A stretch of 35,027 bases of DNA from Atopobium deltae (GTDB lineage: Bacteria; Actinomycetota; Coriobacteriia; Coriobacteriales; Atopobiaceae), in contig NZ_KQ959516.1 of assembly GCF_001552785.1 (NCBI RefSeq), forward strand, positions 54,726-89,752, in the 5' to 3' direction. A program made the position numbers and the translations under genes. This document shows, piece by piece, positions 1 through 35,027 of this stretch (its first letter is position 1; each line of letters starts with the position of its first letter). Below the pieces are notes generated by a model. It was not told the DNA's origin and ran no database searches. It saw only the letters and a list, made by a program, of their open reading frames with translations.

Positions 1-408
1 AAGTGGTACTGGTTCGACACACATGGCTATATGGCTACAGGCTGGCTCAAGCGCGGCGATACGTGGTATTACTTAACCGAAACAGGAGCGATGGCTCAAG
101 GCTGGCAAAAAGTAAAGGGCGAGTGGTATCTTTTAGCCGATACAGGCGAGATGCTTACAGGCTGGCAAACCATTGACGGCAAGCGTTGCTATTTGGCCGA
201 AAGCGGGCAGCTTACCTATGGCTGGCTTAAGAAAGGTAGCACATGGTATTACGCCGACGGTGCGGCGGACGGCTCATGTGTCACCGACTGCATTAAAGAG
301 ATTGATGGCAAGGCTTACGCATTCAACACCCAGGGCGGCATGCTTGAAGGCGCCTTCGAAGTCACTGCCGACGCAAAGGGTGCCTTAAGCATCAAGGCGG
401 ACGATTAA
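1..408 (+). CDS. Cell-wall-binding repeat protein, C-terminal part (5' end outside window)
   Basis: The reading frame is open from base 1, so this is the 3' end of a longer gene. It encodes about 135 residues made of consecutive units of roughly 20 residues with the pattern G-W-x4-G-x-W-Y-Y-L-x-x-x-G-x-M, typical of CW_binding_1 (choline/glucan-binding type) repeats. At least four units are visible; the last (ending near residue 100) is degenerate, and a short acidic tail follows (…IKADD). Such repeats anchor secreted enzymes or adhesins non-covalently to wall polymers, so the missing N-terminal part probably carries a signal peptide and an enzymatic or adhesive domain. The function of that part cannot be judged from here. 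The frame ends at TAA 406-408. Confidence 0.9.
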   Translation, partial: KWYWFDTHGYMATGWLKRGDTWYYLTETGAMAQGWQKVKGEWYLLADTGEMLTGWQTIDGKRCYLAESGQLTYGWLKKGSTWYYADGAADGSCVTDCIKEIDGKAYAFNTQGGMLEGAFEVTADAKGALSIKADD

Positions 409-606
409 ATGTGGGCAGGGAAATGGCGCTTGACCGTCTGGGCACGAGGCTCGCAGCTGTATGGTTTTAGGTATCGCAAAACTAAAGTGATGTATTTCAA
501 GACCAAAAAGCAACTATGTACATATATCCAAGACCACTTCTTAGTGGCACAAATTCGCTGGAATGAGCAAAACCGCCTGTGCAGTTGTGTGATTAAAGAT
601 CGATAA
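409..606 (+). CDS. Doubtful small basic ORF after the wall-binding gene
   Basis: A 65-codon frame starts with ATG directly after the TAA of the wall-binding gene and ends 6 bases before a good hairpin terminator. An AAGGCGG sequence lies 9 bases ahead of the ATG and could serve as a ribosome binding site. The product would be rich in Lys, Arg and aromatic residues and has no motif I recognise. The position between a stop codon and a terminator is the only argument for it. It may equally be 3' untranslated sequence of the wall-binding mRNA. Confidence 0.25.
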   Translation: MWAGKWRLTVWARGSQLYGFRYRKTKVMYFKTKKQLCTYIQDHFLVAQIRWNEQNRLCSCVIKDR

Positions 607-612
607 ACTGAT

Positions 613-640
613 AAGAAGCCCGCCGAAAAGCGGGTTTCTT
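613..640 (+). terminator. Rho-independent terminator
   Basis: An 11-bp stem (613-623 with 630-640, one G-U pair) closes a CGAAAA loop. The 3' arm ends in GGGTTTCTT and T-rich sequence follows. It ends transcription of the wall-binding gene and of the small ORF if that is real. Confidence 0.75.
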
Positions 641-782
641 TGCGTTCTACCAATGCTTTAAGGCACTGGTACCATGCCTTGTCTTTCCCCACTTTTCGTG
701 ACCCATTTTGTGGCCCATCAAAAAACCCAACAGATAAAACACGCAGGTAAACACATATGTAAACTTATGACCGTTCGCAGCT

Positions 783-829
783 ATAAAAAATTACCTCGTT
801 ACCATTTGCGCAGGTAAACGAGGTAATTT
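783..829 (-). terminator. Terminator of the tRNA-Phe transcript
   Basis: A 13-bp perfect stem (788-800 with 817-829) extends by three more pairs across one bulged base. On the minus strand the stem is followed by a T run (complement of the A run 785-790). It lies just downstream of tRNA-Phe in the direction of its transcription. Confidence 0.85.
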
Positions 830-841
830 CACAAAATGCAA

Positions 842-917
<76 letters not shown>

Positions 918-943
918 ATGTGCTAACCAAGGTCAGCTTAATA

Positions 944-971
944 AATATAGCAAACTCTCACAGAGGGTCAA
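944..971 (-). promoter_or_regulatory. Promoter of tRNA-Phe
   Basis: On the minus strand TTGACC (971-966) and TATATT (949-944) are separated by 16 bases. Transcription would start near 937, about 20 bases before the mature tRNA 5' end. This is one of the best -35/-10 matches in the window. Confidence 0.7.
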
Positions 972-1041
972 GTTGATTTTTAGCGATTCCTATAAATACC
1001 GTATAAACTCGCGGTTTGCACAAACAAGCCTGTCGTTTCTA

Positions 1042-1968
1042 TTACAGCTTTTGTACAACCAGATAAGTATTTAAATTGCCCGTCGCTCCATCAGCCGCAA
1101 ACCGCTGAACCACACGAGCGCACGGGGCAATGTGCTGCACATACGCATCGATTTCTGTCTCATCAAAATGATGGCAATAGCGCCACGTCTGCGCTTGTTC
1201 CTGCCATCCGAGTACATAGTCGTTCTTCTCTAAATCGGATGCCTTGAGCTCAAATTCAGCACAACGTAAAGCAGCGTCTAGCCCCAGACTTGATGAGCGG
1301 TACTCCCCTGAAGCCGACGCACCCAGTGCCTGCTGTGTAGAAAACACTGCCTTCTGCGCCAACTTAGGACTCTTCATGAACTGCCAAAACGAAAACATAC
1401 CATATCCAGATGGTTTTATCTGATCGATAAGAGCATCTAAAACGTATAGGCGCGTCTGCACACCTGGCACGTGGTGCATAAATCCAAAGCACACAAGCGC
1501 ATCAGACAAAGGTGCCGATAAGTCCTGCGTAAGACGACTATTTAAAGCGGAGTCGATAAGATCAAGTTCTATAAAACGCGTCAGCCGAGAAAACAGATCA
1601 GGATCGCTTTGAGCGAGTGCCTTGCAATTATCGACTGCATAATAGTCGTACGAGATGGAGCTGTGAGCATCCATAAAGCGCTCAAAACGCAAATTTCCAC
1701 AAGCCACATCCAGAAGCTTGGGTTTTTCGGAAGAGTCTTGCGAGCTGACGCTTGAAGGCTCGTCCGAAGATCCCAGATACGAAAGACAGCGCTCCCAGCC
1801 TGGCCAGGGCGCTTGCCGTGTTTGAGAAAAGCTCTGATTTTGCTGCGCATAAAATGCTGAGGTCATGCGCTCCAGCTGATGCGCGCAGGCGCTTGTCATG
1901 CTCGCCTGGCTTCTCGCCAGACCAGCCTCTTGAACTGCTGAAATATGTTTAGCATCGTGCTGATTCAC
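1042..1968 (-). CDS. Trm9/ALKBH8-type SAM-dependent tRNA wobble-uridine methyltransferase
   Basis: The 308-residue product is a class I SAM methyltransferase with the hallmarks of the eukaryotic Trm9/ALKBH8 family. Residues 47-56 read FSQTRQAPWP, matching the family signature FSxTRxxPWP. LLDVACGNLRFERF (85-98) is SAM motif I of the DxxCGN type. MHHVPGVQTR (164-173) matches the Trm9 segment VHHWSTRERR. WRYCHHFDETEI (262-273) matches the C-terminal RYYHxYxExEL segment. Trm9 esterifies 5-carboxymethyluridine at position 34 to mcm5U, downstream of Elongator. The gene is divergent from an Elp3 gene 77 bp away, which fits that role. The first codon is GTG (1968-1966). A 9-codon frame (ATG 1994, preceded by GGAG) overlaps it in a GTGA arrangement, suggesting translational coupling; ATG start sites further in are possible. 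The family assignment is firm; the bacterial substrate is inferred. Confidence 0.8.
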   Translation of the reverse strand: MNQHDAKHISAVQEAGLARSQASMTSACAHQLERMTSAFYAQQNQSFSQTRQAPWPGWERCLSYLGSSDEPSSVSSQDSSEKPKLLDVACGNLRFERFMDAHSSISYDYYAVDNCKALAQSDPDLFSRLTRFIELDLIDSALNSRLTQDLSAPLSDALVCFGFMHHVPGVQTRLYVLDALIDQIKPSGYGMFSFWQFMKSPKLAQKAVFSTQQALGASASGEYRSSSLGLDAALRCAEFELKASDLEKNDYVLGWQEQAQTWRYCHHFDETEIDAYVQHIAPCARVVQRFAADGATGNLNTYLVVQKL

Positions 1969-2033
1969 GCATATTCCATTCTCATCGTATTCATGCGCTC
2001 CACATAAATCTTACCCTTCTTTTCTCGTCATCG

Positions 2034-2046
2034 TATAATGCAAGTA
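2034..2046 (+). promoter_or_regulatory. Promoter of the Elp3 gene; mRNA probably leaderless
   Basis: A perfect TATAAT lies at 2034-2039 and the ATG is at 2046, the expected start point of transcription. No Shine-Dalgarno sequence precedes the ATG. The -35 region is weak (TTACCC 2011-2016, spacer 17). The arrangement implies a leaderless mRNA. Confidence 0.55.
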
Positions 2047-4229
2047 TGAAAAACCAAGACCCAAAAAACATGAACGACAATGCCGAGACGCGCGAGCAAG
2101 CACTACCGCAACCACGCGAACGAGCACTACCACAAGCGCATGAACGAGCGCTGGCGCGGGTGCGTGGGCGTGCACTACCGCCAGCTCAGGAGCAAACTCT
2201 ATCGCAGGGTCGAAAGCAGGCACTCATAGCAGTTATCGATACAATTTTTGATCGACTACGCAAGACGGCTGATTCGCACGCTCCTTTGTCGGCTCGTGAA
2301 CTTGAGGTCATTCTGCGCGCCCAAATGCATCAAGAGGCGCTCAAGGCTCAACAAGCGCAAATGGAAACACCAGCACCGGTGCGAAAGCGCGATCTTCTCC
2401 CCTTCTACCAGCAGCAAAAACAACAGCGCAGTGCTTTGCAGCAAGGCTGGCTATGTGGCGATGGTCTCGAGGGGCCGCGCGATAAGGGGCAGAACAACAC
2501 TGGCCTCGCAGCTGAACTCGACGCCGAAGCCACCGCCGAACTCGAGGCGCGCTTCATCCGCTCGGTGCGCATGAAACCAAGGCGCACAGCGTCGGGCGTC
2601 GCGACCATCACGGTTATTACCCGCCCGCACACCTGCTCAAGCAACTGCATTTACTGCCCCTGCGATCTGCGCATGCCCAAAAGCTACATTGCCAACGAAC
2701 CCGCCTGCCAGCGCGCCGAACAGGCATTTTTCGATCCCTACATTCAAGTGGCTTCTCGCCTTCGCGCACTGCATCAAATGGGTCATGCTGTCGATAAGAT
2801 AGAACTCATCGTACTGGGCGGCACCTGGAGCGATTACCCCGTATCGTATCAACTATGGTTTATCCGCGAACTCTTTCGAGCACTCAACGAATGGCCAACC
2901 TGCGCAGACAACGTCGATACGCGCATGGACTGGTACAGAAGCTTTGGTCTCACCAACCAGGACACAGAGCTACAGCGCTTCGTGCATGATGCGCAAGAGC
3001 AGGTAAACGAAGGCCATATTAGCTATAACCAGGCCTTTAAAAAGCTTTATGCCCACAACAAACCCCATCAGGATGCGTGGTCGCATATGAGTTGCAGTGC
3101 GGACGATCTTCTCGACGAACAACATAAAAACGAGTCGGCGGCCTGCCGCGTGGTGGGATTGGTTATCGAGACGCGACCCGACACCATCACTCCGCGCAAT
3201 CTCACGCTGTTTCGCCGCCTCGGATGTACCAAAATTCAGATCGGAATTCAAAGCACCTACCAGCACATTCTTGACGCAAACAAGCGAAACACCAGCTGCG
3301 CGCAAATCAAGCGAGCATTTTCGCTTATCCGCCTGTTCGGCTTCAAAATTCACTCGCATCTTATGCTCAATCTGGTGGACGCCACACCCGAAAGCGACCG
3401 CGCGGACTTTGTGCAGTTCGTGCACGACCCAGGGTATCTGCCCGACGAAATCAAGCTGTATCCCTGCGCTCTCGTCGCGGGCACGCAGCTCTGTGAGCTT
3501 TTTGAAGATCGGCGCTGGCGGCCTTACAGCGCCAATGTGCTCGTCGACATCCTTGTGCAAGACGTGCTGGCCGCCCCACCCTTCGTGCGAATTTCTCGCA
3601 TGATTCGTGACATTAGCTCGAGCGACATTTTGGTTGGCAACAAGCACACCAATCTGCGACAAATAGTGGAGTCGCGCCTTCGCGCTACCGAGAAGGGCGA
3701 CATGGTCGGACAGTCCGCTGCCGAGAAGGGCAATGCGCCCGAGCGGCCCGCTGACAACAAGCTCATCCGCGTGCAAGAAATTCGCTTTAGGGAAATCAAC
3801 CAACAGCAGGTCAACGCAGCTGATCTTCACCTAGAAGATGTTTGCTATCACACCGCCGTGAGCGAAGAGCACTTCTTGCAATGGGTCACAGCCAACAATC
3901 GTATTGCAGGATTTTGTAGGCTTTCGCTTCCCGATTGGGAGCGCATCGATGCAGGCGGCTGTGACGTCACAGCAGACGAGCTTGCCGTCGCGCCAGGTCA
4001 AGCGATGATCCGAGAGCTGCACGTGTATGGCCAAGCCCTAAGCCTTGGTCATGAAGGAGCCTCCGCCCAGCACAAAGGACTAGGCCAGAGGCTTCTTGCA
4101 AAGGCATCGGACATCGCTTCTCAAAAAGGATATACACGCCTGAATGTCATCAGTTCTATTGGAACGCGCGCCTACTATCGTCACCAAGGATTTGTTGATG
4201 ACGAGCTGTATCAGTACAAGCTCCTGTAG
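2046..4229 (+). CDS. elp3: Elp3-type tRNA uridine-34 carboxymethyl-forming radical SAM/GNAT enzyme
   Basis: The 727-residue product has the two Elp3 catalytic domains. The radical SAM domain has cluster cysteines C197, C201 and C204 (CSSNCIYC), then KSYIANEP, FDPY, VLGGTW, VIETRPD, IGIQS and LYP(C) motifs, in the Elp3 order. The last ~150 residues form a GNAT acetyltransferase domain ending with ELHVYG, KGLGQRLL and IGTRAYYRHQGF. Elp3 uses acetyl-CoA and radical chemistry to make cm5U at tRNA position 34; single-subunit forms act alone in archaea and some bacteria. Two oddities are seen. Residues 16-59 are a degenerate 8-residue repeat, and residues about 562-588 form a charged linker in which AEKG-like units recur. 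The cysteine spacing is Cx3Cx2C, tighter than in eukaryotic Elp3. The divergent neighbour is a Trm9-like methyltransferase, the next enzyme of the eukaryotic pathway. Confidence 0.92.
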   Translation: MKNQDPKNMNDNAETREQALPQPRERALPQAHERALARVRGRALPPAQEQTLSQGRKQALIAVIDTIFDRLRKTADSHAPLSARELEVILRAQMHQEALKAQQAQMETPAPVRKRDLLPFYQQQKQQRSALQQGWLCGDGLEGPRDKGQNNTGLAAELDAEATAELEARFIRSVRMKPRRTASGVATITVITRPHTCSSNCIYCPCDLRMPKSYIANEPACQRAEQAFFDPYIQVASRLRALHQMGHAVDKIELIVLGGTWSDYPVSYQLWFIRELFRALNEWPTCADNVDTRMDWYRSFGLTNQDTELQRFVHDAQEQVNEGHISYNQAFKKLYAHNKPHQDAWSHMSCSADDLLDEQHKNESAACRVVGLVIETRPDTITPRNLTLFRRLGCTKIQIGIQSTYQHILDANKRNTSCAQIKRAFSLIRLFGFKIHSHLMLNLVDATPESDRADFVQFVHDPGYLPDEIKLYPCALVAGTQLCELFEDRRWRPYSANVLVDILVQDVLAAPPFVRISRMIRDISSSDILVGNKHTNLRQIVESRLRATEKGDMVGQSAAEKGNAPERPADNKLIRVQEIRFREINQQQVNAADLHLEDVCYHTAVSEEHFLQWVTANNRIAGFCRLSLPDWERIDAGGCDVTADELAVAPGQAMIRELHVYGQALSLGHEGASAQHKGLGQRLLAKASDIASQKGYTRLNVISSIGTRAYYRHQGFVDDELYQYKLL
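2091..2225 (+). repeat. 24-bp in-frame tandem repeat in the Elp3 N-terminus
   Basis: Five degenerate 24-bp units (2091-2114, 2115-2138, 2139-2162, 2163-2186, 2187-2210) and a partial sixth encode an 8-residue unit of the type R-E-R-A-L-P-Q-x. Unit length is a multiple of three, so copy number can change without a frameshift. Confidence 0.85.
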
Positions 4230-4268
4230 CGCATCACGCGCACGCCGAGAAGACCATCGGATTCGCTC

Positions 4269-4300
4269 GCGCCAACTCAGCGCGGCGCCAACTCAGCGCG
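4269..4300. repeat. 16-bp tandem duplication
   Basis: Two exact copies of GCGCCAACTCAGCGCG (4269-4284 and 4285-4300) lie between the convergent Elp3 and flavodoxin genes. A short hairpin (4312-4317 with 4322-4327) follows and spans the flavodoxin stop codon; it has no T run. Confidence 0.9.
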
Positions 4301-4319
4301 GTCGTATGCGACCGAGTCG

Positions 4320-4724
4320 CTACTCGGCGAGTTTCTCGCCAGCGGCACGAAGCTCTTCAAGCGCGTCGTCATCGGGTTCGAGGTTGGCGATAATGGTCTC
4401 GATAACGTTAACACCAGCGCTCTCGGCATTGGCCTTCCAGTTTTCCATCCACTCGCCGGTACCCCAGTCATACGAGCCGAAAAGCACGACGGGCTTATCT
4501 TCAAACGCGTCAACGCACTCGTCCCACAGCTCTTCAAAGTCGGGATCGAGCTCCTCGTCGCCCATCGCGGGGCAACCAAAGGCGAAGGCACCATAATCGG
4601 CGACCTTGTCGGATGAGAACTCCGAATAATCCAGAGCCTCGGTGTCAGCAGCCTGAGCAATTGCTTGCGCCATGGACTCGGTGTTGCCAGTTTGACTCCA
4701 ATAAACGACAGCAACGTTACTCAT
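4320..4724 (-). CDS. Flavodoxin (short-chain)
   Basis: The 134-residue protein has the FMN phosphate-binding loop S-Q-T-G-N-T-E at residues 10-16, after the first beta strand VAVVYW, and the second FMN-contact loop around GSYDWGTGEW. Length matches short-chain flavodoxins, which are cytoplasmic one-electron carriers that replace ferredoxin, often under iron limitation. The start is well supported by AGGAGGA, 5 bases ahead of ATG 4724. A DUF3793 remnant lies upstream on the same strand, and I recall DUF3793 and flavodoxin as common neighbours in clostridia. The protein is strongly acidic, as usual for the family. Confidence 0.92.
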   Translation of the reverse strand: MSNVAVVYWSQTGNTESMAQAIAQAADTEALDYSEFSSDKVADYGAFAFGCPAMGDEELDPDFEELWDECVDAFEDKPVVLFGSYDWGTGEWMENWKANAESAGVNVIETIIANLEPDDDALEELRAAGEKLAE

Positions 4725-5035
4725 AAAATCCTCCTTTATGTTTCGGCTCGGCCTTTGTCCGCATCAAACCTTGTTGCGTTGCGCCCAATCGCGCCTAGTC
4801 ACGCTTTGCCACGCTTGGCGAGGCTGGACGAGAAAGGTGTCTGATGCGGGTGCACAGACCTTGGTCAGCTTGTAAACCCCGTCTGGTTCACAAGCCTTGT
4901 AACCGCTTGTACCCGTCTGTATGATGTGCCTTTACCCTACGGCAATTTGTACCCAAGAGCAATACTTTTTTGCCTACGGCAACGATGTTTTAAGCTCGCG
5001 CCGCCACGTACTCTAGGCCCGCGCCCACGCACTCT
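4725..5035. other. Flavodoxin leader region with a TTGCCGTAGG direct repeat
   Basis: No coding sequence is seen. On the minus strand TTGCCGTAGG occurs twice (4982-4973 and 4945-4936), 37 bp apart, and may be a regulator or promoter element of the flavodoxin gene. A weak promoter candidate, TTGCTC-17-TAGGGT, lies between and across them. The stretch 4990-5035 contains two imperfect copies of a CGCC-CACG-ACTCTA segment. Confidence 0.4.
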
Positions 5036-5060
5036 AAAGCCCGCAGCAGACGCGGGCGTT
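5036..5060 (-). terminator. Possible terminator below the DUF3793 remnant
   Basis: GCCCGC (5039-5044) pairs with GCGGGC (5052-5057). On the minus strand the stem is followed by TTTAGAG, a short T run. It lies about 50 bp past the end of the DUF3793 fragment. Confidence 0.4.
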
Positions 5061-5112
5061 TAGCGTTAGCCAGCGAGAAGATCCGCGACGGGCTGCCCCA
5101 CCTCAAAACGGC

Positions 5113-5388
5113 TCAAATAGTGTTTCTCGGCAGTTTTAAGCGGCGCAATGCGCATACACGCAAGTGTACATCACCATAGGCACACCAAGGACCACAGCAA
5201 GTCTGCAGATACTTGTGAATAAAGCCCAGCACATCTTCAAGAGGATATCCAAACAGCAGACCCATTTCGTGAGGAAATTCATAATGAGAAGGAAATTCAC
5301 AACTACGCAAACGTTGTGCGTTGCGCGAGCGTTGTGCGTTTTCCTTTTGCAGATAATAGCGAACGAGGCGGCGCCTGCATTCGCGCAA
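5113..5388 (-). pseudogene. DUF3793 family protein, C-terminal remnant
   Basis: The minus-strand frame of 91 codons contains FPHEMGLLFGYPLEDV followed by GFI and then GPWCAYGDV, the conserved C-terminal signature of DUF3793 (about 190 residues in full). The family's preceding R-R-R-L segment is also present. The N-terminal ~100 residues are missing. The frame opens only at a TTG inside the terminator T run of enolase, with no ribosome binding site, and the 108 bp up to enolase cannot hold the missing half. Within the remnant, two short duplications are visible (NAQR-x-R repeated, and EFPSHY/EFPHE). I therefore call it a truncated, probably untranslated relic. The function of DUF3793 is unknown. 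Confidence 0.7.
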
Positions 5389-5429
5389 AAAAGCGCCGGT
5401 GGTGAAGGAAGGAGGACACCGCCGGCGCT
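5386..5429 (-). terminator. Terminator of enolase
   Basis: A 13-bp GC-rich stem (5392-5404 with 5417-5429, one G-U pair) is followed on the minus strand by six T (complement of 5386-5391). A second, weaker hairpin (5446-5455 with 5471-5479) sits between it and the enolase stop. Confidence 0.9.
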
Positions 5430-5496
5430 AACACTAAAGTAGCCAGGCCAAAGAAATTAGGAGAGGGGTGTTCTTGGCCCGACAGAGGTAAACGAA

Positions 5497-7096
<1,600 letters not shown>

Positions 7097-9397
7097 CTAG
7101 CAGGTTAACACGCTTGCGGGAATCTGAGCTGCGCACGAGCGCTCAAAATCGGCAATACGGGCGATGGCACCAGACACATCCAAGACGCCGCGGGCGAATC
7201 CTTTGCGGATAAGTTCGGCGGGTACGAAACCGTCGTACTTCTCAAAAACGGGCACTTCGTGCTGGTAGAGAAGTTCTTCGAGGTCTAGATCGTTTGCTGC
7301 GCATGCGTTCAGTGCGTCAAAAAATTCCGCCGCAGAGGCCTTCATCCTGAATTGAATAAAATACGGGCGTGCGGCGCTTACACCTTTTATCCCGAGCTGC
7401 GGCGGGAGCTTGCGCTTTATAATGCGCTCGAGGGCGAGGAAGGCATAGCTTCCCAACCAGGGGAACAATACCCAGCTATTCTCTCCTGTCGAGATAAGAT
7501 ACGAGCGATCGATATGCGTTTGCGACGCAAGATGCCGTGCAGTTGCCAGGCGTGCTTGCGCGTGGGAACCAAGGTAGGGATACTGCTTTTTCTCGCAGAG
7601 CACCTGACGCATGCGCTCCAACACCTTGGTGTGAATGTCACCTGGCACCTCGCCAAAGTAGGCGGAAACCTTCCCTTTGATTTGCGTCACAAAAACGCAC
7701 TGACGCTTGTGATCCACTTCTTCGATAAGCCACACGTGGCCTGCAATGGCAAGCTTTTCTCCTGGCGGAGAAGGGCGAACTACGGTGCCTAGCTCTTGAT
7801 TTTCGCAAAAGACTTTGTACTCTTTGTTCTCGGCAAAGACAGCGTAAAAATGAAAACTGTTGACACTGCGCTCCCCCGCCTGCCCCACAATGAGCGTACC
7901 TTCTTCGGTCTGCGCAATATGATCGGTGCTGATAAGGTGACGCAAAAGCGTTGCATAATCGTCGGTCGTGATGTTTTGAAACGCATGCATTGTTAACACC
8001 CGCTGAGCCAGCTGCACGGGCGAAAGCTCCCCTTGACTTGCAAGGGTTGCCATCGTCTGATGATAGAGCAAGCTAAATGGCATGCGCCCTTCTCGCACGG
8101 GTTCAACCCAGTGCTCTTCAACATACAGCTGCACTAAGGCGATGGCCTGCAGCAACTTGTAGGGAAAGAGTTCGGGAAGCGTGGTGCGTGGCTCTGGTTG
8201 GTCTTCTCGGATGACAAACTGCATTTCACAGGGCATGCCGCGCCTTCCTGTGCGACCCATGCGTTGCAAAAAGCTCGAAACAGTAAACGGTGCATCTATT
8301 TGAAACGCACGCTCGAGGCGACCCACATCAATGCCCAGCTCAAGTGTGGCGGTAGCGCAGGTCGTGAGGTTGTTGTCTTGCTCACGCATGGAGTCTTCCG
8401 CGGCTTGTCTAAAACTTGCTGATAAGTTCCCGTGGTGGATGAGGAAGCGATCGGGCTCGTGTAGCGCCGCGCAATAGGAGCGCAAGGTGGTGGTAACTTC
8501 TTCGCACTCTTCTCGGGAGTTTGAAAAAACGAGACATTTTTTGTTGCGGGAGTACTCAAAGATAAAGCGCATACTGGGATCAACGCTGCTCAAGGGCGAT
8601 GTGCCGGCTTGCGGACCTGTGGCAGCAGGCTGCGAGCTTGTACCATCAGCCTGCGGAGCAGCAGCTTGCGAGCCTATGCCATCAGCCTGCAAACCCGTAG
8701 TATAAAAGTGCTCCACACCAATATGCCACAGCTGCCCCGATTGCTCGACTCGCGGGATGATCGTTTTACGCCCCGTACCTGCGCCGATAAAATCTGCTGC
8801 CGCTTGCGGATCACCGATCGTTGCCGAAAGCGCCACGCGGCGTGGGTTAACCGATGCCGCTCGCCCAAGGCGCTCCAACAAGCAGAGCATTTGCAGGCCG
8901 CGGTCGCTGCTCAAAAAAGAATGCAGCTCATCAACAACGATATAGCGAAGGTCACAAAACAGGCTCGCAACGACCGCCTGACGACGGAGCAACAACGCCT
9001 CGAGTGACTCTGGGGTTATCTGCAAAATACCTGATGGATGCTTAATGAGCTTGGCTTTATGCGAGGTCGAAACATCGCCGTGCCAATGCCACACCGCAAT
9101 ATCTGCCTGCTTGCAAATATCGTCCAGACGATAAAACTGGTCATTAATAAGTGCTTTAAGTGGACTAATGTAGAGCGCCCCTACCGAGCGCGAGGGATTT
9201 TCCCACAGGTCGGTAAGGATGGGAAAAAACGCCGCTTCCGTTTTCCCGGATGCGGTTGACGATAAGAGCAAGACGTTGTCATCAGTATTAAACAATGCAT
9301 CCGCGGCAGCAAGCTGTATACCTCGAAGCGTGCGCCATTCGTGATCATAGATAAAATCACGAATAAATGGTGCATAGCGATCAAAGATGTCGTTCAT
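7097..9397 (-). CDS. Lhr/BrxHI-like superfamily 2 DEAD/DEAH helicase
   Basis: The 766-residue protein is an ATP-dependent SF2 helicase. Motif I is SSTASGKT (46-53), motif II DELH (156-159), motif III SAT (191-193), motif V ATATLELGIDVG, and motif VI QRMGRTGRRG. Both RecA-like domains are in the first ~400 residues; the rest is a helicase-specific C-terminal region typical of Lhr-like proteins. It is the last gene of an operon with a DUF2791 ATPase and a TerB-N/TerB-C protein, a set related to BREX accessory genes brxD and brxHI. ATG 9397 is preceded by AGGAAGA. Oddity: residues about 235-272, between the two RecA domains, are a Gly/Ala/Gln/Ser-rich insert made of a 36-bp duplication. The nucleic acid substrate is unknown. 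Confidence 0.85.
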   Translation of the reverse strand: MNDIFDRYAPFIRDFIYDHEWRTLRGIQLAAADALFNTDDNVLLLSSTASGKTEAAFFPILTDLWENPSRSVGALYISPLKALINDQFYRLDDICKQADIAVWHWHGDVSTSHKAKLIKHPSGILQITPESLEALLLRRQAVVASLFCDLRYIVVDELHSFLSSDRGLQMLCLLERLGRAASVNPRRVALSATIGDPQAAADFIGAGTGRKTIIPRVEQSGQLWHIGVEHFYTTGLQADGIGSQAAAPQADGTSSQPAATGPQAGTSPLSSVDPSMRFIFEYSRNKKCLVFSNSREECEEVTTTLRSYCAALHEPDRFLIHHGNLSASFRQAAEDSMREQDNNLTTCATATLELGIDVGRLERAFQIDAPFTVSSFLQRMGRTGRRGMPCEMQFVIREDQPEPRTTLPELFPYKLLQAIALVQLYVEEHWVEPVREGRMPFSLLYHQTMATLASQGELSPVQLAQRVLTMHAFQNITTDDYATLLRHLISTDHIAQTEEGTLIVGQAGERSVNSFHFYAVFAENKEYKVFCENQELGTVVRPSPPGEKLAIAGHVWLIEEVDHKRQCVFVTQIKGKVSAYFGEVPGDIHTKVLERMRQVLCEKKQYPYLGSHAQARLATARHLASQTHIDRSYLISTGENSWVLFPWLGSYAFLALERIIKRKLPPQLGIKGVSAARPYFIQFRMKASAAEFFDALNACAANDLDLEELLYQHEVPVFEKYDGFVPAELIRKGFARGVLDVSGAIARIADFERSCAAQIPASVLTC
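8631..8700 (-). repeat. 36-bp in-frame duplication in the helicase linker
   Basis: The segment starting TGCGAGC at 8631 recurs at 8667 (period 36), with about 25 of 34 bases shared, and a further partial copy lies just before it. It encodes the QADG-x-x-SQ-type residues of the insert. Confidence 0.7.
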
Positions 9398-9406
9398 AGC
9401 TGTTCT

Positions 9407-9448
9407 TCCTGCCGACCTTGTCCTGCCGACCTTGTCCTGCCGACCTTG
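9407..9448 (-). repeat. 14-bp tandem repeat between ATPase and helicase genes
   Basis: Three exact copies of TCCTGCCGACCTTG (9407-9420, 9421-9434, 9435-9448) fill most of the 66-bp gap. On the coding (minus) strand every copy ends in CAGGA, so the last copy supplies the helicase's Shine-Dalgarno sequence and the other two are decoys or spares. Confidence 0.9.
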
Positions 9449-9463
9449 GCTTAGACACGTCGC

Positions 9464-10888
9464 TTAGAGCCTAAACTCGCTAAAGTGCAAAGGGTCGCTT
9501 GAATCGGCGTTGCCTTGCGTGTCTGACGAGCCTGGCATATCCGCCACACCCGCCGCTGGCTGGAATTGCTGCGCGCAAAGGCTTTGCATATCGAGTTCGG
9601 GGTTTTGCTGTAGCAGATCAAGGAGCTCAACGAAGTCGCGAATGATCTCACGCGGCGTGATATGCGTCTGCGAGCCGACCCGCGAAAACTCCGCTTGCAA
9701 AAACAAAACCAAGTCCTGCTGCGTCAAGCTTCGCTGATAGTTGAACAACTGTGCATGTATACAGGCGAGTTTCTCGATTAATACGAGTAGCTCCTCATGC
9801 GTCAAGGCCACTAGATGAATCACGGGCGCGCGCAAGTCGAGCAATCCTTCTTGAGAAAAGCGTCCCTGCGACAAGCGCGAACGCAGCGCCTCATACGAAT
9901 ACAGACCGCGGCGCCTATCCTCAACGCACTGCGGCGTTCCACTTATGATAATGCCCAGGTAAGGGGCGCGACCCTGCAGCGCGTCATTGTAGATACTCAG
10001 CAACTTTTCGTAGTTGTACTGGCGCGAAATCGCATGCGGGATTTTATAGAGGTTCACGAGCTCATCAATCAGGATGATAAGACCTTCGTAACCAGCACGG
10101 CACAAAAACTGCGCAAAGAGCTTGATGTAATCAAACCAGTCATCATCGGTAATGATGCAGCTTACACCTAGGTCGGCACGGGCCTCAGTTTTTGTGCGAT
10201 ATTCTCCCCTAAACCAGCGCAACACATTGGCCTTGAGCTCGTCATTATCGTCGAGAAATGCACGGAAATAGCAGGCAAGCACACGAGCGAAATCAAAACC
10301 ATGCACAAGCTCGCGCATATCTGCCAAAAGCTCGTAGATGCGCCTTTGCACCTCGGCTGCAAAGTTGGCGTCGTCGGGCAGCGTGCTCTGCTGAATCACC
10401 TGCGCTTGCACCGACTGAATCCAGCGATCCAAAATCAGGCCGAGCGCTTGACCATCAGAAGAGGTTTTTGTGGCGAGATGGGCCATGAGCTCTTTATACG
10501 TTGCTAAGCCCTGCCCCTTAGTTCCCTGCAGACGACGTTCGGGCGAAAGGTCCGCATCGGCGACAACAAAGTTTTTTCCCATAGCATGATTGCGCATGGT
10601 TTGAAGCAAGAAGCTCTTACCGCTTCCATAGCGTCCTACGATAAAGCGACAAGAGCTGCCACCCTCGCGAACAAGTTGCAAATCGTTGAGCAGCGCCTGG
10701 ATCTCTTGCGTGCGACCCACGGTAATATACGGAAGTCCCACACGAGGAACAACGCCGCCTTTTAGCGAGTTGAGGACTACACTTGCTATGCGCTTTGGTA
10801 CCTTGGGCATCGCAGATGCGTTATGTGTTTCGGATGCGTTATGCGCTTCAGATGCGTTACGCGCTTCAGATGCGTTACTTGCTTCCAC
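9464..10888 (-). CDS. DUF2791 (BrxD-like) P-loop ATPase
   Basis: The 474-residue protein has a Walker A motif GRYGSGKS (85-92) and Walker B IILIDE (271-276) in a context typical of the DUF2791/BrxC-BrxD family: a short leader, RIASVVLNSLKGGVVPRVGL, then the ATPase core, then a segment with RLSQGRF. In BREX loci the related BrxD is paired with the helicase BrxHI, as here. It starts with GTG 10888, overlapping the end of the preceding gene by 14 bp, so translation is probably coupled. Residues 4-26 are an N-A-S-E-A-x repeat; an alternative start is ATG 10810, after the repeat and just before conserved sequence. The exact biochemical role is unknown. Confidence 0.8.
   Translation of the reverse strand: MEASNASEARNASEAHNASETHNASAMPKVPKRIASVVLNSLKGGVVPRVGLPYITVGRTQEIQALLNDLQLVREGGSSCRFIVGRYGSGKSFLLQTMRNHAMGKNFVVADADLSPERRLQGTKGQGLATYKELMAHLATKTSSDGQALGLILDRWIQSVQAQVIQQSTLPDDANFAAEVQRRIYELLADMRELVHGFDFARVLACYFRAFLDDNDELKANVLRWFRGEYRTKTEARADLGVSCIITDDDWFDYIKLFAQFLCRAGYEGLIILIDELVNLYKIPHAISRQYNYEKLLSIYNDALQGRAPYLGIIISGTPQCVEDRRRGLYSYEALRSRLSQGRFSQEGLLDLRAPVIHLVALTHEELLVLIEKLACIHAQLFNYQRSLTQQDLVLFLQAEFSRVGSQTHITPREIIRDFVELLDLLQQNPELDMQSLCAQQFQPAAGVADMPGSSDTQGNADSSDPLHFSEFRL
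10815..10886 (-). repeat. 18-bp in-frame tandem repeat at the ATPase start
   Basis: Four 18-bp units (10815-10832, 10833-10850, 10851-10868, 10869-10886), each beginning GATGCGTTA on the plus strand, encode N-A-S-E-A/T-x. The last unit overlaps the end of the upstream gene, so the duplications arose at the gene junction. Confidence 0.9.
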
Positions 10889-12935
10889 GTAAAAACTCCT
10901 CTACCTCATCCCGATAATCCTCTACCAGATGCACGCTATCGGTATCATCCATCGTAAGCACGCTATCGCCAAGCTGATCGAAGAATGCTTCATTGATTGT
11001 ATCAACCTCTATAGAAAGCATCGTCGTTGGTGGAAGCGCTGGCAAGTCACACCCCTCCACCACAGCTTCTAACAGCTCTTGTTGAAAAGCCGTCAGCGGT
11101 CCCGTTTGGTCTTGTGGCCCCGTTTGGTCGCGCGGATCAGCTGAGTTTTGCACGTTCGCAACACGGCGCAGGTCACAGGCTTCTTGCACATCATCGATGT
11201 TGCTCTGATCTGCGCCAAAGGGCTTCTCGGCAGCATCTCGTTCTGCGATAGCATCGCGCTCTTCGTCGACCAACAATGCTTCGCACGTTACAGCAGCGGC
11301 TGCACGAATAGACCCCAGCTTTGCGGAATCAATCGTAACGCGAGTTGCCTTTTGCCGTGCTTCGTATTGTTTGATGCGCGTTTGTATGTGCTGCACCGTA
11401 TCGTGAATAAACTTTTTTTGGTAGAGAGCCAAGCTCTTGTGCGGCGGAGGGACAAATCCTGGCATATCCTCACAAAATGCCCTCTCAATGCCGCGAAGTA
11501 TGTTTGCAAGCTGCGAAGACACAGACGGATTTGTGCATGGCACAAGCTTAGTCCATCTGTTACGCGAACAGCTATATACCGTATACCACGGCGTCTGAAT
11601 GCGCTGATCATCGTGAGGCTCGGTCTCATAAAATATCGCGCTCTCAAACATGGTGTATGGAAGTTCTTCAGGATTTCCAAACAAGCTTTCCATAAATCCC
11701 TGCTTGCGGCACTGCTGACAATGCAGCACCATCTGCACAAAAACGCGCGCTGCTGCCGTCTGTAGGCGCTGCGGATACTGCTCATATACTTTTGAATGCT
11801 TAAGTGGCGAGTCCGAAACACGGACGAGAAGGTCGGCGAGTTTGGCCACATCAAGCCGTAAGCAAAGCGCATCTATAATGGCTGGATCATTGAGCTTTTT
11901 GCCTCTCGTCTTGCTTTGTTTTTGCGCCGCAACAATGATTGCATGCTCAAACCGACGCAGGCAAGCAACACCTTGATAAAAGAGTAACTCATCCGTTTGC
12001 ACCGCATCTGCATACACGTCTTGTGAAAGGTTGTTATACATCGCATAGTCGAGCATCCACATCGTTAGGTAACGACTGAGTTGCTTACCGCATGTATCGT
12101 CCGCATAGGCGTCGCGCAAGCGTTTGAGCTGCTCAAAGGTCTTCTCGGGAGAAAATGCATGCACATTGCAGAGAAGTTCGTACGCATAGACAAAACTAAA
12201 CGACAGCTGCGCGAGAGGTCTTTGATGCTTTACGGCGGTGGGTTTTGTCACGGCAGATTTTGCGGTGGCGGGCTGTGCGCCTGCAGATTTTGATGGACCA
12301 CCCAGATCCTCACAATACTGCACAAAACGATGACGCCAAGTAAAGTAGGCACGCAAATCGTGATCGGACATATCGTTATACGTCGGAAAATAGCGTGCAA
12401 AAATACTGGGGCGGGCATAGTCGTCGACAAAGGCCTTCATAAAACAAGCCTGCGTATAAAACATTTTGGCGTGAATTATGTCGTAGACCCGTCGAGACGC
12501 ACGCTCTTGAGAAGTAAGTACGCAGCTCAACTTATGCATTTGTTCGAGCTTCTCGTGCGCACGCCGAGCTCCAAAATCGTCAAAAGGATGCTCTTCCCGC
12601 CTCTTCGATAAGGACTTCCAGCTTCCGCCACGATATGGCGTGCCAGTGCCGCTGCCAAACTCCAAGGACGAAGCTTCGCGATTCGACAAGTTTGCTATTT
12701 CGTCTTGAAGGTACGCTTCATGCTTCGTGCGAGCATTGCGCATATCCTCAAGCGCTTGGCGACCCGTGCGCAACAAGGCGCTGTCATGGTAGCTGACATC
12801 GCTAAAAACTCCCTCTTCACGTGCAGCCATGAAGGCAAGGAGTTTACGTGCGAGCTCCACTCCATGAGCCAGACTGTGCTCCTCGGGGCCATCGTCAGGA
12901 TCATCATAAAGATATGTTACATCGTCATCGTACAT
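10875..12935 (-). CDS. TerB-N / TerB-C domain protein
   Basis: The 686-residue protein has a TerB-N domain at about 150-330, marked by FPTYNDMSDHDLRAYFTWR and, after a low-complexity linker, SFSFVYAYELL. It has a TerB-C domain in the last ~70 residues, marked by INEAFFDQLGD and LVEDYRDEVEEF. TerB-N/TerB-C proteins are known from tellurite-resistance-related gene sets linked to P-loop ATPases and helicases, with a suggested role in DNA processing or stress defence. The start is chosen at ATG 12935 rather than a TTG at 13007, because a TATACT -10 element lies between them. A second linker repeats DQTGP (residues near 600). It is the first gene of the three-gene operon. Confidence 0.78.
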   Translation of the reverse strand: MYDDDVTYLYDDPDDGPEEHSLAHGVELARKLLAFMAAREEGVFSDVSYHDSALLRTGRQALEDMRNARTKHEAYLQDEIANLSNREASSLEFGSGTGTPYRGGSWKSLSKRREEHPFDDFGARRAHEKLEQMHKLSCVLTSQERASRRVYDIIHAKMFYTQACFMKAFVDDYARPSIFARYFPTYNDMSDHDLRAYFTWRHRFVQYCEDLGGPSKSAGAQPATAKSAVTKPTAVKHQRPLAQLSFSFVYAYELLCNVHAFSPEKTFEQLKRLRDAYADDTCGKQLSRYLTMWMLDYAMYNNLSQDVYADAVQTDELLFYQGVACLRRFEHAIIVAAQKQSKTRGKKLNDPAIIDALCLRLDVAKLADLLVRVSDSPLKHSKVYEQYPQRLQTAAARVFVQMVLHCQQCRKQGFMESLFGNPEELPYTMFESAIFYETEPHDDQRIQTPWYTVYSCSRNRWTKLVPCTNPSVSSQLANILRGIERAFCEDMPGFVPPPHKSLALYQKKFIHDTVQHIQTRIKQYEARQKATRVTIDSAKLGSIRAAAAVTCEALLVDEERDAIAERDAAEKPFGADQSNIDDVQEACDLRRVANVQNSADPRDQTGPQDQTGPLTAFQQELLEAVVEGCDLPALPPTTMLSIEVDTINEAFFDQLGDSVLTMDDTDSVHLVEDYRDEVEEFLRGSK

Positions 12936-12945
12936 ATGTTCGTTT

Positions 12946-12951
12946 AGTATA
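12946..12951 (-). promoter_or_regulatory. -10 element of the TerB/ATPase/helicase operon
   Basis: TATACT on the minus strand ends 10 bases before ATG 12935, placing the transcript start within a few bases of the start codon. There is no Shine-Dalgarno sequence, so the mRNA would be nearly leaderless. No clear -35 is seen at 16-18 bp. Confidence 0.4.
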
Positions 12952-13067
12952 TCGCATCTCTCGTCAACAAAACAGTAGCAAAGTACCGCCCGAAGAATTT
13001 TTCTCAATAAAAATTTTTCTCGACAAGAGAAACCAATATGATATCATTTCGATATACGCGCTGCCGA

Positions 13068-13095
13068 TTGCTTACACGTTATAGTAGCGTATCAT
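13068..13095 (+). promoter_or_regulatory. Candidate promoter of the ABC transporter genes
   Basis: TTGCTT (13068-13073) and TATCAT (13090-13095) are 16 bp apart. The implied leader is about 150 nt and contains inverted GGTGCT/AGCACC segments that could fold. The match is moderate. Confidence 0.35.
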
Positions 13096-13250
13096 TATGG
13101 TGGACTGTACTGCGCAAACGCTTCGGCTGGTGCTGCGCACATGCTTCGACGAGCGCTGAGCAAACGCTGCGCGGAGCACCACAAGGCGACGCAAGCGTAA
13201 CGGCCAACGCGTACAGAAGTTTTAGGTTTTTTTCGGTATAAGGAGTCGAA

Positions 13251-14195
13251 ATGCCAGTTTTATCGGTGTCACATCTGACAAAAAGCTATGCGCCAGAGCG
13301 CAAAGGCCTTTTTGCGAGCCTGTTCTCGAAGAGTTCAGCTCCTACAACGGTAGGCGCCAACAATGGTGACACTTCAGCAACACACATATCGGGAGTACGT
13401 CCTGCAATTAAAAACATCAATCTTGAGGTGCAAGCCGGCGATATTTTTGCTTTTATCGGCCCCAACGGTGCAGGTAAAACAACCACCATTAAGGCGATCG
13501 TCGGAATTCACCCTTTTGAGGCAGGGACCATTACCATCAACGGGCATTCCATCAAAACGGATGCCCTGGCCGCGAAGCGCTGCTTCTCGTATTTGCCCGA
13601 TAACCCCGATTTATACGAGTACCTTAAAGCTATCGACTACCTTTACTTTATAGCCGACATTTACCAGGTAGACCGCACGCATGCGAAAAAGATTGCCTCA
13701 CAGTACGCCGACGCCTTCGAGATCACCTCGAAGCTCGATAACAAAATCTCAAGCTTTTCTCACGGCATGAAGCAAAAACTCGCTATTGTAGCCGCGCTTT
13801 TGCACGAGCCTCAGCTTTTGATTTTGGATGAGCCTTTCGTCGGTCTTGACCCGCAGGCGACGCTCAACTTTAAAGAGATTATGCATGACATGTGCCGCAA
13901 GGGTGCCGCCGTGTTTTATTCCACGCACGTGCTGGAAGTTGCCGAGAAGCTCTGCAACAAAGCAGCCATTATCAAACAGGGCGAGATTATTATGCAAGGC
14001 ACCATGCAGGAGATTACCCAGGGCGCTTCGTTGGAGAGCGCCTTCATGAAGGAGATTGGCTACACTCCACGCAGCGCTACCAAGAAGATCGACGAGGCTG
14101 ACACTAACGACGCCGACGGCGGCACCGACTACGACAGCACCGCAACCGACACCGATTACAACAACTACTCGAGCTCAATCGAAGAGGAGCGCTAA
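13251..14195 (+). CDS. ABC transporter ATP-binding protein
   Basis: The 314-residue protein has Walker A GPNGAGKT (70-77), signature FSHGMKQ (169-175), and Walker B LLILDEP (189-195) with a following GLD and a switch histidine in YSTHVLEVAEKL. It energises the permease encoded immediately downstream. Two regions are unusual: an insert of about 35 residues (15-50) before the conserved AIKNINLEV, and an acidic Asp/Thr-rich C-terminal tail of about 40 residues. AAGGAG precedes the ATG at good spacing. The domain architecture fits ABC-2-type exporters; the substrate cannot be told. Confidence 0.92.
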   Translation: MPVLSVSHLTKSYAPERKGLFASLFSKSSAPTTVGANNGDTSATHISGVRPAIKNINLEVQAGDIFAFIGPNGAGKTTTIKAIVGIHPFEAGTITINGHSIKTDALAAKRCFSYLPDNPDLYEYLKAIDYLYFIADIYQVDRTHAKKIASQYADAFEITSKLDNKISSFSHGMKQKLAIVAALLHEPQLLILDEPFVGLDPQATLNFKEIMHDMCRKGAAVFYSTHVLEVAEKLCNKAAIIKQGEIIMQGTMQEITQGASLESAFMKEIGYTPRSATKKIDEADTNDADGGTDYDSTATDTDYNNYSSSIEEER

Positions 14196-14196
14196 G

Positions 14197-15831
14197 ATGC
14201 TAAAACAAGCGTGGGCGGTCTTTTTAGTCGAGCTTCGAGGATACGTCACGTCCTCAACGAGCAGCCGCGTCTCCAATAAAACAATAACCAGTAAAACATT
14301 TGGAGCATTGGGCAGATTCCTCGTTATCGCACTCGTATTTGCCTATCTCTTCTTTATGATGCTCAGCTGGTATTACACCATGGTACAAGCGGGGTTTGCC
14401 CACAAGATTCCCTTTATGGCAGCTCTTATCACCACGGTCTTTATCGTGTTGCAGCAATTTAATGTGGCAGGACAATTCATTTTGGATCGCTCTCATTACG
14501 AGCGCCTCTTGAGCATGCCCATCGATCGCAAAATCATCGTTGCCATTCGTTTTTGCACCATGTGCATCCCCTGCTACCTGTATTCGGCGCTTGCCTACAG
14601 CAGCGCTGCCACCGTACTTATTATGACCAATGCGCTGAGCGATGCCCTCATCGGCTGCGTTGCAGGATTTTTCTTCGCGCCCATCGCACCGATGCTTCTA
14701 GCCTTGCTGGTTACCGTGATCATCTATGGTATCCGCAGGCTGCTGCACGGTTCGACGATGCTAGTCAACATTTTGCTCATCCTCGTGGTTGCCGTTCCTG
14801 GCGCGCTTCTGTACTTTGGCGTCGTGTTTCACATTATTGACCTTCTGGCGCCCGAGTCAGTCGCCCTGATGCACCAAGTCTTTTTCTTCTTCACGCCGCT
14901 CAACGATGTAAGCGTGGGCTCAACGCCAGCGCTGCTGCTATTTATTGGCGCTAACGCGCTCGTGTTGGCCGTTGGCATTGGCCTGTTTGCCTCGTGCTTT
15001 GACAGACTTACCATGTTGTCGCGCACCGATGACGTACAAGATAACTCGTTTAGCTTTGCCAAGCATGCAGGCGACACCGCCTCCGCGCAAGGCGGTGCAA
15101 GCAAAGCAAAAAGTGTTGTGGGCGCCCTGCTGCATAAAGAGTTCCAGTTTTTGGTAGAAACACCTGCCTACCTGGCAAACTACGGCCTTCTGTACTTCCT
15201 GCAGGTATTCTTCATTATTGGTGGCGGCGTCGCCGTTGGATTTGGCCTGCTTCCTCCCGAAGCAGACGAAATTATGGCCAGCCCCATCGTGCGTCTTGCC
15301 CCCATATTCTTGATCGGTATTTTGGGATTTGCCCCCATGACCACATGCACCTACTCGCTTGAAGGTAATAGCTGGTGGATCCTGCAGACTGCAGCTGTAC
15401 CCGCAAAAACTGTCGCGCTGGCCAAGTTGCTTTTCTCGCTCATTCCCGCCGTAACGCTTTCGGCTTTGGCATTGGTAGCATCGGTCTTCTTCCTTAACCT
15501 GAGCTTCGAGACCATCGTATGCATTGGCATGGTGAGCTTGTCCATCCTGTTTTTGTGCATCATCTTGCACATGTACATCGATATGAAGAAGCCCGACTTT
15601 AGCTGGACCAGTACCAACAACCTGCGCGCAGCGCTAAAGGGTAAAAGCACGACGCCAGCAGTTGTCTTTTTGGGCTATGTGCTGATTTTTCTACAACTCA
15701 TAACACAAATGATGATCGAGGATGGCGTCTGGTTTATCGTGGTAAGTCTTCTGCAAGCTGTGGTGTGCTTCGGCATTGCCTACGCCATATGGCGCCTCAT
15801 TACACGCATCGAACTCGCCGACATTTGCTAG
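14197..15831 (+). CDS. ABC transporter permease
   Basis: The frame is open from further upstream, but the real start is ATG 14197, one base after the stop of the ATPase gene and preceded by GAGGAGC; this gives 544 residues. The protein is very hydrophobic, with about a dozen predicted membrane spans in two blocks separated by a cytoplasmic loop around residues 270-320. The first block follows an N-terminal ELRGY segment. It pairs with the upstream ATPase as a two-gene exporter of ABC-2 type. Substrate unknown. Confidence 0.85.
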   Translation: MLKQAWAVFLVELRGYVTSSTSSRVSNKTITSKTFGALGRFLVIALVFAYLFFMMLSWYYTMVQAGFAHKIPFMAALITTVFIVLQQFNVAGQFILDRSHYERLLSMPIDRKIIVAIRFCTMCIPCYLYSALAYSSAATVLIMTNALSDALIGCVAGFFFAPIAPMLLALLVTVIIYGIRRLLHGSTMLVNILLILVVAVPGALLYFGVVFHIIDLLAPESVALMHQVFFFFTPLNDVSVGSTPALLLFIGANALVLAVGIGLFASCFDRLTMLSRTDDVQDNSFSFAKHAGDTASAQGGASKAKSVVGALLHKEFQFLVETPAYLANYGLLYFLQVFFIIGGGVAVGFGLLPPEADEIMASPIVRLAPIFLIGILGFAPMTTCTYSLEGNSWWILQTAAVPAKTVALAKLLFSLIPAVTLSALALVASVFFLNLSFETIVCIGMVSLSILFLCIILHMYIDMKKPDFSWTSTNNLRAALKGKSTTPAVVFLGYVLIFLQLITQMMIEDGVWFIVVSLLQAVVCFGIAYAIWRLITRIELADIC

Positions 15832-15942
15832 CGAGAAGGGCGTCAGGCTGTCGATAAGACCCGTGCGCTCGCTGACGAGAAGCGGTGTAACGCGCACGGT
15901 CCATATTAAAGCGATCCGTACCGAATACATTCGCGCACAAGC

Positions 15943-15977
15943 AAAGAGCTCTTGGTTTTCACCAAGAGCTCTTTTTT
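15943..15977 (+). terminator. Terminator of the ABC operon
   Basis: A 13-bp perfect stem (15943-15955 with 15962-15974) around a 6-base loop is followed by T residues to 15977. It could also act for the convergent antiporter gene on the other strand. Confidence 0.9.
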
Positions 15978-16052
15978 GTCAGTGCTTGTTAGCAACGTTT
16001 TTTGTCAGCAACGTTCATTGCCTATGTGCGACGTTGACTCCGGAATAACCTA

Positions 16053-17555
16053 TTACAAAACCGAAATCGCACCCGTCGCGATCTGATAGACCGAAACGAT
16101 CATCGTAACGACGATAATCAGCGCGACGATCTTATCGACCGTCGTAGGCAAAATCTTCTTGCCCTGGGTCTTCTCGCCCCATGCGTAGAGCAAAATACCA
16201 GGCGTAAACAAAATGGTGGTAATCATAATGCCCGTCACGCCGCAGGACCACACCAGAAAGACGGTGTAGATAAAGCCCAGCGTGCCGAAGAAGCGCGCCT
16301 TGGCCACGCTACCCGCACCATCGGGACCCATATGCTTGTTTTGCCAGGCAATCTTCGCAAAGTAGAGCGCCGAGGCGACGTAGGGAACCAAAATGGTGCA
16401 GACGGCGCAGTTGTACATGAACTGGTAGGTCGAGGTTGCAAAGACCGCCAGAATCAAAAACAGCTGCGTAATACCCGACGAAACGATGAGCGTCACAATG
16501 GGCGAACCCGCCTCGTTTGCGTGCGCGAAAGGCTTGGGGAAGGTGCCCATTTTCGCAGCTTCGTAGGGGGTCTCGGCATTAATAATGACGTAGCCGAGCA
16601 TGGCGCCAAGCAGCGATAAGACCACGCCCAGGTTCACGACAGTCGCACCAACAGGACCAATCGCAGCCTCGAGTACACCCGCCATAGAAGGCGTTGCGAG
16701 CTCGGCCATTTGGGGACGAGGCACGACGCCCATGCTCAACACCGAGATCAGCATGTACAGCACAAAGATGAAGATAAAACCAATGATCGTGGAGCGTCCA
16801 ACATCTTTTGCAAGACGTGCGCGACCCGAAATAACAACCGACGCCTCGATGCCCGTAAAGATCCACACGAGCGCGACCATAGTCGAAACGAGCTGGTCAA
16901 AGAAGCCAGGACCGCCAGGCTCGCCCATGAAGTTTTCCATAAAAATGGCGGGGTTGAATTTTTGTAAAAGCAAAATCGAGACGATAAACAACCCCAGCGG
17001 GATGACCTTGGCAACGGTCACAAAAATGTTAAGCTTAGCGGCCTCTTTGACGCCCTTTGCCGCCAGCCATACCAACAGCCACAAATAGATTGATGCACAA
17101 ATACAGGACAGAAGGTTGTTGCCGCCCTCGAACGGCTTAAAGAAATAACCCAATGCCGAGAAGAGCAGCAGCGCGAATGAGACGTTGGACAAACACCCCG
17201 AGATCCAGTAGCCGTATCCCGAGATGAAGCCAATAAAGTCGCCAAAGCCAGCAGCAGCGTAGGCATAAATGCCGCCCGTTAGATCGGGACGTGCGCGCGA
17301 CAGGCCAAAGAAGCACATCGCCAAGCAGAGCACGCCAACAAAGCAGATGCCCCAGCTTACCAGGACGGCTGCCGTATTTGCACCGCCAGCGGCAAGGTCG
17401 CCTGCCAACGAAAAAATACCACCGCAAATGCTTGCGGTAATAACCATCATAGAAAGACGAAGAAGGCCCATTCCCTGCGGATTGATAATCTTATTACCAT
17501 GTTCATCAACCATCATTTGGGGCACATTGTGAGATGTATCATCAAGTTTTTCCAT
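16053..17555 (-). CDS. APC-family amino acid antiporter, ArcD-like
   Basis: The 500-residue membrane protein has about 12-13 hydrophobic spans and the APC-family features: a first span with ITASICGGIFSLAGD (the glycine-rich substrate loop), then ARPDLTGGIYAYA, and a FTGIEASVVISGRA segment. The length and pattern fit basic amino acid/polyamine antiporters, such as arginine/ornithine exchangers of the ArcD type. The dimethylargininase gene lies 243 bp upstream on the same strand. That suggests uptake of methylarginine or arginine in exchange for citrulline or ornithine; the substrate is inferred. ATG 17555 is preceded by AGAGGG. Confidence 0.85.
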   Translation of the reverse strand: MEKLDDTSHNVPQMMVDEHGNKIINPQGMGLLRLSMMVITASICGGIFSLAGDLAAGGANTAAVLVSWGICFVGVLCLAMCFFGLSRARPDLTGGIYAYAAAGFGDFIGFISGYGYWISGCLSNVSFALLLFSALGYFFKPFEGGNNLLSCICASIYLWLLVWLAAKGVKEAAKLNIFVTVAKVIPLGLFIVSILLLQKFNPAIFMENFMGEPGGPGFFDQLVSTMVALVWIFTGIEASVVISGRARLAKDVGRSTIIGFIFIFVLYMLISVLSMGVVPRPQMAELATPSMAGVLEAAIGPVGATVVNLGVVLSLLGAMLGYVIINAETPYEAAKMGTFPKPFAHANEAGSPIVTLIVSSGITQLFLILAVFATSTYQFMYNCAVCTILVPYVASALYFAKIAWQNKHMGPDGAGSVAKARFFGTLGFIYTVFLVWSCGVTGIMITTILFTPGILLYAWGEKTQGKKILPTTVDKIVALIIVVTMIVSVYQIATGAISVL

Positions 17556-17746
17556 CGAATGCCCTCTCTCTTAGTGTATCGAGTACAAATCTAATGAGTA
17601 GATCTAGTAAGCAGACTCGCCACCTCGTACAAACGCGAGCCAAAAGATACGCGAGCTAGTACAAAGGGCCACACAGATTGCCTGCGTAGCCCTTGTATAT
17701 CTACTGTATGTACGATATATACGAACCACTCTGTACGAAACCTCAA

Positions 17747-17784
17747 GTACAAACCTCTCGTACAAACCTCTCGTAAAAACCTAC
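17747..17784 (-). repeat. 13-bp tandem repeat between dimethylargininase and antiporter
   Basis: GTACAAACCTCTC occurs at 17747-17759 and 17760-17772, and a third degenerate copy follows to 17784. Further GTACAAA copies lie at about 17580, 17623 and 17659. The AT-rich TATAT-containing stretch at 17695-17725 may hold the antiporter's own promoter. Confidence 0.75.
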
Positions 17785-17798
17785 AGCTTTATACCGCT

Positions 17799-18575
17799 TT
17801 AAAAACGCAGGCCAAGGCAGGACAGGCCACCATCAAGCTTGCGATACTCGGAGGTGTCGACAACGATGGTCTTGTAACCTGCATCCTGGATAGCTTTAAG
17901 CACAGTGGGATAACCCTCGGCCACAATAACGGTGCCATTCATCCAAATGCAGTTGGCGCCATAGGCCTCTTCCTCGGGAACAATAATCTTGTTGTACTGC
18001 GCGAACTCTTCCTTCTCGATAAACTCGCCAGAAACAAGCATGTTGTTATTCTCGACATAGTTGACGCCAGTCTTTAAGTGCAGGACCTTCTCCAGGGGAA
18101 CCTCGACGCACTTCAGACCCCACTCTTCGAGAATAGCGGCAAACTGGCGGATGCCCTCCTCGTTGGTACGCTTAGACCTACCAACATAGAAGGTGTCGCC
18201 GACCATCATGACGTCGCCGCCCTCGAGGGTACCAGGCGAGGTGATATGACGGATCTTGTCATAGTCGAAGAAGCGGTGCAGGACGGGCTCGAGAAGTGCA
18301 GCCTCACCGCGACGGGTGTCAGCGCCAGGGTTGTCGACAATAACGCCGCAACGGGTAATGACGCAGGTGTCCTCCACGAAGCAGCTGTCGGGGTACTCCT
18401 CGGAAGCGGGCAACACGGTGACGTCAACGCCACAACGGGTCAGAGCGTCAATGTAGTCATTGTGCTGCTTCAGAGCGAGCTCATAGTCAGGCTTTCCGAG
18501 CTCGGGAGCCGAGGTGATGCCATCGATCAACGAACGGCTAGGACGACGAACAATGCAGTGCGTAAATTTAGTCAT
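17799..18575 (-). CDS. Dimethylarginine dimethylaminohydrolase (DDAH)
   Basis: The 258-residue protein belongs to the guanidine-modifying (pentein) superfamily and matches DDAH rather than the longer arginine deiminase. Catalytic C253 lies in GGLSCLGLRF at the C-terminus, H166 in LHLKTGVNYV, and the acidic partner in GTLEGGDVMMVG (E118). DSCFVEDTCVI (63-73) is also family-typical. DDAH hydrolyses asymmetric dimethyl- or monomethyl-arginine to citrulline and a methylamine. The neighbouring antiporter and a divergent GntR regulator suggest a small catabolic module. A GAAGGGG sequence precedes ATG 18575. Related pentein activities (agmatine or arginine hydrolysis) cannot be fully excluded. Confidence 0.88.
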   Translation of the reverse strand: MTKFTHCIVRRPSRSLIDGITSAPELGKPDYELALKQHNDYIDALTRCGVDVTVLPASEEYPDSCFVEDTCVITRCGVIVDNPGADTRRGEAALLEPVLHRFFDYDKIRHITSPGTLEGGDVMMVGDTFYVGRSKRTNEEGIRQFAAILEEWGLKCVEVPLEKVLHLKTGVNYVENNNMLVSGEFIEKEEFAQYNKIIVPEEEAYGANCIWMNGTVIVAEGYPTVLKAIQDAGYKTIVVDTSEYRKLDGGLSCLGLRF

Positions 18576-18853
18576 AACAGACCCCTTCTCTCAAACGTAC
18601 GTCGTGTGTGATGCACGGCATGTCCGCGGGCGTTGCTACGGCGGTGTGTATGCCCACGCCTTCGCACGCGTACGTTGTTGTGAAATGCTTACGTGCACCG
18701 TAAAATCTCGTGTGCAGCTTTAACATACCGAGAAGATCGCTGTATCTTTGTTCAATTTGTATACTATGAACATGAGCGGTAGTTTTTAGGAGGTAAACGG
18801 TCGTAAATACAGCTTTATCCTTCACTTTTTTGCTTAAATACGTAATATTGTTG

Positions 18854-18865
18854 ATTGTATACAAT
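18854..18865. promoter_or_regulatory. Palindromic operator candidate for the GntR regulator
   Basis: ATTGTATACAAT is a perfect 12-bp palindrome 43 bp ahead of the regulator's start. A related half-site, TTGTATAC, occurs at 18757-18764, and ATATACAAT at 18874-18882. Palindromes of this TTGTATACAA shape are typical targets of FCD-type GntR proteins, so autoregulation and control of the divergent DDAH gene are likely. No other gene is seen in 18576-18908. Confidence 0.55.
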
Positions 18866-18908
18866 GTTCATTCATATACAATGGCACACGTGAAGGAGGC
18901 TCATCATC

Positions 18909-19562
18909 ATGGCCAAGGCTCGATACCTCTCGTTAAAAGATCACGTCTATGCACACATCACCGACCTTATCAACGCGGGCAAACTCGGTGAATTCGAACA
19001 CGTCAGCGAACAAAGCATCGCCGACGCCCTGTCGGTCAGCCGCACCCCCGTGCGAGAGGCGCTCATGCAACTATCCGAAGAGGGCTATTTGGAAAGAATA
19101 CCGCGCAAGGGGTTTATCGTTCGTGGCTTTAATGAGTCCGACGCGCGTGAGGTGTTTGAAATTTTGGGGCCGCTTGATGGACGCGCAGCGCTGCTTGCCG
19201 CAGGGCGCATGAGCGACGACAACATTGTGCAGCTCAGCTTTTTGCACAACAGCATGCAGCTGGCCATCAACAGCGGCCTGTACGATCGCTATGATGACTT
19301 GCAGCGGGAGTTTCACCAGACCTACGTGCAGCAATGCGGTAATGCGCACCTGTCGGAATACATCGAGGACTTAAATCGCTTCTTTATGAAGCGCGCCTAT
19401 TTACAAGCCGAGACGGACATCTTAGAAAAAAACGCGCGACAGGCCAACCGAGAGCATGCCCACATTGTGGCTCTCTTTAAAAAGCGCGATGGTGAAGCGC
19501 TGCAGGCCTATATTCGCGATGTGCACTGGTCACTCGAAAATGCCAAATATTTGTCGTGGTAG
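18909..19562 (+). CDS. GntR-family (FCD/FadR-type) transcription regulator
   Basis: The 217-residue protein has an N-terminal winged helix (to about residue 75) with SIADALSVSRTPVREALMQLSEEGYLERIPRKG-type sequence, the GntR hallmark, and an all-helical FCD ligand domain with metal-binding-type histidines (EFHQTYVQQCGN and REHAHIVALF). It is divergent from the DDAH gene over a 333-bp intergenic region with a palindromic operator candidate. It is therefore the probable controller of the DDAH-antiporter genes. GAAGGAGG precedes the ATG by 8 bases. Confidence 0.9.
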   Translation: MAKARYLSLKDHVYAHITDLINAGKLGEFEHVSEQSIADALSVSRTPVREALMQLSEEGYLERIPRKGFIVRGFNESDAREVFEILGPLDGRAALLAAGRMSDDNIVQLSFLHNSMQLAINSGLYDRYDDLQREFHQTYVQQCGNAHLSEYIEDLNRFFMKRAYLQAETDILEKNARQANREHAHIVALFKKRDGEALQAYIRDVHWSLENAKYLSW

Positions 19563-19635
19563 CTGCGCGTAGTAGCCAAGCATGGTGGCCAAGCGTCTGC
19601 TAAAAACTCGTCGAGTCCTGCGTTTTGCTCGTCAG

Positions 19636-20040
19636 CTACTGATGCTTAAACAAGATGTACAGCATGCCTACTGCAGGCAGCAGATACAGAAGGATCACGA
19701 TCAGCTCATAGAGCGCAAAAGGTAGCGCCTGGTTCGTAATAAAAACATCAAGATAGTAGCTCACGACAATATAGGTAAGCTGCAAAAATAGAGCTACCGC
19801 AATGCCCCTAACATAGAGGAAAAAATAACTGCTCTGCGTTGCGCTGTCGAGAAGATCATACAAAAGCGTCACGACAGACGCCATCATACACGCAGACGCA
19901 AGATGTATAACAAGCGATCCCTTTGCAGGAGTCATGGCATGAATGAATTCTGGCGAATGCGCATCCTCAGCAAACACGATAAGCAGCCAAATCGCTCCAA
20001 CAAAAAGAAACCTAAACAAAGAGTACACATGCCGTTTCAT
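19636..20040 (-). CDS. Small four-span membrane protein, unknown
   Basis: The 134-residue protein has four hydrophobic segments (about residues 8-24, 42-62, 72-95 and 106-130) separated by short loops and is otherwise featureless. The start is secure: GGGAGGTG lies 6 bases ahead of ATG 20040. It is a lone gene convergent with the GntR regulator. Its size and span count recall DUF3021-like proteins, but I do not see a diagnostic motif. Confidence 0.75.
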   Translation of the reverse strand: MKRHVYSLFRFLFVGAIWLLIVFAEDAHSPEFIHAMTPAKGSLVIHLASACMMASVVTLLYDLLDSATQSSYFFLYVRGIAVALFLQLTYIVVSYYLDVFITNQALPFALYELIVILLYLLPAVGMLYILFKHQ

Positions 20041-20102
20041 AGTACACCTCCCTTTTGAGGTTCCTTACCGAGAAGTATATATAAGTCTTCGCTTGCAAGT
20101 GA

Positions 20103-20158
20103 CGAGAAGACCTGCGGTCTGCTAGCGGTACAGCTGAAGCCTGCCAGCGGTCTTCTCG
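20103..20158. repeat. Inverted pair of the CGAGAAGACC element
   Basis: CGAGAAGACC (20103-20112) and its exact complement GGTCTTCTCG (20149-20158) face each other over 36 bases in the region 20041-20235. They can form a 10-bp stem. Another CGAGAAG lies at about 20068. No gene is seen in this region. Confidence 0.7.
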
Positions 20159-20235
20159 ACAGCTCCTCATGATTGCGAGCAAGGCTGTGCCCATGCAATG
20201 CTCTACTGACGAAGTGCCCTGGCAAAGTCGTGCTT

Positions 20236-20283
20236 GCACAAAAACAAAAACCCTCCCTTCCCAGCTGGGAAAGAGAGGGTTTT
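20236..20283 (-). terminator. Terminator of the feo operon (bidirectional form)
   Basis: A long stem (AAAACCCTC 20247-20255 with GAGGGTTTT 20275-20283, continued by CTTCCCAG-type pairing inside) is followed on the minus strand by T-rich sequence complementary to 20241-20250. It lies about 95 bp beyond feoB. Confidence 0.85.
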
Positions 20284-20378
20284 AAAACTCAGATTGCAGC
20301 GGCGGGTGCCACTACGTCTCGCGTCGCGTGCTATGCCACACACCGTAACCGCGAGGCGCGACGCAGCCGCAAATCACC

Positions 20379-23030
20379 TTACTGAGCAAGCGAGTCCAGG
20401 TTGTCCACAATCTTGTTGTCACGACGCAGGTACTTGGGCATCGGACGGAAGAGCTGGAAGAGCAACAGGCCGAGCGCCGCGATGGCAACCGCGGTCCATA
20501 CCGTAAAGGTACCAAACGCGAAGAACTCGTAAAGCTGATACAAAATCATACCAACAATCCAACCAAAGCCGCACTCGTAACCGATAGCAAACCAGAACCA
20601 CTTGGGGTCGTCCATCTGACGACGGATCGTACCCATAGCAGCAAAGCACGGAGCGTTGAGCATGTTAAAGGCTACAAAGCCGAGCATGGCGCCGACGTGC
20701 ATAACACCGTTGGCATCAGTAAACATGGCGGCAAAACCATTCCACATCGAGACGGAATTCTCGGAAGCATCGCCCAGACCGTACAAAGAACCAAAGGTCG
20801 ATACCAAGTTCTCCTTAGCGATCAGTGCCGAAATGGAAGCGGCGGCTGCTTGCCAGTTTGCGCAGCCCAGAGGCGCAAAAATGATACCGATAAAGTTACC
20901 AACAGCGGCGAGCAAGGAGTAATCCATGTAAGTTTCGGGAGCACCGTCCATGGCCTCAAGGAAGCCAAAGGCGCCGTTGCCGCCGTCCCAGTTTGCCCAG
21001 CCAAAACGCGAAAGCACCCAAATGCCAACAGCAGCCAAGAAGATGATGGTACCAGCCTTCTTGATGTAGGCAAAGACGCGCTCCCATACGTGCAGCCACC
21101 AGGACTTCAGCGTTGGGAAGTGGTAATCAGGAAGCTCCATAACAAAGGGCGCGGGTTCGCCAGCAAAAGGCTTCGTCTTCTTGAGCATGACGGACGAAAT
21201 AATGATGGCCGCAAAGCCCATGAAGTAGAACAAAGGTGCAATCCACCAGGCTTTAGCGCCGCCCAGAAGAACGCCTATGAGCAGTGCAATAATCGGCTGC
21301 TTTGCACCACAAGGGATCATGGTGGTCAGCATGGCGGTCATACGACGGTCATTCTCGTTCTCGATAGTCTTGGTTGCCAAAACGCCAGGAACACCACAAC
21401 CAGCCGAAACAAGCATAGGAATAAACGACTTACCCGAAAGACCAAAGCGGCGGAACACGCGGTCCATAACAAAGGCGACACGGCTCATGTAGCCGCAGTC
21501 CTCCAGGAAACAGAGTAACACAAACAGGACGAACATCTGCGGAATGAAGCCCAAAACAGAACCAACACCGCCGATAATACCCTCGTTTACCAGCGAGATG
21601 ATCATATCGGAAGCGCCAGCATTCTTCAGCAGGCCCTCCATAAAGCCAGGGATGGAGGGAACGTAGCCAGGATAATCGGCAGCTTCAGGCTCCTTGCCCT
21701 TCTCGATAGCGTCTTTCACAAATTCGTCGGCATCGATGGACTCGATGGTCTTAAGCTTGATGTTTTTATCAAGGGGGTTGCCCTCTTTGTCGACGTGAGT
21801 GACGACGTTGTCGTCCGCGTCAACTAGGTTGCCGTCCTCGTCGTGAATGGGTACGTCTTTGGCCACGACACCCGCGGCTTTAGCCTTAATAGCAAAGGCC
21901 TTGATGGCATCTTCGTCGCCCTTATCGATAGCGTCCGAAACGCCCTCAGTGTCGATACCCGCCTCTTTGGCGGCCTCAAGATAGCCGTCAACGCGGTCGC
22001 CGTAGTGCTCGTCGTCCCAAGCTTCTTTTGCTTCATCAAACTGGGACTGACTTTGCATTGAAATAAAGAAGCCCTCGTCAAAGAGCTTGTCATTGACCCA
22101 GTCCGTCGCGGGAGTTCCGACGGCGACAAGCGCAAACCAGTACAAGAACGACATGACCGCAATGAAGATGGGGATACCGAGCAGACGATTGGTGACAACC
22201 TTGTCGATGAGCTGCGAGGTGGTCAGCTTCGCGGAGGTCTTCACAACGCACTCACGCATCGTTTGCGAGATCCACTCGTAACGGTCCGACGTAATAATGG
22301 ACTCGGCGTCGTCATCGCGGGCCTTCTCGACAGACTCAATGAACTTCTCGAGCGTCTCCAGGCGCTCCTGCGAAAGGTGCAAAGGTTCGATCGCCCCGGC
22401 ATCGCGCTCAAAAATCTTAATGGAATACCAGCGCAAAAGCTGGGGCTCAACGGCATCCTTAATGTCGTCGGCGATCTTTGCCAGAGCGTCTTCGACCGCG
22501 GGTGAGAAGAGCTTCAAGCCCTGCGCTACCTGCTTGTTTTTGCCAATCTCGACTGCAGCGTTAACCAGCTCGGTGGTGTTGGTGTTGCGCAACGCCGAAA
22601 CCTCAAATACCTTGACGCCCAGACGCTTTTCCAACAGATCGGTCTTGATGGTCACTTTGCGCTGCTTGAGCAGGTCGCACATGTTAAGACCGATGACCAC
22701 GGGTCGTCCCACTTCGAGGATTTGCGTTGCCAAATACAGGTTACGCTCGATGTTGGTCACGTCGAGAAGATCGATGATCGCGTCAGGCCTCTCGTTAATG
22801 ATAAAGTCACGCGAGACGACCTCTTCGGGCGAATATGGACTGAGCGAATAAATGCCTGGAAGGTCGGTGAACAGCACGTCCTTGTTGTGACGCCAGGTCG
22901 CTTGTTTTTTCTCGACAGTTACGCCCGGCCAGTTGCCGACGTAACCGTTTGAGCCGGTAAGTTCGTTGAAGAGCGTCGTCTTACCGCAGTTGGGGTTACC
23001 CGCAAGGGCAATATTAATTTTTTCTGCCAT
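20379..23030 (-). CDS. feoB: Ferrous iron transporter FeoB
   Basis: The 883-residue protein imports Fe2+ across the inner membrane. Its N-terminal G domain shows G1 GNPNCGKT (11-18), G3 DLPG (56-59), G4 NMCD (116-119) and G5 SAL near 145. The membrane domain has two Gate-type regions, including GCGVPG and GCANWQAA. It is about 100 residues longer than typical FeoB. The extra length is an acidic, Asp/Glu/Lys-rich insert at about 318-455, between the first membrane span and the conserved GGVGSVLGFIPQ. The gene is 17 bp downstream of feoA and is the last gene of the operon. The ATG has no strong ribosome binding site, which suggests coupling. Confidence 0.96.
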   Translation of the reverse strand: MAEKINIALAGNPNCGKTTLFNELTGSNGYVGNWPGVTVEKKQATWRHNKDVLFTDLPGIYSLSPYSPEEVVSRDFIINERPDAIIDLLDVTNIERNLYLATQILEVGRPVVIGLNMCDLLKQRKVTIKTDLLEKRLGVKVFEVSALRNTNTTELVNAAVEIGKNKQVAQGLKLFSPAVEDALAKIADDIKDAVEPQLLRWYSIKIFERDAGAIEPLHLSQERLETLEKFIESVEKARDDDAESIITSDRYEWISQTMRECVVKTSAKLTTSQLIDKVVTNRLLGIPIFIAVMSFLYWFALVAVGTPATDWVNDKLFDEGFFISMQSQSQFDEAKEAWDDEHYGDRVDGYLEAAKEAGIDTEGVSDAIDKGDEDAIKAFAIKAKAAGVVAKDVPIHDEDGNLVDADDNVVTHVDKEGNPLDKNIKLKTIESIDADEFVKDAIEKGKEPEAADYPGYVPSIPGFMEGLLKNAGASDMIISLVNEGIIGGVGSVLGFIPQMFVLFVLLCFLEDCGYMSRVAFVMDRVFRRFGLSGKSFIPMLVSAGCGVPGVLATKTIENENDRRMTAMLTTMIPCGAKQPIIALLIGVLLGGAKAWWIAPLFYFMGFAAIIISSVMLKKTKPFAGEPAPFVMELPDYHFPTLKSWWLHVWERVFAYIKKAGTIIFLAAVGIWVLSRFGWANWDGGNGAFGFLEAMDGAPETYMDYSLLAAVGNFIGIIFAPLGCANWQAAAASISALIAKENLVSTFGSLYGLGDASENSVSMWNGFAAMFTDANGVMHVGAMLGFVAFNMLNAPCFAAMGTIRRQMDDPKWFWFAIGYECGFGWIVGMILYQLYEFFAFGTFTVWTAVAIAALGLLLFQLFRPMPKYLRRDNKIVDNLDSLAQ

Positions 23031-23047
23031 GTGTGCCTTGATCCCTA

Positions 23048-23281
23048 CTAGCCTTCGATATCGGTTACTTCAATTACTTGCGCCTCGTCCTTACGAAGCG
23101 AAAGCTCATAGCCACGTACCGTCACCTCAATGGGATCCCCCAAAGGTGCAACTTTATGGATCGTTACGCGTGTGCCTTTGACCAGGCCCATGTCCATAAT
23201 GCGGCGCTTAATAGCACCCGTGCCAGTAAGCCGTACAACCGTACAAGACTGACCAACTTTGACATCGCGAAGCGTTGGCAT
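23048..23281 (-). CDS. feoA: FeoA-domain protein
   Basis: The 77-residue SH3-like protein has the FeoA pattern: LRDVKVGQSCTVVRL, then RRIMDMGLVKGTRVTI, then PLGDPIEVTVRGYELSLR. FeoA is a small cytoplasmic partner of FeoB needed for Fe2+ uptake. It lies directly before feoB (17-bp gap). AAGGAAGG precedes ATG 23281. Confidence 0.93.
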   Translation of the reverse strand: MPTLRDVKVGQSCTVVRLTGTGAIKRRIMDMGLVKGTRVTIHKVAPLGDPIEVTVRGYELSLRKDEAQVIEVTDIEG

Positions 23282-23323
23282 GTTTCCTTCCTTTCTTCTC
23301 GCGTCGACTGTAAAACCTATAAA

Positions 23324-23605
23324 TCAACCCACAAAAATATGGGTAGCCATGCCACAGCCAAGGGCAAAATTTGCACCTTTGACACAGACCACAACATCGC
23401 CATTCACACGAGAAACCAAGGTGACTTCTGCCCCTTCGACAAAGCCGAGTTCTGCAAGATGCTGTCTGTTTGCCTGGGATCCTGTGACGCGTACGATGTG
23501 CAGCAGTTCTCCCTCGTTGGCAAACGATAAGGGCATCTGAGAAGCAGGCATGTTCGGCGAAGGACCGTCCGTCGATGAATGGAGCGTTTGATCTTGATTG
23601 CTCAT
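23324..23605 (-). CDS. Second FeoA-domain protein
   Basis: The 93-residue protein has a Ser/Pro-rich N-terminal extension of about 25 residues and then a FeoA domain (LLHIVRVTGSQANRQHL, LGFVEGAEVTLVSR, VVVCVKGANFALG). It is the first gene of the feoA-feoA-feoB operon, 42 bp before the other feoA. GGAGAGG precedes the ATG. Two FeoA proteins with one FeoB is common in Firmicutes and some actinobacteria; the division of labour is not clear. Confidence 0.9.
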   Translation of the reverse strand: MSNQDQTLHSSTDGPSPNMPASQMPLSFANEGELLHIVRVTGSQANRQHLAELGFVEGAEVTLVSRVNGDVVVCVKGANFALGCGMATHIFVG

Positions 23606-23620
23606 ACCTCTCCAAAGGTT

Positions 23621-23644
23621 TTAAGTTACCCGGAGTTAACTTAA
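23621..23644. promoter_or_regulatory. Inverted repeat upstream of the feo operon
   Basis: TTAAGTTA (23621-23628) and TAACTTAA (23637-23644) form an 8-bp inverted repeat with an 8-bp spacer, 15 bp ahead of the first feo ATG. The half-sites resemble those of DtxR/IdeR operators, but the spacing is longer than in that family. A second inverted repeat, AGCATA/TATGCT, lies at 23656-23673. An iron-responsive operator is the natural guess. Confidence 0.5.
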
Positions 23645-23885
23645 GTGAATAAATGAGCATAAATTCATATGCTGAGGCATAATCACCCACGTTAATCTCG
23701 TTTCATCATGTTAGCGCTCATAAACTTTCAAGGCAACTATGGTTAACTCATTTTTCAAAGTGCTACAGAAAAGTCTTAAAAACATCTTAACTATTGTTGG
23801 AAAGTCAACAAAGGACGTGGCAATGGGGTGTATTTGCAGTAGCTTTTGCCGTCCGCGGGTACCACTCATAAAACCTTATGTGCTT

Positions 23886-23893
23886 GTTATACT
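23886..23893 (+). promoter_or_regulatory. Extended -10 promoter of the second GntR gene
   Basis: TGTTATACT gives an extended -10 (TG at 23885-23886 region, TATACT at 23888-23893) about 50 bp before the ATG. The -35 region is weak. Confidence 0.45.
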
Positions 23894-23942
23894 GAGTAAT
23901 AGATTTCTCTGTATCACGTTGAGTATTCGAGCTGGAGGTCTC

Positions 23943-24743
23943 ATGAGCGCGCTTATGCCACAAGAACATACCTCATCTCACAAGGCGCAAGCGCTACCCC
24001 CTCAGTTTGTCATTCTCAAGCGTTTTCGCAACGAGACGAGTTCGGCCTATGCCTACCGCGTGCTTGAATACAACATTTTGATGCTGCATATGCCACCTGG
24101 AGCCTGGATTCGAGAGCGCAATATTGCTGAGAAACTCAACATCTCGCGTACGCCCGTCCACGAAGCCATTGGTCTTTTGCGCGACAGACGCCTCGTAGAT
24201 GTCACACCACAATCAGCCACGCATGTCTCGCGCATTGATGTGCAAACGCTGCGCCAGGGTATCTTTTTGCGCAGTGTGGTCGAACCCACCGTCATGGGCC
24301 AGCTCATCGGTAACGCCTCGCCAGATCTTCTCGCCAACCTCAGAGAAAACATCGCTGTCCAAAAGCAACTCATCAAAACCCTCGATGACGTGCATCTTTA
24401 TGCGCGCGTCTCCAGCGAATTTTTGGAAATGCTTTACCGAGAAGCCCACAAAGGCTACGTCTGGGACGTGCTGTATCAAGCAACTGTGTCCCTCGAGCGC
24501 CTACGCTACATATCACTTTTACATGGCTTCATCACGCCCACGACGCACAGCTATCAGGAGTTGTATACCTTCATCGCTCTGGGCATTCAAAACACCGTCG
24601 GGCTCAACCAAACCATTCATCGAGAAATCCACGCCTACGTGCAACACCTCGACAGCGTTATGCAGCAATTTCCTGACTACTTTGTCGGAACGTCTGTTGA
24701 CGATAAAACAGTCGAGGCTGCTGAACTTCGTTCTCTTTTGTAG
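23943..24743 (+). CDS. GntR-family (FCD-type) transcription regulator
   Basis: The open frame begins further upstream, but ATG 23943 is chosen because CTGGAGG lies 6 bases before it and conserved sequence starts after it; this gives 266 residues. The winged helix contains IAEKLNISRTPVHEAIGLLRD-type sequence, and a helical ligand domain follows (VVEPTVMGQLIG, then a C-terminal helix with IHREIHAYVQHL). It is divergent from the feo operon, but no motif links it to iron. No adjacent target gene is evident. It differs from the GntR gene at 18909 in lacking the histidine-rich FCD motif order. Confidence 0.85.
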   Translation: MSALMPQEHTSSHKAQALPPQFVILKRFRNETSSAYAYRVLEYNILMLHMPPGAWIRERNIAEKLNISRTPVHEAIGLLRDRRLVDVTPQSATHVSRIDVQTLRQGIFLRSVVEPTVMGQLIGNASPDLLANLRENIAVQKQLIKTLDDVHLYARVSSEFLEMLYREAHKGYVWDVLYQATVSLERLRYISLLHGFITPTTHSYQELYTFIALGIQNTVGLNQTIHREIHAYVQHLDSVMQQFPDYFVGTSVDDKTVEAAELRSLL

Positions 24744-24765
24744 GGCTTGCATAGGGCTTGCGGGC

Positions 24766-25104
24766 CTAAATCTCAGGCTCTACATCCCGATGCGTATATT
24801 TTTTGAGGCCATGCGCTGCCACGGCTGGCTTTGCGCTGGTAGACGTAGGTGAGTTGGCGGTCTTATCGGCAGGAACGACGGACAGAGTGGCAAGAGCGTC
24901 CGTAGCGGCCGTGGGTGTTGTTGAGGTCGTGGGATCAACAGTGGCTTGACCTCGGGTTTTGGCGTAAGTGGCTCTGGAATCAAACCGTTAATCGTGAAGG
25001 CCTTGATTTCTGCATTACCAAATTCGAAGACGCCCCCCTGTCCCAGCGCGGACGAAAGCGCACGCCGATGGTGCTGGGGGCGGAAGCTTTACTTCTGTGT
25101 TCAT
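24766..25104 (-). pseudogene. Frameshifted small gene, unrecognised
   Basis: ATG 25104 has an excellent AAAGGAGG 5 bases ahead and opens a frame that stops after 29 codons. Removing one G from the six-G run near 25037 lets the frame continue as GVFEFGNAEIKAF and a Pro/Lys-rich stretch. A second shift near 24960 leads into a Thr/Ala/Pro-rich stretch ending in GLKKYTHRDVEPEI and TAG 24768-24766. Start and end are in the same frame (339 bp, 113 codons), so two compensating indels explain the pattern. It is a broken gene, a sequencing error, or a slippage-controlled gene. I recognise no family. Confidence 0.5.
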
Positions 25105-25124
25105 AGTTCCTCCTTTGGTATAAT

Positions 25125-25430
25125 AAGTATTCGCTTGCATCTATCAGACGCTTACCAACAAGTGAACACGGTAAGTTGGAACAATGTACCATCCAAAAAA
25201 TACTTTTGGTTATCAATAATTTCGATAACTCTGTTATGGCATACTTGCTTTTTTACACGGATTTTCTTTAGCGCGAACAAAAATATGTAATGTATCGCAT
25301 AATGCTGCGAGTTTTTTGAGATTTAACTTATTATCTTAGATAAAAACTGCGGAGCGGCAGCTATATTTTTATTTAAACTGAGATTTTTATGCATCATTTA
25401 CTGTATACGACGCCGAAATATAGCAGCAAC
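25125..25430. other. AT-rich intergenic stretch without recognised content
   Basis: About 300 bases, markedly AT-rich against the rest of the window, with no supported gene. A plus-strand TATAAT at 25119-25124 sits just before it and has no gene downstream on that strand. The stretch might hold an unrecognised small RNA. Confidence 0.35.
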
Positions 25431-25487
25431 AAAAAGATCCCTGACATCATATACAGATTTTGTTATCGGTATAACGATGACAGGGAT
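25431..25487 (-). terminator. Terminator of aspS
   Basis: ATCCCTGACATC (25437-25448) pairs with GATGACAGGGAT (25476-25487), with one mismatch, and on the minus strand the stem runs into a T run (complement of 25431-25435). It lies 50 bp beyond the aspS stop. Confidence 0.75.
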
Positions 25488-25537
25488 GTCTTATATAAAC
25501 TTTAGGGGCAAGCTCGCCAGGCGGAGTCGCGCGCACC

Positions 25538-27295
25538 CTACAGCAATCGCAACGACACCTCGTTAAGCTGCTTGTCCGAAACTTCGCTTGGCGCTGCACT
25601 CATCAAATCCGAACCAGAGGTCGTCTTTGGAAATGCCATGACGTCGCGAATGGAATCCGCACCAGCAAGAAGCATACACACACGATCCAGACCCAACGCA
25701 AAGCCACCCATGGGAGGAGCACCAAACTCAAGCGCTTCCATGAGGAAACCAAATTGCTCGCGGGCGGTCTTCTCGTCAAAGCCAAGCTTCTTCAAGATGC
25801 GCATTTGCAGCGCGGCATCGTGAATACGCATGCCGCCGCCGCCTGCTTCGTATCCGTCCATCACGAAGTCGTAGGTGTGCGAACCCAACGCCAACGGATC
25901 GGAGTCCAGAAGGTCGAGCTGGTCTTCTTGCGGCTGAGTAAAGGGCTGATGCTCGGCAGCGTAGGCCTGGCGATCCTCATCCCAGTGGAACAGCGGAAAA
26001 TCAACCACCCACAAAAAGTCATGGCCCTCGCGGGGAACCTGCAGTTCATCAGCCATGTAATTGCGCATGCCGCCCAAAATGCTATCAGACTCAAGACGCG
26101 TGCCCACGGCGAACAACACCAGGTCGCCTGGCTGTACGTCCATCTCGCGACGAATGCCGTCCATCTCGTCATCCGACAAAAACTTAGCGATAGGACTCGT
26201 CACGCTCCCGTCAGCGCGAAACGCAATGTACGCAAGACCTTTTGCGCCAAAGCCCGCAGCAACTCCAGCGAGTTTATCAATCTGCGAGCGCGGCCAAACA
26301 CCAGCACCACGCGCATTAATAGCCTTCGTGTACTGACCATCCGAAGCATAGGCGCTCGCAAAGAGCTTAAACTTCGACTGCACAAACACGTCCGTCACAT
26401 CGTGTAGCTCCATGCCAAAGCGTGTGTCGGGCTTATCGATACCGTAGGTGTCCATGGCATCCCAATAGCTCATACGACGCAGAGGCGTAGGCATCGTGAC
26501 GCCGACCTTGGCAAAGGCTGCCGATAAGACCGCTTCGAGTGCATCCATCACATCGTGCTCATCGACGAAGCTCATTTCGATATCAACCTGGCTAAACTCA
26601 GGCTGACGGTCAGCGCGCAAATCCTCATCGCGGAAGCATTTAGCGACTTGGTAGTAGCGCTCGATACCCCCGATCATCAGCATTTGCTTAAGGAGTTGCG
26701 GAGACTGCGGCAGCGCATAAAAATGACCAGGCTGCGTGCGGCTCGGCACCAAAAAGTCGCGAGCGCCTTCGGGCGTGGACTTAAACAGCGCAGGGGTCTC
26801 GACCTCAGTAAAGTGATTGTCATGCAGCGCCTGACGGATGGCAAAGGTAAAGTCAGAGCGCAGCTGCAGATTATGTATCATGTGCGGACGACGCAGGTCC
26901 AAATAGCGATAGCGAAGACGCAGGTCCTCGGCGGTATCGATGTCATCCTCAATGGGAAATGGCGGAGTTTTTGATGTGTTAAGTACCTCAAGCTCGCTAG
27001 CAAGCACTTCTATTTCGCCTGTTGCGAGCTTAGGGTTTGCATCGGGGCGAACGCGCACAACGCCGCTCACCTTTAGCGGCCACTCGCCGCGTACCTGCTC
27101 GGCTTTATGAAATGGCACACCATCGGCATGGTGGGGATCGACGGCAATCTGCGTAATTCCCGCGCGATCGCGCAAATCGATGAAGATAAGACCGCCGTGG
27201 TCGCGACGACGGGCGACCCATCCCGTAAGGGTTACCTGTGCGCCAATATCGCTTGTACGAAGTTGACCACAGTCGTGCGTGTGCATAGAGTACAT
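25538..27295 (-). CDS. aspS: Aspartyl-tRNA synthetase
   Basis: The 585-residue class IIb enzyme charges tRNA-Asp (and possibly tRNA-Asn). The N-terminal OB fold reads VTLTGWVARRRDHGGLIFIDLRDR. Class II motif 1 is in RRPHMIHNLQLRSDF and following, motif 2 in YYQVAKCFRDEDLRADRQPEFSQ-type sequence, and motif 3 in GFALGLDRVCMLL near the C-terminus. A bacterial-type GAD insertion lies between motifs 2 and 3. The start is ATG 27295 with GAAAGGAAAT before it; ATG three codons on is possible. Length is normal for the bacterial type. Confidence 0.97.
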   Translation of the reverse strand: MYSMHTHDCGQLRTSDIGAQVTLTGWVARRRDHGGLIFIDLRDRAGITQIAVDPHHADGVPFHKAEQVRGEWPLKVSGVVRVRPDANPKLATGEIEVLASELEVLNTSKTPPFPIEDDIDTAEDLRLRYRYLDLRRPHMIHNLQLRSDFTFAIRQALHDNHFTEVETPALFKSTPEGARDFLVPSRTQPGHFYALPQSPQLLKQMLMIGGIERYYQVAKCFRDEDLRADRQPEFSQVDIEMSFVDEHDVMDALEAVLSAAFAKVGVTMPTPLRRMSYWDAMDTYGIDKPDTRFGMELHDVTDVFVQSKFKLFASAYASDGQYTKAINARGAGVWPRSQIDKLAGVAAGFGAKGLAYIAFRADGSVTSPIAKFLSDDEMDGIRREMDVQPGDLVLFAVGTRLESDSILGGMRNYMADELQVPREGHDFLWVVDFPLFHWDEDRQAYAAEHQPFTQPQEDQLDLLDSDPLALGSHTYDFVMDGYEAGGGGMRIHDAALQMRILKKLGFDEKTAREQFGFLMEALEFGAPPMGGFALGLDRVCMLLAGADSIRDVMAFPKTTSGSDLMSAAPSEVSDKQLNEVSLRLL

Positions 27296-27313
27296 GTATT
27301 TCCTTTCGTCTAT

Positions 27314-27338
27314 ATCACCCCGTGCCGGGGCGGGTGAT
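27314..27338 (-). other. Leader hairpin ahead of aspS
   Basis: ATCACCC (27314-27320) and GGGTGAT (27332-27338) frame a GC-rich loop about 20 bases before the aspS start, just upstream of its ribosome binding site. It has no T run, so it is not a terminator. A translational role is possible but unproven. I see no T-box features. Confidence 0.4.
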
Positions 27339-27608
27339 GTTGTAGTAAGACGGCATGCGTTTTGTAGACAGCAAATCGTATGCGAAAGCGCACGCTTTGT
27401 TCGCAGTGCGCATAGATTTCTATACTACCAGCATTCGCACAACACGCCTACGCACACACAAAAATTTACTTCGTAGCTACCTTTGAGCCGATAAGAAAAT
27501 CCGTTACCCTAAAACCCTTTGATGAGAAACAATATTAGTGGTCGATCGCGGTACGATAAACGTGTAGATCTCCCCTTAGGAGTTGTCCCCGTACAGAAAG
27601 GATCAACC

Positions 27609-27914
27609 ATGGGAAAAAGAGCACAGGAACCCCTCGAGTTAAATTACGGCGAGCTGGTAGATTACCTGCATGCTAACCACTCCATTTACATGAAAGTCGG
27701 CAGTGCTATGTACTATCTCACCGACGCAAACTTTCAAGCGTGGAGAGCACAGGATACCAGCAAGCTTAACGAAAAGAATCATTACATTGACTGTAGCGAT
27801 TTAGTTGCTTCTTTAGATGAATTTATGGCTGTCCCCTTTATCTGTGGCAATACTATTAAAGATGTCTTCGCAAGTGCAAAATTCTATGCATCAATAAAAG
27901 GCCAAAAAGAATAG
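27609..27914 (+). CDS. Small conserved-looking orphan protein, unknown
   Basis: Of several start options, ATG 27609 is chosen because GAAAGGAT lies 7 bases ahead; this gives 101 residues. The protein is soluble, without signal peptide or membrane span, and has a LNYGELVDYLHANHSIYMKVG-like start and a tyrosine-rich middle. I do not recognise a family. It lies between aspS and hisS on the opposite strand and has its own good terminator, so it is expressed on its own. The codon use is like that of its neighbours. Confidence 0.75.
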   Translation: MGKRAQEPLELNYGELVDYLHANHSIYMKVGSAMYYLTDANFQAWRAQDTSKLNEKNHYIDCSDLVASLDEFMAVPFICGNTIKDVFASAKFYASIKGQKE

Positions 27915-27951
27915 TTCATATTTGAGCTCGAACCTAGGTCGCGTTTGAGCC

Positions 27952-27965
27952 CGCACTTAAGTGCG
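27952..27965. repeat. 14-bp perfect palindrome
   Basis: CGCACTTAAGTGCG is a perfect palindrome 37 bp after the stop of the orphan gene. It might be a protein-binding site; nothing nearby identifies a partner. Confidence 0.5.
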
Positions 27966-28016
27966 CGTCTGGCCCTGAACTTTGAACTTTTATTATTTAC
28001 CTGAGCTTGCGTATGT

Positions 28017-28060
28017 ATGGCGTTACAGACGGTAGAAGCACGTGTGTAACGCCATTTTTT
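28017..28060 (+). terminator. Terminator of the orphan gene
   Basis: ATGGCGTTACA (28017-28027) pairs perfectly with TGTAACGCCAT (28045-28055) and is followed by a T run to 28060. Confidence 0.88.
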
Positions 28061-28193
28061 GTAATTCGCACCATACCCGTCCATAGCAACGGAGTTACGG
28101 TGGCTTTCTCGAATCCCTTCACTAAAAAACGCAGCGCAAAAAAACAACGCACATACCTCCAGCACAACGTCTGAAGCGACGACAAGCCGCGAC

Positions 28194-29504
28194 TTAGCAG
28201 TGCTCGCTCACAAAGGCCACAAGACCGTCGACCTCAACACAAGTCTGCTCGTGCGTCTGCATGTCGCGAACCGTATAGTAGTTATGCGCAAGCTCATCTT
28301 CACCAATAATGACGCACAGCGAAGCGCCGAGTTTATCGGCTTGCTTAAATTGACTCTTTAACGAACGGCCCTGATAGTCGGCCTCCGCACGGATGCCCGC
28401 ACGACGCAACGCAAGTGTCGCATCAAAAACAGCCTGGCGCTGCGGTGCGTCCGTATAGGCTACATACACACAGGATGGCTGCGGGATTTCCAAGGGATGC
28501 CCGCAAGAAGCCAACGCCAACATAATGCGCTCAAAGCCAACCGCAAAACCAACGGCAGGCGTGGGCTTTCCGCCCGAAACCTCAACCAAACCGTCATAGC
28601 GGCCGCCGCCGCCAATGGCACCTACTGCAGCGCCAACGACATCAATTTCAAACACAGTACGTGTGTAGTAGTCCAGGCCGCGAACCAGCGTGGGATCTTC
28701 ACTAAAGGCAATGCCCGCCTTGTGCAAATAGGCTTTGACCTGGTCATAATGCGAAACGCAGGCATCGCACAGATTGTCGGTCACCAAAGGCGCCTGCTGC
28801 ATAATGGCATGGCAAGCTTCATTTTTGCAATCAAAGCTGCGTAAGGGGTTAATCTTTGCGCGTTCAAGGCAGTCGTCACACATCGCATCCTGGTGATCCA
28901 CAATAAATTGACGGACCTTCTCGCGATATGCCGGACGGCATGCTTCGTCACCCATCGAATTAAGGGCTACATGCAACTGTGCTGGGTCAAAGCCGAGACG
29001 CTTAAAGAACTCGAGCAAAACAATAATACATTCCGAATCGGAAGCAGCATCGGACGCACCGATCCACTCAAGACCAATCTGGTGGAATTGACGCAGGCGG
29101 CCCTTTTGCGGACGCTCCCCACGAAACATCGCTTCGGCATACCAAAACTTTGCGGGAGAGGAGCCTTGGGGAACAAGGTTATTCTCGACAACTGCACGAA
29201 CAACGCCAGCCGTACCCTCGGGACGCATCGCCATGCGCTGGCGCGGCTTTAAGCCATGCTCGCTTCCCGCTTCAAGCAAGGTCGAAAAGAGCGCGCCCGA
29301 AACCACACGAAACATCTCTTTGCGCACCACGTCGGTAGACTCGCCAATGCCGTGCACGAAGGTGTCGATCTGCTCGATCGCAGGAGTTTCGATCATGTCA
29401 AAGCCATAGGCACCAAAGAGCTCGCGCGCTGTATCTTGCATATGCTGCCAAGCGCGCATGTAGTCACCGTACAGATCTTCGGTTCCCTGGATTTTTTGGG
29501 CCAT
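28194..29504 (-). CDS. hisS: Histidyl-tRNA synthetase
   Basis: The 436-residue class IIa enzyme charges tRNA-His. It has the family N-terminus (IQGTEDLYGD), motif 2 (FWYAEAMFRGERPQKGRLRQFHQIG), the histidine-A segments LVRGLDYYTRTVFE and GGGGRYDGL, and the C-terminal anticodon-binding domain. A cysteine-rich insert (CDDC, FDCKNEACHA, CDAC) is present, as in many bacterial HisRS. The start ATG 29504 has GGAAGGGA before it. The LysR gene lies 46 bp upstream on the same strand. Confidence 0.97.
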   Translation of the reverse strand: MAQKIQGTEDLYGDYMRAWQHMQDTARELFGAYGFDMIETPAIEQIDTFVHGIGESTDVVRKEMFRVVSGALFSTLLEAGSEHGLKPRQRMAMRPEGTAGVVRAVVENNLVPQGSSPAKFWYAEAMFRGERPQKGRLRQFHQIGLEWIGASDAASDSECIIVLLEFFKRLGFDPAQLHVALNSMGDEACRPAYREKVRQFIVDHQDAMCDDCLERAKINPLRSFDCKNEACHAIMQQAPLVTDNLCDACVSHYDQVKAYLHKAGIAFSEDPTLVRGLDYYTRTVFEIDVVGAAVGAIGGGGRYDGLVEVSGGKPTPAVGFAVGFERIMLALASCGHPLEIPQPSCVYVAYTDAPQRQAVFDATLALRRAGIRAEADYQGRSLKSQFKQADKLGASLCVIIGEDELAHNYYTVRDMQTHEQTCVEVDGLVAFVSEHC

Positions 29505-29550
29505 TGGTAAATCCCTTCCTTGCGTTTGTCTGCGTTGTACTATAGCGCAG

Positions 29551-30504
29551 CTATTTTGTTTTTATGTCGGGGCGCTGACGATCATTGGTATTAATCATCA
29601 ATTCCTGATAAAAACTCTCGATGACACTCCACACATGATCGGACTTCATCCACGCGGCCGAAACCTTAAAGCGACCGCGGCGCGACAACTCAATCACGCA
29701 CAGCCCATCGGGAGTATCGCCGTTAAATTTGACGTTGACCATTTCCTCGGGACAAAAAGCTGCTCCTACGCCACATTGCGCTAACGAGAAAAGCGTCTCG
29801 GAGTTGGTCGAATAAACCGCAACCTGGGGCCTAAAGCCTGCGAGCTCGAACTCTTGACGCGCAATTTTGCCAGGGACGTCCTTCTCGCCCAGAAGCAGAT
29901 ACGGACAATCCTCCAGGAGCTTTAAGCTGCCCGTGTGCTTGACTTCCTCCACGATCTGCGGCGCGCGATCACCATACAGCGAGTCAAGCAGCTGCCGCGA
30001 AATCACCAGCACGATATGCTCCTCGTACAAATCGCGCACGACAAGCTGCGGTTGCGGCATGGAAATCGTACTTACCGCCATATCGATGCGCCCCTCTTTG
30101 AGCAGATCAAGAAGCTCGGTATTCTCGCCCTCGTAAATCTTGACACGAATATCGGGGTAGCGCTTGCGATAGCTGGCAATCGTTTTGGGCATGATTAGGT
30201 GGCCTCGGGTGCTCGCGATACCCACGGCGAGAAGACCGCGTTTATCGCCCGCGATATCGTCAAAGACGTGACGAAGGTCACGTTGCTCGTTACGAAAACG
30301 GCGCGCAAAATTTAAAAATTCGTTGCCAGAAGCGGTGAGCGTCAGCGGAATGCGCCTGTTGACGAGCTTCACGCGCAGTTCCTTTTCGAGCGAGGCAATG
30401 TGCGCCGAAAGCGTTTGCTGCGTGACATGCAGACGCTTTGCCGCGCGCGTAAAGCTCTGCTCTTCGGCAAGGGCCACAAAATATTCCATACTCTGAAAAT
30501 TCAT
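29551..30504 (-). CDS. LysR-type transcription regulator
   Basis: The 317-residue protein begins with the LysR winged helix (EYFVALAEEQSFTRAAKRLHVTQQTLSAHI-type) and continues with a substrate-binding fold of about 230 residues (LLAVGIASTRGHLIMP, then DIRVKIYEGENTELLDLLKEGRIDMAVS). It is divergent from an NhaC-type antiporter gene, the classic arrangement for control of the neighbour. Its ligand is unknown. The start follows AAGGCGG at a somewhat long distance. Confidence 0.92.
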   Translation of the reverse strand: MNFQSMEYFVALAEEQSFTRAAKRLHVTQQTLSAHIASLEKELRVKLVNRRIPLTLTASGNEFLNFARRFRNEQRDLRHVFDDIAGDKRGLLAVGIASTRGHLIMPKTIASYRKRYPDIRVKIYEGENTELLDLLKEGRIDMAVSTISMPQPQLVVRDLYEEHIVLVISRQLLDSLYGDRAPQIVEEVKHTGSLKLLEDCPYLLLGEKDVPGKIARQEFELAGFRPQVAVYSTNSETLFSLAQCGVGAAFCPEEMVNVKFNGDTPDGLCVIELSRRGRFKVSAAWMKSDHVWSVIESFYQELMINTNDRQRPDIKTK

Positions 30505-30955
30505 ACCAACCGCCTTACCACTGAGCGTGTATCTACCGCGCGCGTTTGCCTGGCGCTTGCTGGCCTTGCCTGGCCTAGCCTGGTGCTCGCCGCGTATCTA
30601 CCGCCCGCTGCGTATCTACTGCTTACCGCACATTTACCGCCGCGACGGCAACCGTTCTCCCATATTCACTATATATACAAATACAAGCGCCTGTGACAGT
30701 CCCGTGACGCGGGCTCAAATCACCCGTATAACGCCTCTACCTTTGGCCTTAGCTCGAGTTTTATACATACCAGTATTTTTTGTACTTCGTATCAATTTTA
30801 ACAGTTGGACTCATAAAAGAGTAGCACGTATTTTATCTAGTGAAAGGGGTAAAACCTTTCCCGATCGTCTAAGTGATTCTTCAGCTCGCTTGAGCGATTC
30901 TTTACGCGTACTTTGTGTTCTCAACCTATCAATACCGAGGAGTTGTACTGAGCTT
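30505..30955. promoter_or_regulatory. LysR/NhaC divergent region with degenerate repeats and promoter
   Basis: The first 150 bases hold degenerate direct repeats: CGTATCTACCG-like copies near 30524, 30591 and 30611, and CCTGGC-rich units at 30547-30590. A promoter candidate for NhaC is TTGGAC (30805-30810) and TATTTT (30829-30834), spacer 18. A weak hairpin, AAAGG/CCTTT, lies at about 30841-30860. No gene is supported here. Confidence 0.4.
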
Positions 30956-32335
30956 ATGGTTGAAACTGGTGTATTACTAAGCTTTGCGGTGCTCTTGCTT
31001 ACGGGCATTGTCATTGGCGCCCCGCTGGTAGCATCGCTTCTTTTGGGTCTCGTTCTCTTTTTGGGTTATGGTCTGTGGCGCAAGCACTCCCCGCAAGAAC
31101 TTTTGGGTATGTCGCTGCAGGGACTTAAAACCGTCCAACACGTCCTCATCTTATTTGCCATCATTGGTATGCTTACAGCAACCTGGCGCGCAGCTGGAAC
31201 CATTGCCTTTATCACGAGCTGGTCTGCCTCGTTAATGCGTCCTGCAACGCTTACCGTGGCGACCTTTTTTATTTGCTCGGCCATGTCCTTTTTGTGCGGC
31301 AGTTCCTTTGGTGCTGCAGCTACCGCAGGTGTCGCCTGCTTTACCATTGGCAAGGCGCTTGGCGCTGAGCCCGCCCTTCTCGGCGGCGCTATTCTTTCGG
31401 GCGTATTCTTTGGTGATCGCTGCTCACCGATGTCATCTTCGGCGGCCCTTATCGCCAATCTCACGCATACTGATATTGCCGAGAATATCGGCCGCATGAT
31501 GCGTAGCGCCAGCATTCCTTTTGTCGCAAGTGCTTTGGTCTTTACGCTGGTTGGTCTTTCGAGCGCATCGCATGCCGCGGCGCCCGATTTTCATACCATG
31601 TTTAGCAATGCCTTCGTGCTCAACCCCATCGTGCTTATCCCTATTGTGCTAGTCCTCGGACTTGCGCTGATGCACGTCGAGGTTAAAAAGAACATGATGT
31701 TGAGCCTTCTGAGCGCACTGGTTATTTGCGTGACGCTGCAGGGTAACTCGATCCTCGATATCCCGCGCCTGCTTGTCTTTGGGTACGTATGCAAGGATCC
31801 CGAAATCGCTTCCATGGTAAACGGCGGTGGCATTATCTCGATGTTTGAGCTTACCTGCATTGTAAGCATTGCTTCCACCTACTCGGGCATCTTTAACGGA
31901 ACGGGCCTTCTGAAGAACCTGCGCGATGCTATTAAAAATGTTTCGGTGCGTACCACGCCCTTTATCGGTGTTCTTCTCACCAGTATTTTGACGGCTATCA
32001 TCGCCTGCGATCAGGTAGTATGCATCATGCTTACCTCGCAGTTATGCGATACCTGCGAGGGAACTGGAACGGCGCTGGCACTTGATATGGAGAATAGCAG
32101 TGCTATCATGCCTGCTCTTGTCCCTTGGTCAACCTCGGTTATTGGCATTCTTGCTTTTACAGGAGCCCCGATCACGAGCGTGCTCTTCGCTTTCTATCCG
32201 ATGTTTATTCCTTTGTGGACTGTGGTGCTATCGGTATACGAGCGCAAGCACCCCAATTTTGTGGAGACCAAGCCCGCGCGCTTTATGGGCCTAAATCGTA
32301 ACGACGACATTCGCCTGGTCAACGAGCTTTCTTAA
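30956..32335 (+). CDS. NhaC-type Na+/H+ antiporter
   Basis: The open frame extends far upstream, but ATG 30956 is the first start giving the family's N-terminus; this yields 459 residues with about 11-12 membrane spans. Family signatures are GDRCSPMSSSAALIAN and ALDMENSSAIMPALVPWS. NhaC proteins exchange sodium for protons, and some subfamilies exchange organic acids or amines. A GAGGAG sequence lies 13 bases ahead of the ATG, further than usual. The divergent LysR gene probably regulates it. Confidence 0.9.
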   Translation: MVETGVLLSFAVLLLTGIVIGAPLVASLLLGLVLFLGYGLWRKHSPQELLGMSLQGLKTVQHVLILFAIIGMLTATWRAAGTIAFITSWSASLMRPATLTVATFFICSAMSFLCGSSFGAAATAGVACFTIGKALGAEPALLGGAILSGVFFGDRCSPMSSSAALIANLTHTDIAENIGRMMRSASIPFVASALVFTLVGLSSASHAAAPDFHTMFSNAFVLNPIVLIPIVLVLGLALMHVEVKKNMMLSLLSALVICVTLQGNSILDIPRLLVFGYVCKDPEIASMVNGGGIISMFELTCIVSIASTYSGIFNGTGLLKNLRDAIKNVSVRTTPFIGVLLTSILTAIIACDQVVCIMLTSQLCDTCEGTGTALALDMENSSAIMPALVPWSTSVIGILAFTGAPITSVLFAFYPMFIPLWTVVLSVYERKHPNFVETKPARFMGLNRNDDIRLVNELS

Positions 32336-32394
32336 AGCGGATGCGTCTTAGAGCCCACGCGTTCTGCAGATAAGCACAGCGAAGTCGCTGATGA

Positions 32395-32440
32395 AAAGAA
32401 GCTGGTAACCCATGGGTTACCAGCTTCTTTGTTTACTTTA
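32395..32440 (+). terminator. Bidirectional terminator between NhaC and ilvE
   Basis: An 18-bp perfect self-complementary sequence on each side of 32412/32413 (32395-32430) forms a long stem, with T-rich sequence after it. It serves the convergent NhaC and ilvE genes. Confidence 0.9.
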
Positions 32441-32513
32441 CTGTTACGCTTGAGCTTGAGCTTCAGGGCGTTGTTTGCACTTAGGTTTGGAGCCTTAAGG
32501 CGCCATCGCCTGT

Positions 32514-33542
32514 TTAAAGCGTGATACGGTGCACCCAGCCAAAGCTGTCTTTAAGCTCACCTGATTGAATGCCAAGCAGGTTTTCGCGCAGCTTACGCAT
32601 AACGGGACCCACTTCTTCCATACCGTAGACGATGCTCTTATCGGCACTATCAATCTGACCAACAGGAGAAATCACCGCTGCTGTGCCGCACATACCACAC
32701 TCCACAAACTGATTGAGCTCATCAAAGCGCACGGGGCGCTGCTCGACCTTCATGCCCAAGAGCTTTTGAGCGACATCGACCAGTGAACGGCGAGTAATCG
32801 AAGGCAAGATGGAATCAGTTGCCGATTGAGGAACCACCAGGGTGCCTGCCTCATTGACAAAGAGGAAGTTTGCACCGCCCGACTCCTCAACAAAGCTGCG
32901 TGTTTGCGGATCAAGATACATATTATCCGCGTACCCCAAGCTATGCGCCTGCACACTGGGATACAAACTCATAGCATAGTTCAGGCCAGCCTTGATGTTA
33001 CCCGTACCATGCGGTGCTGCACGATCATACTCAGATACCTGCAGCTTTACGGGTTTCATGCCGCCCTTGTAATAGGCGCCAACGGGCGTCACTAAGATGC
33101 GGAACTGATACTCATCGGCAGGCTTAACGCCAATAACGTCACCCGTTGCGACCATAAAGGGACGGACATACAGCGTCGCACCACTTCCAAAAGGAGGTAC
33201 CCACGCGACGTTGGCACGCACGACTTTCTCGACAGCCTCAACGAAGCGATCCTCGGGAAAAGCGGGCATGCAAATGCGGCGCGCAGAATCAGCCATGCGG
33301 TGCGCGTTTTGATCGGGTCTGAAGCAAACAATGTCTCCGTCTTTGGTGGTATAGGCCTTAAGGCCTTCAAATACTTCCTGGCAGTAATGGAAAATACCCG
33401 CGCATTCCGATAAGGCCAAACTGTGGTCTTCAGTCAGCGCACCTTCATCCCAAGCACCATTTTTGTACCAAGAGACGTAGCTGTAGTCGGTTTTTTGGTA
33501 TGAAAAACTAAGACTTGACCAGTCCAAATTCTTTTTCTGCAT
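32514..33542 (-). CDS. ilvE: Branched-chain amino acid aminotransferase
   Basis: The 342-residue protein is a fold-type IV PLP enzyme of the larger, group II BCAT type. It interconverts leucine, isoleucine and valine with their 2-keto acids. The PLP lysine is K184 in HGTGNIKAGLNYA; substrate motifs are YCQEVFEGLKAY and ATLYVRPFM. ATG 33542 is preferred to a TTG six bases upstream because AGAGGG lies about 6 bases ahead of it. It is a single gene with a shared terminator. Confidence 0.95.
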   Translation of the reverse strand: MQKKNLDWSSLSFSYQKTDYSYVSWYKNGAWDEGALTEDHSLALSECAGIFHYCQEVFEGLKAYTTKDGDIVCFRPDQNAHRMADSARRICMPAFPEDRFVEAVEKVVRANVAWVPPFGSGATLYVRPFMVATGDVIGVKPADEYQFRILVTPVGAYYKGGMKPVKLQVSEYDRAAPHGTGNIKAGLNYAMSLYPSVQAHSLGYADNMYLDPQTRSFVEESGGANFLFVNEAGTLVVPQSATDSILPSITRRSLVDVAQKLLGMKVEQRPVRFDELNQFVECGMCGTAAVISPVGQIDSADKSIVYGMEEVGPVMRKLRENLLGIQSGELKDSFGWVHRITL

Positions 33543-33647
33543 ATACAACCCTCTATGCTCTATTGTGTACGGTTTTGTGCGGCTTCGAGCTTAACTCGTG
33601 ACGAGCGCACAGCGAGTGCCCAGCGCTAGACGCGGGCACGACCTTGG

Positions 33648-34268
33648 TTAAGCGCTCTTCATGACTACCGAGCGTACCACACCTGCCGTGTGATCGCAGG
33701 CATCCATGCACTTCTCCATCAATTCAAACATACGAAGCCATGCCAAGGTGTAACGACCTGCCTCTTCATCGTTGAACAGACGGCGCAGTGCGTTGCGGTA
33801 AACCACGTCACCCTCGTCCTCGACATTACCGATGGCGATGGACATCTCCATAACCAAAGGATCGGTCTTGTAGTGCGGCAGGTGGTCAATCATCGTTTTG
33901 ACTTCCTCAACGGCGCGCTTAGCAAGACGAGCCATCTGAGGAGCCTCTTTACGCATGTCAGCAATGTTAAACAGGTCAAAGCGCTCGCAGACGGCATTCA
34001 TGTTGTCGATAATATCGTCCATCGCGAAGGCCAAGTCGGAAATATCCTCGCGCTCAAAGGGCGTGATAAACGAGGAGTAAAGTTCCTTCAAAATGCGCGA
34101 AACCTTTTGGTCGCAGCTGTGCTCGTAGACCTTCATCTGCGGAATGCGCGAGGCAGACTCGGGAAGGCTCTCGAAAATTGCGACGTACTCATCCGCGGCT
34201 TCGGAAATAGTTGCTACTAAATCCTTGAGCATCGTATAAAACTGGTCTTCTTTCTTGATGCGAGGCAT
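33648..34268 (-). CDS. DUF47 / PhoU-like protein
   Basis: The 206-residue protein is all helical with the DUF47 pattern: a KKEDQFYTML start, YEHSCDQKVSRIL, FITPFEREDISDLAFAMDDIID, and ERFDLF. DUF47 proteins are PhoU relatives that regulate or assist PiT-type phosphate permeases, and here the gene is 50 bp downstream of one, on the same strand. A good AAGGAG precedes ATG 34268. Confidence 0.93.
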   Translation of the reverse strand: MPRIKKEDQFYTMLKDLVATISEAADEYVAIFESLPESASRIPQMKVYEHSCDQKVSRILKELYSSFITPFEREDISDLAFAMDDIIDNMNAVCERFDLFNIADMRKEAPQMARLAKRAVEEVKTMIDHLPHYKTDPLVMEMSIAIGNVEDEGDVVYRNALRRLFNDEEAGRYTLAWLRMFELMEKCMDACDHTAGVVRSVVMKSA

Positions 34269-34318
34269 GCCTGCTCCTTAAAAGTCAAATCAACCGAACA
34301 AAACGGAACCGAATCGAA

Positions 34319-35027
34319 CTAGAACAAAATTAAAAATACTTTTGCGAGAATAAAACCAATCAATCCACAGCCAGGGAAGGTAAAGAGCCAAGCAAAGACC
34401 ATCTCTTTTGCCACACCCCAGTTGACCGAACGAGGATTTTTTGCGGCACCGGCGCCCATCATGGCAGCTGAGGAGGTGTGTGTCGTCGAAACAGGAAGAC
34501 CCGTAAGCGTCGCCAACAACAACGCTCCCGTAGCCGAAAGCGAAGCTGCAAAGCCCTGGTACTGCTCGAGCTTTACCATATCCATACCGACTTTTTTGAT
34601 GATGCGTTTACCACCAATGGCCGTACCAATAGCCATAATGGCGGCGCACAAAATCATGAGCCACAAAGGGAACGTCGCCCCTTCCGAACTCATGCTCTGA
34701 GAAAACAAAATCGCAAGCATGGCGGTTGACATGAACTTTTGACCATCTTGTGCACCGTGCATGGTAGCCATACCAGCAGCACCAAGCACCTGCATTTTAC
34801 GGAACCACTCGTTTGCCTTCACGCGATCGGCATTGCGGCAAAGCGGCGGTATTATCTTCGATAAGAACCAGCCCGAGAAAAATCCGAGTAAGGTAGAGAG
34901 CAAAAGGCCGTAGACGACCTTCACCCATTGATCAGCGTTGACGCCATCAAAGCCTCCGTGCACGGCCAAAGCCGCACCCGTCAGGCCCGCAATAAGCGCG
35001 TGACTCTCGGAAGTGGGAATACCAAAA
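34319..35027 (-). CDS. PiT-family inorganic phosphate permease, C-terminal part
   Basis: The frame runs off the window's right end, so the N-terminus is missing; about 236 C-terminal residues are seen. GIPTSESHALIAGLTGAALA at the cut end and LPVSTTHTSSAAMMGAG (residues ~150-170 of the visible part) are the two inverted PiT signatures. It transports phosphate (or metal phosphate) with protons or sodium. It is followed by the DUF47 gene, a common pairing. Confidence 0.93.
   Translation of the reverse strand, partial: FGIPTSESHALIAGLTGAALAVHGGFDGVNADQWVKVVYGLLLSTLLGFFSGWFLSKIIPPLCRNADRVKANEWFRKMQVLGAAGMATMHGAQDGQKFMSTAMLAILFSQSMSSEGATFPLWLMILCAAIMAIGTAIGGKRIIKKVGMDMVKLEQYQGFAASLSATGALLLATLTGLPVSTTHTSSAAMMGAGAAKNPRSVNWGVAKEMVFAWLFTFPGCGLIGFILAKVFLILF

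Follow-up and report, generated by a model that had tools for sequence, protein, structure and literature searches.

An Elp3 gene and a Trm9-like methyltransferase gene stand side by side in Atopobium deltae, and the two very probably form a self-contained bacterial wobble-uridine pathway in which Elp3 would make cm5U and the methyltransferase would convert it to mcm5U, perhaps mcm5s2U. The pair lies in a 35,027-nucleotide stretch of contig NZ_KQ959516.1 (hereafter the window), in a genome assembled as 1.45 Mb on 35 contigs. The two genomes assigned to its genus encode methyltransferases identical to the Atopobium fossor and Atopobium minutum proteins, which points to an Atopobium relative as the source. 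It is likely, in addition, that we are dealing with a Trm112-independent two-gene route to mcm5U34 (or mcm5s2U34) in Actinomycetota that replaces MnmE/MnmG, is retained or lost as a whole within a genus and occurs as a linked pair in two distant lineages. Among wobble modifications, mcm5U is a hallmark of eukaryotes, with reports from archaea as well. In a 2020 review cm5U and mcm5U are attributed solely to archaea and eukaryotes (PMC7694415), a 2017 review records no bacterial genes resembling Trm112-dependent methyltransferases (PMC5372719), and our literature search, made without preprints and most subscription journals, returned no publication on a bacterial Elp3-Trm9 pair or on Elp3 in Coriobacteriia.

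The Elp3 gene and its divergent neighbour

An Elp3 gene and a divergent methyltransferase gene had been read from the DNA in the initial annotation; both are present (Table 1), and the Elp3 protein scores 375.3 bits against TIGR01211, above the curated cut-off of 350. Its closest PDB chain is 5l7j, the bacterial Elp3 of Dehalococcoides mccartyi (8.8e-71), and its GNAT domain matches PF00583 with 26 bits, over the cut-off. The three zinc cysteines were not found in the window Elp3 when it was aligned with the Dehalococcoides protein; they are no requirement of the Elp3 family as a whole, eukaryotic Elp3 being without them. In the literature these cysteines are described as strict in bacterial and archaeal Elp3 and missing from eukaryotic Elp3 (PMC6367351). 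The same alignment reveals that the window protein keeps the equivalents of E207, K302 and Y304, the radical SAM active-site residues of Methanocaldococcus Elp3, and of its K150 (taken from PMC13315578 and PMC6367351). Peculiar to the window Elp3 are a long N-terminal extension and an insert of about 75 residues; the D. mccartyi enzyme is the closest solved Elp3, but the insert is absent from it in the alignment, and it is described as having no N-terminal extension (PMC6367351). Archaeal Elp3 forms cm5U34 in vitro (PMC5372719, PMC13315578), and the window gene is an Elp3 with its catalytic residues in place, whose product is predicted to form cm5U34.

Table 1. Features of the gene pair, in window coordinates
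Feature	Position	Strand	Basis or correspondence
Elp3, radical SAM + GNAT acetyltransferase, 727 aa	2046..4229	+	TIGR01211, closest PDB chain 5l7j
CX3CX2C iron-sulphur cysteines C197, C201, C204	2634..2657	+	alignment with Dehalococcoides Elp3
GNAT (acetyl-CoA) domain, residues 605-716, with QHKGLG and YYRHQGF	3858..4193	+	PF00583, alignment
Trm9-like class I SAM methyltransferase, 285 aa	1042..1899	-	ATG start 1899; relatives' alignment, profile, tree, AlphaFold
Spacer separating both divergent start codons, 146 bp	1900..2045	.	ATG 1899 as start
FSxTR..W segment, residues 24-32	1804..1830	-	R28 = yeast Trm9 R29, codon 1816-1818
His-His pair, residues 142-143	1471..1476	-	yeast Trm9 H115-H116, invariant 39/39
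RYCH motif, residues 240-243	1171..1182	-	R240 = yeast R241; C242 = yeast Y243
Asn 277	1069..1071	-	yeast Trm9 N271, invariant 39/39

The start of the methyltransferase bears on the distance between the genes. An in-frame GTG at 1968 offers an alternative start that would give 308 residues. Conservation among 39 aligned relatives sets in at the residue that corresponds to ATG 1899, which probably makes 1042-1899 the coding region and puts the GTG upstream of the true start. Because the conserved protein of the relatives begins at this ATG, the spacer is probably 146 bp rather than the 77 bp claimed earlier, a figure that rests on GTG 1968; the divergent orientation stands.

Family membership of the methyltransferase

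On its own, the window methyltransferase (METHYLTRANSFERASE) matched 0 families in Pfam and NCBIfam and gave nothing significant in a single-sequence search of the PDB; most of its relatives match generic methyltransferase models. When a profile built on 39 relatives (A1) was run over 177,635 PDB sequences, Yarrowia Trm9 (5cm2) came out first at 1.2e-8, with the runner-up at 7e-4. The likeness to Trm9 is thus of low identity, missed by single-sequence searches and significant only through the family profile, and it is this profile that makes the motif reading of the initial annotation right although single sequences miss it. One of the motifs then taken as a mark of Trm9, DVACGN, does not serve as such, being the generic SAM-binding motif I and uninformative as to family. 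The others hold: FSxTR..W, the double His and RYxH, together with the C-terminal Asn, make up the specific part, conserved or invariant family-wide and lying on catalytic positions of yeast Trm9. F24, R28 and W32 of the first segment and the R and H of RYCH are each invariant in 39/39 relatives.

The yeast Trm9 sequence used in the alignment matches 5cm2 at 9e-71 and carries the five residues discussed next at their expected numbers, which supports its correctness, though not letter by letter. The yeast mutants R29A, H115A, R241A, Y243A and N271A lose tRNA affinity and activity, R29A being strongly impaired and H115A impaired (PMC5372719). Four of these positions (R29, H115, R241 and N271), predicted substrate residues, fall on A1 columns invariant in 39/39 sequences, the C-terminal part of this alignment being from MAFFT, in a region where the HMMER score is not significant in A1; at the Y243 position 38/39 have Cys and 1/39 has Ala. 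Y243 is functional in yeast Trm9, and its necessity in every family member is not established. For the C-terminal part, the RYxH region aligns significantly to Trm9 in a second actinobacterial lineage (profile A2, see below), and the RYxH and C-terminal motifs line up between A1 and A2. The best PDB match of A2 is Trm9 at 1.9e-20, with the C-terminal half included; A2 keeps the R, H, R and N of Trm9 and is variable at the Y243 position (C/Y/F/V), and the two profiles match each other over their whole length at 3.6e-25.

The enzyme might instead act on the Elp3 product, or on a further product, in a way other than simple methyl ester formation, and the final nucleoside would then be new; several cm5U derivatives are known from archaea and eukaryotes, among them ncm5U and mchm5U (PMC7694415). 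With Cys in place of Y243 in 38 of the 39 coriobacterial sequences and no Trm112 found, the active site is not quite that of Trm9. Against this, no variation is seen at the remaining four residues by which Trm9 binds its substrate, and the Trm9 family is established as methylating cm5U to its ester; we regard a different product as unlikely.

The Trm9 assignment was also compared with other methyltransferases in a tree holding both actinobacterial lineages, two fungal Trm9 proteins, an archaeal enzyme from Natronorubrum, E. coli CmoA, CmoB, CmoM, BioC, UbiE, UbiG and Tam, and three generic coriobacterial proteins, one of which (gen_L179) is perhaps not a methyltransferase. Both actinobacterial lineages fall into one clade with the fungal and archaeal Trm9-like proteins at 90/90, and all seven E. 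coli enzymes fall outside it, in a tree whose branches are long and whose comparison set is small and does not include ALKBH8. The A1 scores run in the same direction, at 41-45 bits for fungal Trm9, 65 for the archaeal protein, 69-88 for the second lineage and no more than 21 for every E. coli enzyme. Trm9 thus comes out ahead of generic methyltransferases, as first proposed, by both profiles and by the tree. Searching in the opposite direction, with yeast Trm9 as query, gave a noisy picture: of the 28 genomes that bear Elp3 or the methyltransferase and gave a hit, about 17 have the Elp3 neighbour as top match, and in 10-11 of about 28 another methyltransferase outscored it, over the generic core only.

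The AlphaFold model of the window methyltransferase has a mean pLDDT of 89.9. Foldseek places 5cm2 at rank 2, with a target-normalised TM-score of 0.73 that is the highest among the matches listed; in VIA-align, METTL6 leads (Z 19.0), with NRMT and other class I enzymes also near the top, the families are not separated, and Trm9 is not among the best 50 matches, which speaks neither for nor against a Trm9 identity. The fold comparison of the model is compatible with Trm9 and non-discriminating. Taken from profiles, residues and tree, the placement of the window methyltransferase in the Trm9 group rather than among unrelated class I enzymes is supported.

Co-occurrence and arrangement of the pair

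Across the 140 genomes of the window's family, both genes are found in 69 and neither in 68. Elp3 occurs alone in two, one of them 77% complete and the other with Elp3 close to a contig end, and the only genome with the methyltransferase alone is 73% complete. Even inside single genera the distribution is patchy: that of Lancefieldella rimae includes four genomes with both genes and one single-contig genome (G025) with neither. In a sample of 396 Actinomycetota genomes (E-values up to 1e-30 for Elp3 and up to 2e-14 for the methyltransferase), exactly 32 have Elp3 and those 32 also have the methyltransferase, which was found at full length in 0 of the 364 Elp3-less genomes, where there are at most weak core-only matches. 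Fisher tests of Elp3 against the methyltransferase give 2e-36 for the family and 7e-48 for the phylum sample, values that ignore shared ancestry and overstate the association because related genomes are not independent. In G332, which belongs to the 32, the methyltransferase can be read at its C-terminal part only; shortened genes were considered there and rejected, since the locus contains a run of N.

Six of the 32 pair-bearing genomes, which are small (1.2-1.5 Mb), fall in three other families and make up the second lineage. Their Elp3 is far nearer the TIGR01211 model, at about 600 bits, and the two genes are neighbouring and divergent in four of the six and on different contigs in the other two.

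The 80 named loci come almost entirely from Coriobacteriia; Elp3 lies near the methyltransferase in 77 of them, with 76 pairs divergent (a class that includes pairs whose stop-to-stop frames overlap at their 5' ends) and one an overlapping tandem; the three loci without a visible Elp3 have a contig edge at most 2.1 kb away on the Elp3 side. Adlercreutzia equolifaciens has a tandem operon, elp3 first, with a 4-base overlap with the methyltransferase gene, and that the pair stays together despite a changed arrangement argues for a functional link. The co-occurrence of the two genes in relatives, suggested as a check at the outset, is thus found in family and phylum alike, and the genes stay adjacent. 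Genes that separate the two in Collinsella (helix-turn-helix and adhesin-like, by eye) look unrelated. A flavodoxin gene adjoins the window Elp3 at 4320-4724; as a candidate electron donor it was dropped and left out of the system because it is confined to Atopobium among the 80 loci.

These distributions bear on what else the methyltransferase could be. It might be a tRNA methyltransferase of another kind, linked to Elp3 merely via tRNA: CmoM carries out the same chemistry on cmo5U, forming its ester, and METTL6, an m3C32 enzyme, heads the structural list. CmoM, however, scores 15 bits with A1 against the values for Trm9 given above and sits apart from the Trm9 clade, METTL6 does not turn up in the PDB matches of A1, and a shared product better fits the strict dependence on Elp3 (32/32 versus 0/364), so that we hold this to be decidedly improbable. 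That the protein is an unrelated generic methyltransferase and a neighbour by chance is hardly credible, for although it has no Pfam or NCBIfam family and the class I fold is common to many enzymes, the pair co-occurs and stays adjacent throughout the order and again in another, distant lineage, and the protein shares a clade with Trm9.

The proposed pathway and known systems

In the pathway that we favour, Elp3 would use acetyl-CoA and radical SAM chemistry to add a carboxymethyl group to C5 of U34 in certain tRNAs, giving cm5U, and the neighbouring Trm9-like enzyme would move the methyl group of SAM onto the cm5U carboxylate to give the methyl ester mcm5U. MnmA, the 2-thiolation enzyme, is encoded on the window's contig (308 bits) and may thiolate some tRNAs to give mcm5s2U. 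For substrate, product, step order and thiolation we reason from established chemistry.

The pair had been proposed to work apart from or instead of MnmE/MnmG, and the profile searches agree: MnmE reaches the cut-off in 0 of the 140 genomes of the window's family and MnmG in 0 of 34. The MnmE/MnmG (and MnmC) route to cmnm5U/mnm5U34 is the usual bacterial C5 modification of U34 and differs in its chemistry. The CmoA/CmoB/CmoM route to mcmo5U34 also ends in a methyl ester on the U34 side chain, made by CmoM, but the side chain is a different one.

Yeast Trm9 and human ALKBH8 require Trm112. A free-standing Trm112 was not found in the window genome, where the only match is a 16-bit fragment within an 833-aa frame; matches in other genomes are mostly fragments within long frames, plus one 79-aa frame (G210). 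From this it appears that the methyltransferase, unlike Trm9 and ALKBH8, probably acts alone and would function without the Trm112 activator; a very divergent activator in its place is possible. The likeness to the eukaryotic pathway first claimed for this locus therefore extends to the enzyme pair and not to a Trm112-like activator. Compared with the eukaryotic system of Elongator and Trm9-Trm112/ALKBH8, which makes mcm5U34, the two enzyme types, catalytic residues and expected step order are the same; here, in contrast, the genes are adjacent, other Elongator subunits are not expected, Elp3 carries its insert and N-terminal extension, and Y243 of Trm9 is replaced by Cys. The archaeal Elp3/Trm9 systems (Haloferax, Sulfolobus) likewise have Elp3 without other Elongator subunits, and an archaeal methyltransferase falls in the same tree clade, but coriobacterial Elp3 differs from archaeal Elp3 in being without the zinc cysteines. 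In Sulfolobus solfataricus elp3 and trm9 are clustered, according to the 2017 review (PMC5372719), and the archaeal Trm9 reaction is ascribed to a Trm9-Trm112 complex (PMC7694415).

The Elp3-less half of the window's family is also without MnmE, and U34 C5 modification by either known route thus seems dispensable there, which prompts the question how roughly half the family manages without both. The pair-bearing gut and oral bacteria, on the other hand, probably make a modification so far unassigned to bacteria. If this is true, Collinsella, Atopobium, Lancefieldella and Adlercreutzia, common in the human gut and mouth, would need two enzymes, and seemingly no activator, to make mcm5U, and would offer both a minimal system for study and a way to test the reason for which Trm9 depends on Trm112.

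Elp3 and a flavodoxin-like neighbour

The radical SAM domain of the coriobacterial Elp3 carries an insert that the Dehalococcoides Elp3 lacks, and the zinc cysteines have been lost from the coriobacterial protein. The product of the flavodoxin-like gene beside Elp3 could be an electron donor to this radical SAM enzyme; among 80 loci this adjacency is restricted to the two Atopobium species, and a general link between flavodoxin and Elp3 is unsupported by conservation.

Trm9-like loci in relatives

The genome G425 has two Trm9-like copies, one at locus L160 and one linked to Elp3, on separate contigs. At the Senegalimassilia locus, the cysteine desulfurase-like gene has a possible link to the pathway as a source of sulphur for U34 2-thiolation.

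Positions of the features discussed, and of repeats at the window edge
Feature	Position	Strand	Remarks
Cell-wall-binding type repeats (WYYL..TG.M..GWQ)	window 31-408	+	window edge
Insert of ~75 residues, Elp3 radical SAM domain	window 2892-3116		about residues 283-357
Flavodoxin-like gene, 134 aa	window 4320-4724	-	3' end adjoins Elp3
Second Trm9-like gene copy	L160 6271-7095		G425 contig 4
Cysteine desulfurase-like gene	L084 6671-7864		Senegalimassilia anaerobia; between elp3 and methyltransferase gene; judged by eye

U34 C5 modification across the family

MnmE was above the cut-off in none of the 140 genomes of the family, and roughly half of these genomes are also missing Elp3; the members without either enzyme may therefore have no known pathway for C5 modification of U34.
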